Assembly (NCBI RefSeq): GCF_017427765.1
Contig: NZ_JAFRSC010000026.1
Span: 1-64,000, forward strand
DNA: 64,000 nt
Source: Methanobrevibacter sp.
Lineage (GTDB): Archaea > Methanobacteriota > Methanobacteria > Methanobacteriales > Methanobacteriaceae
Direction: 5' to 3'
Position numbers and translations under genes: made by a program. Numbering within the stretch: the stretch's first letter is position 1; each line of letters opens with the position of its first letter. Shown here in pieces: positions 1 through 64,000 of the stretch. The notes below the pieces were generated by a model. It did no database searches. It was not told the origin of the DNA and saw only the letters and a list, made by a program, of their open reading frames with translations.

Positions 1-211
1 GTAGAATTTGTTAAAGTATCTAAATTTTTCCCATCCACTCAAATATGCCACAAATGCCAAGAAAAAAAATGAAAACCTCAAAGGACTTAAAAATCTAGAA
101 ATACGGGACTGGGACTGCCCGCATTGCCATACACATCACGACCGTGACTGGAATGCGGCCATTAACATCCTTAATAAAGGATTAGAAATCGTCGGGACGA
201 CGGTGCAGTAA
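1..211 (+). pseudogene. tnpB: 3' fragment of IS200/IS605-family tnpB, frameshifted
   Basis: Only the C-terminal zinc-ribbon end of a TnpB (OrfB) RNA-guided nuclease/transposase accessory protein is present, cut by the window edge. Frame 1 (bases 1-72) reads a KFFPSTQICHKCQ segment with the first CxxC, then stops at TGA (70-72). The protein continues in frame 2 (from about base 60 to 211) with WDCPHCHTHHDRDWNAAINI, the second CxxC and the characteristic HHDRD-NAAINI ending of the family. The shift falls in a run of eight A residues (62-69), so the reading frame is broken between the two zinc knuckles. It is followed by an A/T hairpin and a right-end-like hairpin, as expected for the 3' side of such an element. 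A sequencing error in the homopolymer is the alternative to real decay. Confidence 0.8.
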
Positions 212-220
212 AATTTCCAA

Positions 221-282
221 AAAAATAAACTATATTTTTTTTGGTTTACGAATCCCCGTCGTCAACACGACAGGGAAGTTCA
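221..282 (+). repeat. IS200/IS605 right-end-like hairpins after tnpB
   Basis: A first inverted repeat, CCAAAAAAATA with ATTTTTTTTGG, sits at 221-248. A second hairpin lies at about 253-275: CCCCGTCGT, loop CAAC, ACGACAGGG, with one mismatch. It is followed by TTCAA. Hairpins just inside the right end followed by a TCAA-type cleavage tetranucleotide are known for IS608-like elements. The exact boundary of this element was not determined. Confidence 0.5.
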
Positions 283-332
283 ATTTCAAATAACTATTCA
301 GCTTATTATTTTTTTATATGCAAAAGTCAAAA

Positions 333-375
333 TTGGAATATAATTATACAAATATTTATATATATTTTATTCCAA
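333..375. promoter_or_regulatory. TATA box framed by an 8-bp inverted repeat, probable autoregulatory operator
   Basis: TTGGAATA (333-340) and TATTCCAA (368-375) are perfect reverse complements. They frame an AT-rich TATA-like stretch (about 352-363) upstream of the XRE-family gene that starts at 408. A repressor bound to both half-sites would cover the promoter, so autoregulation by the adjacent HTH protein is the simplest reading. This is inference from position and symmetry. Confidence 0.45.
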
Positions 376-407
376 AATAGTATTATTTGAGATTTTGGAG
401 GAATAAC

Positions 408-731
408 ATGGTTGAAACAATAGGCGATAGGATAAAAAAATTGAGAAAAATGCATAATTTTACTCAAGAACAAATTGCAGATTATTTAGGATTTAAACAA
501 ACACAAATTGCCAAATTAGAAAATAATGATAGGAAATTAAAATCCTCTTCACTAAATAAATTATGTGAACTTTATAATTGTCCTAAAGAATATATTTTAA
601 AAGGAATTGGTAACTATTCCAAAGATGAATTTAAATTTAGATCATCAAAAGATTTAGATTTAAATACATTAGCAAATATGAATAGGGTAATTAGAAACCT
701 TAAGGAATTAAATGAATTAAATGGTGATTAA
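408..731 (+). CDS. XRE-family helix-turn-helix regulator
   Basis: A 107-residue DNA-binding protein. A Cro/C1-type HTH covers roughly residues 5-60 (IGDRIKKLRKMHNFTQEQIA, then a second helix with QTQIAKLENNDRKL). A short C-terminal tail of about 45 residues may dimerise or bind the next protein. The start at 408 is chosen over the upstream TTG at 387 because GGAGG (397-401) is correctly spaced for 408. Its TAA (729-731) abuts the ATG of the ImmA/IrrE gene, and the third gene overlaps the second, so the three are translationally coupled. By analogy with HTH/ImmA pairs it is likely the repressor of its own operon and a target of the peptidase. The operator candidate is at 333-375. Confidence 0.85.
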   Translation: MVETIGDRIKKLRKMHNFTQEQIADYLGFKQTQIAKLENNDRKLKSSSLNKLCELYNCPKEYILKGIGNYSKDEFKFRSSKDLDLNTLANMNRVIRNLKELNELNGD

Positions 732-1445
732 ATGAATTCATATAAACTTAATCATTTAGCCATGGAATTCCGATTAGATATTGGTTTAGATTATGGTACT
801 CCATTAGATTTTTTTCCTGTAATTACAAGTAAATTAAAAAATCTAACAATTGTGTTTATAAAAATGGATGATAAAATAAGTGGGGCCTGCTTTAAAGTTG
901 ATTCACAACAAATCATGTTTATTAATTCCAAACATCCCAAAGGAAGGCAAGTATTCACTGCAGCTCATGAAATTTATCACTTATTTTATGAGGATACAAA
1001 TTTCACAATTTGTAATCTAAATAGTAATGATGAAATCGAAAAAAATGCAAACAGATTTGCTTCATTCTTATTAATGCCAATTAATGCATTATATTCTTAT
1101 AAAAAGGAGAATAATATAGAAAAATGGAATTTGAATTCCATAATTGACTGTGAACAATATTTCCAAATTTCTCATGAAGCACTGCTTTATAGATTAAAAA
1201 GTGGGGGCGACATCACATTTGATGAATTTAACTTGTTTAAACCGAACATTAAAAACAATGCTCTACATAGGGGATATGATTCCAGTTTATATGAACCTTA
1301 TATCGGTAAAGATTATACTATAGGCAATTATGTGAGATTAGTTGAGGAAGTTTACGAGAAAGATTTGATTTCTAATGGAAAACGGGAAGAATATCTTATT
1401 CAAGCATATCTAAGTGATTTGGTGTATAATTTGGAGGACTTATGA
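732..1445 (+). CDS. ImmA/IrrE-family zinc metallo-endopeptidase
   Basis: A 237-residue cytoplasmic protein with the gluzincin signature AAHEIYHLFYED (HExxH at residues 79-83). It is followed about 25 residues later by the family's EKNANRFASFLLMP segment, which carries the third metal ligand region. ImmA/IrrE peptidases typically cleave a partner HTH repressor to switch on a mobile element or stress operon, and that partner is presumably the XRE protein directly upstream. The C-terminal half (about residues 150-237) is not recognised and could be a sensor or contact region. The gene begins at the base after the upstream stop and overlaps the PIN-like gene by four bases (ATGA at 1442). Confidence 0.85.
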   Translation: MNSYKLNHLAMEFRLDIGLDYGTPLDFFPVITSKLKNLTIVFIKMDDKISGACFKVDSQQIMFINSKHPKGRQVFTAAHEIYHLFYEDTNFTICNLNSNDEIEKNANRFASFLLMPINALYSYKKENNIEKWNLNSIIDCEQYFQISHEALLYRLKSGGDITFDEFNLFKPNIKNNALHRGYDSSLYEPYIGKDYTIGNYVRLVEEVYEKDLISNGKREEYLIQAYLSDLVYNLEDL

Positions 1446-1978
1446 GTGATAAAGAGATATTCTATGATACCGATTGTCTAAGTAGTTTTATAAGTATTAA
1501 TGATGTTACAATACTAAAAGAAATGTTTGAGAAAGTAATTATTCCTTATGAAGTATATGAAGAATTTTCTCGAGTAATTATATTGAAAAAACGTATTGAC
1601 GATTTGCATTATGAAGGATTTTTAGAAATTAGGGATTTTGATGTTGAATCCGAAAGTTATACTCTTTTTCTAAAGCTTTGTGATGGAGAATTCACCGGAA
1701 GGAAAATTGGTGATGGTGAAGCAGCTGCTATTACATTAGCTGTGGAAAATAATGGTATTTTGGCCAGTAATAATACTAGGGATATTAATGATGCAGTCAA
1801 ACATTTCAATTTAACTAGAATAAGGACTGGAGATATACTCGTCAAAGCATTTAACTGCGACATGATAACTGAAAAAGAAGGAAATGAAATTTGGAATAAA
1901 ATGCTTAATCAAAAAAGATATTTAACTGAAAAATCATTTTCAGATTACTTAAAAAAATATCCAAAAACCCTATTTTAA
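1442..1978 (+). CDS. PIN-like domain protein, candidate toxin nuclease
   Basis: A 178-residue protein with a PIN-type layout resembling DUF3368-like proteins. There is an N-terminal FYDTDCLSSF strand with the first acidic position (Asp10/Asp12 region), then YEVYEEF with a conserved Glu, then GDGEAAAITLA with the next acidic residue. The next motif reads LASNNTRDI, where many PIN nucleases have a D-D or N-D-x-D pair, so one acidic position may be moved or lost. No membrane segment is seen. It overlaps the ImmA/IrrE gene by four bases. PIN proteins are usually RNases and often toxins, and encoding one after an HTH/ImmA pair suggests a toxin-antitoxin or defence unit. Catalytic activity is uncertain because of the altered motif. 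Confidence 0.6.
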   Translation: MSDKEIFYDTDCLSSFISINDVTILKEMFEKVIIPYEVYEEFSRVIILKKRIDDLHYEGFLEIRDFDVESESYTLFLKLCDGEFTGRKIGDGEAAAITLAVENNGILASNNTRDINDAVKHFNLTRIRTGDILVKAFNCDMITEKEGNEIWNKMLNQKRYLTEKSFSDYLKKYPKTLF

Positions 1979-2009
1979 TTTTATTTAACCTTATTAAGTG
2001 AAAAAAATT

Positions 2010-2045
2010 CGGAATCTCCACCTCTTATAGGGAGGGTGGTTCAAA
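2010..2045 (+). repeat. Second IS200/IS605 right-end-like hairpin
   Basis: GAATCTCCACC (from 2010) pairs imperfectly with GGGAGGGTGG and is followed by TTCAA. This is the same GAATC(C/T)CC...hairpin...TTCAA design as the element end at 249-282. It lies just after the three-gene XRE/ImmA/PIN unit, so that unit sits between two such ends. Function is inferred from the likeness only. Confidence 0.4.
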
Positions 2046-2054
2046 AATTAATCT

Positions 2055-2093
2055 TCGTTATCACAAAGATTGGAATGTCATTATTGATAACTA
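2055..2093 (+). pseudogene. Possible decayed tnpB 3' relic
   Basis: The frame starting with TAT at 2058 reads YHKDWNVIIDN and then stops. This resembles the HHDRDWNAAINI ending of TnpB proteins and of the fragment at 1-211. There is no upstream coding continuity. It may be a relic of an older insertion, or chance similarity over about 11 residues. Confidence 0.25.
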
Positions 2094-2247
2094 ACTTTAT
2101 ATACTATAAAACATTAAATATCATTTAGTAACCTAAAGTAAGATTAATTAAAATCTATACTTTTTACACTAATAAATGGAAAAATTTCATGAAAAAAGGA
2201 GTAAGTACACGAAAATTCGAGTACAACCTAAAGTAATTATATTATAA

Positions 2248-3273
<1,026 letters not shown>

Positions 3274-3348
3274 TAAGTTAAGGTATTAATTATTCTTAAC
3301 TTTAAATTCTTTTTTTAAAAAAATAAATAAGTTAAAATAACGAGTATT

Positions 3349-3534
3349 TTAACTTTTAAATAGATTATACCAGCTAGTCACGCCCAGAATTATTATCATC
3401 AGGGCGGATATGGTATAATCCATAGAACCGGTCAATATCAATAAAATAATTTCATAAATTAGACAAATTAGAAATATGATGTCTAATATCTGAATTATTT
3501 TGGGCTGATTTTTGAATTTTTCAATTATTTTCAT
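3349..3534 (-). CDS. Small two-helix membrane protein
   Basis: A 61-residue protein with a short basic N-terminus (MKIIEKFKNQPK) and two hydrophobic helices at about residues 13-34 and 40-56. The family is not recognised. It starts inside the stop region of the adhesin-like gene upstream on the same strand, a four-base ATGA overlap at 3531-3534, so it is translationally coupled to that gene. Coupling and length suggest a membrane partner or accessory of the large secreted protein, but nothing in the sequence states its role. Confidence 0.65.
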   Translation of the reverse strand: MKIIEKFKNQPKIIQILDIIFLICLIYEIILLILTGSMDYTISALMIIILGVTSWYNLFKS

Positions 3535-6425
3535 TTTACAACTCCTTTCCAGCTATTGTCCCAGTATTTTGTAGGAATGCTGTATGGTGTCCAGTAATCA
3601 CCTTCAAAATATTGATAGGTTTCTGTCTTAGTTAGATGTTTGGTTTTTCCATTACTAATGTATATTGCATTATTTCTGTCTAAAGTCAGATCTTTGTTGA
3701 TTGTAACTTCAATATAATCATATCCTCCATTTTTATTTGGAATGTTATAAACTTTCTTGTTTTGAAGATATCCCGGTCTTGTGAATGTATATTTGTCCAT
3801 AACTGCATACCATTCTTTTTCATTAACCACTTTATTTCTGTATGTCGTACCAACGGTTTGAACAACAGCCATTGTTGAAAATAATCCCAAATAAGCTGAT
3901 GAGGCACCTGTCAGTACTTTGTTTAATATTTCTTTTCCAACCAGGTATGTAATGTAGCTTGCTGGTTGTGCATTATTTAGAATTTCAGATATTCCTTTTG
4001 AAAGGGACCCTAAAGTGTTTCTGATTCCGGCAATAATGTCTTTGGGCATTATGCCTACACTACAACAGTCTTTCGTTGTGGATATTGTTGAGCCTTTATA
4101 AACATTGTCATTGTGGTATAATAGCACATTAGCCACTCCATTCGATGTGTTATATGCTATAACGGATTGGGTTGTGTCTTCCGAGAATATGTAAATCATT
4201 TCACCTAATTGGGTGATGCTGAATCTGTTTAGTGAAATTGAATTAAAAACATTTTCAAGGGAATTCGTTGAGTTTTGCTTATATCTCCATTCAACTTCAG
4301 ATAATGCATAATCCTCTAAATTTGGCAGGTTTAGAGAATTGATTAGTCTGAATAATAAAACATTTTTTTCAGCTCCACTGACGTCCATGCCCATATCTGC
4401 ATTTAATATGTTTAGATATGTATCCTCCAGGTTAATGCCGCCCATTATTGTTAATGTGTGTCCTCTTTTCCAATTTACGTTATATTCTTTGGAATAACTG
4501 TTTGCCATCTCATCTGCAAGCCAGGCGGTTTCCAGTGATGCCAAATGCATTCCATAAACATTCATCACTCCGAATCTGTCCAAATATTTTTTATTGTCAT
4601 TGACCCAATTTTCCAAAATTGTTTTTGTTATTTTTTCATTGATTATGCTGTATGACTGAAGAACCTCAAAACCTAACGTTTTTCTGTAGTTTTCACCAAG
4701 ACCATAGCTAATGATTTCTGTTTTTTTAAGCTCTTCTTTATCATTTACCATAAATTTCGTTATTATTTCTTCTTTTGAACAGTAGCCTTCAATGCTTTTA
4801 CCGAAATATGAAAATGTAACTGGGGTATTGGTGTTTGCGAACTTTATCGATTGCGTGTTGTGGTTTGTAATTTCATCATAGCTTTTATAGTCAAAGTCAT
4901 AAATGGTTTTTTGATAAAATTTGGCTAAACTGTATTTCAGACCCATTTCATCAAAGCTTTGGGTTTGAAAGTTCACTTTGGCCATTATCTTGTCATTCTG
5001 CATATATGTTAATGTTTCACTGTTTAGAGATCCTCTGTCGGCATAAAACCCGAATAATTCGACATTGTCTTTGGTATTGGATTGATAGTCAATTTGAGTA
5101 TATCCGCTTATTCGAGAAATTATCAGTCCTGTTCCCTTAAAATTATTTTTATTTGTGTCAGTTTTCATTTCACTTCCATCTAATGGGATAAAATAGCTTT
5201 TGTATCCGAGAACAATTGAATCCAATCCGTTAATGCTTGACGTTGAAAACAGATAACCGTTGTTTTCAGTTTGCACAATGAATGTTTCTATTTTCGGCAT
5301 CTTTATTATTCCGTTTAAACCTGTCTTCAGTGAATATGCTGAATTTTGATATACGTGGGGGATTGTTACATTAACATAATTTGGAATCAGTGTGGAATGA
5401 ATGAATTTTGATGTTTTTATAACCTTATTTACAGTTATCTTATTTGTTGCTTTCAGACCGTCAAATTCGGTTGTTATTGTGTATTTTCCGGGGTTTAATT
5501 TTATTTCTAATGTTGCAATGCCGTTTTTATTGGTAGTTTTTGTATAGGTTTTGCCATTTACTTTTAATGTGGCTTTTTTACCGGCTGCCGCTTTACCGTT
5601 ATTATTCAGTATTTTAACATTAAATTTTCCTGTTTCACCTTCTTTTATTGTCAAATCCTTTGTTTCAATCAGCGATTTGATTGTGACTGTTTTTGTAAGT
5701 GTCTCTGAAGTTTTTGTATTGGTAATTGAAATGCCATATTTTCCGGGCTTCAGGTTTATCGCTAATTTTGCGATACCCTTTTTATCGGTTTTGACAGAAT
5801 ACGTTTTACCGTTCAACTTAAGTTTCACTTGGGTATTTTTCAGAATTTTTCCTTTTTTATCATAGAAAGTGGCCGAATAGGGTGATGTGTTCTTGTAGTA
5901 TTTTGCCAAATCGCCGCATTTTATGGTACTTTTAATTGTAACTGTACTTTTTGCGCTACTTTTTTCAAATTCATTATTTCCGTTGCATATGCTTAAAACG
6001 CTATATTTTCCGCTTTTATAATTTAGATTTATAGATACTTTCCCGTTTTTGTCTGTCGTTTTTGTAAATGTTTCTCCGTTAATTTTTATCTGAACTTTAG
6101 CATTTCCGATTGTCTTTTTGCCGTATTTTAATGTCGCTGAAAATTTGCTTCCGTCCTTATAGTACATGTTTACATTAGGTGCAGTTAATGTGGTCTTTTT
6201 TTTAGTTATCACTTGGGACTTGGAAGCGGCACTTAATTTTATTTCATCACTTGTGGCACTTAGTTTTTCATTATCCTTTTCTACACTTATTTTACTTAAA
6301 TCCTGGTTAGGATTAGGTTGTTGAATACTTATTGTTGTTTTATTTTCAATTTCGCTGGCAGAAACTGCCGATATCAAAAAAACAAATAAGAAAATAAAAC
6401 ATATGGTGTTTATTTTTTTATTCAT
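3531..6425 (-). CDS. Large secreted adhesin-like protein with Ig-like repeats
   Basis: A 964-residue protein with a signal peptide (MNKKINTICFIFLFVFLISA, cleavage probably after AVSAS). About 50 Ser/Thr/Lys-rich residues follow. Then come three Ig-like beta-sandwich repeats at roughly residues 80-165, 166-250 and 251-335, each carrying the hallmark KxNGKTYxxxTxKxGxAxLxIxLxPGKYxI. The rest (about 340-964) is a unique region that includes a His-, Asp- and Trp-containing stretch around residues 620-720 and two hydrophobic helices around 850-900. No C-terminal membrane anchor or sorting motif is visible. Methanobrevibacter genomes encode many such surface adhesin-like proteins. It is co-transcribed with the overlapping 61-residue membrane protein. 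Ligand and anchoring are unknown. Confidence 0.8.
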   Translation of the reverse strand: MNKKINTICFIFLFVFLISAVSASEIENKTTISIQQPNPNQDLSKISVEKDNEKLSATSDEIKLSAASKSQVITKKKTTLTAPNVNMYYKDGSKFSATLKYGKKTIGNAKVQIKINGETFTKTTDKNGKVSINLNYKSGKYSVLSICNGNNEFEKSSAKSTVTIKSTIKCGDLAKYYKNTSPYSATFYDKKGKILKNTQVKLKLNGKTYSVKTDKKGIAKLAINLKPGKYGISITNTKTSETLTKTVTIKSLIETKDLTIKEGETGKFNVKILNNNGKAAAGKKATLKVNGKTYTKTTNKNGIATLEIKLNPGKYTITTEFDGLKATNKITVNKVIKTSKFIHSTLIPNYVNVTIPHVYQNSAYSLKTGLNGIIKMPKIETFIVQTENNGYLFSTSSINGLDSIVLGYKSYFIPLDGSEMKTDTNKNNFKGTGLIISRISGYTQIDYQSNTKDNVELFGFYADRGSLNSETLTYMQNDKIMAKVNFQTQSFDEMGLKYSLAKFYQKTIYDFDYKSYDEITNHNTQSIKFANTNTPVTFSYFGKSIEGYCSKEEIITKFMVNDKEELKKTEIISYGLGENYRKTLGFEVLQSYSIINEKITKTILENWVNDNKKYLDRFGVMNVYGMHLASLETAWLADEMANSYSKEYNVNWKRGHTLTIMGGINLEDTYLNILNADMGMDVSGAEKNVLLFRLINSLNLPNLEDYALSEVEWRYKQNSTNSLENVFNSISLNRFSITQLGEMIYIFSEDTTQSVIAYNTSNGVANVLLYHNDNVYKGSTISTTKDCCSVGIMPKDIIAGIRNTLGSLSKGISEILNNAQPASYITYLVGKEILNKVLTGASSAYLGLFSTMAVVQTVGTTYRNKVVNEKEWYAVMDKYTFTRPGYLQNKKVYNIPNKNGGYDYIEVTINKDLTLDRNNAIYISNGKTKHLTKTETYQYFEGDYWTPYSIPTKYWDNSWKGVVK

Positions 6426-6548
6426 AGTATCTACCTGACGTTAATTTTTTTAATTAACAATCAAAGTATGATTTCTAGAATATAAATGTTTTAATCTTTA
6501 AAATAAATGGTAAATGACTTTTAAAATGAATTTTACAGATAAATTGTT

Positions 6549-7196
6549 CTAATATATGACCATAATGCACATATAGGTAAATTCACTTTGAGCAATGTCT
6601 TTTAAAGTGGCTTCTACAATTTGCTCATCAGGGTAACTGAGACGTTCGCAGACAACAACTTTTCGATTTGGCTCAACGCCATTGTCAAGTAAAAACTGAG
6701 CCATGTCCTTCACTTTTCTTGAAGGAAGCGCAATGGTTGTCTTTCCATTGTTTATGACCGGCAGAATGTCTTCAATATTTTCCCTTCCATGAAAAGTCAT
6801 CACATTGGCATTGTCCCACTGAATGTGGCATCTTCCGGCAGCAAGCTGAAGTGAACTGATTCCGGGAATTACTTCGATATTGTCTTTATCAAATCCTTTT
6901 TCATCTGAAATTCTTAAAACTGTATTCAGCACTCCTGAAAAACCCGGATCGCCGGTTGATAATATGGAAACAGTATTTCCGTTGCAAGCTAGCTGAACAC
7001 CCTCTTCGATTTTATCCAATAAGTCTTTCACGTTAAAAGGAATTTTTCCTTTAACATCATCAAAAAGCTCTATTGCTCTTGTACTTCCAACAGTATAGTC
7101 GCTTGCATTTACTGTGTCAACAGCTTTTTTTGTTAGATATTCGCTTGCACCGGGACCAATTCCAACAATATAAATTTTTCCGCTCATTTTAACCAT
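6549..7196 (-). CDS. cbiE: Cobalt-precorrin-7 C5-methyltransferase CbiE
   Basis: A 215-residue SAM-dependent tetrapyrrole methyltransferase. It opens with the family's YIVGIGPGASEYLT loop near residues 9-22. LSTGDPGFSG is at about residues 93-102, and the glycine-rich VIPGISSLQLAAGR region is at about 130-145. Together these match the CbiE branch, which methylates C5 of cobalt-precorrin-7 in anaerobic cobamide synthesis. CbiT, the usual C15-methylating and decarboxylating partner, is not next to it. The ATG at 7196 follows AGGA on the minus strand and overlaps the end of the HxlR-type regulator gene by eight bases, so the two are probably co-transcribed, although a link between that regulator and cobamides is not obvious. 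Confidence 0.85.
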   Translation of the reverse strand: MVKMSGKIYIVGIGPGASEYLTKKAVDTVNASDYTVGSTRAIELFDDVKGKIPFNVKDLLDKIEEGVQLACNGNTVSILSTGDPGFSGVLNTVLRISDEKGFDKDNIEVIPGISSLQLAAGRCHIQWDNANVMTFHGRENIEDILPVINNGKTTIALPSRKVKDMAQFLLDNGVEPNRKVVVCERLSYPDEQIVEATLKDIAQSEFTYMCIMVIY

Positions 7197-7572
7197 CGAT
7201 TCCTAATTTTTCTATAAATGTTTCTTTTAGCATTTCTCTGGTTTCATCAGAATAGCTATTGTCATTTTCGTCATGTAAAGTAAACATTGCGAGTTCAAAG
7301 ACAATTCTGTTCATGGATTTTCCATATTCTGTCAGGTAATATTCTGTTGTCACTGGGGTGGTGTTTAAAACGACTTTTTCTATCAATCCATTTTCTTCCA
7401 GCTCTTTAAGGCAATTTGACAACACTTTATTGCTCAATTTTGGTTTATCTTCTTTAAACTCTTTGAAATGTTTTTTACCAAAAAACATGTCTCTTATGAT
7501 TTGTATGCTCCATTTTTTATTAATCAGATTCAGAGTTTTATCAACGGGACAAACTATCTTTTCGGTGTTCAT
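7189..7572 (-). CDS. HxlR-family winged-helix transcriptional regulator
   Basis: A 127-residue MarR/HxlR-type regulator. It has the N-terminal [20 protein letters not shown] motif with the conserved Cys9 and Lys-Trp, then [20 protein letters not shown] and the wing [14 protein letters not shown]. HxlR proteins commonly sense electrophiles or redox state through this N-terminal cysteine. The gene is divergent from the macrodomain/sirtuin pair, and the 133-bp spacer between them holds a perfect GTTACTT/AAGTAAC palindrome. It therefore probably controls itself and that pair. It overlaps cbiE downstream. Confidence 0.85.
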
Positions 7573-7610
7573 ATTATTAACTTTGTTTAAATGTTATATA
7601 TCTTTTGTTA

Positions 7611-7645
7611 GTTACTTTCAAGTAACCAGGTTGCTTTTTAGTTAC
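7611..7645. promoter_or_regulatory. Palindromic operator between HxlR regulator and macrodomain/sirtuin operon
   Basis: GTTACTT, TC, AAGTAAC at 7611-7626 is a perfect 7-bp inverted repeat with a 2-bp spacer. A further GTTAC at 7641-7645 can pair with the GTAAC at 7622-7626 as a second site. The position between two divergent starts fits a shared HxlR operator. A TATA-like TTTAAATATCTTAAATTA follows at about 7655. Confidence 0.5.
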
Positions 7646-7705
7646 AAAAATCATTTAAATATCTTAAATTATATTATTATTAACAAATTATTTGGAGGGA
7701 TTAAA

Positions 7706-8488
7706 ATTAAAACTGCTGAACAACTGGATTTTTTAATTAATTACTTGATTGATGAGAGAAATGAAGTTATTGATATTCCGAATGATATTCAATCTAAGAA
7801 AAATTTGTTACGATCTCTAATGAATATAAGAATGCCCTCTGAAGTTAGTGAGGAATTTTTAAACATTCAGGATGATTATTTGACAAATGAAACTTTAAAT
7901 AAGACTTTAACATCTTTAAATGATATTGAAGAGGTTAAAGGCAATGTTGCACTTTGGAAAGGAGATATTACAACCTTAAAGGTTGACGCAATCGTAAATG
8001 CCGCAAACTCAAAATTGCTTGGCTGTTTTATACCTATGCACAACTGCATTGACAATGTGATTCACTCAGCAGCCGGCGTTCAACTAAGGCAGGAGTGTAA
8101 TGAAATCATGCAAGGTTCAGACGAGCCAATCGGTAAAGCTAAAATCACAGATGCTTATAATCTACCTTCAAAATATGTAATTCACACTGTCGGTCCTGCA
8201 ATACCTCAGGGAATGCTTCCTTCTAAAGATGATGAGAATGCATTGGCTAGCTGTTATAGGTCATGTTTGGAAATTGCCGATGAATATGACCTTGAATCTA
8301 TTGCATTCTGCGGTATTTCAACAGGGGTTTTTAATTTTCCACAGGATTTGGCAGCCAGAATTGCCATTAACACAGTAGAAGAATATTTAAAATCACATGA
8401 AACAGATTTGCATGTAATCTTTGATGTATTTTCAGAGGAATCATATTCAATATATAAAAACTTATTGTGGGGGGATGAAGATGGATAA
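7706..8488 (+). CDS. Zinc-dependent macrodomain protein-ADP-ribose hydrolase
   Basis: A 260-residue protein. An N-terminal helical region ([19 protein letters not shown]) leads into a macrodomain from about residue 70. It shows [21 protein letters not shown], then the zinc-macrodomain insertion [16 protein letters not shown] with candidate Zn ligands His and Cys, and a later [10 protein letters not shown] phosphate loop. This subtype removes ADP-ribose placed by class M sirtuins, one of which is encoded immediately downstream with an 8-base overlap. No ATG, GTG or TTG sits at the N-terminus. GGAGGG (7694-7699) is 6 bases before an ATT codon at 7706, which is the best start candidate. The longer open frame upstream overlaps the divergent regulator and is not credible. 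Confidence 0.82.
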
Positions 8489-9332
8489 ATTCGTTTTAAG
8501 ACTAGACAATGCTATTAAAGCTATAAATGATGCTGATTATATAATTATTGGTGCTGGTGCAGGATTTTCGGCAGCCGCAGGTATAGAGTATTCGGGAAAA
8601 CGTTTTGATGATAATTTCCAGGATTTCATTGAAAAATATGGGGTTCAGGATATGTATTCTGCAACCTTTTATCCATATGGGACTCAGGAAGAGAAATGGG
8701 CTCATTGGGCTCGTCATGTCTATGTAAACAGATATTCAGTTGGAAAAACAAAATTATATGGTCAGTTGCTTGATTTAGTAAAGAATAAGGATTATTTTGT
8801 CTTAACAACCAATGTTGAGCATCAATTTTGGATAAATGGCTTTGAAGATGAGAGAATTTTTGCAACTCAGGGGGATTATGGGCTCATGCAGTGTGCCACA
8901 GCCTGTCATGATAAATTGTATTCGAATGAAGAACTTGTTTTAGAAGCTATTGAAAAAACCGAAAACTGTAGGATTCCGTCTGATTTGGTTCCGGTATGTC
9001 CTGTTTGCGGCGGGAATATGGAAATTAATGTCAGAAAGGACAATTTCTTTGTTGAGGATGAAAAATGGCATGAAATGAGCGAAAATTATTCTAAATTCTT
9101 ACAGGGTGTTGACGAAAATAAAAATATTGTATTTCTTGAGTTGGGTGTAGGCTTTAACACTCCAGCCATTATAAGATATCCCTTTGAACAGATGACCTAT
9201 AATTATCCAAACACTACATTAATCAGATTAAATAGGGATTATCCTCAAGCAATTCCTGAAAACAGGGATAAGACAATAAGCTTTGATGAGGAAATTTCTG
9301 AGGTGTTTGATTATTGGATCAGTAGGATTTAA
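8481..9332 (+). CDS. Sirtuin-like (SirTM-type) ADP-ribosyltransferase candidate
   Basis: A 283-residue SIR2-fold protein. The NAD-binding start is [20 protein letters not shown] near residues 14-33, and the TTNVEHQF motif is near residue 112. Where ordinary deacetylase sirtuins carry the catalytic His-Gly, this protein reads FATQGDYG, with Gln in place of His, as in class M (SirTM) enzymes that ADP-ribosylate protein. A CATAC and CPVCGG pair gives a four-cysteine zinc site. It overlaps the macrodomain gene by eight bases, the transferase/hydrolase pairing known for SirTM operons. The GcvH-L and lipoate ligase genes usual in bacterial SirTM operons are absent here. The start at 8481 follows GGGGG with good spacing. 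Confidence 0.8.
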
Positions 9333-11455
9333 ATATTTTTTAAATTCTCTATTTCTTTTTTTAAAAATCCATATATGGATTCTGCTCCAATTAGCTCTCC
9401 GGGATTTTCCCATTCATGAGGGTATAAAATAAACGGTTTAGTTTGGTTTCCTCCAAGTCCTCCGTGACTTCCAATCAGTTCTTCAAATGCGCAAACTTCA
9501 TCATTTTCCGAATCATAAAAACTGTTCACCAGAATATCAGGCATATTGTCGAATGCATTTTGTCTTTTTAGATGTCTGGAAGCATTTTTTCCAAACCCTT
9601 CAAGAGGGTCTTCTCCGACTATTTTTTCATTATCAATATAGTTTATTCCATTTTTACCTATTGCCATTGCGCCATTGTTTATGGAGTTTACAAGTATAAA
9701 CCCAATGCCTGAATGTTTAACAAGACCCGGAATCAAATCAGGAAATAGCATTACAATTTCTTCGTAGCTTAAACGTTGTTTCCATTGTGTCAAATAGATT
9801 AATCCCATATTTCCGGATCCTAAAACTATTAATTCGGAATCCTTTACTTTTTTTGTGTCGTGCTCAACACTTTCGTGGCCCCGGATGTAATCTAGACTGT
9901 TGGCGTATTTTTCCCGCAGATTAATGTACTGTTCATTTTCAAAGATTATTGCAGGTTTTCTGTTTTCTATTTCTTTTCTGATGTTTTGAATTGATTTGTT
10001 TTCATCAAATAAATTGTAGCGAATATCTCCAACTTTTTCTTTAATATTTTTTATCTGTTTATTTTCCGGAATGACTGCATCTCTAAAGTGGTCAATGTTG
10101 TACTTTGTTTTAAATATTTTCAAATCCTCGGGAAGCAATCTTCTAACGTAATCTCCCAGTGTCATTCCATATCTCTGTTTGAATGTTGCGCCAAAACTCT
10201 GTCCATGATCGGATAACACCACTAACTTATAGTCTCTGTCACTCATCTCAATAGCAGAGGAAAGTCTTTGGAATTGAAGGTCAATTTGTTTTAAAACACT
10301 CCAAACATCGTCATCTTCTACTCCTGAGTGATGAGCTACTTCATCATAACCCATAAATGTTGCATAAGCAGTATCAATGTTTCCTGTCAATATTTCGCCG
10401 GTTAGGATTTCTGTAGTAGCTTCTCTTAAAACCACATTAGCTCCTGCTCTAACGGCAGCATAAACTATTGTTCTTCTAATCTTGGGTTGAATATTTTTTA
10501 TATAATGAACAATTTGTGATTTTAACTCAAGGATAATATCCCACAAGAATAGAACGAAAATTCTGGGGAAATTGTAGGTGTCTAAAAATACTGTGTGCAA
10601 ACTTTTACTGTAGATTCTTTTTAATCCCTCCAATTTGGATGATGTTAATGTGGTTAGTTTGCTGTCTCCGGAAAACATGTTGGCAATGCTTATCCCGTCT
10701 ACAAGCAGACCTTCCCCATTACTTATTCTCTTTTCAATTTCAGGAGTGTCGCTTAATTTTCCAGAAACTATTATCCGATTGTCATTTTCTTTTTCAACCC
10801 ATCTGTATGCCACAATGTTTTTATTGTTTCCGTGCAGGATTCCAGCTTGGCTTGCTCCGGTTTGTGAGGACAAATCAGTTTCCCATTCCTTAAGGGTATG
10901 TGTTTTTTCATCTAACCACAGTTTTAAATTAGGCATGACTCCTTTATCTATGGCTTTTTGTAACGTGTTTTTTGACAGACCATCAATTTCAAGCATTATA
11001 ACTCCAGGATATCTTTTTTTATATGCAGTTTTTCTTTTTAAAGCATATTTTAAAATGTTTTTCATGTAACTGTCAAAGTAGTTTGTGTGGGTAGTGTTTA
11101 TCACAAATGTTGTAACTATTGCCATCACTATCGGAACTTGAAGCGCTCCATAAAAGCCGACATAAACTCCCGGAATAAAATATGCTGCGATATAAAATAT
11201 CAGTGAATTAATAAACAGGTTTGCGATACCTAATGTGAATATGATAAATTTCATTAGAAATCTCTGAAAAATAGGCCATAGCAGTGAATTTGCAATTGAT
11301 ACAGCAATTACAATTATGATGGCATTATACCAAGGACCGACTGTAAAATCAGCGCTGATGTAATCTGTTGCATATATTGCTATTATATTGGCTAATGCCA
11401 GCAGCAAATATGTTATTAATGTCCTTGAGTATGAAATTAATCTATTTTTAATCAT
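9329..11455 (-). CDS. Membrane-anchored alkaline phosphatase-superfamily protein
   Basis: A 708-residue fusion. The N-terminal part (about residues 1-125) has four transmembrane helices and resembles the PF04020 phage-holin-like membrane family. The rest is a phosphodiesterase/alkaline phosphatase-superfamily domain starting at PGVIMLEIDGLSKNTL (about residue 150), with the metal-site motif DLSSQTGASQAGILHG and the later FMGYDEVAHHSGV and VVLSDHGQS metal ligands. It probably acts at the outer membrane face on a phosphorylated envelope or nucleotide substrate. Its start overlaps the stop of the metallophosphoesterase gene upstream by four bases, so the two hydrolases form an operon. It converges with the sirtuin gene, the two stops overlapping by four bases. 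Confidence 0.8.
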   Translation of the reverse strand: MIKNRLISYSRTLITYLLLALANIIAIYATDYISADFTVGPWYNAIIIVIAVSIANSLLWPIFQRFLMKFIIFTLGIANLFINSLIFYIAAYFIPGVYVGFYGALQVPIVMAIVTTFVINTTHTNYFDSYMKNILKYALKRKTAYKKRYPGVIMLEIDGLSKNTLQKAIDKGVMPNLKLWLDEKTHTLKEWETDLSSQTGASQAGILHGNNKNIVAYRWVEKENDNRIIVSGKLSDTPEIEKRISNGEGLLVDGISIANMFSGDSKLTTLTSSKLEGLKRIYSKSLHTVFLDTYNFPRIFVLFLWDIILELKSQIVHYIKNIQPKIRRTIVYAAVRAGANVVLREATTEILTGEILTGNIDTAYATFMGYDEVAHHSGVEDDDVWSVLKQIDLQFQRLSSAIEMSDRDYKLVVLSDHGQSFGATFKQRYGMTLGDYVRRLLPEDLKIFKTKYNIDHFRDAVIPENKQIKNIKEKVGDIRYNLFDENKSIQNIRKEIENRKPAIIFENEQYINLREKYANSLDYIRGHESVEHDTKKVKDSELIVLGSGNMGLIYLTQWKQRLSYEEIVMLFPDLIPGLVKHSGIGFILVNSINNGAMAIGKNGINYIDNEKIVGEDPLEGFGKNASRHLKRQNAFDNMPDILVNSFYDSENDEVCAFEELIGSHGGLGGNQTKPFILYPHEWENPGELIGAESIYGFLKKEIENLKNI

Positions 11456-12321
11456 TCTATCAATATTTTTTGTTTTTTAGTCGTTTTTAGTGTGATTATT
11501 GTAATTTCAGGCTTGCAATTGATTCTGATTCTAAAAGAATTTGTTCCAAGACCTTTGCTTGTGTATTGAATCATATTTCCAACTTTATAAATTCCGACAG
11601 GGAATTTTGTTGAATTTGGTCCTCTAAATGGGGTTGTTTCAAATTTTGGTATGATAAATTGGCCTCCATGGGAATGGCCTGAAATCTGCAAATCAAACTT
11701 GTTTGTTTGTGAGGATTGCTTTGCAAAATCCGGTTCGTGAGCGAGCAATATTGTTGGAATGTTTTGAGGTAATTTTTCAATTACTTTATCTAAATCATCT
11801 GCACAAACAGTACTTGAATCAACGCCTGCCAAATTTAAACGGTCTTTGCCTTTTTTAAGGGTAACAACATCATTACTTAAATCAACAACATCTGAGGCTT
11901 TAAATATATCCCTTACTTTTTGTGCGCCCATCCAGTGGTCATGATTGCCTAAAACACCGAATTTTCCATCAGGAGCTTTTAATTTTTTAAATGATTTTTT
12001 TAAAGAATCCAAATAGCAATCTATTACATATGAAAAATAATCGCCTGTTAAAGTAATCAGATCAATGTTTAAGGCGTTTACATAATCAATTAGGTCATCT
12101 AGATACTCGGGATTAATCCATTGACCCAAATGGATATCTGTTAAATTTAAAATGCGATAATTGTTAAAATTCCAGCCCAAATTTTCCAATTCAATATCAA
12201 TTTCAACCAAATCAATGTTTTTTTCACTAAACTTTTTGTCTGGAAGTGAATATGTTATAGCATCCTGAATGCCTTGGCGAACTTTCATTGCTGAAGGTTT
12301 CTCAATTTCTTCATCTTTCAT
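11452..12321 (-). CDS. YkuE/YaeI-like metallophosphoesterase
   Basis: A 289-residue calcineurin-like phosphoesterase. The metal-binding motifs appear in order: NLTDIHLGQ (Asp and His), TGDYFS, GVLGNHDHW, LAHEPDF and SGHSHGGQF. There is no signal peptide or transmembrane helix. The roughly 40-residue N-terminal tail is specific to this protein. The family includes lipid-linked and UDP-sugar phosphodiesterases, but the substrate cannot be told here. Its coupling to the membrane alkaline-phosphatase-like gene suggests a shared envelope phosphate task. Confidence 0.82.
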   Translation of the reverse strand: MKDEEIEKPSAMKVRQGIQDAITYSLPDKKFSEKNIDLVEIDIELENLGWNFNNYRILNLTDIHLGQWINPEYLDDLIDYVNALNIDLITLTGDYFSYVIDCYLDSLKKSFKKLKAPDGKFGVLGNHDHWMGAQKVRDIFKASDVVDLSNDVVTLKKGKDRLNLAGVDSSTVCADDLDKVIEKLPQNIPTILLAHEPDFAKQSSQTNKFDLQISGHSHGGQFIIPKFETTPFRGPNSTKFPVGIYKVGNMIQYTSKGLGTNSFRIRINCKPEITIITLKTTKKQKILIE

Positions 12322-12400
12322 GTATTTTATAATTTACTTTCTGAAACTATTTATAATTTTAAAAACATACATTTAGGTGTTATTAATTAAAGTGATTATT

Positions 12401-13591
12401 ATGCTTCAAATTGCAGTTTGTGGAAAACCAAATGTTGGAAAATCATCTTTTTTCAATTCAGCAACAGCATCTGGTGTTGAAATGGCTAATTATCCATTTA
12501 CAACAATTGATGCAAACAAGGCTGTTGCTCATGTAATTAAAGATTGTCCATGTAAGGAATTGGGCGTTACATGCAATCCTCACAATTCAATTTGTATAGA
12601 TGGAAAAAGATTGCTTCCAATTGAATTAATAGATGTTGCAGGATTGGTTCCTGGAGCACATGAAGGAAAAGGATTAGGTAATAAATTTTTAGACGATTTA
12701 ATGCAGGCTAAAGTATTCATAAATGTTATTGATGCTTCAGGTTCTACAGATTTGGAAGGAAATCCTGTTGACGCTGGAAGTCACGATCCACTTGAAGACT
12801 TGGAATTTTTAGAAAACGAGATTGTAATGTGGATGTATGGAATTTTATCAAAAAATTGGGTAAGACTTATCAGAAAAGTAGGTGCTGAGCATTTAGATAT
12901 CTCAAAAGTATTGTTTGACCAGCTGTCCGGTACTGGTATAGCTATTGAAGATATTATTGAGGCTAAAAGAACAGTTGAACCTGATTATAACAAATGGGAA
13001 GAAGAAGACTTAATTGAGCTTACAAGAAATATCCTCCATATTGCAAAGCCAATGATGATTATTGCAAACAAAGCGGATTTGCCAACTTCCAAAGCAAATA
13101 TCGAAAGAATTAAGGAAAAATATCCGAATGTTATTCCAACATCTGCAAATTCCGAAATTGCACTTGTAAAAGCAAATGAATCCGGTCTGATAAGTTATGT
13201 TTCAGGTGAAGACCATTTTGAAATATTAAAACCTGATGAGTTATCCGAACCTCAAAAGAAAGCTTTGGATTATATTCAAGCTAATATTTTGGATGTTTAT
13301 GGAAGTACCGGTGTTCAGGATGCTTTAAACTATGGTATTTTTGAGCTATTGGATAATATTGTGGTCTATCCGGTTCAGGATGAAAACAAATACACTGACC
13401 AAAAGGGCAATGTTTTGCCTGATGGATTTTTGGTCAAAAGAGGCTCCACTCCTCGTGAGCTGGCTTATATTGTCCACACAGACATTGGAGATAAGTTCAT
13501 GCATGCAGTAGATGCCAGATCTAAAATGCGTGTGGCCAGTGATTATGAACTCAAAGACGGCGACATTATTAGTATTATTACAAGAGGTTAA
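12401..13591 (+). CDS. YchF/OBG-family GTP/ATP-binding protein with TGS domain
   Basis: A 396-residue OBG-family P-loop protein. G1 is [10 protein letters not shown] at residues 6-15. G3 is [20 protein letters not shown] near residue 78. NKAD at about residue 224 serves as G4, and a TGS domain occupies the C-terminal 80 residues ([20 protein letters not shown] onward). Members bind ribosomes and act in translation or redox stress, and archaeal ones are widely conserved. The ATG at 12401 follows GTGATT. The in-frame upstream TTG lacks a binding site and would add eight residues not expected in the family. It stands alone, divergent from the metallophosphoesterase operon. Confidence 0.88.
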
Positions 13592-13630
13592 TTCCTCTGC
13601 TTTTTTTTAATTTTATTTTAGGTGATGATT

Positions 13631-13945
13631 TTGCAGAAGGTTAAAATCACAGTTGTTAAAAAAGTCAGGCATGATGATTTAATTGAAAAATATGAAAATC
13701 CTCTAGAGCATGAGTGTGATGTTGAATTAAACCAGGTTTTCATTGCAAACGGATGGGAAAAACCTGAAAATTTCTGTGACAGCGCATGGGAAAGTCTTTC
13801 TCCATTTGTACTGGCTTTAGCTAACGGTGCTGAAGATTTCTATGACGGTTGGATGAAGAATAAAAAATCTGCCATGATATCCTGCAATGACGGTTTTAGG
13901 CCTGTAAGTTTTCTTTTAGAAACAATGGATGAGAAAGCGGATTAA
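13631..13945 (+). CDS. TIGR04076-family protein
   Basis: A roughly 104-residue cytoplasmic protein of unknown function that fits the TIGR04076 family. It starts MQKVKITVVKKVRHDDLIEK and has the conserved WESLSPFVLALANGAEDFYDGW segment and an ISCNDGFRPVSFLLE end. Two cysteines (CDSAW and ISCNDG) are in the expected places. A TTG start at 13631, five bases after AGGTGA, is preferred to the GTG/ATG at 13622/13625, which overlap that site. It is likely a single-gene unit. Confidence 0.7.
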   Translation: MQKVKITVVKKVRHDDLIEKYENPLEHECDVELNQVFIANGWEKPENFCDSAWESLSPFVLALANGAEDFYDGWMKNKKSAMISCNDGFRPVSFLLETMDEKAD

Positions 13946-13960
13946 TCATTAACAGATAAT

Positions 13961-14980
13961 ATGGCTGAATTAATCGATAAAACTGTAACCTTTTTTAAAA
14001 AAGAGATTGTATTTTGCATATCATTAATTTTAGCTATTGTATCTTGTTTTTTTGTTGAACCGAGTAGTAATTATTTTCATTATATCAATTGGCAAACGAT
14101 TATACTGCTTTTTGTAATAATGGTCATTGTTGAAATTTTAAAAAATTTATCTGTTTTTGAGATTCTGATTCGAAAATTAGTAACTAGAACAGCAAATACG
14201 CGAAATCTTGTTTTAGTTTTAGTATTTGCTTGTTTTTTTAGCTCCATTTTTATTACAAATGATGTTTCTTTAATTATTTTTGTACCATTCGCCATTTTGG
14301 CTTTAAAAAAAGTTGAAAAAACAAATTTAATAATATTTACAGTCTGTCTGCAGACCATAGCAGCTAACGTGGGTTGTATGGTTCTTCCTATTGGTGCTCC
14401 ACACAATATTGTAATGTATACTGTGTCTAATATATCATTTACATCATTTTTCTTATTGCTTTTACCTTATATTATCGTATCTATGCTATTTTTAGCAATA
14501 TTATTATTTTTTATTCCTAACAACGATATAGTTTTACCTGAACTAAGTAAAATAGAAATCAATAGGAAAAACTTCTTTAAAAGAATTTTATTTGGTGTTG
14601 ATTATTATTTGCTTTTAACTTTTATTGCTCTTTTTATTTTAATAGGCAATCTGGAAAATATCGCGTTTTTCAAATCATTTTTTACCAAGTGGATTGTTGG
14701 AAATGAGGTTCTCTGTGGTGTTATTTCATCTCAAATTATTTCCAATGTTCCTGCAGCAATGTTACTTAGTGGTTTTAGCACTAATTATGAAGCCATTATT
14801 GTTGGAATTAATATTGGAGGTTTTGGAACCCTTATAGCCTCTATGGCCAATTTGATTTCCTATAAAATTCTTGTTCGCGAATTTGATGATTTTAAAATTA
14901 AATATTTGATTGTTTTTACAGTTTTAAATGTAATTTTACTGATAATCTTTTTTGGAGTTTACATATTCGCGCCTAATTAA
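13961..14980 (+). CDS. SLC13/ArsB-like anion permease
   Basis: A 339-residue membrane protein with about nine to ten hydrophobic helices and the ion-transporter superfamily pattern of two inverted halves. The loop FFSSIFITNDVSLIIFVPFA in the first half and ISSQIISNVPAAMLLSGFS in the second are the typical paired re-entrant signatures (TNDVSL and SNVPAAM). Substrates of this superfamily include citrate, sulfate, arsenite or Na+/H+. None can be assigned here. It ends four bases into the convergent gene on the other strand. Confidence 0.75.
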   Translation: MAELIDKTVTFFKKEIVFCISLILAIVSCFFVEPSSNYFHYINWQTIILLFVIMVIVEILKNLSVFEILIRKLVTRTANTRNLVLVLVFACFFSSIFITNDVSLIIFVPFAILALKKVEKTNLIIFTVCLQTIAANVGCMVLPIGAPHNIVMYTVSNISFTSFFLLLLPYIIVSMLFLAILLFFIPNNDIVLPELSKIEINRKNFFKRILFGVDYYLLLTFIALFILIGNLENIAFFKSFFTKWIVGNEVLCGVISSQIISNVPAAMLLSGFSTNYEAIIVGINIGGFGTLIASMANLISYKILVREFDDFKIKYLIVFTVLNVILLIIFFGVYIFAPN

Positions 14981-15921
14981 AATATAACGCCAGGTTTGTT
15001 TTGATTTTGATAAGCATACCATGTACTGTTTTCAATTAAAAATTCCCTTGCCAGATATTTGACGATTTCTGGTGTTTCACCGTCTATCGCAATCTTGGCT
15101 TCAACTTCTTCATATAAATGTTTCATTCTTTTATGGTCTTCTATAGTGTCTGATAGTGACATCTTTCCATAGTAGCTTGCACCAAATAATGCTATTGCTG
15201 AAAAAGTTCCCAGAGCTATTTTTAATAAGGCTCTAACAAGGTTTGCATCAATATTTCTTGGGGGATTACTCAACATGATAGATTCAAAAACTAGTGTGGC
15301 GACATATGCGATTATACTTAAAGCGATTGTAATTTGGACAATGCGAGTATTCTTTTTTTCTTTCGGTTCTTTTTTTTCGATAGCACCTATATGGTATTTT
15401 TTTTGTGATCTAATCCAAATGTCTGAAATTTGTTTGATTTGAGTTATCTTTTTAGGTGTTTTAGGTAGGATTTCTAAAATCCAAGGCACACCCTCTTTAG
15501 TAAACCATGGAATAATGGTTTTCACATCAGTTTCATTTCCTGATATTAAAAGGAAAAATTGCACACGAAGTGTTTCAGCAAGTACTCTATATTCCAGGTA
15601 TTTTCTATGGGAATCCCATCGCATTGCTAAATCACTGAAGAAATATGAAATTATTATTAGGGGGATGCATGTGAATATGAGCAAATGCCATTCGGCTTCA
15701 TCATAAAGAAGAAATATAAAAATCAATGCACTTCCCATAAATGCCAATAAAAAGAGATTTCTTTCGTGTTTTTTAAAATTCTCTATACTTAAAGCATCAG
15801 CATAGCTGTACATCTCATCGATTTCTTTTAATGTTTCATCTGTTATTGGCTCATCCATAATGTGGTCTAAGTAACCTGTGTAATTTGCCTTGTCTTCTTT
15901 AAAAACTTCTGTTCCGTTCAT
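14977..15921 (-). CDS. SLATT/DUF4231-like four-helix membrane protein
   Basis: A 314-residue protein with two transmembrane pairs at about residues 51-70 and 76-94, and 199-217 and 231-251. Between them is a cytoplasmic part with KYLEYRVLAETLRVQFF, and the C-terminus contains LAREFLIENSTWYAYQNQNKP. The combination of a TM hairpin, a YR-LAE-LRVQFF motif and an ENS-WY end matches what is known of SLATT domains, membrane effectors often tied to SLOG or nucleotide-second-messenger systems. No SLOG, CD-NTase or other sensor gene is adjacent, so it is a lone copy here. The assignment is by motif memory and moderate. Confidence 0.5.
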   Translation of the reverse strand: MNGTEVFKEDKANYTGYLDHIMDEPITDETLKEIDEMYSYADALSIENFKKHERNLFLLAFMGSALIFIFLLYDEAEWHLLIFTCIPLIIISYFFSDLAMRWDSHRKYLEYRVLAETLRVQFFLLISGNETDVKTIIPWFTKEGVPWILEILPKTPKKITQIKQISDIWIRSQKKYHIGAIEKKEPKEKKNTRIVQITIALSIIAYVATLVFESIMLSNPPRNIDANLVRALLKIALGTFSAIALFGASYYGKMSLSDTIEDHKRMKHLYEEVEAKIAIDGETPEIVKYLAREFLIENSTWYAYQNQNKPGVIF

Positions 15922-15946
15922 GTAATTGGACCACTATTTTTTTAAA

Positions 15947-16345
15947 CTATTCATCTAATAAATCAGCTACTTTTTTTGCAATAAATACGCAACAGTCAAC
16001 ACATGGGGACTTATCGACTCCATTATTGGTTATCTTATCACATCTGACTGTTCCATATTCATCTTTAAATGAATTGAAAATTTCCTTTGCATTGGATTTG
16101 ATTTTTGAGGTATCATCTAAAATTAAACCGTTTGCCATTAAGGCACCGGTAACTGCACCGCAGGTTCCTTCATCAAATGTTCCACCCATTCCGCCTGCAA
16201 ATCCGCAAGCTAATTTTGTCATCTCTTCGGTTGTGATGTCCACACCGGCAGTTTCACAAAGTCCCATTAAAGTTGACTCAGAACAGCTTTTAGATTTTCG
16301 GTATTCTCTGATTTTATCCTCTAAAATTTTTTCGTCAAGCTTCAT
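15947..16345 (-). CDS. C_GCAxxG_C_C family probable redox protein
   Basis: A 132-residue protein with the spaced cysteine pattern of this family. It shows SCSESTLMGLCE, CGFAGGMGGTFDEGTCGAVTGALM, then RCDKITNNG and SPCVDCCVFIAKKV. Members are thought to be membrane-associated or cytoplasmic redox proteins binding metal through these cysteines. The gene is monocistronic and divergent from cfbD, with an AT-rich 85-base spacer between the two starts. Confidence 0.85.
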   Translation of the reverse strand: MKLDEKILEDKIREYRKSKSCSESTLMGLCETAGVDITTEEMTKLACGFAGGMGGTFDEGTCGAVTGALMANGLILDDTSKIKSNAKEIFNSFKDEYGTVRCDKITNNGVDKSPCVDCCVFIAKKVADLLDE

Positions 16346-16430
16346 AATGCAATCTCCTGAATTTGTTAATTAATTATATTAATTAAGAATTTTATATAAT
16401 TATTTGTTAAATTTATCAGGTGAAAAAAAT

Positions 16431-17501
16431 ATGCATCCAAGACCGAGTCCAATTGCTGCGTCTCTCTACACTTTAAGAGACATGAATGTTGATGTTATTA
16501 TTATGCATGGGCCAAACGGTTGCTGTTTTAGAACCGGTCGTTTACTTGAAAGTGACGGGGTAAGGGTTCTGACAACCGCAATGGCAGAAAACGATTTTAT
16601 TTTAGGCGCCGGCGAAAAGCTGGAGGAAACTTTAATTAAGGCTTATGACATGTTTGAACCGAAACTGATGGGCGTCGTTGGAACATGTGCAAGTATGATT
16701 ATTGGTGAAGATTTAAAAGAAGCCATAGCCAATGCTGATTTGCCGTGTACTGTAATTCCAGTTGAATCCCATGGGGGATCAGGGGAAGGTGACAATACTG
16801 TAGGAGCCATCATGGTTTTAGACGCAGCTGTTGAATGTGGTGTTATACCAAGAGATGAGGCAGACAGACAAATTGAAATGCTTGAAAAAGCAACAGAAGT
16901 TGAAAAAACCCGTGGAATGGCACAGGGTAAATATATCAAACCTAATTTCGGCGATTCCAAGGAAAATGTTGCAAAAATTGTTGTTCAAGCTTTAAAGGAT
17001 GGAAATAAAGTTGCTTTTGTACATAATGCTAAAAAAGAAACAGCATATCTGTTTGCAGATATTATCAACTTTGATTATAAAGACATTAACAGTGATAATA
17101 AACCAATTATTGTAGCTAATTTGGATGAAAACACAGGTCTTGAAAGAATCAGGGGCCATGCAAGAAATATCGTAAATCAACTGCCGATGGATATTGACTA
17201 TATAACTGGTGGACTTGATGAATATCCGGTAACAGCAAATGCAGCGGCACAATATCTGAAAGATAAGGATTTGGACTTGATTGTCGTATTTGGAGTTCCT
17301 CATGCATTTCCAATTGAGGAATTTGACGTTGAATCTGTTGCAGTAACTGATGGGCCTCGTTTGGTTGAGCCTCTTAAAGATTTGGGCTATACTCATGTTG
17401 TAGCGGAGCTTGACGCACATTCAAAAACTTTAGGAACTGAAGAAATAGTATTTTCCGATTTTGGCGGAATGATTAGAGCAGCTATCGGATGGTTGGAATA
17501 A
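16431..17501 (+). CDS. cfbD: Ni-sirohydrochlorin a,c-diamide reductive cyclase, NifD-like subunit CfbD
   Basis: A 356-residue NifD/nitrogenase-alpha homologue that starts [20 protein letters not shown] and carries [12 protein letters not shown] and [15 protein letters not shown], the cluster-binding cysteine region shortened relative to true nitrogenase. This is the pattern of CfbD, which with the NifH-like CfbC performs the six-electron reductive cyclisation in coenzyme F430 synthesis, needed for methyl-coenzyme M reductase. The start at 16431 follows AGGTGA, and an in-frame upstream codon at 16404 is rejected. It is followed one base later by hisH and then an AIR synthase-like gene, a co-directional cluster. 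CfbC is not in the window. Confidence 0.85.
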
Positions 17502-17502
17502 A

Positions 17503-18099
17503 ATGATTACAATTATTGATTATAAAAGTGGAAATTTAAAAAGCATTTCCAACGGTTTTAAAAAAATCGGTTGTGATTATCAGATTACTGATGATAAAGA
17601 AATAATTGCAAACAGTGATTATCTGGTTCTTCCGGGTGTCGGAGCATTTGGAAGTGCAATGGAGAATTTAAAACCGTTTGAAAGTGTTATTAAAGAGCAT
17701 GTTGCTGATGACAAGCCATTTCTTGGAATATGTCTTGGCCAGCAGGTACTGATGAGTGAAAGTGAGGAATCTCCAGGCGTTAAAGGTCTGGATTTATTTA
17801 AGGGGCATGTTGAAATGCTTCCAAAAGGTGTTAAAATACCTCATATGGGTTGGAATAAATTAAATGTAGTCAATAATTCTCCTATTCTGGAGGGTATTGA
17901 TGGTGAATATTTCTATTTTGTTCATTCATATCATGTAGTGCCTGATGAAGATGATATTATTGCCGGAACTTGCGAATACGGCGGTGATGTTGTGGCATCA
18001 TTAAATCAGAATAATTTGTTTTCCACACAGTTTCACCCGGAAAAAAGCGGTGAAGCGGGACTTAAAATTTTGAAAAATTTCACTAATTTGGAGATTTAA
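17503..18099 (+). CDS. hisH: Imidazole glycerol phosphate synthase glutaminase subunit HisH
   Basis: A 198-residue class I glutamine amidotransferase. It starts ITIIDYKSGNLKSISNGFKK, has the oxyanion region LPGVGAFGSAMENL, the nucleophile elbow GICLGQQ (Cys near residue 76), and the catalytic His-x-Glu in QFHPEKSGEAG. It supplies ammonia to HisF for imidazole glycerol phosphate and AICAR formation. HisF is not nearby. It starts one base after the cfbD stop and is followed two bases after its own stop by the AIR synthase-like gene. Confidence 0.92.
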   Translation: MITIIDYKSGNLKSISNGFKKIGCDYQITDDKEIIANSDYLVLPGVGAFGSAMENLKPFESVIKEHVADDKPFLGICLGQQVLMSESEESPGVKGLDLFKGHVEMLPKGVKIPHMGWNKLNVVNNSPILEGIDGEYFYFVHSYHVVPDEDDIIAGTCEYGGDVVASLNQNNLFSTQFHPEKSGEAGLKILKNFTNLEI

Positions 18100-18101
18100 T
18101 T

Positions 18102-19466
18102 ATGGATATAGAAGGATTTGTAAGAGCAAGAATTGATGATTATGATTATAATGACCTTGCAGAGATTTTAGCTGTGAGAATAAGAGAATATAAGAAAATT
18201 TCAGAAGAAAACTCTGTTGAAATGGCAAAAGCTGTAATTGATGAAGTTTCAACAACTTTAAAATTGCAGGAAAGTGATGATGAGTTTTTAAAAGAAATTG
18301 CTAGTGTAAATAAAGCTGATGTGCTCATGGGGGAGATGGGTGTAGGATCTCGCGGAGCCGGAGACTTTTTTGTTCACAGAAAAATAGCTGAAATAGTATC
18401 CTCAACAAACACTGCCTCACTTGTAAATCCGTCAGAACAGGACGATGGAGGTGTCGTAAAGGCTCCAGTTAAAAATGATGAGGTCTATATTACCACAGCT
18501 GTTGATGGAATACACTCACGTTTAAGCGAATATCCATTTTTAGGCGGATTTCATGTAACTCGTGCAACTTTAAGGGATGTTTGCGTAATGGGAGCAGATC
18601 CTGTTGCAATTTTAAGCGATGTTCACCTTGCAGATGACGGGGATGTTGCTAAAATATTTGACTTTACAGCAGGTGTTGCAGCAGTTTCAGAACTTGTAGA
18701 TGTTCCAATCGTTGCCGGAAGTACTCTTCGTGTCGGAGGAGATATGGTTTTAGGCGACAGATTTGTATCAGCTGTTGGAAGCGTCGGCGTATCAGCTTAT
18801 CCTCCAACTGCAAGAAAAGGAGCTACCGAAGGGGATATTATCCTTTTAACTGAAGGTTCCGGTGGTGGAACAATAACAACAACTGCACTTTACAACGGTT
18901 TCTTTGATGTTGTATGGGACACAATGAATGTTAACTTTGTTCAGGCATCACATGCGCTGTTTGAAGCAGACCTTGTAAAAGACATCCATGCAATGACAGA
19001 TGTGACAAACGGAGGTCTTAGGGGCGATGCTCATGAAATCTCAAATACAACCGGTGTTGGATTGGAGTTTCATGAAAAAGAAATCAGACAAATGGTTGCG
19101 CCTAATGTGTTAAACATGCTTGAAACATTAAATATTGACCCGTTAGGTGTTTCAACTGATTCATTAATGTTAATTGCTCCTCCGGAAATTGTTGGAGATA
19201 TTAAAAAGGCAGTTGGAAAATATGATGTTGCAATATCTGAAATTGGTGAGGTTAACAACTCCGGCGAGCCGATTTTAATTAAAGAGGATTCAACTGAAGA
19301 AAAATTGGTTCCATTGTTTAGGGAAGCTGCATATACCAAAATTAAAAAGTTAGTTGGTGAAACAACTCCTGAAGACTTTGAAGAGATGAAACAAAAAGTT
19401 CAAAAAGCTTCAGATGCAGCTATTGCTAAAAAAGAAAAAGTTATTGAACATATTCTAAGGAATTAG
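18102..19466 (+). CDS. AIR synthase (PurM)-related protein, COG2144 type
   Basis: A 454-residue PurM/SelD-superfamily protein. The N-terminal 85 residues are helical. An ATP-binding PurM N-domain follows with GVGSRGAGDFFVHRKIAE, EQDDGGVV and TTAVDGIHSR, then RDVCVMGADPVAILSDVHLA. The C-domain has LLTEGSGGGTITTTALYNG and HAMTDVTNGGLRGDAHE. COG2144 contains selenophosphate-synthase-like proteins and a methanogenesis marker, but the reaction of this long form is not known. No SelD-type catalytic Cys/Sec is seen at the N-terminus. It is last in the cfbD-hisH cluster. Confidence 0.72.
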   Translation: MDIEGFVRARIDDYDYNDLAEILAVRIREYKKISEENSVEMAKAVIDEVSTTLKLQESDDEFLKEIASVNKADVLMGEMGVGSRGAGDFFVHRKIAEIVSSTNTASLVNPSEQDDGGVVKAPVKNDEVYITTAVDGIHSRLSEYPFLGGFHVTRATLRDVCVMGADPVAILSDVHLADDGDVAKIFDFTAGVAAVSELVDVPIVAGSTLRVGGDMVLGDRFVSAVGSVGVSAYPPTARKGATEGDIILLTEGSGGGTITTTALYNGFFDVVWDTMNVNFVQASHALFEADLVKDIHAMTDVTNGGLRGDAHEISNTTGVGLEFHEKEIRQMVAPNVLNMLETLNIDPLGVSTDSLMLIAPPEIVGDIKKAVGKYDVAISEIGEVNNSGEPILIKEDSTEEKLVPLFREAAYTKIKKLVGETTPEDFEEMKQKVQKASDAAIAKKEKVIEHILRN

Positions 19467-19500
19467 TTTTTTTGAAGAAAAATCATTGGATTTTCCTTCA

Positions 19501-19629
19501 TTACATTTTACTTGTTAAAATTCCTATCTTTTCTTTTTTGTAGGGTCTTGACCTATCATATGGTGAGAGTTTCATAGGGTCATGTTCTTTAAAATATTTT
19601 ATGTAGTGCTTATATGTAATTTCATTCAT
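19501..19629 (-). CDS. Small 42-residue basic protein
   Basis: A short open frame on the minus strand reads MNEITYKHYIKYFKEHDPMK, continues with a Lys/Arg/Tyr-rich second half (PYDRSRPYKKEKIG) and ends at TAA (19501-19503). AGGAG lies about 8 bases before the ATG, a clear ribosome binding site. There are no cysteines or hydrophobic helices. The family is not recognised. It occupies most of the 226-base gap between the AIR synthase-like gene and the Clp-fold protease gene and runs with the latter. Confidence 0.5.
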   Translation of the reverse strand: MNEITYKHYIKYFKEHDPMKLSPYDRSRPYKKEKIGILTSKM

Positions 19630-19692
19630 AATAACATCTCCTATGCAGGTATTAAGTAAATATTATGTTTTAATTGTTTAAATAATTTATCT

Positions 19693-20553
19693 TCAATCTA
19701 ACAAATAGGATAGAAATGTCCCATTTTGATTGGAATATATTTTACTAGTGTTCACGTTATTAAAATAACTTAAACTCGCATAATGTATTGATAATATTAA
19801 GTCTTGAATTTCTTCATCATCTTCAATGTATCTAATGTTTAAACCTATTTCTAGACATTTTTCCGGCGATAAATTTCGGTAATGGCTTTTTGTAGCTTCC
19901 CTAAAGATAAGTTCGTATACAATTTTTTCAATCATTTCTTGATTGTCCGCTTTAAACATGGAATATTTCAAAGATTTTTCTAAAATTTCTTTTGCCCAGT
20001 CAATAGAATTTTCACATTCGAATAAAAAATTAGCAGGGTACTTATCAAGTAATGTTGTCCAATAATGAGTACTTTTTGGATTTTCTTCAATCTCTTTTTT
20101 AGCTAGTTCAAATTCTTTAATTACAGTTCGGGCACTCATTCCATAAATTTGTGGGTCTGCTGGACCTAAACTGGAATGTTTTCCCATTAATATTTCTTTA
20201 CATGAGCAAGCAATCATTGTTCCTCCAGACATAGCCATTTGTGGGATAATTGCTCTTATGTTTTCACCAAAAACTGCATGCAAATAATCTATAATAGATT
20301 CTGTTGCATTTACTGATCCTCCGGGAGTATGTAATATCAAATCTAATCCTTTTGATTTATCTAAATCTTTTATAACGCTCATGAATCCATTTTTGTCCAT
20401 GGAATCTATTGCGCTTTCTTCGTTTTCTAGTGTCAACCAACCGGAATAATATACGATGGTATTCCTTCCAGTTTTTTCACTTAATTCTTTTGTATATTTG
20501 ATTATTGTAGTTTTAGGATTATTTTCTTCTTCAATTTCACTAAATGAAGGCAT
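19693..20553 (-). CDS. SDH-family Clp-fold serine protease (SppA-like)
   Basis: A 286-residue protein of the serine dehydrogenase proteinase family (PF01972 type). LILHTPGGSVNATESIIDYL near residue 92 forms the oxyanion loop. AIIPQMAMSGGTMIACSCKE near residue 122 holds the nucleophile Ser in MSGGT. HSSLGPADPQIYG follows with the general base region. There is no signal peptide or clear transmembrane helix, so unlike classical SppA it is probably cytoplasmic or peripheral. The genetic context gives no target. Confidence 0.8.
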   Translation of the reverse strand: MPSFSEIEEENNPKTTIIKYTKELSEKTGRNTIVYYSGWLTLENEESAIDSMDKNGFMSVIKDLDKSKGLDLILHTPGGSVNATESIIDYLHAVFGENIRAIIPQMAMSGGTMIACSCKEILMGKHSSLGPADPQIYGMSARTVIKEFELAKKEIEENPKSTHYWTTLLDKYPANFLFECENSIDWAKEILEKSLKYSMFKADNQEMIEKIVYELIFREATKSHYRNLSPEKCLEIGLNIRYIEDDEEIQDLILSIHYASLSYFNNVNTSKIYSNQNGTFLSYLLD

Positions 20554-20713
20554 ATTATCACTAGATATTCTGTTTAAATTGTATCAATTAATTATTTTGT
20601 AAGAAATATTTTGAAATATTTTGAATATATTAATTGTCGAAGTGCGATTGCGTGCAAAAGCACTTCTGCACACTTCCAAATTTTTTATTTATTTTGAACT
20701 CCAATTTTGCAAC

Positions 20714-21151
20714 ATGTTAGATGATAAAGGAAATTTTTTTTTAATAGAGTCAATTTTAGCTATTGCGATTCTTTTAATGGCAATTTTTGTTGTAAACACT
20801 GTTATTAGTATATCAAGTCCTGATTACTCTTATGATAGTAGGGATTTCAAAACAGCTCAGGATACTATGGAAATTTTATCGGGTAAGGTTAATTTCACTG
20901 ATGTAAGTTTTATTGGAAGCATTTCTGATACTTTAAAAGATAATAAAAATTCAAAAAAATCCGTTAAAGAAGTTTCTGAGATTTGTAAAAATAAGTTTAA
21001 AAGCCTTGGTATCGAAAATTACCAGTTCAGTGAAAATAATGTTTTAAATGGTAAAGTATTGGCGTTCAAAGGTGATTATTCAAATGCTGCTAATGTATCG
21101 CAAGCTACTAGAACCTATGGTGAGTATTCATATACCTTGTCGGTATGGTAA
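20714..21151 (+). CDS. Type IV pilin-like protein
   Basis: A 145-residue protein with a short charged head (MLDDKGN) followed by FFLIESILAIAILLMAIFVV, a prepilin-like leader with Glu five residues into the hydrophobic stretch. A soluble domain of about 115 residues follows. The head, the Glu and one N-terminal helix fit an archaeal pilin or minor pilin processed by an EppA/FlaK-type peptidase, although the residue before the helix is Asn rather than Gly. The ATG at 20714 lacks a ribosome binding site and a TATA-like TTTTATTTATT is about 30 bases upstream, so the message may be leaderless. No other pilus genes are adjacent. Confidence 0.55.
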   Translation: MLDDKGNFFLIESILAIAILLMAIFVVNTVISISSPDYSYDSRDFKTAQDTMEILSGKVNFTDVSFIGSISDTLKDNKNSKKSVKEVSEICKNKFKSLGIENYQFSENNVLNGKVLAFKGDYSNAANVSQATRTYGEYSYTLSVW

Positions 21152-21203
21152 TAATTTAAATACTATAAAAATAATATATTTGTTTGTTATCTTATTTTGT
21201 TTA

Positions 21204-21277
21204 GCCCCGATGGTGTAGTTTGGATAACACATGGGACTGCGGATCCCATTCCCCGGGTTCAAATCCCGGTCGGGGCA
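21204..21277 (+). tRNA. tRNA-Arg (anticodon GCG)
   Basis: The cloverleaf has acceptor GCCCCGA paired with TCGGGGC and discriminator A. The anticodon stem TGGGA/TCCCA encloses loop CTGCGGA, giving anticodon GCG for CGC/CGU. The T arm is CCGGG-TTCAAAT-CCCGG. A TATA-like TTTAAATA lies at 21155-21162. truD begins 20 bases downstream. No intron and no encoded CCA. Confidence 0.93.
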
Positions 21278-21297
21278 TTATTATTTCCGTGATTATT

Positions 21298-22554
21298 ATG
21301 TTAAATGCTAACACTTATGTTACATCCCAAAAAGGTATTGGTGGGACTATTAGAAACCAATATGAAGATTTTTATGTAGAAGAAATTCCTGAAATAACTC
21401 CTGAAGGCGAAGGTCCGAATGTTTATGTCTGGATTGAGAAACTTGGAAGGACCACCTTGGATGTGGTTTTGGATATTGCCCGTGATTTGCACATTTCAAG
21501 AAAAAGAATGGGCTTTGCAGGAATGAAAGATAAAAAGGCCATTACCCGCCAATGGATTTGCATAGCAAATATGGATTCTGAAGAGCAATTCAAGCAAGTT
21601 GAAAACTTGGATATTTATAAAACCGATTTTTTAAAGGTTGTTCGTGGCCGTAAAAAACTCAGAATGGGTCAGCTTAAAGGAAATAAATTCAAAATTCTCA
21701 TTAAGGACTTGGATGATATTGAAAAAAGCGCAGAAATTGCAAACGATGTTTTGGGAGAACTTGAAATAAAGGGCGTTCCTAATTATTTCGGATGGCAGAG
21801 ATTCGGAAAGCCAAGAACTATTACTCATTTGGTTGGCGAAGCACTGGTTGAAAATGATTTGGAAAAAGCTGTTGGGAGATATATTGGAAATCCAACAGAA
21901 GATGAAGGTGAAGACAATCAGAAGGCGAGACAGGCATATGATGACGGAAATCTTGAAGAAGCTCTCACTCTAATGGGTAAAGGAATGCGTTATGAAAAAA
22001 TGATGATTAAGGAGTTAATCCGAGACTCCAAAAAAGGTGAGCTGACTGATCAGTCTTATATGAATGCTCTGCATGCACTTCCAAAACCGCTGCAGAGGAT
22101 GTTTGTTCATGCTTATCAATCTTATTTGTTTAATGAAGCTGTAAGCAATCGTGTAGCTATGGGAATCGATAAATATGTTGAAGGAGACATTATCATTGAT
22201 AATGAGGAAAATATAGTCAGAGATAAGACTCCCAAACAATATCAGGAATTGATTACAGACTTTAAGGCAGATCCGACTTGTCCCTTGTATGGTACAAAGG
22301 TTCCATTTGCAGGAGGCGAAGTCGGCATTATGGAAGAAAATATCTTAAAGAATTATAATCTTACCAAAGAGGATTTTAAAGTCCCTAAAATGCCACGTTT
22401 GGGAAGTCATGGCCTTAGACGTGCGATGCGTTTTCAGGTATGGGATGCAAAAGCAACCCCTCAAGAGGAGGGTGTTTTATGTGAGTTTTCAATCAATAAA
22501 GGCTCATATGCAACTGCCGTTTTAAGAGAAATCATGAAAAAGGATGTTATTTAG
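21298..22554 (+). CDS. truD: tRNA pseudouridine(13) synthase TruD
   Basis: A 418-residue TruD-family pseudouridine synthase. It carries the N-terminal DFYVEEIPE motif (residues 21-29), the catalytic loop RMGFAGMKDKKAITRQ with Asp78 as the nucleophile, and NYFGWQRFGKPRTITHLVG near residue 162. The large TruD insertion follows, and the C-terminal PRLGSHGLRRAMRF is present. It makes pseudouridine 13 in tRNA. The ATG at 21298 follows GTGATT. The open frame further upstream runs through the tRNA gene and is not coding. It stands directly after tRNA-Arg. Confidence 0.92.
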   Translation: MLNANTYVTSQKGIGGTIRNQYEDFYVEEIPEITPEGEGPNVYVWIEKLGRTTLDVVLDIARDLHISRKRMGFAGMKDKKAITRQWICIANMDSEEQFKQVENLDIYKTDFLKVVRGRKKLRMGQLKGNKFKILIKDLDDIEKSAEIANDVLGELEIKGVPNYFGWQRFGKPRTITHLVGEALVENDLEKAVGRYIGNPTEDEGEDNQKARQAYDDGNLEEALTLMGKGMRYEKMMIKELIRDSKKGELTDQSYMNALHALPKPLQRMFVHAYQSYLFNEAVSNRVAMGIDKYVEGDIIIDNEENIVRDKTPKQYQELITDFKADPTCPLYGTKVPFAGGEVGIMEENILKNYNLTKEDFKVPKMPRLGSHGLRRAMRFQVWDAKATPQEEGVLCEFSINKGSYATAVLREIMKKDVI

Positions 22555-22562
22555 GTGAAATT

Positions 22563-23081
22563 ATGGTAATATGTCCAGATTGTGGAATGGAGGTTCCAGA
22601 TACAAAATTCTGTAGAAATTGTGGAGCATATCTTGCTGGTGAAACTCAAATAGTTAATGTGGAATCTAGCCAAACAACAGAAGATGTGCATGATGTTAAA
22701 ACCGAGAAAAAGAAGTACTGTTCTAATTGCGGATTTGAATTAAATGGAGACTTTAAATTCTGTCCAAATTGCGGATATGATTTAAAAAATAGGGTTGTTA
22801 ACAATAATGCCAATAGGAACGTTGTAAACGCATATGAAGAGAAAAATATTGTTTTAGCGATTATTTTAAGTGTTATTTTCCCGGGATTAGGTCAATTCTA
22901 TTTAAATTTGAATCATAAAGGTATAATATTTTTAATTGGATACATTGTATCTGCATTTTTAGTATTTTTTGTTATTGGGTTCTTATTAGTATTTGTTATA
23001 TGGATTTGGGCATTGGTGGACACTATCCAGTCTACAAATGCTTTAAATGCTGGTGAAAGTGTAGAAGATAGGTTATTTTAA
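22563..23081 (+). CDS. Double zinc-ribbon protein with TM2-like membrane domain
   Basis: A 172-residue protein with two zinc ribbons, CPDCGMEVPDTKFCRNCG (residues 4-21) and CSNCGFELNGDFKFCPNCG (about 58-76). A linker follows, then two to three hydrophobic helices containing FPGLGQFYLNLNHKGIIFL and ending in WIWALVDTIQSTNAL, a TM2-like hairpin. Such proteins are common in methanogens, and the role is unknown. It starts eight bases after the truD stop and is probably co-transcribed with the genes on both sides. Confidence 0.75.
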   Translation: MVICPDCGMEVPDTKFCRNCGAYLAGETQIVNVESSQTTEDVHDVKTEKKKYCSNCGFELNGDFKFCPNCGYDLKNRVVNNNANRNVVNAYEEKNIVLAIILSVIFPGLGQFYLNLNHKGIIFLIGYIVSAFLVFFVIGFLLVFVIWIWALVDTIQSTNALNAGESVEDRLF

Positions 23082-23090
23082 AGTGATTTT

Positions 23091-23480
23091 ATGATTGAGT
23101 GTAGAAGTATTGCAAAAGGAAAAGGTAAAGGAGAACTGATTGTTTCATCAGAACCTATTAGTTTTTTAGGCGGTGTAAATCCGGAAAATGGTGAAATAAT
23201 TGATCCGAATCATGAACTAAAAGGAAAAATAATTAAAGATAAGGTTCTGTTTATTCCTGGTGGTAAAGGGTCTACTGTTGGTTCTTATGTAATTTTTCAG
23301 ATGATGAAGAACAACACTGCTCCAAAAGCAATTATCTGTCTTAATGCTGAGCCAATAATTGCTACTGGTGCAATAATGTCTGATATTCCTATGGTGGATT
23401 CACCGGCTAACATTAAAGATTTAACCGATGGAACTTTAGTGGAAGTTGACGGGGATAACGGAACAATAGAAATATTGTAG
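23091..23480 (+). CDS. Phosphomevalonate dehydratase small subunit (aconitase X swivel domain, DUF126)
   Basis: A 129-residue aconitase-X small-subunit-like protein. The swivel-domain pattern is [18 protein letters not shown], then [19 protein letters not shown] with the key Ser after the glycines, and an ending [12 protein letters not shown]. In archaea this subunit and the DUF521 large subunit dehydrate 5-phosphomevalonate to trans-anhydromevalonate 5-phosphate in the modified mevalonate pathway for isoprenoid lipids. The large subunit is not in the window. It is tightly spaced between the zinc-ribbon and amidohydrolase genes. Confidence 0.85.
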
Positions 23481-23487
23481 TGATAAT

Positions 23488-24699
23488 ATGCAAACTCTAA
23501 TTGAAAACGTAAACATCATTAATCCATTTGAAGAAGTTAAAACTTCACAAAATGTTTTAATTGAAAATAATATAATTAAGGAAATTTCCTCTTCAAAAAT
23601 TAATGTTAAAGATGCCAATTTAGTTGATGGGCAAGATAATTATTTGCTTCCGGGATTTATAGATTGCCATACGCATATTTTTGCAAAGGGTTTTCACAAA
23701 CAGGAAAACATGGCAAATCCTTTGGGAATTCATTTCTATAATGCAGTTCCCCATTCTATACAAACATTAAATGCAGGTGTTACTTCAATTAGGGATTGCG
23801 GGTCTGCTGATTTAAGTTTTAAATTAGCTCAAAAGAGAAGATTATTCCCTGCTCCAAAAATCCATCTGTCAATTACTCCTCTGGTCATGACTGGTGGTCA
23901 TTTCGATTTGTTTTTACCCTCCGGCTTTGATATGGAGATAATGTATCCTGGTTTTCCAAAGGGAAGATGTGATGGTGTTGAAGAGGTCATAAAAAAGACT
24001 CGTGAAGTTAAAAGGGCAGGCGCTGATTTTATTAAAGTAATGTGCAGTGGAGGAGTTTTAACTACAAATACTTCGCCGGAATTTCCACAATTTAATAAAA
24101 AGGAACTTAAGGCTATTGTTAAAGAAGCTTCTGCAAACAATATGGGTGTTTCAGCCCATTGCCATAGTCTCAAAGGAATGAACAATTGTATTAAATCAGG
24201 ATTTACATCAATTGAGCATGGTACTTTTATTGATAGGAAAACAGCTAAAAAGATGGTTGAAAAGGATGTTAATCTGGTTCCAACACTTTTGGTCCATCAA
24301 TTTTTATATGAAAACGGTTTTCCTGCATGGGACAGTTACGCCGATGAGAAAACAGAAAAATTAAAGGAAATCGTTAAAGTTCACAAAGAAAATATTGCCG
24401 TTGCCTATGAGGAAGGCGTAAACATTTTAATGGGTACAGACAGTGGCGTAATTCCTCATGGTCATAATTTAGAAGAATTGGTCCACTTGGTTGATATTGG
24501 AATGTCTCCTCAAGAGGCAATAGCCAGTGGAACAGTCAAAGCAGCAGAATTTTTAGGCCAGGACAACCTGGGTTTGGTTAAAGAAAGCTATGCTGCTGAT
24601 TTAATTTTGGTAAATTCAAATCCTTTAGAGGATATTTCTGTTTTAAGCGATAATGAGAATATTTTAAATGTTATTCAAGATGGTGTTATAGTAAAATGA
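23488..24699 (+). CDS. Amidohydrolase-family metal-dependent hydrolase
   Basis: A 403-residue protein of the imidazolonepropionase/prolidase-like branch of the amidohydrolase superfamily. LLPGFIDCHTHIFAKGF (about residues 52-68) has the HxH metal ligands. FIKVMCSGGVLTTNTSPEFP carries the metal-bridging Lys region, and AHCHSLKGM and SIEHGTFID give the other His ligands. MGTDSGVIPHG has the catalytic Asp. The substrate is unknown. It overlaps the ferredoxin-nitroreductase gene by four bases (ATGA at 24696). Confidence 0.8.
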   Translation: MQTLIENVNIINPFEEVKTSQNVLIENNIIKEISSSKINVKDANLVDGQDNYLLPGFIDCHTHIFAKGFHKQENMANPLGIHFYNAVPHSIQTLNAGVTSIRDCGSADLSFKLAQKRRLFPAPKIHLSITPLVMTGGHFDLFLPSGFDMEIMYPGFPKGRCDGVEEVIKKTREVKRAGADFIKVMCSGGVLTTNTSPEFPQFNKKELKAIVKEASANNMGVSAHCHSLKGMNNCIKSGFTSIEHGTFIDRKTAKKMVEKDVNLVPTLLVHQFLYENGFPAWDSYADEKTEKLKEIVKVHKENIAVAYEEGVNILMGTDSGVIPHGHNLEELVHLVDIGMSPQEAIASGTVKAAEFLGQDNLGLVKESYAADLILVNSNPLEDISVLSDNENILNVIQDGVIVK

Positions 24700-25487
24700 A
24701 GTTAATCATTGATGAAGATCTTTGTAATGCCTGCGGTCAATGTTCAAAAGTATGTATTCGAGACAATATTGTAGTCAATGACTTCGCTGTTGAAACAGGC
24801 AGCAACTGTTTTGAATGTGGTCATTGTATGGCTGTATGTAAGGTGGGAGCGATAACTCTAAAAGCATTTCAGGGAAATGAAGATAGGATAGTTGAGTATA
24901 ATCCCCGAAAAATCCCAGTTGGCTACGATGATTTGCTTCAGTTTTTAAAACAAAGAAGGTCTGTCCGCTGGTTTAAAAATAAAAAAATAGATAAATTAAC
25001 ATTTGATAAATTATTTGAAGCTGCTTATTACTCACCATCAGCACAAAACGAACAGGATGTTGAATTTGTCGTTTTGGATGAAAAATTAGATGAATTCATG
25101 AATCTTGTATATGATATTATTAAAATCGAAGAGGAAAAATTTTTCAGAATCGAAGAATTTGGAGATTATTTAAAGGATTCCTCTTCAAAAGAATTCCATC
25201 CTCTGTTGTGGGAGGGAAAACAGCTTATTTTAACTTTTTCAACTGATAAAACAAGTGCTGTTATAGCTAATACCAGATTGGAATTGCTTGCTTATTCTTT
25301 AGGTCTTGGAGGATTTTATTCTCTGTTCATTTTAAAAGCTGATGAAATTGACCACGATCGGCTAATGGAATTTTTCCCAGAAATCGATTCAGACAAACAC
25401 ATGTATTCTTCTTTTGTAATCGGCTATCCGAAAGTGAAATTTAGAAGAACCATTCCTCATAGTGAAATTGATGTAATATATAAATGA
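24696..25487 (+). CDS. 4Fe-4S ferredoxin / nitroreductase fusion
   Basis: A 263-residue fusion. Residues 1-60 hold two 4Fe-4S motifs, CNACGQCSKVC and CFECGHCMAVC. From about residue 80 a nitroreductase domain starts with LKQRRSVRWFKNKKI, a flavin-binding signature, followed by AAYYSPSAQNEQDVEFVVLD. The protein probably passes ferredoxin-type electrons to FMN for reduction of an unknown acceptor. It overlaps the amidohydrolase gene, and the 70-base gap to the copper ATPase gene contains a new promoter-like AT stretch. Confidence 0.85.
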   Translation: MKLIIDEDLCNACGQCSKVCIRDNIVVNDFAVETGSNCFECGHCMAVCKVGAITLKAFQGNEDRIVEYNPRKIPVGYDDLLQFLKQRRSVRWFKNKKIDKLTFDKLFEAAYYSPSAQNEQDVEFVVLDEKLDEFMNLVYDIIKIEEEKFFRIEEFGDYLKDSSSKEFHPLLWEGKQLILTFSTDKTSAVIANTRLELLAYSLGLGGFYSLFILKADEIDHDRLMEFFPEIDSDKHMYSSFVIGYPKVKFRRTIPHSEIDVIYK

Positions 25488-25557
25488 CTTTTTGTTTTAC
25501 CTAAACTTTTATTATAGATAAATATAAAACTATTGTTATAATTAATGGGGGATTGTC

Positions 25558-28050
25558 ATGGCAAAGTCAAAACACATGGACGTTCCGATTGAAGGTATGC
25601 ATTGTGCATCCTGTGTTTTAAGTGTAAATAAAACTTTCGAAAAGGTTGACGGTGTGGAAGATGTTGATGCCGATTTGGCTTCAAATAAGCTTCACATTAC
25701 CGTTAATCCCAAAAAAGTTTCTTATGATGAAATGGATAAATTAGTTAAAAACTTAGGTTTTGAACTCCATTCAGATGAGATGACTTTAAGAATTCAGGGT
25801 ATGCATTGTGCTTCATGTACAATGAATGTTGAGAATTTTTTAATAAGATTGGATGGTATTTTTGATGTTAAAGCAGATTTGACCTCTCAGTCTGCAAAAA
25901 TAAGGTATGATTCATCTAAAGTGGATTTGGATGAAATTGAAAAAGTAATCGAATCACTGGGCTTTGAACTTTTAGGAGTTGAAGGGCAAAGCGAAATTGA
26001 TGAAGAAGCTATTTATCAGAAAGATTTGGCCGAAAAGCGTAACAGAATCATTGTAGGTTTAATATTTTCAGCTATCTTAATGATTTTAATGTTTAGTGGA
26101 TGGGATCCGTTAATGGGTCTAACAGATTCCATTAAACAGTCAACCGGACTGAATATATCTTCAATGGGATTATTATCCTTGCTTGTAAGTATTGCTCCAT
26201 TTTTATATGTTTCCTTACCAATCTTAAAAGCTGGTGGAAATGGATTAATGCACAAAAATCTGAATATGGATGTGATGTATTCCATGGGTATTATGGTGGC
26301 ATACGTTTCAAGTATTTTAGGTACTTTTCACATTGTTTTAGACCATTCTTTCATGTTTTACGATTCCGCTGTAATGCTTCCTTCATTTTTAATGATTGGA
26401 AGGTATCTCGAAGCAAGAGCTAAAAAAAGAACTTCAGATTCAATAAGGGAGTTAATTGGTCTTCAACCTACTGTTGCAACAGCTATAGAACTCGATGAAA
26501 ATGGTGAAATTGCATCTCAAAAAGAAGTTTCAATTGCAGATATTGTAATAGATGACTTGTTGTTAGTAAAACCTGGAGACAAGATTCCTGTCGATGGTGA
26601 TGTTGTTGGCGGGGAATCATATGTCGATGAGTCAATGATTAATGGTGAGCCAATACCTAAAGTTAAAAAAGATGGTGAAGAAGTATTTGCAGGAACAATT
26701 AACCAGGACGGTGTGTTATATATTAAAGCACAAAAAATCGGAAAAGAAACTGTATTGTCAAATATTATCCGTTTAGTTGAAAAGGCACAATCCTCAAGAC
26801 CTCCTGTTCAGAAATTTGCAAACACAATTGTAAGTTATTTTATTCCTGTAATTTTAACAATAGCTCTCGTTGTATTCCTAATATGGTATTTTGTATTGGG
26901 AGCTTCTTTGTTGTTCTCATTAACATGTCTAATTTCAATTTTGGTAGTTGCCTGTCCATGCGCATTGGGACTGGCCACTCCGACCGCAGTTACTGTTGGT
27001 GTTGGAAGGGCGGCTGAGTTCGGTATTCTAATTAAAAATGGTGATACTTTAGAAAATGCCGGACAAATTGATGTGGCTGCTTTTGATAAAACCGGAACAA
27101 TAACAGAAGGAAAACCTGAAGTTGACGATATAATTGCTTATGGAATATCTGACAGTCAATTAATCCAGCTTGCAGCCAGTGTGGAACAGAATTCCAATCA
27201 TCCTATTGCAAAAGCAATTGTTAATAAAGCTAAAGAGATGGGTGTGGAATTCGATTCAACAAGCACTTTTGAAAATGTCACAGGTAAGGGTTTGAAAGCC
27301 CAAATAAATGGAAGTGATGTTTTTGCAGGCAATTTGGCGTTAATGCAGTCTAATGATATTGATGTTTCAGATGAATCAATCGACAAATACCATGAACTTG
27401 AAAGCTTAAGCAAAACCATAATTTTCATTGCACAGGATAAATCCGTAAAAGGTATTTTGAGTTTGTCTGATAAAATCAAAGCTAATTCCAAAAGAACAAT
27501 CGACGAATTGCATAAGATGGGTGTTGAGACTTATATGCTCACAGGTGACAATGAATCAACAGCACTCAATGTTGCCCGTGAAGTTGGAATTGATAATGTA
27601 CGTGCTGGAGTTCTGCCTGAAAATAAATTGAGCATTGTAAAAGAAACACAGGCAAATCATACCAAAAAAGTATTGTTTGTGGGAGATGGAATTAATGATG
27701 CTCCTGCATTAACACAGGCAGATATTGGTGTTGCCATGGGTAATGGAACAGATATTGCTATGGAAAGCGGAGATATTGTTGTAATGGAAGGGGATTTGGA
27801 AAATGTGGTTGCAGCAGTCCAATTTTCTAAAAAAGTAATGAGAAGAATTAAAGAAAATATATTCTGGGCATTTGCATACAATTCAATTCTGATTCCTATT
27901 GCAGCAGGTGTTTTATACCCTGCATTTGGTATAACATTTGAACCGGCTTTAGCGGGTTTGGCTATGGCAATGAGTTCGGTTACTGTCATCACATTATCTT
28001 TAATGCTTAAAAGATATGTGCCTGAAATAAAAAGAAAGAGTAAAAATTAA
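25558..28050 (+). CDS. copA: Copper-type heavy-metal P1B ATPase
   Basis: An 830-residue P-type ATPase. Two N-terminal HMA domains each carry GMHCASC (residues 13-19 and 81-87). The transmembrane metal site is ACPCALGLATP with Cys466-Pro-Cys468. The phosphorylation motif is DKTGT at 510, NSNHPIAKA gives the conserved His-Pro, and the hinge is GDGINDAP at 709-716. The CPC motif and duplicated CxxC HMA domains mark a Cu(I) exporter. No copper regulator or chaperone gene is adjacent. GGGGGA precedes the ATG. Confidence 0.92.
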   Translation: MAKSKHMDVPIEGMHCASCVLSVNKTFEKVDGVEDVDADLASNKLHITVNPKKVSYDEMDKLVKNLGFELHSDEMTLRIQGMHCASCTMNVENFLIRLDGIFDVKADLTSQSAKIRYDSSKVDLDEIEKVIESLGFELLGVEGQSEIDEEAIYQKDLAEKRNRIIVGLIFSAILMILMFSGWDPLMGLTDSIKQSTGLNISSMGLLSLLVSIAPFLYVSLPILKAGGNGLMHKNLNMDVMYSMGIMVAYVSSILGTFHIVLDHSFMFYDSAVMLPSFLMIGRYLEARAKKRTSDSIRELIGLQPTVATAIELDENGEIASQKEVSIADIVIDDLLLVKPGDKIPVDGDVVGGESYVDESMINGEPIPKVKKDGEEVFAGTINQDGVLYIKAQKIGKETVLSNIIRLVEKAQSSRPPVQKFANTIVSYFIPVILTIALVVFLIWYFVLGASLLFSLTCLISILVVACPCALGLATPTAVTVGVGRAAEFGILIKNGDTLENAGQIDVAAFDKTGTITEGKPEVDDIIAYGISDSQLIQLAASVEQNSNHPIAKAIVNKAKEMGVEFDSTSTFENVTGKGLKAQINGSDVFAGNLALMQSNDIDVSDESIDKYHELESLSKTIIFIAQDKSVKGILSLSDKIKANSKRTIDELHKMGVETYMLTGDNESTALNVAREVGIDNVRAGVLPENKLSIVKETQANHTKKVLFVGDGINDAPALTQADIGVAMGNGTDIAMESGDIVVMEGDLENVVAAVQFSKKVMRRIKENIFWAFAYNSILIPIAAGVLYPAFGITFEPALAGLAMAMSSVTVITLSLMLKRYVPEIKRKSKN

Positions 28051-28072
28051 TTGGTCTATTGATCAATTAATT
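28045..28072. terminator. Bidirectional terminator-like hairpin
   Basis: AATTAATTG (28045-28053) and CAATTAATT (28064-28072) form a perfect 9-bp inverted repeat across the convergent 3' ends of copA and the minus-strand membrane protein gene. It overlaps both coding ends. On the plus strand it is followed by CCAATTTTATTTTT. Confidence 0.5.
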
Positions 28073-28910
28073 CCAATTTTATTTTTCCAAGTTTCGGTGC
28101 AAGGAAATTATAGAATATTGCTATAAGGATACCATATATAAATAAACTGATAAATCCTACAATAACATTAATAAGGAAGGATAAGATTTCTCCACCGCTG
28201 ATTAATGTTATTAATGCACTGATTAAGTTTAATACACCTCCAACCACTGCAAAAACAATACCTAATTTCAAGGTGTCTATAGATTCGATTGCAGTCATAT
28301 TATCTTCTTTTGTTAAGTTAAATACCGCACCTCTTCCAGTATTTGCAAGGATATTGTAAATGTAAGTTCCAAGCAAAACAAACACGAATGAAATTATAAA
28401 TGTGCCGAATATTATCATTGCAATAATCATTGGTTGACTTATAAGCATTAATATTTGGTAAATGCTGTATGCTATCATTTCCTGGCCGGAAAACATTAAA
28501 GTTTGCATTATTGAACTAAGCAGCAATGGTAAAATGAAGGATGATGCCAAATAAATCAATATTACCTGTATTGTTATTATCATTGCAATTATGATTGCTG
28601 TTTGTGTAGTTGAAACTTTAATTAGTTCTTTTTCATCTGCAAATGCCAATTTGATTGTATTTACCTTTTTAGATATAATGTTAAAAAGGAAACCTTCACA
28701 GAATGCATTGTAGATTGTATACATGAAAGTACCTACAATTATTGTTGGGATGAGGTACAGTGACACTCCAATAGAACCTGGACTTGCAATTCCAATTCCT
28801 ATTACGATAGCTATTGAAGAGATTATTGAAAACAGTACTGCAATAGCGGTCATAATTATTGTAAATGAAGCCAAATTCACTGATTTTAACTCTTTAATAC
28901 TTGTGCTCAT
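28056..28910 (-). CDS. Six-to-seven-helix membrane protein, family not recognised
   Basis: A 284-residue integral membrane protein with hydrophobic segments at about residues 18-40, 48-70, 100-125, 150-190, 212-238 and 245-270, and few charged residues outside short loops. The layout (paired N-terminal helices, long central hydrophobic region) recalls Yip1/DUF4013-type proteins, but no defining motif is seen. AGGTGA precedes the start. It lies nine bases after purB on the same strand, so it may be co-transcribed with that gene. Confidence 0.6.
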   Translation of the reverse strand: MSTSIKELKSVNLASFTIIMTAIAVLFSIISSIAIVIGIGIASPGSIGVSLYLIPTIIVGTFMYTIYNAFCEGFLFNIISKKVNTIKLAFADEKELIKVSTTQTAIIIAMIITIQVILIYLASSFILPLLLSSIMQTLMFSGQEMIAYSIYQILMLISQPMIIAMIIFGTFIISFVFVLLGTYIYNILANTGRGAVFNLTKEDNMTAIESIDTLKLGIVFAVVGGVLNLISALITLISGGEILSFLINVIVGFISLFIYGILIAIFYNFLAPKLGKIKLELIDQ

Positions 28911-28918
28911 TTTTTCAC

Positions 28919-30268
28919 CTAGAACCAGTCTTTAGATTTTTCAAGCAATTCGTCAATGATTATGGAGATTGATCCGACATAGGTGTGAGGGTCCATAATT
29001 TTTTCAACATCATCTTCGGTTAAATATTTTTGAACTTCCTCATCTTCTAAAATCAGTTCTCCTAAGAGTAATTTTTCTTTATTGGCTTTAATTGCATTTT
29101 TTCTTACAATTCCATATGCGGTCTGTTTTCCCATTCCTGCACGTGTAAGTTCTGCCATCAATCTTTCAGCCATAATCAACCCGTTAGTCAAGTTCAGGTT
29201 TCTTTCAATGTTTTCATCATAGAATATTAAGTTATTCATTAATTTAATTGTCAAGTTTAAGATGTAATCGGTTAGTATACAGCTTTCAGGGAACATGATT
29301 CTTTCACATGAAGAGTTGGTCAAATCTCTTTCATGCCAGAGAGGGTTGTTGTCTAATGCTGCATTAACATATGATTTGATGATTCTTGCAACACCACAAA
29401 TCCTTTCAGCAGTAATCGGATTCATTTTGTGTGGCATTGTACTGCTTCCGACTTGTTTTTCAGGATCGAAATATTCTCCGACTTCCATTAGCTCAGTTCT
29501 TTGAAGGCTTCTAATTTCCAATCCGATTTTATCAAGGGTACTTGCGATATTTGCGAGCACGCTAATAAACTCTACATGGTTGTCTCTTTGAACAACTTGG
29601 TTTGTAATTGTAGCGGCAGGAAGGCCTAATATTTCAGCAACGGTTTTATGGATTTCCCAACCTTGCTCACCTAATGCGGCGGTGGTTCCTACAGCACCGT
29701 CCATCATACCGATACAGACATTTCCTTCAGCATGTTTCAATCTTTCGTATTGTCTGTGAAGTTCATCAGCCCAAATACCGAATTTCATACCGTAGGTTGT
29801 CGGAAGCGCATGTTGTCCGTGTGTACGTCCGATGCATACTTTCATTTTATTTTCTTCAGTTAATTTGAGCATTATTTTGGTTAATCTTTCTAATTTTTCT
29901 TTTAAAACTTCAATTGAGTCACGAATAAGCAATGAATTTGAACTGTCTACAATATCGTTAGATGTTGCTCCGAAGTGCACATATTCTCCTGCGCCATTTT
30001 CACATACTTCTGTGATTCCTTTGGAAAGTGCAGCAATGTCGTGGTTAGTTTCAGCTTCAATAGCTTTAACTCTTTCTAATTTTACATATTCTGTTGTAGC
30101 TTTAGCGGCAATTTCATCAGCAACTTCCTGAGGAATTATTCCTAGTTTTCCTTCAGCCTGTGCTAATGCAGATTCCACATCTAACATTCTTTGCAGTTTG
30201 TTTTCTTCTTCCCATATTCTTTTCATTTCTGGGGTACCGTACCTAAATTCAATAGGATGTATAGCCAT
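28919..30268 (-). CDS. purB: Adenylosuccinate lyase
   Basis: A 449-residue fumarase/aspartase-superfamily enzyme that catalyses two steps of purine synthesis: SAICAR to AICAR, and adenylosuccinate to AMP. It starts MAIHPIEFRYGTPEMKRIW and has HFGATSNDIVDSS near residue 88 and GRTHGQHALPTTYGMKF near 143. The superfamily signature GSSTMPHKMNPITAE near residue 280 includes the catalytic serine loop. Length and motifs are normal. The gene is transcribed away from the XRE/CPBP unit, with a 156-base AT-rich spacer. Confidence 0.95.
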   Translation of the reverse strand: MAIHPIEFRYGTPEMKRIWEEENKLQRMLDVESALAQAEGKLGIIPQEVADEIAAKATTEYVKLERVKAIEAETNHDIAALSKGITEVCENGAGEYVHFGATSNDIVDSSNSLLIRDSIEVLKEKLERLTKIMLKLTEENKMKVCIGRTHGQHALPTTYGMKFGIWADELHRQYERLKHAEGNVCIGMMDGAVGTTAALGEQGWEIHKTVAEILGLPAATITNQVVQRDNHVEFISVLANIASTLDKIGLEIRSLQRTELMEVGEYFDPEKQVGSSTMPHKMNPITAERICGVARIIKSYVNAALDNNPLWHERDLTNSSCERIMFPESCILTDYILNLTIKLMNNLIFYDENIERNLNLTNGLIMAERLMAELTRAGMGKQTAYGIVRKNAIKANKEKLLLGELILEDEEVQKYLTEDDVEKIMDPHTYVGSISIIIDELLEKSKDWF

Positions 30269-30391
30269 TTTTTATCATCTCATTTTAATTCATTAATCTA
30301 TATTATATATTTTAATCATTCTGTCTATTATATTTTAATTATAATTTACAAAACATTTATATTACTTTATCTAAAAATATTAATACAACCT

Positions 30392-30411
30392 ATATAATCT
30401 GAAGATTATAT
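30392..30411. promoter_or_regulatory. Perfect palindrome upstream of XRE regulator
   Basis: ATATAATCT, GA, AGATTATAT is a perfect 9-bp inverted repeat. It ends just before the AGGTGA ribosome binding site of the XRE gene and about 25 bases after a TATA-like ATCTAAAAATATTA. It would therefore overlap the transcription start. An autoregulatory operator for the small HTH protein is the likely reading. An RNA hairpin in the leader is the alternative. Confidence 0.5.
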
Positions 30412-30424
30412 GATAGGTGAGCAT

Positions 30425-30628
30425 ATGGAAACAAAAATACGGCAGTTTCGCCACGAAAAAGGCATGACTCAACAGGAGCTTGCCGAAGCTGTTGGCGTGA
30501 CTCGTCAGACAATAAACGCATTAGAAAACGCTCGTTATAATCCTTCCTTATTATTGGCCTATAAGATTACAAAGATTTTGGGCAAAGGTTCTATTGAAGA
30601 TGTTTTTGTGTTAACTGAAAACGATTGA
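30425..30628 (+). CDS. Small XRE-family transcriptional regulator
   Basis: A 67-residue single-domain HTH protein ([20 protein letters not shown], then [18 protein letters not shown]), the compact YozG/Rv-type regulator often found beside a membrane protein gene. The ATG at 30425 follows AGGTGA with a 5-base gap. The upstream in-frame ATG at 30410 overlaps the binding site and the palindrome. It is followed by a CPBP protease-family gene about 100 bases on, its probable regulatory target besides itself. Confidence 0.85.
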
Positions 30629-30728
30629 ATGAGATTTCGGAATTGGTATTTTATTTGTTGTTTTGTTAAAAAGTGTGTTGTTTTTCTATGTAATTTATCT
30701 TTTACATAATGATTCTAGTTTTGGTAAC

Positions 30729-31499
30729 ATGTCTTTATTTAATGACGCTTTAAAGGAGATTAAAATTAAAAACCTTTCGATTTTTATTATTATTGTCTAT
30801 CTAGTTTTATTTGTTCTGTCAAACTATGCTGGTATAGGCAGTATCAAGTGGATTTATTTGATAATCATTTGTTATTTCATTTTTAAATTAAAAAATTCTC
30901 TTAAATGGATAAAAAATGATATAATTGGCATATTTGATAAGATTCAGTTAAAATATGTTTTACTAATCGTGTTTTTAAATATTTTCTTCTCTTATGGAAT
31001 GCTGTATTTTTCCAATGCACTGATTAATAATTTTCCATTTCTGGATTTTCTTATCAGTTTTTCAATTCCTTCAATGTCAATATCTGGATATGTCCCGATT
31101 ATAGGCGGTCTTGTATCAACAATTGTTATTTCTCCAATATCTGAAGAGTTAATCTTTAGGGGAGTATTTTTAAATAGGCTGAAGCCGTTCGTTCCAACAG
31201 TATTTGCAGTATTGATATCTTCATTGCTTTTTGCATCACTTCACAGTTTTGGAAGCATTATTTCTGCGTTTGTTTTTGCGGTTTGTATGGCAATTCTGTA
31301 TATTAAAACTGAAAATATCTTTGTTCCTATTATTGCTCATTTTTTAAACAATCTATTCGCCGAGATAATTAGGATAGCTGATTTTAACCAGTTATTATTT
31401 TCAAATAATCTTGTAATTGCAGTAATGAGTATTTTGGCTGTAGTTTCTGCGGTTATTTTATTAATTTCAATTATCGGGGAATTGAATAAAATTAAATAA
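30729..31499 (+). CDS. CPBP-family intramembrane metalloprotease (Abi-like)
   Basis: A 256-residue membrane protein with about eight hydrophobic helices and the CAAX-protease/bacteriocin-processing motifs. The first is SEELIFRGVFLNRL, with Glu139-Glu140 and Arg144. FASLHSFGSIISAF gives the second-motif His, and PIIAHFLNNLFAE the third-motif His and Asn. These place the metal site in the membrane. Homologues process prenylated or small peptides, or give self-immunity. The start at 30729 is preferred because the upstream TTG at 30663 gives an atypical N-terminus. The weak binding site leaves the start uncertain. Confidence 0.8.
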   Translation: MSLFNDALKEIKIKNLSIFIIIVYLVLFVLSNYAGIGSIKWIYLIIICYFIFKLKNSLKWIKNDIIGIFDKIQLKYVLLIVFLNIFFSYGMLYFSNALINNFPFLDFLISFSIPSMSISGYVPIIGGLVSTIVISPISEELIFRGVFLNRLKPFVPTVFAVLISSLLFASLHSFGSIISAFVFAVCMAILYIKTENIFVPIIAHFLNNLFAEIIRIADFNQLLFSNNLVIAVMSILAVVSAVILLISIIGELNKIK

Positions 31500-31534
31500 T
31501 AAAAAATCATAGATATTCTTAAAGGAGTTTTAAC

Positions 31535-31933
31535 ATGGATTTAAAGAAAATTGGAATCGCTCTTATATTTATCGGAATTGTTGTTACAATTGTATATATT
31601 GGCAATGAAAAGATTTTCGTTCCTGCATTGACAGTAACTGTTTTAGGGTTCTTTGTAACTGTTGTCGGTTATATTAGTGATATCCGCAAAAGAAAAATCA
31701 TTAATGACCAGCTCGACAAAGATATTGGTTCTATCCTTCAACCTTTAATTACCAAATATTCCAATTTAAATAAACAGTATAGGAGTCAATTTGAGGGTGA
31801 AGAGTATGCTAAAAAACGATTGGAGTTAAATAAGAATTTGGAAAAGGAAATTTCTGAAAAACTTCCTTATCTGGAAAGTCGAGAAGTTAAAAAGATTGTT
31901 ATTCAGTTTAGTCAGGAACAGGACAAAATGTAA
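31535..31933 (+). CDS. Two-helix membrane protein with helical cytoplasmic tail
   Basis: A 132-residue protein. Two hydrophobic helices (about residues 6-24 and 28-50) are followed by a charged helical tail (IRKRKIINDQLDKDIGSILQ and onward) of about 80 residues with heptad-like spacing. The family is not recognised. AAAGGAG precedes the ATG. It follows the CPBP gene by 35 bases and may belong to the same transcript, and it precedes the trp promoter. Confidence 0.6.
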   Translation: MDLKKIGIALIFIGIVVTIVYIGNEKIFVPALTVTVLGFFVTVVGYISDIRKRKIINDQLDKDIGSILQPLITKYSNLNKQYRSQFEGEEYAKKRLELNKNLEKEISEKLPYLESREVKKIVIQFSQEQDKM

Positions 31934-31960
31934 CAATATTTTTTTTAAAAAATTTTGTAA

Positions 31961-31996
31961 TGTACAAAAAGTTACAACAAGGCTTTAAATAGTACA
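31961..31996 (+). promoter_or_regulatory. trp operon promoter with TrpY-type TRP box
   Basis: TGTACA (31961-31966) lies about 18 bases before a TATA-like CTTTAAATA (31983-31991). A second partial copy, GTACA, sits at 31992-31996 right after the TATA box. TGTACA is the TRP box bound by the repressor TrpY in Methanothermobacter, where it overlaps the trp promoter in the same way. No trpY gene is adjacent here, so the regulator must be encoded elsewhere if the box is used. Confidence 0.55.
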
Positions 31997-32024
31997 TTGT
32001 CCTAATATTAAATTAAGTGATTAT

Positions 32025-33521
32025 ATGTTTTCCCCAAGTTTAGAAGAAGTAAAAGATATTTCAAAAAATAAGGAGTATAAGCGAATACCTGTATCTTATG
32101 AATTATTTTCAGATATAGCTACTCCTGTAGAGGTTTTAAGAGTTTTAAAAGGAATCAGTAACCATTGTTATATGCTGGAGAGTATTGAAGATGCTGAAAA
32201 ATGGGGAAGATACAGCTTTTTAGGTTTTAATCCGCTATTGGAATTTACCTGTCAAAACGGTGTTGTCCGCATTAGAGGTGATGAAAACTTTGAGGAGTTC
32301 AATGATAATGAAGTGGTTATCGAAACCGATAATCCCAGCGAAATCATCAAAGATCTGGTTAAAAAGAACAAATCTCCAAAACTAGATTATTTGCCTCCAT
32401 TTACTGGTGGTTTTGTTGGTTATTTTGCTTATGATTATATAAAATATGCCGAACCTTCTCTAAAATTGGATGCTGAAAATCAGGATCAGTTTAAAGATAT
32501 TGATTTGATGTTGTTTGATAAAGTTGTTGCTTTTGATAACTTTAAGCAAAAAATAATTTTAATTGCTAATATAAAAACCGATGATTTGGATGGAAATTAT
32601 CAAAAAGCTTGTAAAGAATTAAAAGACATTGCGGACTTGATAAAAAATGGTAAAAAAGCTGATATAGAACCATTAAAATTAAAATCAGATTTTAAACCTG
32701 TATTTTCACGTGAAAAATATTGTGATATGGTTTTAAAAGCGAAACATTACATTAAAGAAGGAGATATTTTCCAGGTTGTACTGTCTAACAGAATTGAAGC
32801 TGACATCTCCGGAAGTTTATTTGACACGTATAGGGTTTTAAGAACCACCAATCCTTCTCCATACATGTTTTATTTCTCAAGTAATGATATTGAAATTGCT
32901 GGAGCTTCTCCAGAAACCTTGGTTAAACTGACAGATAAAAAATTATACACATTTCCGCTTGCAGGAACAAGACCTCGCGGAAAAACAGAAAAGGAAGATT
33001 TGGAGTTGGAAGAAGAATTGTTGGCCGATGAAAAGGAATTGGCCGAACATAACATGCTGGTTGATTTGGGACGTAATGATATCGGCAGAATTTCTGAGAT
33101 AGGTTCTGTTCATGTTGATAAATATTTGTCTGTTGAGAGATTTTCTCATGTGATGCATATCGGATCCACTGTTAGCGGAATTTTAAGAAGTGATTTGGAC
33201 TCACTTGTAGCTATTGATTCTATTCTTCCCGCCGGAACATTATCCGGAGCTCCAAAAATTAGGGCTTGTGAAATCATTAATGAACTTGAAGACAACAAAC
33301 GTGGAATTTATGGTGGGGCAATAGGTTATGTTGACTTAAGCGGGAATATAGATACCTGCATTTCAATTAGAATAGCTTTTGCAAGAAATAATAAAGTTTT
33401 CATACGTTCCGGTGCAGGTATTGTTGCAGATAGCGTTCCTGATAAAGAGTTTGATGAATGCTTAAATAAGGCAGCAGCAGTAATTAATGCACTAAAAATT
33501 GCAGATGGGGGAATAGAATGA
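32025..33521 (+). CDS. trpE: Anthranilate synthase component I
   Basis: A 498-residue chorismate-utilising enzyme, first in a seven-gene tryptophan operon. The N-terminal part includes LLESIEDAEKWGRYSF-like sequence (residues about 48-64), the region that contacts feedback-inhibiting tryptophan. The catalytic half has SPYMFYFSSNDIEIAGASPE, PLAGTRPRGKTEKEDLELEE, DLGRNDIGRI and the late AGIVADSVPDKEFDECLNKA. It forms anthranilate from chorismate with ammonia from TrpG. The stop overlaps the trpG start by four bases. Confidence 0.95.
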   Translation: MFSPSLEEVKDISKNKEYKRIPVSYELFSDIATPVEVLRVLKGISNHCYMLESIEDAEKWGRYSFLGFNPLLEFTCQNGVVRIRGDENFEEFNDNEVVIETDNPSEIIKDLVKKNKSPKLDYLPPFTGGFVGYFAYDYIKYAEPSLKLDAENQDQFKDIDLMLFDKVVAFDNFKQKIILIANIKTDDLDGNYQKACKELKDIADLIKNGKKADIEPLKLKSDFKPVFSREKYCDMVLKAKHYIKEGDIFQVVLSNRIEADISGSLFDTYRVLRTTNPSPYMFYFSSNDIEIAGASPETLVKLTDKKLYTFPLAGTRPRGKTEKEDLELEEELLADEKELAEHNMLVDLGRNDIGRISEIGSVHVDKYLSVERFSHVMHIGSTVSGILRSDLDSLVAIDSILPAGTLSGAPKIRACEIINELEDNKRGIYGGAIGYVDLSGNIDTCISIRIAFARNNKVFIRSGAGIVADSVPDKEFDECLNKAAAVINALKIADGGIE

Positions 33522-34102
33522 TTCTTTTAATTGACAATTATGACAGTTTTTCATATAATCTATTTCAGCTGATTGGTGAGGTCGAAAGAGATATTGCTGT
33601 TTTTAGAAATGATAAAATAACAATTGATGAGATTTATGATTTAAATCCGGATGCAATAATATTGTCTCCAGGTCCGGGAAAACCTGAAAATGCAGGAATT
33701 TGTGAAGATATTGTCCTGGAATTTCATGATAAAATTCCGATTTTAGGTGTTTGTTTGGGCCATCAGGCAATCTGTGAAGCTTTTGGAGGAAATATTTCAC
33801 ATGCAAAAAGGTTGATGCACGGAAAATCATCGGATATTTCTCTGGATTATGATTATCTGTTTAAAGGTCTTCCAAGTGAAATCAATGTTGGAAGATATCA
33901 TTCATTGAGTTTAGTCAAAGATACAGTTCCTGATTGTTTGGAGGTCATCTCTAAAGCCAAGGATGATGGCGAAATCATGGCAGTTAAACATAAGGAATTT
34001 AATGTATATGGACTTCAGTTCCATCCGGAATCAATATTGACTCCTGATGGTTTAACAATTATAAGCAATTTTTTAGAAAAAGTAGATAAGGGGATTTTAT
34101 GA
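33518..34102 (+). CDS. trpG: Anthranilate synthase glutamine amidotransferase component
   Basis: A 194-residue class I glutaminase. It starts [16 protein letters not shown], has [11 protein letters not shown], the nucleophile loop GVCLGHQAI (Cys near residue 79), a GKSSD loop, and the catalytic His-x-Glu in [12 protein letters not shown]. It is a stand-alone TrpG and is not fused to TrpD or TrpE. It overlaps trpE upstream and trpD downstream by four bases each, so translation is coupled and subunit ratios should match. Confidence 0.95.
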
Positions 34103-35106
34103 TTAAGGAAGCTATTTTAAAAGTGTATAAAAAACAAGATCTAACATATGATGAAGCTTACCAGACTATGGATGAAATTATGAGTGGTGAGGCAAGTGAG
34201 GTGCAGATGAGCGCATACTTAACCGCAATGTCCATGAAAGGTGAAACAATTGACGAAATCACTGCATCTGCCGAAGCTATGAGAGCTCATTGTGTTAGAT
34301 TATTGAATGATGAGGATGTTTTGGAAATTGTTGGAACTGGAGGTGATGGTTCAAACACGTTTAATATATCAACAACATCTTCAATTGTCATTTCCGCAGC
34401 AGGAGTTCCGGTAGCCAAGCATGGAAACAGATCAGCATCCAGCAAATGCGGGGCTGCTGATGTACTTGAGGAATTAGGTGTTAATATTTACATTGAACCG
34501 GAAAAAAGCTTAAAATGTCTAAAAGAAATTAACTTGTGTTTTTTGTTTGCTCAAAACTATCATTTGGCCATGAAATATGTTGCCGGAGTGAGAAAAGAAC
34601 TTTCTATAAGAACAATTTTCAATATTTTAGGTCCTCTCACCAGTCCTGCAGGGGCCAGTATGGAAGTATTGGGAGTTTATGAAAAAGAACTTGTAGAACC
34701 TTTAACAAAAGTTTTAAAAAATTTAGGAGTCAAATCTGCAGTAACCGTTTATGGTCTTGACAGCATGGATGAGATTTCTGCAAGTGACAAAACAGCAGTT
34801 TGTGAACTTAAAGACGGTGAAATCATGACTTATGAGATATCTCCGGAATACTTTGGAATGGAATTGGCGTCAAAAGATGATCTCGTTGGCGGTGATGCAA
34901 AAGAAAATGCCAAAATCACTTTGTCAATTTTAAATGGTGAAAAAGGTCCAAAAAGAAATGCGGTTTTATTGAATTCCGCTGCAGGTTTATATGTTGCGGG
35001 CAAAGTCGAATCTTTAAGGGAAGGCGTTGAAATGGCAGAAGAGATTATTGATTCCGGAAAAGCGCTGGAACAGCTTGAAAGATTTATTGAATGTACAAAC
35101 AGATGA
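34099..35106 (+). CDS. trpD: Anthranilate phosphoribosyltransferase
   Basis: A 335-residue enzyme that joins anthranilate and PRPP. The PRPP-binding motif is [20 protein letters not shown] near residues 75-94. [19 protein letters not shown] and [21 protein letters not shown] follow, then [16 protein letters not shown], all typical of TrpD. Length is normal. It lies third in the operon, between trpG and trpC. This differs from Methanothermobacter, where trpD is last. Its start overlaps the trpG stop. Confidence 0.95.
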
Positions 35107-35111
35107 TTATT

Positions 35112-35888
35112 ATGTTGGATGAAATTGTCGAGAAAACAAAACAGAGAATTGAAGAGTCTAAGAAAAATAAGTCCCTCGAAGAACTCAAAAGTGAAGTTCA
35201 AAAATTAGAAATTACAAAGGAGTTTCCTTTTAAGCAGGCTTTAAGCGAGGACGAAATTTCAATTATTGCCGAAGTTAAAAGAGCTTCTCCTTCAAAAGGA
35301 TTAATTGCTGAGGATTTTGATTATTTGGCTATTGCAAAAGAATATGAAGCTGCCGGCGCATCTGCAATTTCCGTTTTAACAGAACCTTACTTTTTTAAAG
35401 GCTCCAATGATTATTTAAAAGAAATTTCTCAAAATGTAAGCATTCCTATTTTGAGAAAAGACTTTGTCATAGATGAGTATATGATTTGGGAGGCAAAACT
35501 GCTTGGCGCTTCCTGTGTTTTATTGATTGTGTCCATTTTATCAATTGTTGAGCTAAAGAAATTTTTAGACCTTGCTCATGATTTGGGTCTTTCAGCCATT
35601 GTTGAAACTCACGACGGTGATGAGGTTCGGACCGCTTTGAATGTTGGTGCTGAAATTATTGGAGTTAACAACAGGGACTTGACTGATTTTAGTGTAAATA
35701 TTGAAAATAGTATTGATCTACGTAGATGTGTTAGTGGCGATGTCATATTTATTTCTGAAAGTGGCATTAAAACACCTCAAGATGTAAGGAGATTAAAAGA
35801 AAATAATGTTGATGCTGTTTTAATTGGCGAAACTTTAATGAAAAGTGATGATAAAAAGCTGATGATTTCGGAGTTGAAAAATGGTTAA
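35112..35888 (+). CDS. trpC: Indole-3-glycerol phosphate synthase
   Basis: A 258-residue (beta/alpha)8-barrel enzyme. Recognisable motifs are IIAEVKRASPSKGLI, the YEAAGASAISVLTEPYFFKG segment, ILRKDFVIDEYMIWEAKLLG, GVNNRDLTDFSVN and SESGIKTPQDVRRL. These include the catalytic Glu and Lys residues of the family. The start is placed at 35112 (ATG after GATGATTATT) rather than 35091, which lies inside trpD. It overlaps the start of trpF by eight bases and is a separate protein, not a TrpC-TrpF fusion. Confidence 0.93.
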   Translation: MLDEIVEKTKQRIEESKKNKSLEELKSEVQKLEITKEFPFKQALSEDEISIIAEVKRASPSKGLIAEDFDYLAIAKEYEAAGASAISVLTEPYFFKGSNDYLKEISQNVSIPILRKDFVIDEYMIWEAKLLGASCVLLIVSILSIVELKKFLDLAHDLGLSAIVETHDGDEVRTALNVGAEIIGVNNRDLTDFSVNIENSIDLRRCVSGDVIFISESGIKTPQDVRRLKENNVDAVLIGETLMKSDDKKLMISELKNG

Positions 35889-36480
35889 GATTAAAATCTG
35901 CGGGATTCGCCGACAGGAGGATATTGAAATTGTAAATAAGTATAAACCTGATTATATAGGTTTTGTATTTGCACAGTCAAAAAGACAGGTTTCTCATGAA
36001 CTGGCATCAAATTTAAAGGATAATCTGGACCCAAATATTAGTTCTGTCGGAGTTTTTGTTGATGCATCTGCAGACGAAATATTGGAACTGTTCAATGGAG
36101 GAATAATTGAAATTGCGCAGCTTCATGGTTCGGAAGATGAGGAGTATATTAATGCTCTAAAAGAAAAAACTAATAATAAGCTAAAAATTATCAATGCAAT
36201 TGAGATGTCAGAAAATGAAGATTTATTAAACTATGATGATTCTCAAGCTGATTATCTGTTATTGGACAGTGGTAAAGGCAGTGGAAAAACCTTTGACTGG
36301 CGTCTGATTAGAAAAGATTTAAAAAAAGACTTTTTCTTAGCAGGTGGAATAAATTCAGCTAATGTTGTTAAAGCTATTGAAGAATTTAATCCATATGCTA
36401 TTGATTTAAGTTCAAGCCTTGAAACTGACGGATTTAAAGATGAAAATAAAATTAAAGAGATTATGGAGGTTATAAATTGA
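35881..36480 (+). CDS. trpF: Phosphoribosylanthranilate isomerase
   Basis: A 199-residue barrel enzyme that isomerises phosphoribosylanthranilate to CdRP. It starts [12 protein letters not shown] with the catalytic Cys7, has [16 protein letters not shown], the [12 protein letters not shown] segment, [14 protein letters not shown] with the catalytic Asp, and the phosphate site [11 protein letters not shown] and [13 protein letters not shown]. It overlaps both neighbours, eight bases with trpC and four with trpB. The order C then F is that of the pathway enzymes, though it does not follow reaction order. Confidence 0.93.
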
Positions 36481-37661
36481 ATGATGGAAGATATGGTGAG
36501 TATGGTGGTCAATACATATCTGAAACTTTAATGAATGAGTTGTTATATCTTGAAGAGCAGTATTATCATTACATGAATGATCCTGATTTTGTAGATGAAT
36601 TGAATACTTTATTAAAAGAATATGCCGGAAGGCCGTCCTTGTTGTATTATGCAAAAAGAATGACTGAAGACTTGGGCGGAGCAAAAATCTATTTGAAAAG
36701 GGAAGATTTGAACCATACAGGTGCTCACAAAATTAACAATGTTTTAGGCCAGGTATTGCTTGCTAAAAAAATGGGAAAAACAAGAGTAATTGCCGAAACT
36801 GGCGCAGGACAGCATGGAGTTGCAACCGCTACTGCTGCTGCGCTATTGGATATGGAATGTGAAGTGTTTATGGGCGAAGTAGACACTGAAAGACAAGCTT
36901 TAAATGTATATAGGATGGAACTGCTTGGAGCTAAGGTGCATTCCGTTAAATCAGGAACAAAAACTCTTAAAGATGCTGTCAATGATGCATTTAGGGATTG
37001 GATTGCAAGAGTTCATGATACAAATTATGTGATAGGTTCTACAATGGGGCCTCATCCGTTTCCAATGATTGTACGTGATTTTCAAGCAGTTATAAGTGCT
37101 GAAGCTCGCCAGCAATTTTTAGACAAAGAAGGAAAGTTGCCTACTGCTGTTGTAGCATGTGTCGGTGGTGGAAGTAATGCCATGGGTGCATTTTATAATT
37201 TCATTGACGATGAAGATGTAAAATTAATCGGTTGTGAAGCGGGAGGCAAGGGTGTAGACACTCCTTATAATGCTGCGGCTTTAACTAACGGAAAAATAGG
37301 AATATTTCATGGAATGAAATCAATTTTTAACCAGGGAGATTACGGTCAAATCGCTCCGGTATATTCTGTCTCAGCAGGCCTTGACTATCCGGGTGTTGGT
37401 CCTGAGCATGCTTATTTAAGAGATATTGGCAGAGCAGAATATGTTCCGATTAATGATGAAGAGGCGGTTGAAGCTTTTGAATATTTATCAAGAATGGAAG
37501 GCATTATTCCGGCTATTGAAAGTGCTCATGCTGTTGCACATGCAATGAAAATAGCTCCGGAAATGGATAAGGATGATATTATTATGATTTGTCTTTCGGG
37601 ACGTGGTGATAAGGATGTTCGCTCAATTGCACAATACAGGGGAGTTGAGTTAAATGAGTAA
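36477..37661 (+). CDS. trpB: Tryptophan synthase beta subunit
   Basis: A 394-residue PLP enzyme of the TrpB1 type, which works with TrpA. It starts [20 protein letters not shown]. The PLP-lysine is in [19 protein letters not shown] (Lys near residue 84), [19 protein letters not shown] follows, and the phosphate-binding loop is [28 protein letters not shown] and the GRGDKDV end complete the set. The TTG start at 36477 overlaps the trpF stop. The stop overlaps trpA by eight bases. Confidence 0.95.
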
Positions 37662-38427
37662 AATAGCTAATGCATTTAAAAATGGCAAAGCATTCATAGG
37701 TTTTTTAACCGCAGGAGATCCGACTTGTGAAAAAACTGTTGAATATATCCTGGCGATGGAAGAAGCCGGTTGTGATTTAATAGAAATTGGCATTCCGTTC
37801 TCAGATCCTATGGCTGAAGGTGTTGTTATCCAGGATGCTAATGTAAGGGCGTTAAAACACAACACAACAACGGATGATGTGTTTGACATTGTCGAAAAGG
37901 TTAGAGCCAAAACTGATGTTCCGATTGTATTTTTAACATATATTAATCCTGTTTTCTTTTACGGTTATGAAAAATTCTTTAAAAGATGCAATGATTTGGG
38001 AATTGATGGGATTATCTCTCCTGATTTGCCTTTTGAAGAAAAAGGTGAAATTAAAGATATTGCTTTGAAAAATGATGTTGATGTTATCTCACTTATCGCT
38101 CCAACTTCAAAAGAAAGAATTCAAAAAATAGCCAGTGATGCAACAGGTTTCATTTATATTGTTTCATCTTTAGGTGTGACTGGAATGCGTTCTGAGATTA
38201 AAACAGACTTAAATGCAATAATAAAGGACATTCGGGATGTTACAGATTTGCCGTTGGCAGTCGGTTTTGGAATAAATACTCCCGAACAGGCAACTCAAAT
38301 TGGTCAGATTGCTGATGGTGTAATTGTTGGCAGTGCAATTGTTAAGATAATTGAGCAGCACGGTGAAAATGCTAAAGAACCATTACGTGAATATGTTTCA
38401 TCAATGAAAAAGGCAGCTAATGAATAA
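37654..38427 (+). CDS. trpA: Tryptophan synthase alpha subunit
   Basis: A 257-residue barrel enzyme that splits indole-3-glycerol phosphate. Visible motifs are the catalytic Glu in [19 protein letters not shown], the Asp-containing loop [32 protein letters not shown], and the phosphate site [11 protein letters not shown] with [11 protein letters not shown]. It is the last gene of the operon, and the 3' region is AT-rich with no obvious long hairpin before the pcn promoter. Confidence 0.95.
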
Positions 38428-38496
38428 TTAATAAAAAGATAAATTTATTATATATAAAAAATAGATATATAGACATTATTAATTAGAGGATTAGTT

Positions 38497-39231
38497 ATGT
38501 TTAAAGCAGAATTAAGTGATTCTAGTATACTAAAAACCAGTTTTGATGCTATTTCATCCATTGTTGATGAAGTACAAATCCAAACTGATAGTGAAGGCAT
38601 GAGATTAGATGCCTTAGACCGCAGTCATATAACTTTCGTACATTTGGAACTTAAAGCCAGTTTATTTGATGAATACATTTGTGATGTTCCTGAAAAAATT
38701 AATATTGATACTGATGAATTTATGAGAGTTCTCAAACGTGCAAAATCTCAAGACAGAGTTTTGATGTCTGTTGATGAAGGAAACTTTATCATTACTTTTG
38801 AAGGAGATGCAACAAGGACTTTCAAAATAAGATTGATTGATATGGAATATGATAACCCTGTTCCACCTCAAATCGAACATCCAACTTCATTCAAAGTACG
38901 TTTCTCTATATTAAAAGACTGTATTAATGATATTGATATCTTTTCAGATAAAATTGCATTCCAGGTTGATGAAGATTACTTTATTGCATCTGCAGATGGT
39001 GAATTTGGTGATGCAAGCATCAAATATCTCCATGGTGAAAATATCAATGAACATGCAAAATCTTTGTTCTCACTGGATAAAATTAGAGAAATGCTTAAAG
39101 CGGATAAATTTTCAGAGGAAGCTGAAATTGGTTTAGGTACTGACATGCCATTAAGTTTAACTCTTACTATGGTTACCGGTGACGGTAAACTAAGTTTCTT
39201 GCTTGCTCCTAGATTAGAAACAGATGAATAA
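38497..39231 (+). CDS. pcn: DNA polymerase sliding clamp (PCNA)
   Basis: A 244-residue archaeal PCNA of normal length, with the two-domain clamp fold per monomer. It starts [20 protein letters not shown], has the [20 protein letters not shown] segment with the conserved LDxSHV-like motif, the interdomain stretch near residues 115-130, and the C-terminal SFLLAPRLE. It serves as a homotrimeric processivity factor and partner hub. The GINS subunit gene follows about 50 bases later in the same direction, a replication gene pair. Confidence 0.95.
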
Positions 39232-39284
39232 ATTTCATTTGTTTTAACTTTTTTTATTTTAACAATTTTTTAAGAGGATATTAA

Positions 39285-40160
39285 GTGGACGACCAATTTT
39301 ATCAGACTTTACGTAATGTTCAAAAGAAGGAACGTAACAACGGTACTCTAGCTCGTGTAGATGAGACTTTTTATACTGATATTCATGAGTATTTAGATGA
39401 TTTAAGAAAAAGGGCAATGGAAGATCCGTTTTCTAATGTTCATAGCATACTTAAGAATGCTCAGATGGTTGCTACCGATATCTGTGAAAGGCGTGAGAAA
39501 AAAATCACAGAATCTGCCGTAGTCAATATCCACAGGTCATATCATCTTTTCACTGGAAAACCTCAGTTTGATTTGGTTGATACAACTCCCCTAAATTTAA
39601 CTCCTGAAGAGGAGAAATTCTATTATTCTTTAATCGAGACACTAAAAAACCATAGGGGCAATATCTCTTTAGAAAAGTTATCTGAAGATGATGATGACAA
39701 AAAACATAAAGTGGTCAAACCTAGCCAACCGCAAACCAATACTTTAGATTCTTCCAAGGAAACTCCAAAAACTGATGATGAAGTGTTAAACAGGTTAGAT
39801 GAAATCAACAAGGCCAAAGTCATTGTTGATGAAAAGCCAGAGCCAATCGAAAAGCAAATCATCAATTCCAAAATTAATCAGGCTAAAAAAGAAAAACCAA
39901 TTGTAAAACCAAAAGAAACTAATATTGAAGATAATCCTAATGCAGCTGATGAATCTGATGAATTTTATGATTTTGAATCTAAAAAAATTGCTAAGGACAC
40001 AGAATTGGTTACAATGTTGGTTTTTGATGAGGTAGGTCCTATTGTGGGTGTTGATGAAAAGGTTTATGGTCCGTTCAGACCTCAGGATTTAGTGACTTTG
40101 CCGATGGTTAATGCAAAAATATTTTTCAAAAATCGAAAAGGTCGTCAAGTGAAAATTTAG
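39285..40160 (+). CDS. GINS complex subunit (Gins51/Sld5-Psf1 type)
   Basis: A 291-residue protein. The N-terminal alpha-helical A-domain (residues about 1-125) includes ERNNGTLARVDETFYTDIHE and DICERREKKI. A low-complexity charged linker of about 100 residues (Lys/Asp/Glu/Pro) follows. The small beta B-domain at the end reads ELVTMLVFDEVGPIVGVDEK and YGPFRPQDLVTLP. This A-then-B order and the YGPF-DLV-LP motif match archaeal Gins51, part of the CMG helicase. The long linker is typical of the family. The GTG start follows GAGGA. Confidence 0.85.
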   Translation: MDDQFYQTLRNVQKKERNNGTLARVDETFYTDIHEYLDDLRKRAMEDPFSNVHSILKNAQMVATDICERREKKITESAVVNIHRSYHLFTGKPQFDLVDTTPLNLTPEEEKFYYSLIETLKNHRGNISLEKLSEDDDDKKHKVVKPSQPQTNTLDSSKETPKTDDEVLNRLDEINKAKVIVDEKPEPIEKQIINSKINQAKKEKPIVKPKETNIEDNPNAADESDEFYDFESKKIAKDTELVTMLVFDEVGPIVGVDEKVYGPFRPQDLVTLPMVNAKIFFKNRKGRQVKI

Positions 40161-40396
40161 CTGTTTTTCCATTAACTTTATATAACTTATTAAACATAAA
40201 TAAAGAGCATATCTATTTGTGATACTAAAAAATTATATTTTATATAATTTGGATTTTTGCTGTTTGTAGACTTGATGCGTTACAAAGCAGTTTTAATCTC
40301 TAACGTTTTTTAATTAGATGTCAGTTTAGATAAATTCATGAATGGGTTGACAATGATTTATTAATTAAACACTTTATAGTGTAAAACGGTGGAAAA
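40161..40396 (+). promoter_or_regulatory. Intergenic leader before rpl44e
   Basis: This 236-base gap holds a TATA-like ATATTTTATATAATT at about 40235-40250, so a long leader is possible. A small hairpin, ACACT-TTAT-AGTGT (40369-40382), ends just before the GGTGG binding site and could influence ribosomal protein translation. No tRNA or open frame with a binding site was seen. Confidence 0.35.
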
Positions 40397-40675
40397 ATGA
40401 AAATACCAAAAGAAAAAAGAACATACTGTCCTCATTGTAAAAGACACACAGTACATGAGGTTCACACTGCAAAAAAAAGAAAAGCTAGTGAGTTAACTTG
40501 GGGACAAAGACAATTCAGACGTGTAACTGCTGGTTACAGAGGTTATCCAAGGCCTTTACCTGCTGGAAACAAACCAGTTAAAAAATTAGACTTAAGACTT
40601 AAATGCAAAGAATGTGGTAAATCTCACATTAAACAATCTTTCAGAACAGGAAAACCTGAATTTGTAGCAAAATAG
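40397..40675 (+). CDS. rpl44e: 50S ribosomal protein L44e
   Basis: A 92-residue archaeal/eukaryotic-type ribosomal protein. The zinc-finger halves are [17 protein letters not shown] at the N-terminus and [17 protein letters not shown] at the C-terminus. Between them lies [20 protein letters not shown], the conserved basic segment near the E site. Its length is normal. It is followed nine bases later by rps27e, the conserved archaeal L44e-S27e-aIF2-alpha-Nop10 order. Confidence 0.95.
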
Positions 40676-40684
40676 GTGATTAAC

Positions 40685-40864
40685 ATGGTTAGTAAAGGTA
40701 GAGGAAACTTTTTAAAAGTTAAATGTTTAGATTGTGACAATGAACAAGTAATATTTGATCGTGCAGCATCTGATGTAAAATGTATTATTTGTGGTAAAAC
40801 TCTTGTCAAATCTCGCGGTGCTAAAGCTAAAATCACCGCACACATTGAAAAAGTTTTAAACTAG
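40685..40864 (+). CDS. rps27e: 30S ribosomal protein S27e
   Basis: A 59-residue zinc-ribbon ribosomal protein. It starts [20 protein letters not shown] and has the second knuckle [17 protein letters not shown]. The four cysteines (CLDC and CIIC) form the ribbon. The ATG at 40685 is nine bases after the L44e stop, with GGTGAT as the binding site that spans the L44e stop codon. Confidence 0.95.
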
Positions 40865-40928
40865 ATTTCTAGTTTTAAACTTATTTTTTACTTATTTTTT
40901 TATAATTTTTATTGATGTTGGTGAGAGT

Positions 40929-41726
40929 ATGGTAAGAAAAAGTCAAGAATGGCCTGATGAAGGAGAACTTATTGTAGGTACTGTTTATAAAGTTCTTAAT
41001 TATGGGGCTTTTGCTAAATTAGAAGAATATCAGGGCAAAGAAGCTTTTATTCATATTTCTGAAGTATCTTCCGGTTGGGTTAAAAATATCAGAGATCATG
41101 TAAGAGAAAACCAAAAAATCGTCTGTCGTGTTCTCAGAGTTAATCCTAAAAAAGGGCATGTTGATGCTTCCTTAAAAAGAATCCGTGAAGATCAAAGAAC
41201 TAAAAAAATCCAACATTGGAAAATCGAGCAAAAAGCTGAAAAATTCTTAGAATTGGCTGCTAAATCATTAGATAAAGATTTGGACGCTGCTTACGATGAA
41301 GTAGGTTATGAACTTATGGACATCTTCGGTGATGTTTATGGTGCTTTTGAAACTGCTTCTGATGAAGGTGCAGAATCACTTACTGAAGAAGGAATCCCTC
41401 AGGATTGGGCAGATGCTATTACTGAAGTAGCTAAGAAAAATATTACTCCTCCGGAAGTCCATATCAGCGGTTATGTAGATATTGAAACTTTCGTACCTAA
41501 CGGTGTTGAAATTATCATCGCTGCATTGAAAGCTGCTGAAGATAACGGCGATGAGGAAGAGGAAATTAAAGTTCAATGTGTTGGGGCACCAAGATACAGG
41601 ATTACTGTAAAATCTACTGATTATATATTGGCAGAAAAAGCTCTCAAAGCTGCTGCTGACAGATGTATTGCAGTTGTCGAAGAATCTAATGGAAATGGTT
41701 CATTTTTAAGAGAATTAGATAATTAG
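40929..41726 (+). CDS. Translation initiation factor aIF2 alpha subunit
   Basis: A 265-residue protein. An N-terminal S1/OB domain (about residues 10-85) shows [20 protein letters not shown] and [20 protein letters not shown], then [16 protein letters not shown] central helical domain follows, and then the C-terminal alpha/beta domain that contacts the gamma subunit ([20 protein letters not shown]). It is the alpha subunit of the heterotrimeric factor delivering Met-tRNAi. GGTGAGAG precedes the ATG. It is followed closely by nop10. Confidence 0.94.
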
Positions 41727-41732
41727 ATTCTT

Positions 41733-41900
41733 ATGAATATGAAAATGAATAAATGTCCTGAATGCGGTATTTATACTTTAAAGGATGCTTGTCCTAAATG
41801 CGGAGGCAAGCTTAAAGTGATTTATCCTCCTAAATTTTCTGTTGAGGATAAATATGGTAAATATCGTAGAATATTAAAAAAAGAATCAATGAAGGAGTAA
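41733..41900 (+). CDS. nop10: H/ACA ribonucleoprotein protein Nop10
   Basis: A 55-residue protein. It starts MNMKMNKCPECGIYTLKDAC with the zinc ribbon CPEC and CPKCGG, followed by PPKFSVEDKYGKYRR, the linear segment that binds Cbf5 in H/ACA particles for pseudouridylation. It sits seven bases after the aIF2-alpha stop, the classical archaeal order. A start at 41745 (MNKCPEC) is possible, but the longer start matches relatives. Confidence 0.92.
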   Translation: MNMKMNKCPECGIYTLKDACPKCGGKLKVIYPPKFSVEDKYGKYRRILKKESMKE

Positions 41901-41906
41901 TTGGGT

Positions 41907-42677
41907 ATGAAAACTACTGAAATAACTGTTTTAGAAGACATTGAATTAGATAATCCTATTTTTATCGAAGCATTACCTGGTCTTGGACATGTTGGTAAAT
42001 TGGCTGCTGACCACATGATTGATGAGTTAGGAGCTACAAAATTTGCTGAAATTTATTCTCCAACTTTCCCTCCACAAGTTATTGTTAAAGAGGATGGGAT
42101 AATTGAAAACATGAAAAATGAACTGTATTATTTAAGAGAAGTTGGTGAAGATAATCTGGATTTAATTATTCTTGTCGGCAATACTCAATCTTTATCCCCT
42201 GAAGGTCAATACCTTGTCTGTAAGGATATTTTGGAATTTGTCAAACAGTATGGTATTGATAGGATTTACACATTAGGTGGAATGGTTACAGGCCAGCCTC
42301 CAGAATCTCCTAAAGTTTTCGGTGCAGCTACTAATGAAGAGAATGCTGAATTACTAAAGGAAATTGATATTGAACTTAGATCCAACGATGGGGGCATTGT
42401 TGGTGCATCCGGTTTATTTTTGGGGTTAGGCGTTCGCCAGGGAATTCCTGGATCCTGTCTGATGGGTGAAACTTTAGGTTACTTTATTGATGCCGAATCT
42501 GCAGAGGCAATATTGAATAAATTGTCCATATTACTTAATTTTGATATTAATGTTGATAAATTAGAAGAAAGAGCTGAAGAAACAAGACAAATGATTGCTA
42601 AAGCTCAACAAATGGAACAGGATATGATTAATAAAGCTAATGCAGGAAATGCTGATGATTTAAGATATATTGGTTAA
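41907..42677 (+). CDS. PAC2-family proteasome assembly chaperone-like protein
   Basis: A 256-residue protein of the PAC2 superfamily. It starts with a beta-rich segment, then [35 protein letters not shown] and [20 protein letters not shown]. The [21 protein letters not shown] and [20 protein letters not shown] segments complete the family pattern. It probably assists assembly of large complexes. The charged C-terminal helix (about residues 215-256) may be a coiled coil. The ATG at 41907 is preferred to the TTG at 41901. It is in line with nop10. Confidence 0.85.
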
Positions 42678-42706
42678 ACCAATATATTTTTATTTTACTT
42701 TTTTTC

Positions 42707-43258
42707 ATGAATATTGTTGTAGTTCCCGACGCATCCATGATTGTCATTCCATTGATTGAAAAAAATAGACATAGTTATTTATCTCCCTCCAATTTTTCAA
42801 AATATGATAATATGGACATTTGTGAGGGAAATCTGATTTTTGACAATGTCATTTCAAAATATACTACTAGTGAAATGCCTTCTGGTGTTAAAAGTAGGAT
42901 AATCTTATTTTCCAAAGTGGCTGATAAAGCCGATGCGGCTATTGTAATAGGTAAACGACCTAAAAATCGCATTCCAATGTATAATGCTTTGAACGACCTG
43001 ATTTTATTTGGTGGAAACTCATGCAATAACGCTCACAGCCTTATTTTAAAAATTATTAATGATTCAGATATTCCAACATTGAAGCTTGCCTATCCTACAA
43101 ATCAAAAACAGATTATCGAACTGATTGAAAAAACAAACTATTTTTTAAAAAATTTGGATAAATCTCCTCAAAATGATGATTTGGGGGTTGATTTGTATCC
43201 TAAAAATGAGAAATGTCATATTTGCGATGTTAAAAAGTTATTGGATAAGTTAATATAA
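42707..43258 (+). CDS. Possible methanogenesis marker protein 5 (DUF2112-like)
   Basis: A 183-residue cytoplasmic protein that starts NIVVVPDASMIVIPLIEKN. It has YTTSEMPSGVKSRIILFSKVADKADAAIVI and a later IPTLKLAYPTNQKQIIELIE. The PSGV-R-and-KADAAIV pattern recalls the methanogen-only marker 5/DUF2112 family, but this is from memory and the middle region differs. A C-terminal CHICDVKKL could bind metal. It lies between the PAC2-family gene and EndoQ. Confidence 0.4.
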   Translation: MNIVVVPDASMIVIPLIEKNRHSYLSPSNFSKYDNMDICEGNLIFDNVISKYTTSEMPSGVKSRIILFSKVADKADAAIVIGKRPKNRIPMYNALNDLILFGGNSCNNAHSLILKIINDSDIPTLKLAYPTNQKQIIELIEKTNYFLKNLDKSPQNDDLGVDLYPKNEKCHICDVKKLLDKLI

Positions 43259-43280
43259 GACAATTTTCTAACAATTAATC

Positions 43281-44468
43281 ATGTTGATAAATGCTGATTT
43301 TCATGTTCACAGCTGTTTTTCAATGGCTTCATCTAAAGACATGCTAATTGAGAATATGGCGCCTAAATCAAAGTTGAAGGGATTGCAGCTTCTGGGTACC
43401 GGTGATGCATTTCATCCTGCCTGGCTGAATATGATTGAGGCGCAAACATCTTATTCGGGTGACGGAATCTATACGTTAGATGATATGAATTTTGTTTTAA
43501 CGGTGGAAGTTGAAGGAAAAAACAGGATTCATCATTTAATTATTATTCCAGACATTGATATTGCCCGTGAATTGTCCCAGAAGTTGCCTTCTAAAAATAA
43601 GGCTTCCGACGGAAGACCTAAAACTCAATTGGGCGGCGCTGAACTTTTGGAGTTGGTCAGAGATTATGACTGTTTAATCGGACCGGCACATGCATTCACC
43701 CCATGGACAGGGATGTATAAGTCCTTTGATAGTATTTATGACTGTTACGGTAAAAAACCGGATTTTGTAGAGCTTGGACTTTCTGCAGATACATTTATGG
43801 CAGATACAGTAGATGAACTTAAAGATTTTCCGTTTCTTACTAATTCAGATGCACATTCACCATGGCCCCATAGATTGGGCCGTGAGTTTAATCAAATCGA
43901 GCTTCGAGATATTTCATTTTCTTCAATAAAACATGCTATTAAACATAGGGATATCAAAGCAAATTATGGTCTTATCCCTAACTTGGGTAAATATCACATG
44001 ACTGCATGTACCAAATGCTATAAACTTATTGATCCTGCAATTGCACGTGAAAATAAGATGAAATGCAGCTGCGGCGGAACAGTTAAAAAAGGGGTTGATT
44101 TTAGAATATCTGAAATTGCCGATTATAATCAGCCGAAACATCCTGATTTCAGGCCGGATTACGTTCATCTGATGCCTCTTGCAGAGTTGATTTCAACAAT
44201 TTATGGAAAAGGCGTTACTACAAAAACGGTTCAGGGCATATGGCAAAAGTTAATAGATAATTTTAAAACAGAAATTGAAGTATTATTAAACGTTCCAATA
44301 GAAGAAATTAGCAGAATCGATACAAATGTTGCTCCTGCTATAGAATCATTTAGGAATAATGATATTGATGTTATTCCTGGCGGCGGGGGTAAATACGGTC
44401 AGATTTCTTTTGATAGAAAATTAAATAAATCAAAAAAAGAAAAAGTCATCACTTTAGATAATTTTTAA
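43281..44468 (+). CDS. Endonuclease Q (PHP-domain DNA repair nuclease)
   Basis: A 395-residue protein. The N-terminal PHP domain shows NADFHVHSCFS with the HxH pair, LLGTGDAFHPAW, LIGPAHAFTPWTG and LTNSDAHSPWPHRLGREFN. A zinc-binding segment follows at CTKCYKLIDP and CSCGGTVKKG, then a helical C-terminal region ending GGGGKYGQISFD. This combination defines EndoQ, which cuts 5' of deaminated bases (uracil, hypoxanthine, xanthine) and AP sites. Its association with PCNA is known, and pcn lies about 4 kb upstream in the same block. Confidence 0.85.
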   Translation: MLINADFHVHSCFSMASSKDMLIENMAPKSKLKGLQLLGTGDAFHPAWLNMIEAQTSYSGDGIYTLDDMNFVLTVEVEGKNRIHHLIIIPDIDIARELSQKLPSKNKASDGRPKTQLGGAELLELVRDYDCLIGPAHAFTPWTGMYKSFDSIYDCYGKKPDFVELGLSADTFMADTVDELKDFPFLTNSDAHSPWPHRLGREFNQIELRDISFSSIKHAIKHRDIKANYGLIPNLGKYHMTACTKCYKLIDPAIARENKMKCSCGGTVKKGVDFRISEIADYNQPKHPDFRPDYVHLMPLAELISTIYGKGVTTKTVQGIWQKLIDNFKTEIEVLLNVPIEEISRIDTNVAPAIESFRNNDIDVIPGGGGKYGQISFDRKLNKSKKEKVITLDNF

Positions 44469-44477
44469 AATTAAATA

Positions 44478-44551
44478 CGGACTTGGAGGGATTTGAACCC
44501 TCGATCTTAAGATTAGGAGTCTTACGCCCTTCCAGACTAGGCTACAAGCCC
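44478..44551 (-). tRNA. tRNA-Arg (anticodon CCT)
   Basis: On the minus strand the acceptor GGGCTTG pairs with CAAGTCC (one G-U), with discriminator G. The anticodon stem TAAGA/TCTTA encloses CTCCTAA, giving anticodon CCT for AGG. The T arm is GAGGG-TTCAAAT-CCCTC. No intron was seen. Confidence 0.92.
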
Positions 44552-44606
44552 ATAATTATTAATTCTGTGAAAAAATCATTTAAAAAAAGTTAAATTGTAA
44601 TAAGAG

Positions 44607-44680
44607 CGGACCCGCCGGGATTTGAACCCGGGGTCTTCGGATTAGAAGTCCGACGCCCTATCCAGCTAGGCTACGGGCCC
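44607..44680 (-). tRNA. tRNA-Arg (anticodon TCT)
   Basis: On the minus strand the acceptor GGGCCCG pairs with CGGGTCC, with discriminator G. The stem TCGGA/TCCGA encloses loop CTTCTAA, anticodon TCT for AGA. The T arm is CCGGG-TTCAAAT-CCCGG. It lies 55 bases upstream, in transcription order, of tRNA-Arg(CCT), and a single promoter may serve both. Confidence 0.93.
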
Positions 44681-44767
44681 TTCATATACAACAATAATAA
44701 ATCTATTTTTTTTATTATATATATTTATCTATTTTATTAAAAAATAAAAAAAGGATTAAAAAAATCC

Positions 44768-45283
44768 TTACATTCTACTTACACTACCTGTTGCATCATT
44801 AATACCAATGCTGTCTACAGCATTTCCATCTTCATCATAAATGGTAGCATACCAATATCCACCAGAATAATATACGTTTCCAGCATAACATCCTGGTTCT
44901 CCTACAGCACTATTTGCAATACTTTGTGCTGTGGAATATGATAAATGTGTACTTGAACTTGATCCAGAGCCACTGCCTCCTCTAGAGCTTGATCCGGAAC
45001 CGCTGCTACTGCCACTACCACTTCCTGATCCGGATCCTGAACCTGATGATGAACTTCCAGATCCTGAACCGCTGCTTCCTCCATCAGTAGTAGCTACAGA
45101 AGATCCACTTCCGTTTCCAGCAGGAGTGCTGTTGCCGAGTCCGTTTCCATTATTACTGTTAGCGGACATACTGGATAAGTCGGAGAATATTGGACTGTCA
45201 CTATTTGTTATTCCGTATGCTGCAACAGCTGCTGCGATACATAACACAACAATAATTGAAATTATAATATTTGCTTTATCCAA
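44768..45283 (-). CDS. Membrane-anchored Ser/Gly-rich protein with PepSY-like domain
   Basis: A 171-residue protein. An N-terminal signal anchor (residues 4-22) is followed by a long Ser/Gly linker (about residues 40-112, repeated GSGSSS-type sequence) and a C-terminal PepSY-like domain at about 113-171. That domain has STAQSIANSAVGEPGC, then GGYWYATIYDEDGNAVDSI. PepSY domains act outside the membrane and may inhibit proteases. The long linker would hold the domain away from the cell surface through the wall. The gene is divergent from frhA. Confidence 0.7.
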   Translation of the reverse strand: MDKANIIISIIVVLCIAAAVAAYGITNSDSPIFSDLSSMSANSNNGNGLGNSTPAGNGSGSSVATTDGGSSGSGSGSSSSGSGSGSGSGSGSSSGSGSSSRGGSGSGSSSSTHLSYSTAQSIANSAVGEPGCYAGNVYYSGGYWYATIYDEDGNAVDSIGINDATGSVSRM

Positions 45284-45390
45284 TTTTTTCCCTCCTTTGA
45301 ATATATATTATGTATAATATTTAAATTAAGTCTTTTATTTCTTATATATATTTCGATTAATTTTTTGTGGCATAATTTATTAATAATAAT

Positions 45391-45400
45391 ATTTATAAAT
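45391..45400 (+). promoter_or_regulatory. Likely frhA promoter TATA box
   Basis: ATTTATAAAT at 45391-45400 is a clear TATA-like element about 44-53 bases before the frhA TTG start at 45444, which puts the transcript start near 45425. AGGTGA follows at 45433-45438. The AT-rich sequence before it is shared with the divergent Ser/Gly-rich protein gene. Confidence 0.5.
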
Positions 45401-45443
45401 AATTAATGTTAGTTTCTAATTGCTAATAATTGAGGTGACATAT

Positions 45444-46658
45444 TTGAAAGATAGAGTAGTTATATCTCCAACAACTCGTCAAGAAGGCCATGCCGAATTG
45501 GTCATGGAAGTTGACGATGAAGGGATAGTTACAAAAGGTATGTATTTTAGTATAACTCCTGTTAGGGGTTTAGAGAAGATGGTTCTTAACAAAGCTCCTG
45601 AAACAGCACCTGTTTTATGTCAAAGAATTTGTGGAGTATGTCCAATTCCACACACATTAGCTTCCGCTGAAGCAATGGACATGGCATTAGGTATTGAAAT
45701 TCCTAAAGCAGGTAAATTGTTAAGAAAAGCTGTCGCAGCAGCACACGGTATTAACAGTGCAGCAATTCACCACTTCTTAGTTGCTCCAGATATTACTAAC
45801 GAAAGTAATTTCGCAACTGCAGTTGACAGTGTAAGTGAAATCAGAAAAACTGTTCAATACGTAGTAGATATGTGTGCTGGTGAAGGAATCCACCCTGCTG
45901 ATATCAGAGTAGGTGGTATGGCAAGAAACATTACTCCATTCACTAAAGAAAGATTAGTCGAAAGAATGACTGCACTCAGACCAAAACTCGAAGAACACAT
46001 TGATTTCATCAAAGGACTCGTTCTCGACGCAGGTTTACCAAAAGATTTAGGTGTAGTCGACCAACCATTAATGGCTATGGATGCTACTTACGGTACTAAC
46101 GAATTCGATATGGACAAATTCTCTGAAGTTTTACCAGAAGCATGGTATGATGATCCAGAAATTGGTACCAGAGCTTGTTCCGTAATTCCTTTATGGGAAG
46201 GTAATAACGTAGAAACCGGTCCTAGAGCAAGAATGGAAAAATTCCAAGGATTTAAAGACAAAGGTGTAATCGCACAACACGTTGCACGTGCTGACGAAAT
46301 GTTGAAAAACTACGACGCATGTATGGAAGCATTAGATGCACTTGACACATCCGCTCCTGCAAACGTAAGTTACGATAAAAGAGGAACTGGAGAACTTGGA
46401 TTTGGTGTAATCGAAGGTCCTAGAGGTACTGACGTACACATGGCACAAGTTGTAGAAGGAAAAACTAAATTCTACTCTGCAATTGTACCAACTACATGGA
46501 ACATTCCAACTATGGGTCCTGCAACTGAAGGATTCTCTCACGAGTTCGGTCCACATGTAATTAGGGCATACGACCCATGTTTATCATGTGCTACTCACGT
46601 AATGGTAGTTGACGACGAAGACAAATCCATTCTTAAAAATGAAATGGTGAGAATCTAA
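45444..46658 (+). CDS. frhA: Coenzyme F420 hydrogenase alpha subunit (NiFe large subunit)
   Basis: A 404-residue NiFe catalytic subunit of the F420-reducing hydrogenase. The proximal ligand motif is CQRICGVC at residues 59-66, the distal is DPCLSC at 377-382. The site CATH ending at His385 is followed by an 18-19-residue tail that FrhD-type protease removes after nickel insertion. The metal-site cysteines are Cys and not selenocysteine. The TTG start at 45444 follows AGGTGA with a five-base gap. It is the first gene of frhADGB and strongly biased in codon use, as expected of an abundant enzyme. Confidence 0.93.
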
Positions 46659-46676
46659 GTAACTTGGAGGAATTAA

Positions 46677-47246
46677 ATGCCTTATGATTCGGATATAATC
46701 GTCATCGGTTGTGGAAATGTTTTATTTAAAGATGATGGATTCGGTCCTATTCTTATAAACATTTTGCAAAAATATACAAATGATGCTAATGACTATTATG
46801 ATCCAGCTGTTACTTCATATGTAGAGGATGAATTCGATAAAGAGATTTTAGAGCAAATTAAGCAAAAATTTGATGGTATTGAGTTACCTGAAGGGGTTCA
46901 ATTCATTGATGGTGGAACTGCGGCTCCAACTAATTTCTTCCCACTATACGAAGAGTATGATTGGAAAAAACTCATCGTATTGGATGTGGTTGAATTTAAT
47001 GCTGAGCCTGGAACCGTAGATGTATTTGATCCAAATGTTATGCAAAAAGGAAAATATGATAATCCTCATGGAATGACCGTGGAAAATCCTCTTCAAGAAA
47101 TTTCTCAAAAATGTGAAGTAGTTATTGTTGGTTGTAAACCAGCTGAGATTCCAACTCCGGATGTTGATATGGGTTTAACAGAACCTGTTACAAAGGCGAT
47201 TCCTAAAGCTATTGATATTATTTTAAAAGAAATTGGGGTAAAATAA
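46677..47246 (+). CDS. frhD: F420 hydrogenase maturation protease
   Basis: A 189-residue hydrogenase maturation endopeptidase of the HyaD/HycI family. It starts [20 protein letters not shown], with the metal-binding Asp of the GCGNxLxxDDGxG motif. The FIDGGTAAP and VLDVVEFNA regions supply further ligands. It removes the C-terminal tail from FrhA. Compared with classical forms there is an insertion of about 25 residues after the first helix. It is spaced 18 bases from frhA and abuts frhG. Confidence 0.92.
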
Positions 47247-48094
47247 TGTTTGATAAATTGAAAAAAGCTTTCGGTGGTTCTTCTGAAGAAGCACCAAAAG
47301 TAGAAGAAAAAGTTGAAGCTGCTCCTGTAGAAGAGAAAGTTGAAGCTGCTCCTGCAGAAGAAACTAAAGCTGCTTCATCAAAACCACGTATTGGTTACAT
47401 ACACTTAAGTGGTTGTACTGGGGATGCAATGTCTTTAACCGAAAACTATGACATATTATCCACTGTTTTAACTGACATGGTTGAAATCGTATATGGACAA
47501 ACTTTAGTTGATAAATGGATTCATGGTACTTATGCTGAAGAAATGCCAGAAATGGACTTATGTTTAATTGAAGGATCTGTATGTTTACAAGATGAACACA
47601 GTGTCCACGAAATCTTAGAAGCAAGGAAAAAATCTGGCTTAATTTGTGCATTCGGTTCCTGTGCTTTAACTGGTTGTTTCACTACTTTTGCTCGTGGTGG
47701 TCAACAAGCACAACCTAAACACGAATCTTTCTTACCAATTAGTTCATTAGTAAAAGTAGATTTAGCACTTCCTGGTTGTCCTGTAGCACCTGAAATGATT
47801 GCTAAAGCTGTCGTTGCATTATGCGAAGGCGATTTAGATTACTTAAAACCAGCAATGGATTGGGCTGCATGTGATAAAGGATGTGGTTGTGACGTATTAA
47901 CCAATGTAATCCGCCAAGGATTATGTACTGGTTGTGGAACTTGTGCTCTTGCTTGTCCTACAAGGGCAATGGGCTTTTCTGAAGGTAGACCTAGCTGTGA
48001 CAGAGACAGATGTATTAAATGTGGTTCTTGCTACATGATGTGTCCAAGATCTTGGTTACCTGTAGAAAGAATTAAAAAGGAAACAGGACTTTAG
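47246..48094 (+). CDS. frhG: F420 hydrogenase gamma subunit (Fe-S small subunit)
   Basis: A 282-residue NiFe hydrogenase small subunit that passes electrons from FrhA to FrhB. After a low-complexity charged head (residues 1-50) comes [17 protein letters not shown] with the proximal cluster cysteine. [24 protein letters not shown] and CGCDVL follow, then two 4Fe-4S motifs, [15 protein letters not shown] and [15 protein letters not shown]. The head contains two 9-residue VEEKVEAAP repeats encoded by 27-nt tandem units. The start overlaps the frhD stop. Confidence 0.92.
47300..47353 (+). repeat. 27-nt tandem duplication within frhG
   Basis: Two nearly identical 27-base units (47300-47326 and 47327-47353) differ by one base (GAAGAAAAA versus GAAGAGAAA) and encode VEEKVEAAP twice. 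They lie in the low-complexity N-terminal head of FrhG, where length changes in multiples of three would be tolerated. Confidence 0.85.
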
Positions 48095-48105
48095 GAGGAA
48101 TGGAT

Positions 48106-48957
48106 ATGCCATTAGGTACTTATAAAGAAGCATTATCTGCAAGATCTACTGATAAAAAAATTCTAGATGTATCACAAGACGGAGGAATTGTTTCAGCTTT
48201 ACTCTGTTACGCACTCGATGAAGGTATCATTGAAGGTGCAGTTGTAGCTGGAACTCCTGACGACGATTGGAGACCAATTCCTACTGTAGTAACTTCCTCT
48301 GATGAAGTTATTGCTGCAGCAGGTACTAAATACTCCATGTCCCCAACTTTATCCGCATTAAAAGAAGCAACACGTCAATACGGATTAGAAAAAGTTGGTG
48401 TAGTATCAACTCCATGTCAAACCCAAGGTTTAAGAAAAGCACAAGCTTATCCATTCACTAGATTTGTCGCTGAAAAAGTAAAATTAATCATCGGTATCTA
48501 CTGTATGGAAAACTTCCCTATGGCTTCTCTTGACACCTTTGCTACTGCAAAATTAGGATTTGACAGCTTACAAGATGCTACTAAAATGGACATCGGTAAA
48601 GGAAAATTCTGGTTAACTAAAGATGGTGAAGACTCTGGTTTAGCTATCAAAGAAACCCACGGTTACGAACAAGCAGGTTGTAACATCTGTCAAGATTACG
48701 TAGCTGAATGGGCTGACGTATCAACCGGTTCTGTAGGATCTCCTGACGGATGGTCTACTGTTTTAACCAGAACTGACGATGGTGACAGTGTATTTAAAGC
48801 AGCTGTTTCAGCTGGTTTAATCGAAACTAAACCAATGGACGAAGTAAAACCTGGTCTTCCTTTACTTGAAAAATTAGCTAAAGGTAAAAAAGACAAAAAC
48901 ACTGCAGAACGTGAAAGAAGAGCTAAAATGGGAGTTAAAATCCCTGCTTTATACTAA
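48106..48957 (+). CDS. frhB: F420 hydrogenase beta subunit (F420- and FAD-binding)
   Basis: A 283-residue FrhB-family protein, which binds FAD and a 4Fe-4S cluster and reduces coenzyme F420. It starts [20 protein letters not shown], has [45 protein letters not shown] and [18 protein letters not shown] with cluster cysteines. The start is placed at 48106, eight bases after AGGAGG, rather than 48100. Last gene of frhADGB, followed by a T-rich stretch (48961-48985) on which transcription probably ends. Confidence 0.93.
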
Positions 48958-49034
48958 ATCTTCTTTCTTTTTTCTTTTTTTTTAAAAATTTAGTATTTTA
49001 GTAAAAATAAGTTTTGAAGAGATGTTAATCCCTT

Positions 49035-49952
49035 CTAGATAGTTGTAACGGTACAACCTTCTTTTTCAACAATTATTGTATGTTCTTTTTGACTTACAAA
49101 ACAGTCTTTTTTCTCACGAAGTGGCGCATAAGGATATATTGCCATTGCTTCGGATAATTGTTTAAGTCCGATTGATCCTTTCCTTTCGCCGAATTCGTCT
49201 GTAATCCAGCGGCCTGAAAATGGGACGTATCTGTGGTTTTTCTGGATGTATTTTAAAACTCTTTGGGTTGTTTTCATTCTGAATGGTTTATTTGCCATAT
49301 ATGAAAAGATATAATGACCTGGTGCATCATTTACAATTCCTTCACCGTTGGTTGCAAAAGGTTCAATCGCTACTGCCTGGCCTTCTTCTAGAATATAGTT
49401 GTCATGATTGTCATAATTCGGAATTGAAATTCCTGCATGCAAATTGTTTTGCTCCAGACTGTGTCCTGTCAAATTAAAAATGGGATTTAACTTATATTCG
49501 GATATTGCCTCATGGACTGCCGCACCGATTTTTGACACTTCAATTCCGGCTCTCGCAGTTGCGATTGCCGCTTCAAGACCTGCTGCTGATGCTTCTACTA
49601 TTTCTTCATGTAAGTTAATTTCATCCTGTGTGTAATTTTCATCAATGTTTCCATCAGCAATTATTGTAACGGCAGTATCTGCAATATAGCCATCAACCAT
49701 TGCACCTAAATCCAGTTTAACCATATCTCCAGCCTTAAATTTGGTTTTATCTCCTGCAGGTGAGGTGTAATGCGCTGCTATTTCATTAATTGATACGTTG
49801 CATGGAAATGCTATTTCGGCACCATTTTTTAAAATTTCACTTTCTACATAATTTACCAAGTCTATAACTAAAGTTCCGTCTTTAATCATTTTTGAAGCTT
49901 CATCACGAATCTTTGATGTGAGTTTTCCAGCTTCTATGTAAGATTCTATCAT
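49035..49952 (-). CDS. map: Methionine aminopeptidase, type II
   Basis: A 305-residue type 2 (archaeal/eukaryotic) methionine aminopeptidase. The substrate-binding SINEIAAHYTSPAGD has the catalytic His. The dinuclear metal ligands are the Asp residues in KLDLGAMVDGYIADTAVTI, the His in NLTGHSLEQNNLHAGISIPN, and the Glu residues in VAIEPFATNG and at the C-terminus. The roughly 60-residue insertion near the end is the type II hallmark. It removes N-terminal Met from nascent proteins. Monocistronic, convergent with frhB. Confidence 0.93.
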   Translation of the reverse strand: MIESYIEAGKLTSKIRDEASKMIKDGTLVIDLVNYVESEILKNGAEIAFPCNVSINEIAAHYTSPAGDKTKFKAGDMVKLDLGAMVDGYIADTAVTIIADGNIDENYTQDEINLHEEIVEASAAGLEAAIATARAGIEVSKIGAAVHEAISEYKLNPIFNLTGHSLEQNNLHAGISIPNYDNHDNYILEEGQAVAIEPFATNGEGIVNDAPGHYIFSYMANKPFRMKTTQRVLKYIQKNHRYVPFSGRWITDEFGERKGSIGLKQLSEAMAIYPYAPLREKKDCFVSQKEHTIIVEKEGCTVTTI

Positions 49953-50052
49953 ATAGTATTACCTTCTTTTTCGAATAATTAATTTTATTATTGATAAAGT
50001 TTATATAATAATATATTATTAAACTAGTTTATATAAAATTGGAGGTTATTAA

Positions 50053-50457
50053 ATGGAAATTCCTACAATACCTGACCAAATGTTTTTCTTAATCATTGCG
50101 GTCATTGTTGCAATTGTAATTATTATCATTGTTTTCCAATGGAGAAAGGTTGCACAATCTAAAAATTCAATATTAATGCTTGAAAAAGAAATTGAGCTCA
50201 AAAAAATGTCCATGGTTGAAAAAGACATTGAATCCAAAAGATTAATGGATAATCCTATTCCATTACCGCAAGAGCAACAGGACAGTCTTTCAGCTATCAG
50301 GCAATCCACAACTGAAGTCAGAAGCAATGTCGGTTATCTTCACTCTGAAATCAATGAAAGATTAGCCAGACTTGAAGCTGAAACTGAACAAAGAAAGTTA
50401 GAAAAAATGCTTAAAGAAATTGAGGCAAAAGAAGCTAAACTTAAAAAAATGAAATAG
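50053..50457 (+). CDS. Membrane-anchored coiled-coil protein (first of a pair)
   Basis: A 134-residue protein. One transmembrane helix (about residues 9-27, FFLIIAVIVAIVIIIIVF) is followed by a long cytoplasmic coiled coil with many Lys/Glu (from about 36 to 134). The family is not recognised, although such proteins are common in Methanobacteriales. GGAGG precedes the ATG. The next gene starts 12 bases after its stop and has the same design, suggesting the two act as partners. A cytoskeletal or membrane-scaffold role is only a guess. Confidence 0.65.
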   Translation: MEIPTIPDQMFFLIIAVIVAIVIIIIVFQWRKVAQSKNSILMLEKEIELKKMSMVEKDIESKRLMDNPIPLPQEQQDSLSAIRQSTTEVRSNVGYLHSEINERLARLEAETEQRKLEKMLKEIEAKEAKLKKMK

Positions 50458-50469
50458 ACAGGTGGTAAA

Positions 50470-51000
50470 ATGGATGCTATGGAAGTAGTTGCAGTTATAA
50501 TTTTAATTGTAGCTATTGTAATTTTAGTTTACTATTATTTGTTAAACAGTCCTGCTACTGTTGATAAAATACGCAGTTATGTACCTGCCAGTGCTGATGC
50601 GCACATGAATGAAATTTTGGGCAGTTCTGGCGGTTCAGAATCAGGATATGATTTATCCAAAGAAGAAGTTCCTGCTGAAAAAGAGGAATCTGAATCAATG
50701 GGTAAAAGGATTAAAATCAAATTGAGTGATATTGATTCTGCACTCAACACTGATGCTTTTTCCCAAAAAATTGATGCTTTTTTAGATGAAAAAAGTGATG
50801 AGCTAATTAAAAGTTGGTCTTTAGCCACTACCGATGATTTGGATGAGCTTCAAAATAAATTCTCTGAAACTACAGCTAATGTGGATAAGTTGGATAAAAG
50901 TTTCGCTGATTTTAAAAAATCTTCTGAAGAATTCCAAAAAGTGACTGAAGAAAAATTAAATGATTTGGATAAAAGAATTGAATCATTAGAAAATAATTAA
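50470..51000 (+). CDS. Membrane-anchored coiled-coil protein (second of a pair)
   Basis: A 176-residue protein. An N-terminal helix (about residues 5-24) is followed by a Gly/Ser-rich and acidic linker (about 50-78) and a helical tail with heptads, FSETTANVDKLDKSFADFKK and LNDLDKRIESLENN. The family is not recognised. GGTGG is the binding site. It is co-transcribed with the preceding gene and precedes tRNA-iMet and RNase P RNA on the same strand. Confidence 0.65.
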   Translation: MDAMEVVAVIILIVAIVILVYYYLLNSPATVDKIRSYVPASADAHMNEILGSSGGSESGYDLSKEEVPAEKEESESMGKRIKIKLSDIDSALNTDAFSQKIDAFLDEKSDELIKSWSLATTDDLDELQNKFSETTANVDKLDKSFADFKKSSEEFQKVTEEKLNDLDKRIESLENN

Positions 51001-51094
51001 ATTTATTTTCTTTGATTTTTTCCATTTTATGGAAAACTTTATATACAATCTAAACAATATTTATAATATAGTTTTATACTATTTTTGTTTGTAT

Positions 51095-51169
<75 letters not shown>

Positions 51170-51187
51170 CTTTTAATTAATATTTTT

Positions 51188-51472
51188 GGCAAGTTAAAGA
51201 CAGCTGCTGGTTTATTTTAAACTAAGGAAACTCCGCCCATCACACAGAACTACGGCGTTGAAAAACGTATACTGAGAAGTATGACTCTGGAGCAGAAACG
51301 ACACGGCTTTTAATGGTAGACGATGATATTTAATTGAGGACATTAAAAGAAGCGGTGAAACGGCCATTCCGTAGGATGCAAGAGCAAAGGTGCCGATGAC
51401 AACCTGTATGAGGCAAGGTAGCACGCTAAGATGAATGCTGTTAAACAGAAGGTGGGTTACTCTTAACAGGCC
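51188..51472 (+). ncRNA. rnpB: RNase P RNA (archaeal type A)
   Basis: A 285-base region with the conserved RNase P elements in order. Near the 5' end is GGAAACTCCGCCC, then CAGAAACGACACGG, GTGAAACGGCC, AAGAGCAAAGGTGCCG and AGGCAAGGTAGCA, and finally ACAGAAGGTGGGTTAC. A long-range P1 helix pairs GGC and GTTAA (51188-51196) with TTAAC and GCC (51462-51472). It processes tRNA 5' ends and sits right after tRNA-iMet. The ends are set by the P1 pairing and may be off by a few bases. Confidence 0.85.
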
Positions 51473-51497
51473 ATGAATATTAATTATTTTCTTATTT

Positions 51498-52100
51498 TCA
51501 CTGCCATTCGATGGCTTGCCAGGTCATCTCAAAGTTTTTCTCGAAAAGAAGATCAATATCCTCATTTGGGAAATCTAACCAAAAGCATTGAACTCCCATA
51601 TACATGATGTACAATGTTTCGGCAATGTTTTTGGTTGAGAAATCGTCCCTGATTTCATTTTTCCTTTTGCCGTCTTCAACAAGGTCGGTTAAAAATATTC
51701 CAACATCTTTTCCTATTTGTGAAACTGTCCTGTTGACCTCATCATCGGCATATCCTGTTGCGGTTAAAAGAATTAATACAGTTCCATAATCGATGTTTTC
51801 ATTGATGCTTTCAATTTCCATACCATCTATGAAGTGATGCAAAATATAAAGCAATCCATCATGGATTCTCTCCTTTGTGGAACCTTCAAGTGGGATTTTA
51901 TCAAAATCGATTTTCATATAATCCACCATATACTTTTGCATAATCGCTTCAAATATTTCGTTTTTATCTGAAAAATGATAATATATGCCGCCGGTTGTCA
52001 GTCTGGTGCATTTTTGAATATCTCTAATTGAAATATCGATTGTACCTTTCTCCAATATTAATTTTAGCGTTTTTTCAACAATCAAGTCCTTAGTGTTCAT
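51498..52100 (-). CDS. TetR-family regulator A1
   Basis: A 200-residue TetR-type protein. It has an HTH of about residues 7-52 (TDIS/DIQK region followed by TTGGIYYHFSDKNEIFEAI) and a divergent helical ligand/dimerisation domain. It is the second gene of an operon: the related gene B1 ends 30 bases upstream. Its paralogue at 52890-53492 is about 70 percent identical by eye and nearly identical in the HTH, so both likely see the same DNA. Boxes at 52782-52832 precede the operon. The inducer is unknown. Confidence 0.85.
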   Translation of the reverse strand: MNTKDLIVEKTLKLILEKGTIDISIRDIQKCTRLTTGGIYYHFSDKNEIFEAIMQKYMVDYMKIDFDKIPLEGSTKERIHDGLLYILHHFIDGMEIESINENIDYGTVLILLTATGYADDEVNRTVSQIGKDVGIFLTDLVEDGKRKNEIRDDFSTKNIAETLYIMYMGVQCFWLDFPNEDIDLLFEKNFEMTWQAIEWQ

Positions 52101-52130
52101 CTAACCACGCAATGTTTTCAAGTTAATTAA

Positions 52131-52739
52131 TTATTCTCTGAATCTTATCTTTTCCCATTGCAAATCAAAATTATCTTCAAAGACAGAAATCATATCATCA
52201 ATTATATATGCCTCCCATTTATATGCAATTCCCATGTACATGATAATTAATGACTCTACAATGTCTTCGGTTGAAAAGTCCTGTCGGATTTGTCTGTTTT
52301 TTTGACCTTCCTCAACAATTTCTGTGAAAAGTTCCTTCAATTCGTTTAGGAGGCTTTGGACTAACCTCTGAAAATTTTCATGAACAAATCCTTTTGCAGT
52401 CAAAATCGCCAATATGATTCTGTAGTCTATTTCATCATCAATCGATTCAATCTCGATTCCGGTTTGTTTTTCTTTGAAAATTTCAGCCATGACATCGTGG
52501 ATTTTCTCTTTTGCATTTCCCTTTATCTGCCTGAGTTCGTCTATATTGAATTTGTAATAGTTTAGATAGTATCTTTCAGTAATTTCATTGTATATCTCTT
52601 CTTTATTAGAAAAATAGTGATATATTCCGCCGGTAGCAATTCCGGATGCGGCACTGATTTCTCTAATTGAAATAATAGAGTTCTGCTTTTCAATCATTAA
52701 TTTTAAAGTACTTTCTAAAATTAATTTTTTTGTATCCAT
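52131..52739 (-). CDS. TetR-family regulator B1
   Basis: A 202-residue TetR-type protein, first gene of the first TetR operon. The HTH (IISIREISAASGIATGGIYH, then YFSNKEEIYNEI) lies at about residues 18-55, and the C-terminal domain differs from A1 in sequence but not in length. The start (ATG at 52739) has no ribosome binding site, and a leaderless message is likely. A TATA-like CATTTAATTACC on the minus strand sits about 25 bases upstream, directly next to the operator box at 52782-52797. Paralogue of the gene at 53518-54126. Confidence 0.85.
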   Translation of the reverse strand: MDTKKLILESTLKLMIEKQNSIISIREISAASGIATGGIYHYFSNKEEIYNEITERYYLNYYKFNIDELRQIKGNAKEKIHDVMAEIFKEKQTGIEIESIDDEIDYRIILAILTAKGFVHENFQRLVQSLLNELKELFTEIVEEGQKNRQIRQDFSTEDIVESLIIMYMGIAYKWEAYIIDDMISVFEDNFDLQWEKIRFRE

Positions 52740-52762
52740 ACATACAATATTTTATATTTTAT

Positions 52763-52832
52763 GGTAATTAAATGGTGTAGAGAACTAACGTTCTGTTTGT
52801 GAAAATTTAATATAAAGGACAAACGTTCAGTT
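52763..52832. promoter_or_regulatory. TetR-operon promoter with two GAAC-N4-GTTC boxes
   Basis: Box 1, GAACTAACGTTCTGTT, is at 52782-52797. Box 2, GGACAAACGTTCAGTT, is at 52817-52832, 35 bases further on. The 35 bases 52763-52797 match 54150-54184 and 60184-60218 at about 30 positions or more. On the minus strand the boxes lie just upstream of the TATA-like element of the TetR operon, so they probably control it. Confidence 0.65.
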
Positions 52833-52889
52833 ATTTTGTGGAAAATAGTGACTAATCTCATGGTTTTTAATAAATTAAAAAAATAGTTT

Positions 52890-53492
52890 TCATTGAAATT
52901 CGAGGGTCTGCCAGGTCATGTCAAAGTTTTTCTCAAAAATGAGATCAACATCATCATTTGCGAAAGTTAACCAAAAACCTTGAATTCCCATATACATTGT
53001 ATACAATGATTCTACAATATTTTTAGTTGATAAATTTTGTCTGATTTCATTTTTACTTTTACCATCTTCGACAAGGTATCTTAAAAAAGTTCTAATGTCA
53101 TTTCCTATTTGTGAAATTGTTCCGTTAACATCATCATGGGCATATCCTGTTGCGGTTAAAAGAAGTATTACACTTTGATAATTGATTTTTTCATTGACAC
53201 TTTCAATTTCCACGCCGTTTACGTATTGATGTAAGATATAAAGCAATGTGTCATGGATTTGGTCCTTTGCGGAACCTTCAAGTGGGATTTTATCAAAATC
53301 TATTTTAATGTAATCAATCATATACTTTTGCAGAATCGCTTCGAATATTTCTTTTTTATCTGAAAAATGATAATATATGCCTCCGGTTGTCAGTCCGGTG
53401 CATTTTTGAATTTCTCTAATTGAAATATCCGTTGTGCCTTTCTCCAGTATCAATTTCAGCGTTTTTTCAACAATCAAGTCCTTAGTGTTCAT
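52890..53492 (-). CDS. TetR-family regulator A2
   Basis: A 200-residue TetR protein, paralogue of A1 (51498-52100), with the same HTH core TTGGIYYHFSDKKEIFEAI and the same length. Differences are concentrated in the ligand domain, for example around residues 90-150, which suggests that ligand specificity diverged while DNA binding was kept. It is the second gene of the second TetR operon, 25 bases after B2. Its stop is followed by the spacer with the other operon's boxes. Confidence 0.85.
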   Translation of the reverse strand: MNTKDLIVEKTLKLILEKGTTDISIREIQKCTGLTTGGIYYHFSDKKEIFEAILQKYMIDYIKIDFDKIPLEGSAKDQIHDTLLYILHQYVNGVEIESVNEKINYQSVILLLTATGYAHDDVNGTISQIGNDIRTFLRYLVEDGKSKNEIRQNLSTKNIVESLYTMYMGIQGFWLTFANDDVDLIFEKNFDMTWQTLEFQ

Positions 53493-53517
53493 CTAACAGC
53501 CTCATGTTTCTTAATAT

Positions 53518-54126
53518 CTATTCTCTAAATCTAATCTTTTCCCATTCCAAATTAAAATTATCTTCAAAGTCTGAAATCATATCATCAATTAAATATATGT
53601 CCCATTTATATTGAATGCCCAGGTACATGATAATTAATGACTCTGCAATGTCTTCGGTTGGGAAGTCTTGTCGGATTTGTCTGTTTTTTTGACCTTCCTC
53701 AATAATTTCTGTGAAAAATTCCTTCAATTCGTTTAGGCTATTGGGGAGAAACCTGGGGTAATTTTCATTAGCAAATCCTTTTGCAGTCAAAATCAGCAAT
53801 ATGATTCTGTAGTCTATTTCATCTTCAATCGTTTCAATCTTGATTCCTGCCTGTTTTTGTGTAAAAATTTCAGCCATGACATCGTGGATTTTCTCTTTTG
53901 CATTTCCCTTAATCTGTCTGAGTTCGTCAATATTGAATTTGAAATAGTTAATAAAATATCTTTCAGTAATTTCATTGTATATTTCTTCTTTATTTGAAAA
54001 ATAGTGATATATTCCGCCAATAGTAATTCCGGTGGCGACACTGATTTCTCTAACTGAAACGAGAGAGTTTTCCTTTTCAATCATTAATTTTAAAGTCTTT
54101 TCTAAAATTAATTCTTTTGTATCCAT
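53518..54126 (-). CDS. TetR-family regulator B2
   Basis: A 202-residue TetR protein, paralogue of B1 (52131-52739), sharing most of the HTH (TIGGIYHYFSNKEEIYNEI). First gene of the second TetR operon. No ribosome binding site, so the message may be leaderless like that of B1. It is divergent from the MFS exporter, and the 243-base spacer holds two boxes at 54169-54218. This layout of a TetR gene beside a divergent exporter is the classical drug-efflux arrangement. Confidence 0.85.
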   Translation of the reverse strand: MDTKELILEKTLKLMIEKENSLVSVREISVATGITIGGIYHYFSNKEEIYNEITERYFINYFKFNIDELRQIKGNAKEKIHDVMAEIFTQKQAGIKIETIEDEIDYRIILLILTAKGFANENYPRFLPNSLNELKEFFTEIIEEGQKNRQIRQDFPTEDIAESLIIMYLGIQYKWDIYLIDDMISDFEDNFNLEWEKIRFRE

Positions 54127-54149
54127 ATATATAATATTTTATATTTTTT

Positions 54150-54218
54150 GGTAATTAAATAATGTAGAGAACGAACGTTCGGTTATGAAAAATTAAGATT
54201 AAGAATAAACGTTTGGTT
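54150..54218. promoter_or_regulatory. Operator boxes between TetR operon and MFS exporter
   Basis: Box 3, GAACGAACGTTCGGTT, is at 54169-54184 and contains the perfect palindrome CGAACGTTCG. Box 4, GAATAAACGTTTGGTT, is at 54203-54218, 34 bases on. The upstream part 54150-54184 repeats that of the other TetR operon and of the acetolactate decarboxylase gene. It lies between divergent TetR and exporter genes and can control both. Confidence 0.65.
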
Positions 54219-54303
54219 ATGTTTGAAAATAGTGATTAACCACATAGTTTCAATGAATTAACCAACAAAAACTTTATAAAACAATAAAATGATAAATATT
54301 AAC

Positions 54304-54337
54304 AAGAAAAATATTGGCATCTAGTTAATATTTTCTT
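54304..54337. promoter_or_regulatory. Inverted repeat in the leader of the MFS gene
   Basis: AAGAAAAATATT (54304-54315) and AATATTTTCTT (54327-54337) pair with one unpaired base around an 11-base loop. It lies 33 bases before the MFS start and is distinct from the TetR boxes. It may be a second operator or an mRNA hairpin. Confidence 0.35.
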
Positions 54338-54369
54338 AAGATTTTTATATTGATATGGAGGATTAATAA

Positions 54370-55884
54370 ATGAATGAAACGCTTAAGGAACACTCTTGGA
54401 TTCCATTAATACTAGTGGCCTGTGCTTCATTTATTATAACATTGGACGCTACATTCATGAATGTTAGTATTTCCAAGGTCGTCGTTGACCTGCATACTGA
54501 TGTGAGTACTATTCAATTGATTATGTCATTTTATACTCTCATCACTGCTGCATTCATGCTGCTGAGTACCAAACTTCAGGACATTGTCGGTAAAAAGAAA
54601 CTGTTCATAATTGGTACTATACTTTATGGTGTCGGTACTTTTACCGCAGCAATAAGTTGGAGCACACCAGTGTTATTTATTGGATGGGCATTGATTGAAG
54701 GTATTGCAGGGGCATTAATGACACCTGCTACTGTTTCTCTTATTAGTGGTATTTATTCCGGTGAAAAACGTACATTTGCTTTGGCAATTGAAAGTGTAAT
54801 GGTTTCCGTTTCTGCTGCTGTCGGTCCGCTGTTCGGTGGGGTCATGACAACATTTTTCAGTTGGAGATGGGGATTTGCAGTTGAATTAGTATTTGTTATC
54901 TTTATTTTAGTAATGCAACATAAAATACCTGATTTCGAACCTACCGAATCCAGAAGCGATTTGGATATTACTGGTGCTATAATTTCATTAATAGGACTTG
55001 TCCTGTTCGTATGGGGTATATTAATGCTGACAAAAGATACCTCAACCAGTATAATGGTAATCGTTGCAGGTTTAATTATCTTAGCAGCATTTGCATGGTT
55101 TGAAAGTAGAAGAAAAAGTAATGGTAAAGTGCCGTTACTTGATATGGGGTTATTCAAAGACAGAAATTTACGTGTAGGAGCAATCATTAGATTGATAGGT
55201 TGTCTTGCAATGGGAGGAGCATTGTTTGCTGTTTCCCTGTTCCTGCAAAGTGTAATGCAGTTAAATGCATTAAATACAGGTCTGACTACACTTCCGATGA
55301 CTATAGGTCTGCTTATATTTGCAATAGCAGCTCCAAGTTTATCTACTAAAGTTGGTCATAAAAAACTGATAGCCGCAGGATCTCTAATCGCAATCCTTGG
55401 ATGTGTGATTTTAAGCTATCAATTCAGATTGAATACAACAATGTATGATTTAATGCCTGGTTTGTTTGTATTGGGTGCTGGACTTGGTTTTGTCATGTCC
55501 TTAAGTACAGACATTTCCCTAGCTTATATTCCTAAGGAAAATGAAAACAACGCATCCGGTGTTCTTACAACCACACAGACATTAGGTGAATCAATGGGTA
55601 CAGCAATTATCGGTGTAATCTTAATTTTAGGAGTTATGGGTGGTCTTTCTACTGCAATCGATATGTATGCACCAGAACATTCAGGCGACGCACAATTCTT
55701 TGATGATGCCACCAATTATCTCCAACAAGCAGGTACTGATAATATCACACAGGACAGTACTGTTTTAAAAGCTGTAGATACTATTATTCAGGAAGCCATG
55801 GGATTCGTAATGATAGTAACGGCTATTCTGCTGGCTATTGTATTCATTGCAACGTTGCGGCTTAAGAATATGAAAAATCAATGA
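54370..55884 (+). CDS. MFS multidrug exporter, DHA2 (14-helix) family
   Basis: A 504-residue membrane protein with 14 hydrophobic helices. The DHA2 signature LDATFMNVSISKVVVDL is in helix 1 (about residues 26-42). GRKKL-like GKKKLF follows helix 2, and the WRWGFAVELVF motif is near residue 160. QacA/EmrB relatives export lipophilic drugs or bile-like compounds by proton antiport. It is divergent from a TetR operon with operator boxes in between. GGAGG precedes the ATG. A terminator hairpin starts at its stop codon. Confidence 0.88.
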   Translation: MNETLKEHSWIPLILVACASFIITLDATFMNVSISKVVVDLHTDVSTIQLIMSFYTLITAAFMLLSTKLQDIVGKKKLFIIGTILYGVGTFTAAISWSTPVLFIGWALIEGIAGALMTPATVSLISGIYSGEKRTFALAIESVMVSVSAAVGPLFGGVMTTFFSWRWGFAVELVFVIFILVMQHKIPDFEPTESRSDLDITGAIISLIGLVLFVWGILMLTKDTSTSIMVIVAGLIILAAFAWFESRRKSNGKVPLLDMGLFKDRNLRVGAIIRLIGCLAMGGALFAVSLFLQSVMQLNALNTGLTTLPMTIGLLIFAIAAPSLSTKVGHKKLIAAGSLIAILGCVILSYQFRLNTTMYDLMPGLFVLGAGLGFVMSLSTDISLAYIPKENENNASGVLTTTQTLGESMGTAIIGVILILGVMGGLSTAIDMYAPEHSGDAQFFDDATNYLQQAGTDNITQDSTVLKAVDTIIQEAMGFVMIVTAILLAIVFIATLRLKNMKNQ

Positions 55885-55910
55885 GAGTTTAACTCTCATT
55901 TCCCTTTTTT
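55881..55910 (+). terminator. Terminator hairpin after the MFS gene
   Basis: ATGAGAGTT, T, AACTCTCAT (55881-55899) is a perfect inverted repeat that includes the stop codon. It is followed by TTTCCCTTTTTT. Hairpin plus T-tract is typical of a transcription end. Confidence 0.6.
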
Positions 55911-55938
55911 ATATATAAAATTTTTGGAGGAAAAAAAT

Positions 55939-56391
55939 ATGGAATCAAATCAAATATCTGGAATTTTATCAATACTTTTAGGATTAATTTTTATAATTTG
56001 TCCTATTTTCAGTACTGCATTTCTGTCCATTCTTATTGGATTGAGTTTAATATTTTTGGGTATAGCTGTAATTCTATCCGGATTTTCAGCATTAAATATT
56101 GTTATTGGAATTTTAGCAGTCCTGGTGGGGCTGGTATTCGTATTTAACATTGCTGCATTGTCATTCATTTTCGGATTACAATTCTATGTCATTGGTATTA
56201 TACTGATTTTAGCAGGTATTGTTGGTCTTATTTCAGATTCACAAATATCAAAAATCGCTTCTATATTCATTATAATTTTAGGTATAATATCCTTTGCTCT
56301 TGGAGGACTTTCAATCGGTCAACCACTTTTCGCTGCAATCCTTATCGGTGTAGCTTTAATAGTCCAAGGTGTAAGATTATATCTCGAATAA
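55939..56391 (+). CDS. DUF308/HdeD-like membrane protein
   Basis: A 150-residue, very hydrophobic protein with six predicted transmembrane helices in three pairs, rich in Ile, Leu and Gly. It resembles the HdeD/DUF308 family, short acid-stress-type membrane proteins with a repeated G-x-I-L-I-A-G motif, for example GIILILAGIVGLISD. The start at 55939 follows GGAGG with a good gap. It lies between two terminators and so has its own transcript. Confidence 0.7.
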   Translation: MESNQISGILSILLGLIFIICPIFSTAFLSILIGLSLIFLGIAVILSGFSALNIVIGILAVLVGLVFVFNIAALSFIFGLQFYVIGIILILAGIVGLISDSQISKIASIFIIILGIISFALGGLSIGQPLFAAILIGVALIVQGVRLYLE

Positions 56392-56397
56392 AAGCTT

Positions 56398-56444
56398 AAT
56401 AAGCAATCTTTCGATTGCTTATTTTTATTTTTTTTTTTTTTTTT
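56398..56444 (+). terminator. Strong intrinsic-type terminator
   Basis: AATAAGCAATC (56398-56408), loop TTTC and GATTGCTTATT (56413-56423) make a perfect 11-bp stem. A T-run of about 17 bases follows (56428-56444). It ends the DUF308-like transcript. Confidence 0.75.
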
Positions 56445-56514
56445 AAAAGTTTTGATTTAATCATTTATAAAAGACGAAATTTTCGAATAGAACAATTGTC
56501 GGAGGTTATAAAAC

Positions 56515-56661
56515 ATGATGGACATGATGATAATGAATGTAATTAGGATATTAATAATAGTTCTAATAATATATGCTGTTTTAAAAGGATTGAAAACATT
56601 ATTAAAAATAGGAATAATTATATTTGTTATTTCTATAATATTGGGATTATTAGGATTTTAA
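56515..56661 (+). CDS. Small membrane protein of 48 residues
   Basis: A short open frame starting MMDMMIMNVIRILIIVLIIY and ending GLLGF before TAA (56659-56661). It has two hydrophobic helices separated by KGLKTLLK. CGGAGGT lies about 8 bases before the ATG, a good binding site. The family is not recognised. It is about 60 bases before the carbon starvation gene and on the same strand, so may be co-transcribed with it. Confidence 0.6.
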   Translation: MMDMMIMNVIRILIIVLIIYAVLKGLKTLLKIGIIIFVISIILGLLGF

Positions 56662-56724
56662 AGTCAAAAATAGGGATAGCAATAGTATCTGGAAAAGATA
56701 AAATCAAAAATCAAAGGTATTATT

Positions 56725-58122
56725 ATGTATAGCTTTATTATTTGTGTTTTGGCATTGGTTGGTTCGTACTTTGTTTATGGAAAATTCATTGAAAGAATTT
56801 CAGGCGTTGATGAAACTCAACAAACTCCTGCATTCAGACTGCAGGATGGTGTTGATTATATGCCAATGTCTAGAATAAAGAATTTTTTAGTTCATTTTTT
56901 AAATATTGCCGGTTTGGGACCTATTTTTGGAGCAATACAAGGAGCATTATTCGGTCCGGCAGCATTCGTATGGATTGTAGCGGGTACAATTTTCATTGGT
57001 GGAGTTCATGACTTCTTTTCTGGATTCATGTCCGTGCGAAATGAAGGATTTACTATGCCCAGCATCATTTCAAAATATTTGGGAGGTAAAGTCCAAAAGT
57101 TCATGGCGGTTCTTATTATCATTACAGGCATTTTTGTTTCAGCCACCTTTGCAAAAGGAGCTGCAGGTTTGCTCACGAACCTAACCAATATCGATATACT
57201 TATCTGGACAACACTAATATTCATTTACTTTTTGATTGCAACAGTATTTCCGGTTGATAAAATCATTGGAAAAATATATCCTGTTTTCGGAGCATTACTG
57301 CTAATCATGGCAGTGCTTATGATTGGAGCGTTGATCTTAAATCCGTCATACTCCATTCCGGAATTCACAACACAAGGTCTGTATTTAACTGACAAAAGCA
57401 TTTTCCCATATCTCTTTATTACAATTGCCTGCGGTGCCGTTTCAGGTTTCCATGCATCCCAATCCCCGATTGTAGCAAGATGCATTGAAAATGAGAATGA
57501 TGCAAGACCTGTATTTTATGGAGCTATGGTTTTGGAGGGTTTGGTTGCTCTTGTTTGGGCTGCAGTTGCAATGGCATTTTTCCACGGACAGCCTCAACTT
57601 GCAGTAATCTATGGTGCAACACCATCAGTAGGAGTCTATGAAATGGCAAAAACATTAGTGGGGCCTGTCGGTTTGGTTTTAACCATTATTGGAGTTGTCA
57701 TCTGTCCGATTACATCCGGTGATACTGCACTTAGAAGTTCAAGAATAACAATTGCCGATGAACTTCATCTAAACCATGAAAAGTGGATTTCAAGACTGAA
57801 AATTGCTGTGCCGTTGTTTTTAGTGGCATTCGGATTAACTTTTGTTGATTTTAGTCTGATTTGGAGATATTTTGCCGTGTCCCAATTAATTGTTGCTACA
57901 GTTGTATTATATGTTGCAAGCGCTTATCTTAACAATAATGACAAACCCTATATTGTCGCATTGATTCCGGCAATCCTGTGCACATTAATCACATTCGGAT
58001 ATATCTTGCAGGCTCCGGAATGTTTGGGATTGCCTTCAATGGCTGCCAATGCGATTTCGGTTATTGCAACAGTTATTGTTTCAATAATATTTCTTAAAAA
58101 GTCAAAGAAGTCAATTCAATAA
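56725..58122 (+). CDS. Carbon starvation protein CstA-like transporter
   Basis: A 465-residue membrane protein with about 12-13 helices. The family motifs are VDYMPMSRIKNFLVHFLNIAG-type sequence near residues 45-65, GPIFGAIQGALFGPAAFVWI, GGVHDFFSGFMSVRNEG, and the later TIACGAVSGFHASQSPIVAR and ICPITSGDTALRSSR. CstA and its relatives import peptides or pyruvate. It is shorter than the bacterial type (about 700 residues), as in other archaeal copies. The following gene is a BASS-type transporter in the same direction. Confidence 0.85.
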   Translation: MYSFIICVLALVGSYFVYGKFIERISGVDETQQTPAFRLQDGVDYMPMSRIKNFLVHFLNIAGLGPIFGAIQGALFGPAAFVWIVAGTIFIGGVHDFFSGFMSVRNEGFTMPSIISKYLGGKVQKFMAVLIIITGIFVSATFAKGAAGLLTNLTNIDILIWTTLIFIYFLIATVFPVDKIIGKIYPVFGALLLIMAVLMIGALILNPSYSIPEFTTQGLYLTDKSIFPYLFITIACGAVSGFHASQSPIVARCIENENDARPVFYGAMVLEGLVALVWAAVAMAFFHGQPQLAVIYGATPSVGVYEMAKTLVGPVGLVLTIIGVVICPITSGDTALRSSRITIADELHLNHEKWISRLKIAVPLFLVAFGLTFVDFSLIWRYFAVSQLIVATVVLYVASAYLNNNDKPYIVALIPAILCTLITFGYILQAPECLGLPSMAANAISVIATVIVSIIFLKKSKKSIQ

Positions 58123-58179
58123 TTTTCTCCTTTGATTTTTTCAACATGTTTTTAAGGTCCAAAATCAAAAAATTAGAAT

Positions 58180-59121
58180 ATGAAAGGGATTTTTGAATTC
58201 ATCGAAAAATATTTTTTCATAGTGATATTGTTGGGGGTAGCTATTTCTCTAGTCTATCCAAATTCATTTAAATGGGTTTTAAGCGAATATAACGGCATCA
58301 ACATTATCAATCTGCTTTTAAGCATAGTTCTTTTTACAATGGGAACCACACTGAAAGCGGATGACTTCATTAATGTAATCAGAAATCCTAAGGCAATTGG
58401 AGTTGGAATTTCAGCACAATATATCATAATGCCCCTTATGGCATTTGCTCTTGCAAGAGCGTTTTGCCTCGATACTGCTTTGACCGCCGGACTCATTCTT
58501 GTTGGAACCGTGCCTGGAGGAACGGCATCTGACGTCATTACTTTCATTGCAAAGGGAGATGTGGCACTGTCGGTTTCTTTAACTGCAGTTTCCACTGTGA
58601 TTTCACCCTTGCTGACTCCAATTATCACGTTATTGTTAATCGGCAATCAGATTCATTTCAATCCGATTGACATGTTCATTTCAATTGTTCAGATAGTCAT
58701 TGTTCCAATCATGTTGGGGTTGATTCTGAATTACAAATTCCCTAATTTTTGTGAAAAATTAAAAGATTACCTGCCTACTGTATCCTCCATTGTGATTTGT
58801 TTAATCGTTGCAGGAGTAATCGGCGCCAACAAACAGGCTATTTTAACTTCATCTACTGTAATACTCATTGTCATTGTCCTGCAGTATTTCCTTTCAATGT
58901 TAATTGGATTTGGAATCGGACGCCTTGCGGGATTGGATAAAAAACAGATAATTACAGTGGCTATTGAAATTGCATTTCAAAATTCAGGCTTGTCAACCAG
59001 CCTTGCAAAAACCCATTTTCCAAACTTGTCCCAGGCAACAGTTCCCGGAGCGATTTATTCTGTCTGGCAGAATTTTGCAGGCTCAATTCTTGCCTATGCA
59101 TTCAGGAAATATCAATCCTGA
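58180..59121 (+). CDS. Bile acid:sodium symporter (BASS)-family transporter
   Basis: A 313-residue protein with about ten transmembrane helices. Motifs in order are LFTMGTTLKADDFINVIRNP, LVGTVPGGTASDVITFIAKG with the conserved PGG, ALSVSLTAVSTVISPLLTPI and IEIAFQNSGLSTSLAKTHF near the C-terminus. These are the crossing-helix and Na+-site regions. Substrates of archaeal BASS proteins include pyruvate, pantoate or organic anions, and none can be selected here. It ends before a 219-base gap. Confidence 0.85.
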   Translation: MKGIFEFIEKYFFIVILLGVAISLVYPNSFKWVLSEYNGINIINLLLSIVLFTMGTTLKADDFINVIRNPKAIGVGISAQYIIMPLMAFALARAFCLDTALTAGLILVGTVPGGTASDVITFIAKGDVALSVSLTAVSTVISPLLTPIITLLLIGNQIHFNPIDMFISIVQIVIVPIMLGLILNYKFPNFCEKLKDYLPTVSSIVICLIVAGVIGANKQAILTSSTVILIVIVLQYFLSMLIGFGIGRLAGLDKKQIITVAIEIAFQNSGLSTSLAKTHFPNLSQATVPGAIYSVWQNFAGSILAYAFRKYQS

Positions 59122-59340
59122 CTATATTTTTTAAATTTCATGATTTAGACAATAATATATGTTGGAACAGGCATTGTTTTTGAAAAATACAATTAAATAA
59201 TTAAATTGATAAAAAAACACAAATATTAGCATATTCTTATTGAAAATAACTTTGGATTACTGCATGATTCAAAAAAAGGATATGGATAGTTTAGTTCAAG
59301 TTATTTTTAATAAATAAAAAAAGGGAATAACTCAAAAGAG
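59122..59340. other. Gap after the BASS-type gene, with a repeat
   Basis: AT-rich with no open frame supported by a binding site. It carries one copy (59135-59163) of a 29-base sequence that recurs at 60280-60308 before the broken ABC locus (26 of 29 bases equal), flanking the acetolactate decarboxylase gene. At its end is the terminator of that gene. Confidence 0.6.
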
Positions 59341-59346
59341 TTATTC
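59306..59346 (-). terminator. Terminator of the acetolactate decarboxylase gene
   Basis: On the minus strand GAATAACTC, loop TTTT and GAGTTATTC form a perfect 9-bp stem (59325-59346) that overlaps the stop codon, followed by CCCTTTTTTTATTTATT. This is the shape of an intrinsic terminator in that direction. Confidence 0.65.
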
Positions 59347-60144
59347 TACACTGCTGATTTTATTTGTCATGTCTTCGGTGAAATTCATTTTTACAAATGT
59401 GTCATCTGTTGGAAGTATCATGTTGAATTCGTGGATTTCATCAATCTGGCCTGATCCGCTGAAATTATTGAATCCCAGGACGTGGCCTCCTGTTGCCTTA
59501 TCATCAGACAGGAAATGAAGATGCCATCCGTGCATGTTCAACTCATTCATGTACTCTGGGAAATATACTGCAACAAGTGTTCCGGTCTGGTCAGTATGGT
59601 TGAATACCTTTTGGTCTACTTTTGCAACTTCAGTGAATTCCTTATATGGTTTTTCCTGTTTTTCAACGCTTCTAACGGTAATGTTTGAAAAATCACCTTT
59701 GATTTTGATTACATACATGTTGTTTACGCCATATTTTTCAATTTCCTTGTCCAATTGACCTGTTAAGTCATCGAAATTCTTGGCAGTTAAATTGGTTATT
59801 TTTCCATCTTCATCAAATTTGGTGATTGTGGCGAATGGTATGGTTTCATTATCCGGCATGACATTAATGCTTCCGTCAGCGGCTGCCTGATAGACTACAC
59901 CGTCCAAAACTATCATCTCACCGTTTACTCCTTCAAATGTTCCAAGACCGATGTCTCCATGTGATTTAAAATCTCCTACTGTGATTACTCCATTATATTC
60001 TCCATGCATGAAAGCCTGCATTAAAGAGACCTGATACATGGAATCATCATCATTATTGTTTAGAAGCAATGAATTCTGAGCGCTGACTGCTGAAACAGCA
60101 AGCAGACCCACTACAATTAATGCAAACACGATTTTTTTATTCAT
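59341..60144 (-). CDS. budA: Exported alpha-acetolactate decarboxylase
   Basis: A 267-residue protein with a signal peptide (MNKKIVFALIVVGLLAVSAV, cut probably after VSAQ). The mature part follows the acetolactate decarboxylase pattern: SLMQAFMHGEYNGVITVGDF, GDIGLGTFEGVNGEMIVLDG, and the zinc site HGWHLHFLSDDKATGGHVLG with three His. The enzyme turns acetolactate into acetoin. Export is unusual but known in some bacteria. AAGGAGGG precedes the ATG. Two TetR-type boxes at 60203-60252 lie upstream, and the promoter is like those of the two TetR operons, so it is probably in the same regulon. Confidence 0.85.
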   Translation of the reverse strand: MNKKIVFALIVVGLLAVSAVSAQNSLLLNNNDDDSMYQVSLMQAFMHGEYNGVITVGDFKSHGDIGLGTFEGVNGEMIVLDGVVYQAAADGSINVMPDNETIPFATITKFDEDGKITNLTAKNFDDLTGQLDKEIEKYGVNNMYVIKIKGDFSNITVRSVEKQEKPYKEFTEVAKVDQKVFNHTDQTGTLVAVYFPEYMNELNMHGWHLHFLSDDKATGGHVLGFNNFSGSGQIDEIHEFNMILPTDDTFVKMNFTEDMTNKISSVE

Positions 60145-60183
60145 TTGATTCCCTCCTTATTGATTATTAAATTTAAATTTAAT

Positions 60184-60252
60184 GGTTATTAAATGATGTA
60201 GAGAACGAATGTTCTGTTTGTGAAAATCAATATGAAGAACAAATGTTCGATT
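60184..60252. promoter_or_regulatory. TetR-type boxes between budA and the ABC locus
   Basis: Box 5, GAACGAATGTTCTGTT, is at 60203-60218. Box 6, GAACAAATGTTCGATT, is at 60237-60252, 34 bases on. 60184-60218 matches 54150-54184 at 31 of 35 bases. On the minus strand the boxes are just upstream of the budA TATA-like element, the same arrangement as at the TetR operons. Confidence 0.65.
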
Positions 60253-60279
60253 ATATTTTGAAAATAGTAACTACATTTC

Positions 60280-60308
60280 ATTTCATGATTTAGGGAATAA
60301 TATATATT
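60280..60308 (+). repeat. 29-bp direct repeat copy, overlapping the ABC locus promoter
   Basis: The second copy of a sequence also present at 59135-59163 (26 of 29 bases equal). It includes AATAATATATA, a TATA-like element, and the ABC locus starts at 60332. The two copies flank budA. Confidence 0.55.
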
Positions 60309-60331
60309 ATTTTAAAAACTAAATTATATTC

Positions 60332-62308
60332 ATGAGAAAGTTTTTGAAGGTTTCACTGAAATTCCAATGGAAAACAATATTGGTTATTTTCGCTTTGATA
60401 GTCATTCAGACATTCTTTCAAATGGAAATAATTGACTTGTTCAGTGCGGCTTTGACCGGAGTTAAAGAACAGAAAATCGATTTGCTTATCAAATCAGGAT
60501 CATACATGCTGATGTATACGGTCATTTCAGTGATTGCCATTTATGTCATTTCCTATCTCTCAACAAGAGTGGCTTCAAATGCTGCATATACTGTCCGTGA
60601 GAAAATATTTCATATACTGATGAACTTGCCTGGTGAGGAACTCAAGCAATTTAAAATTTCAGGGCTGGTTACACGGTCAACCAGGGGGATGTCCTCAGAA
60701 CAGGGTTTATAGTGATAATACTCACACAATTAATGCTCGTTCCAGTTACACTCGTAGCAATTATTTGAAATAGCACTGATTGATACGACTTATGCTATAT
60801 TCTTCTTGGCATTTGTTGGAGTTCTTGGCCTGCTTCTGATTTGGAGAATGAAACAAATTGTGAAAATATTTTTCAGGGCCAAAAAGACATACGGAAAACT
60901 GAACCTGATGTTTTTATCCAAAATCAGTGATATTGCTGGCAGGATTCCATTCAATAAACAGGAATATGAAGCCGAATTTGAAGAGGCATGTGAGAATTCC
61001 TATGATAAGAATGTCACCTATATTTTAAGCCAATATTATCTCGGGCCAGTATTGTTATGGGGTTTATATGCCATTGTTCTAATTACATTTGCAATGGTTA
61101 ATTCCGGATACACCATTGGTTTTGAAACCGACAGTGTAGTTGATTCATTCGTTATTCTTATATATGTTGCCTACTTCGTCAGCACATTAACTTTTCTTCC
61201 GGCATTAATTGACAGGTGGCCACGTGCATATGCTACTTCCGTGCGTTTGGAGGAAGTCCTGAACCTGGAAGATAAAGTCATAAAATCCAAAAGCACTGAT
61301 AATCCAAAAAGAATAGAAATTGTAGAGGAAGATGTATCCTGGCAGGATAAGGGCATTTGGGCTGAAAGAAGGGAAATATCTCAAAAATTCACTCTAATAT
61401 TAAAGGATGACAGGATCAAAGTAATAATGTCAATGATTTTGCTCACGATATCCACATTGTGCATGGTTTATGCCCCTGAAGTTGCAGGGAATACGGTTAA
61501 TTTATTGAGTTCCAATGTGAATTCATTCAACGATGCTGGCGTCTACTTTAACCTTGCCTTGCTTTTGGCATTATATTCTGCAGGGTATCTGTTAAAATTA
61601 ACTCCAAAGAGAATCATGGGGATTACTGGTGAAAAAGTGGCCTATAATTTAAGAATGAAATTATTTGACGGGATTGATGTTGTCGAGTCAGGTTTCATTC
61701 AGGAAAACTCAAAGGGCCTCATCATGTCCAGATTAAACAACGACGTGATGAACATCAGGGAGTTTGTCTCCTCCCGATTTTCTGAAATTTATGCGCAAAT
61801 CCTATCGATAGTCCTTGTAATAGTGTTGATGATGATGACAGACTTTAGATTGAGCTTAATTTATCTGGTGATATTGCCAATTTATGTCACTTCCTTTTCT
61901 TTATGCGATTATAAATCTAAAGACTATTATGATGGTCATCAAAAGCATTTGGGCCGATTGATGAGCTATTTTGAAAGAGGTCTTGCAAATCGTGATTCAT
62001 TCCATGAAAAAGGGTTTAAAAAAATCAACCAAACTGTAATTGACTATTATGCCAAATCCAGAAACATTACTAATATTATGGAGCCTGTTACAACCCTTTT
62101 GACAAATGTAAGTAATATAACTGTCTATATGGCGGGAATTTACTTTTTGTCAGTTGGTGAAATACAGCTGGGAACCCTATTGGCGGTTATCATGTATGGA
62201 CAGTTACTGACTAAGCCTATTAAAAAACTAAGTACATCTATGGCTTCTATTGAAACTGCATTTTCAAGTATCAAAAGGATATTTGCGATTATTGACTATC
62301 GCAAATAG
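60332..62308 (+). pseudogene. Fused, frameshifted ABC transporter locus without ATPase domains
   Basis: The first part reads as an ABC exporter transmembrane domain (MRKFLKVSLKFQWKTILVIF, then the NAAYTVREKIF segment with the coupling-helix GLVTRSTRGMSSEQ). At about 60704 the frame shifts by one base, and a short stretch (about 60706-60765, FIVIILTQLMLVPVTLVAII) continues the domain in another frame. It returns to the first frame near 60766. From the roughly 330th residue a linker (NLEDKVIKSK, then EIVEEDVSWQ) should lead to an ATPase domain but instead joins a second transmembrane domain (from about 61350, TLILKDDRIKVIMSMILL) that itself ends at the linker IFAIIDYRK. No Walker A, signature or Walker B motif occurs. 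Two adjacent half-transporters have therefore been merged and lost both ATPases. Confidence 0.7.
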
Positions 62309-62337
62309 GAATGGCGGATTTTCAGTCATGTTAATGC

Positions 62338-62375
62338 ATAAAGGTAACTTTTAAACCTTTATTTATTTTTTTTTT
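62338..62375 (+). terminator. Terminator after the ABC locus
   Basis: ATAAAGGT and ACCTTTAT form an 8-bp stem with a 9-base loop, followed by TTATTTTTTTTTT. It separates the ABC remnant from the adhesin gene. Confidence 0.6.
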
Positions 62376-62568
62376 AATTCAGATAACTTTAAAACTTCAA
62401 TAAGAAAAAATTGTATACTTTTTTTGCAAATTCCATTTTTGCTCTTGTTTTTTTTTTGCTTTAACCATTGTTTTATGAATTCATTCAAATCATCAATTAA
62501 AAAATAATGCATTATATTTATTAATAATCAAAAATAAAACAATATATTAAGTATTGTACTTATTGACA

Positions 62569-62609
62569 ATATTTATATATGTATTATTGTACAGAACGAA
62601 TGTTCTGTT
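62569..62609 (+). promoter_or_regulatory. Adhesin promoter with a TetR-type box at the start site
   Basis: A TATA-like TATTTATATATG lies at about 62569-62580. GAACGAATGTTCTGTT, identical to box 5 before budA, lies at 62594-62609, about where transcription should begin. A repressor on this box would block initiation. No second box was found 34 bases on. Confidence 0.6.
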
Positions 62610-62647
62610 TGATTACTTGATTTTTAGACAATATGAGGTAATTAAAA

Positions 62648-64000
62648 ATGACGAAAAAAAGGATGGTAATATTACTGATGCTACTCCTTGTAATGATTAT
62701 GAGTATCGGTGCAATTTCAGCGGCTGATGCTAATGAAACCTTGCAAGGAGAAGTTAGTGATACAAATATCGCTTTGACAGATGAAGTTGGTGATACAAAT
62801 ATCGCAACAACTTCTTCTGATTTGAAACAAGAGGTCAATGACACTTCACCTGCGGTTGAAAGTGTCAATGATGTTGATGAAATTAATGTAGATGATAGTC
62901 GAAATGAAAATCATAAGGTGGGAGTTGCATCCTCTGCTTCAGATGATGTGCTTTCCGCTACAAATGATGATTTGCTTAAACACAGTAGTAAAAATTTTTA
63001 CTATGATGGTACTGGTGAATGGTATTATGATTTGGAAGATGCCTGGTCTGCAGCTGAAGGTAATAATGGAGGAACAATAAAGGTTTGGGCAGGTTATTAT
63101 AAATACTCTGATGATGATGATGATTTTGAGTATAAAGTTAATACAGCAGTAACTATAACACTCCAGCCATACGGCAACGGCCCAGTAACTTTTGATGGAA
63201 GTGAAAGTGGTTGGTTCCTTCGTGTAACTAATAATAATGTAAAGGTCACAATCAATGACATTACCTTTAAAAATTTGAAGGGAAGAGATGGTGGTGCTAT
63301 TGAAGTTGAAGATTCAGCACAATTGACCCTGAACGGATGTATATTTGAGTCAAATCATGCTTCTTCCGATGGAGTTAGTTATGGATTGGGTGGTGCCATA
63401 GTTGTGGATGAAGGTACACTTGTAGCCAACAACTGCAGGTTCATAAACAATAAGGCTGACAGATACGGTGGAGCCATCTGTATTGAAGATGGAGGTTCAG
63501 TTACACTTAACAGCTGTTATTTCGAAGGAAATAAAAAAGGCTCTGATGCAAACGACTTTGATGATTATGATATAGATAGTGATAAAAGTGCAGATTGGAG
63601 TTTTGAAAATTGTCTATTTATAGGACAGGGTTCCCTTGAAATTGAAGTAGACGCTCCTGCTAAATCAGTGGAAATAACTCCTGACGTTGAAGATGAGGGT
63701 GTAAATTTAGTGGTTTTATATAAAGACGGTTCCTATTATACTGAAAAACCTTGGGCTAGTTTCCATTCTGTAGAATTCACTGATCTTGAAAAAGGAACAT
63801 ATACTGTTTACATGATGAAAGATCATGAAAAAAGATACATATATTCTGGAACTGAATTTACTATTATAGAACCTTATTTTGTTTTAGACGATAAGGACGT
63901 ATTTGAAACTTTAAGTGCTGCGGTTAATGCTATTCCTAATGGTGGAAGTGGAGTAATTACTGTTGAAGCCGGAACTTACACCGATTCTTCTAATTTTAAC
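62648..64000 (+). CDS. Secreted beta-helix adhesin-like protein, partial
   Basis: An open frame of 451 residues to the window edge. A signal peptide (MTKKRMVILLMLLLVMIMSI, cleavage near ISAAD) is followed by an acidic, low-complexity stalk (about residues 25-115) and then a right-handed beta-helix with repeated NCxFxxNxAxxGGAI-type coils, such as GGAIVVDEGTLVANNCRFIN and GGAICIEDGGSVTLNSCYFE. Around residues 335-415 is a small Ig-like beta domain, and a second beta-helix begins near LSAAVNAIPNGG. This is the large adhesin-like class of Methanobrevibacter. GAGGT precedes the ATG. The C-terminal anchor lies beyond the window. Confidence 0.85.
   Translation, partial: MTKKRMVILLMLLLVMIMSIGAISAADANETLQGEVSDTNIALTDEVGDTNIATTSSDLKQEVNDTSPAVESVNDVDEINVDDSRNENHKVGVASSASDDVLSATNDDLLKHSSKNFYYDGTGEWYYDLEDAWSAAEGNNGGTIKVWAGYYKYSDDDDDFEYKVNTAVTITLQPYGNGPVTFDGSESGWFLRVTNNNVKVTINDITFKNLKGRDGGAIEVEDSAQLTLNGCIFESNHASSDGVSYGLGGAIVVDEGTLVANNCRFINNKADRYGGAICIEDGGSVTLNSCYFEGNKKGSDANDFDDYDIDSDKSADWSFENCLFIGQGSLEIEVDAPAKSVEITPDVEDEGVNLVVLYKDGSYYTEKPWASFHSVEFTDLEKGTYTVYMMKDHEKRYIYSGTEFTIIEPYFVLDDKDVFETLSAAVNAIPNGGSGVITVEAGTYTDSSNFN

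Follow-up and report, generated by a model that had tools for sequence, protein, structure and literature searches.

The adjacent macrodomain and sirtuin genes of a Methanobrevibacter sp. contig probably encode a reversible ADP-ribosylation cycle that is controlled by an HxlR-family regulator, responds to redox or electrophile stress and is co-regulated with a flavoprotein; from sequence comparison, we put the probability of this reading at roughly two in three. In the proposed cycle, the class-M sirtuin (SirTM) would transfer ADP-ribose from NAD onto a non-lipoyl protein, and the Zn-macrodomain would remove the tag. HxlR would act on tandem dyads between divergent promoters and co-regulate the Macro-SirTM pair and an unlinked gene for a NimA-like PNPOx protein. 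Thiol-oxidising or electrophilic stress, likely sensed at the N-terminal cysteine of HxlR, would alter the regulator, whereupon Macro-SirTM and the PNPOx flavoprotein would change together and set the ADP-ribosylation of the non-lipoyl protein. In many species, including that of the DNA analysed here, an AUU or AUA start codon may keep translation of the eraser low and thereby tip the balance towards the modified state as long as transcription is not induced.

The window, by which we mean the whole stretch of 64,000 nucleotides analysed, comes from contig 44 of a 2.5-Mb genome with a listed assembly contamination of 7.8%; despite this figure, synteny backs the contig's membership, and homologues together with the gene order place it among Methanobrevibacter-like methanogens. 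All evidence is comparative, and the comparison set includes many metagenome-assembled, incomplete genomes. The locus contains the following features:

6549..7196, minus strand: CbiE cobalt-precorrin methyltransferase gene, a conserved neighbour with an 8-nt overlap with the HxlR gene
7189..7572, minus strand: HxlR-family regulator of 127 aa with Cys8 in a CPV motif and Cys54, from profile and homologue matches
7594..7601, minus strand: TATA-like box ATATATAA (minus strand), putative HxlR promoter, from sequence only
7611..7626, strand-neutral: operator dyad 1 GTTACTTTCAAGTAAC, from sequence, genus conservation and genome scans
7630..7645, strand-neutral: operator dyad 2 GTTGCTTTTTAGTTAC, 19 bp from dyad 1, from sequence, genus conservation and scans
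7654..7661, plus strand: TATA-like box TTTAAATA, putative Macro-SirTM promoter, directly 3' of dyad 2 (genus form ATCATTTAAATA)
7694..7699, plus strand: Shine-Dalgarno sequence GGAGGG, 6 nt 5' of the ATT codon and kept in relatives
7706..8488, plus strand: predicted Zn-macrodomain ADP-ribosyl hydrolase (eraser), from family matches, 8RSI, the zinc motif and an ATT at the position of the sister-species ATG
8481..9332, plus strand: SirTM class-M sirtuin, presumed mono-ADP-ribosyltransferase (writer), with an ATG start, from the 5A3A match, N111/Q130/R185 and a Cys4 zinc site

A synteny comparison showed that the gene order CbiE-HxlR / Macro-SirTM / PDE is kept across the genus, where the Macro-SirTM pair is present in 46 of 67 genomes. 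The syntenic phosphodiesterase (PDE)-type protein, encoded at 9329-11455 (minus strand) and convergent with SirTM, carries a Phage_holin_4_2 membrane domain. CbiE, which is probably outside the function of the module, and an OBG-type GTPase gene lie beside the pair in conserved vertical synteny, and the setting is not mobile. This setting bears on the alternative that the pair is a toxin-antitoxin or anti-phage system: SirTM would deplete NAD or hit a vital target, and the macrodomain would protect, as in DarT/DarG. A transferase and a hydrolase in overlapping genes would suit such a unit, and some tandem or lone SirTM copies exist. However, the vertical synteny with CbiE and the GTPase gene in these 46 genomes argues against it, the known SirTM is substrate-specific (PMC4518038), and neither protein was matched by any PADLOC model, on which ground a defence system was rejected. 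We consider this reading very unlikely.

The macro protein matched Pfam PF01661 (127.7 bits) and the NCBIfam protein-ADP-ribose hydrolase NF003163 (352 bits, cut-off 272), and its top PDB match was MorMacro from Methanobrevibacter oralis (8RSI, E=3e-113). The eight-residue zinc motif of the catalytic loop, C107-x4-H112-x-C114, is present in the window and in 70 of 70 family homologues. At the level of sequence, the alignment to 8RSI (residues 4-256) also includes the N-terminal region that forms the three-helix bundle typical of Zn-Macro proteins. The sirtuin had no Pfam match; phmmer aligned it to SpySirTM (5A3A, E=1.6e-55). The SpySirTM residues N118, Q137 and R192, mutation of each of which cuts activity strongly (PMC4518038), correspond to N111, Q130 and R185 in the window. 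N111 and R185 are invariant in sirtuin alignment A1, and glutamine replaces the catalytic histidine (QG motif) in 72 of 74 SirTM homologues, the remaining two being outside the pattern used. The macro and SirTM genes overlap by 8 nt (8481-8488), a linkage kept across the genus. The preliminary description had proposed a sirtuin with glutamine for the catalytic histidine next to a zinc-type macrodomain, and a match to the SirTM-type reversible ADP-ribosylation module. Our results confirm the pair as a class-M sirtuin and a Zn-macrodomain by family and residue, and from this homology we infer the two enzyme activities. Were the sirtuin instead an ordinary NAD-dependent deacylase, the macrodomain would clear O-acetyl-ADP-ribose, which macrodomains are able to bind; a weak NCBIfam deacylase match (20.7 bits, cut-off 243) points the same way. 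The near-universal glutamine speaks against this, as does SpySirTM, which has no deacylase activity and loses its transferase activity upon the Q137H mutation (PMC4518038), so that deacylation appears highly improbable.

In a tree of SirTM with bacterial copies, nearly all methanogen copies grouped together; because of its long branches, neither a donor nor a direction of transfer can be read from it. Four loci of another genus in the family carry a second, tandem SirTM-like gene (L037 7603-8466, L038 7009-7911, L099 1984-2844, L103 6662-7522), whose NAD loop is degraded (GGEYLSEQ or similar) and in which, in three of the four cases, N replaces the catalytic Q; this paralogue may be catalytically dead. 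L051 (G047:C16:17500-30500) holds a divergent SirTM on its own (36% identity) amid several HxlR, FMN reductase and PNPOx-like genes.

Class-M sirtuins and the extended operon were defined by Rack et al. 2015 (PMC4518038). The extended operon of Staphylococcus and Streptococcus (GcvH-L, Zn-Macro, SirTM, LplA2, OYE, LLM; PMC4518038) resembles the methanogen system in its writer/eraser pair, its flavin oxidoreductases and its connection to oxidative stress; instead of OYE and LLM, however, the methanogen system has a PNPOx/NimA-like flavoprotein and HxlR. As noted in the preliminary description, GcvH-L and a lipoate ligase are missing at the locus, which is a lone pair, and searches with PF01597 and PF21948 found neither in the rest of the genome nor in the genus. 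The sole PF01597 match in the genome (22.3 bits, cut-off 22.2) covers 43 residues inside a 574-aa frame and is best read as a biotinyl domain. PF21948 had no match in the genome and gave only weak BirA-like matches in the genus, mostly in ~310-aa frames of biotin-ligase size. Since these weak matches resemble biotinyl domains and BirA-sized proteins, we rejected the possibility that the genome encodes GcvH or a lipoate ligase as a partner at another site, and the absence of both from genome and genus excludes a lipoyl-carrier target.

Ariza et al. 2024 described the SirTM/Zn-Macro pair alone ("minimal operon"), in extended operons, or fused (PMC11490716), and the window holds the first of these forms. 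The lone pair without lipoyl genes that the preliminary description pointed out is therefore already described and not new; a minimal-operon Methanobrevibacter Zn-Macro has even been studied by crystallography and activity assays, so the lack of lipoyl genes is the normal state of a known sub-branch and no anomaly. MorMacro (8RSI, 8RSJ, 8RSK) is a close homologue with the same two genes, the same zinc motif, no lipoyl genes and a numbering (N101, D116) that matches the window protein if the ATT at 7706 is codon 1; its structure was solved, and it did not demodify GcvH-L but was active on PARP1 E988Q (PMC11490716). The same authors name GcvH-L as the sole SirTM substrate known so far, the targets of other SirTM/Zn-Macro systems being unknown (PMC11490716). 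The methanogens concerned are without lipoylated GcvH altogether. Neither a regulator nor an operator, a flavoprotein co-target or a start codon is mentioned in the main text of that paper, and the terms HxlR and "pyridox" are absent from it. In the open-access literature, we found no paper connecting HxlR with a macrodomain, a sirtuin or PNPOx. Judged against that literature, the genus-wide operator at two promoters, its counterpart in gut Clostridia and the near-cognate macro starts are new.

The regulator matched PF01638 (79 bits), and its relatives in the PDB include YodB and QsrR. YodB senses quinones at Cys6 and prefers the operator TACT-N7-AGTA (PMC8063818). Between the two divergent TATA-like boxes, the two 7-bp arms of dyad 1 match perfectly about a centre of 2 nt, while dyad 2, likewise 16 bp, is imperfect. 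The perfect palindrome reported earlier for 7611-7645 is thus a conserved operator with a perfect first dyad, but it consists of two 16-bp dyads 19 bp apart, the second of them imperfect. The consensus GTTAC-N6-GTAAC, tandem with 19-bp spacing, is kept in the genus, where GTTACTTTnnnGTAAC-nnn-GTTnCnnnnnnGTTAC and then ATCATTTAAATA recur throughout in this order; this conservation is not chance. HxlR would bind these dyads, and because they lie directly next to the BRE/TATA region from which the macro gene would be transcribed, either repression or activation would fit. The thiol regulators YodB, QsrR and HypR (HxlR/DUF24), which control flavin reductase genes, resemble this system in the HxlR fold, N-terminal cysteine motif, palindromic operator and flavoprotein targets (PMC8063818). 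In contrast to them, the methanogen system has a tandem GTTAC-N6-GTAAC operator 19 bp apart, archaeal promoters and an ADP-ribosylation pair in its regulon.

Scanning the window's own genome for GTWAC-N6-GTWAC yielded 11 sites, including the macro promoter, one site before an HxlR paralogue (contig C22) and a tandem pair with 19-bp spacing before a PNPOx-type gene on C43, a contig other than the window's, where the tandem site occupies 76554-76588; the remaining sites look incidental. The C22 region (L297, G000:C22:1-12000) contains HxlR paralogues, one of them with the same dyad upstream, close to the gene of a PNPOx-like protein whose length of 203 aa corresponds to that of the Clostridial PNPOx-ferredoxin fusions. 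Across the family, a dyad lay ≤250 bp upstream of 30/30 PNPOx orthologues sampled, compared with a shuffled-sequence chance of 0.07% per promoter. The tandem operator, scanned with up to two mismatches in 67 genus genomes, occurred at 59 distinct places, which comprised 38 Macro promoters, 21 PNPOx promoters and none elsewhere (backwards-pattern control, 10 matches); because the PNPOx dyads had been seen before scanning, the result speaks to completeness more than it bears out a blind prediction.

The 8-nt overlap of HxlR with the co-directional CbiE gene and the synteny of both could mean that HxlR belongs with CbiE and lies next to the macro gene incidentally. Several rearranged loci contradict this reading, which we regard as hardly tenable. 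The operator persists at Macro without a local HxlR in L065, L075 and L076, and in L052, L077, L081 and L102 HxlR is the first gene of the Macro-SirTM operon, shares its strand and diverges from PNPOx. In three genomes HxlR lies next to PNPOx without CbiE: in G047, one of the genomes whose macro locus has no HxlR but has retained the operator, PNPOx and an HxlR gene with 73% identity to that of the window diverge from a tandem operator between them, and in G042 and G101, which have no SirTM, an HxlR ~58-60% identical to the window's adjoins the PNPOx gene. The Clostridial HxlR-SirTM linkage is likewise independent of CbiE. Because of such rearrangements (G042, G047, G101, L052, L065 etc.), HxlR, the operator, Macro-SirTM and PNPOx are tied independently of CbiE. 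Together with the dyad conservation, they support the earlier suggestion that the divergent HxlR would act through the palindrome. In G060 (C27:42576-42832), a PNPOx orthologue next to HxlR is decaying, with in-frame stops, while the tandem operator is still there.

We further considered whether SirTM modifies the PNPOx-type flavoprotein itself, in place of GcvH-L, so that writer and eraser would switch the activity of this protein. The common operator agrees with this, as does co-presence (PNPOx in 21/46 SirTM-positive vs 2/21 SirTM-negative genus genomes, p=0.005, uncorrected for phylogeny), and in Clostridial operons PNPOx or PNPOx-ferredoxin is often directly 5' of Macro. However, a close orthologue is absent from 25/46 SirTM-positive genus genomes, some of them ~99% complete, so PNPOx cannot be the sole substrate, and as an obligate partner it was rejected. 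PNPOx also occurs without SirTM in G042 and G101, and other Clostridial loci have a nitroreductase or DUF1848 gene at that position. We therefore judge a PNPOx substrate unlikely and retain the co-regulated cycle acting on a non-lipoyl protein.

A genome-contig scan provided 80 bacterial loci, nearly all from Clostridia, and plasmid records another six. Among 43 loci with ≥4 kb on both sides, HxlR preceded the pair in 23, always divergently, and followed it in 2; for PNPOx the counts were 21 upstream and 1 downstream. The gene directly 5' of Clostridial Macro often encodes a PNPOx-ferredoxin fusion and otherwise, e.g., a nitroreductase or DUF1848 protein. GTTWC-N6-GKWAC was present in 18/34 Clostridial HxlR promoters (shuffling chance 0.2%), although part of this cross-domain match may reflect the regulator family, because palindromes with a TAC/GTA core are common among operators of the HxlR type, for example that of YodB (PMC8063818). 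In L240, PNPOx, Macro and SirTM follow one another in a single run, HxlR diverges from them, and GTTACCTGAAAGTAAC lies in between. In the Enterococcus and Treponema plasmid loci, a PNPOx gene is close to the pair, and the nearby regulator is Rrf2.

The operator before a NimA-like PNPOx gene, the Clostridial flavoprotein genes and the N-terminal HxlR cysteine, found in a CP[VI] motif in 49/49 homologues, favour redox or electrophile control as put forward in the preliminary description; an N-terminal cysteine is, however, frequent in HxlR proteins generally, redox-sensing or not. If the proposed cycle operates, its defined regulon would narrow the substrate search, with co-regulated flavoproteins, HxlR and redox stress providing candidates and inducing conditions. 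More tentatively, HxlR, the dyad, the PNPOx-type protein, Zn-Macro and SirTM may form a cross-domain redox module in which ADP-ribosylation controls a flavin/Fe-S reductase or its partner rather than a lipoyl protein and methanogens tune the eraser by repeated switches between AUG and AUU/AUA starts; we hold this extended version to be possible rather than probable.

For neighbours in other genera, a shared operator was rejected: dyads near DUF169 genes can mostly be put down to the macro promoter next to them, and GPx, alpha/beta-hydrolase and c29 neighbours had no shared operator upstream. In genus g12 (L044-L048, L105-L108), Macro-SirTM is found beside glutathione-peroxidase-like, flavodoxin-like and alpha/beta hydrolase genes; there is no nearby HxlR, and GTAAC/GTTAC dyads precede Macro in several of these loci.

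Finally, the macro reading frame contains no ATG, GTG or TTG near its N-terminus, and its probable start is the ATT at 7706-7708. At this position and the homologous codons in L054-L097, near-cognate AUH alternates with AUG. The codon homologous to ATG is non-canonical in 25/44 genus loci (ATT 11, ATA 13, ATC 1), and the AUH codons lie ~6 nt 3' of a GGAGG-type Shine-Dalgarno sequence. In L074 and L085, a stop codon directly 5' of the ATT makes an in-frame start further upstream impossible. Control genes of the same loci showed 0/231 non-canonical starts (SirTM 45, HxlR 41, CbiE 39, PDE 36, MPE 38, adhesin-like 32; OBG was left out because its reference start was mis-set). A tree required at least 11 AUG/AUH changes, 5 of them forced by well-supported branches. 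These counts show a tolerated, recurrent codon, and selection does not follow from them. Archaeal initiation complexes on codons other than AUG are reportedly disfavoured by aIF1 (PMC6237735), so an AUH start would most naturally mean low translation, and the near-cognate codon may throttle the eraser. If this holds, the switching between AUG and AUU/AUA would be an archaeal case of conserved near-cognate initiation. If N-terminal peptides confirm the pattern, it would offer a natural system for archaeal start-codon fidelity, and gene callers restricted to ATG, GTG and TTG would mis-start the macro gene. Bacterial infC has a near-cognate AUU start, which follows a strong Shine-Dalgarno sequence as in the methanogen macro gene; the latter differs in being archaeal and of unrelated function and in alternating AUG, AUU, AUA and AUC between species. 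The PNPOx genes of L135 and L137 also have ATA at their start.
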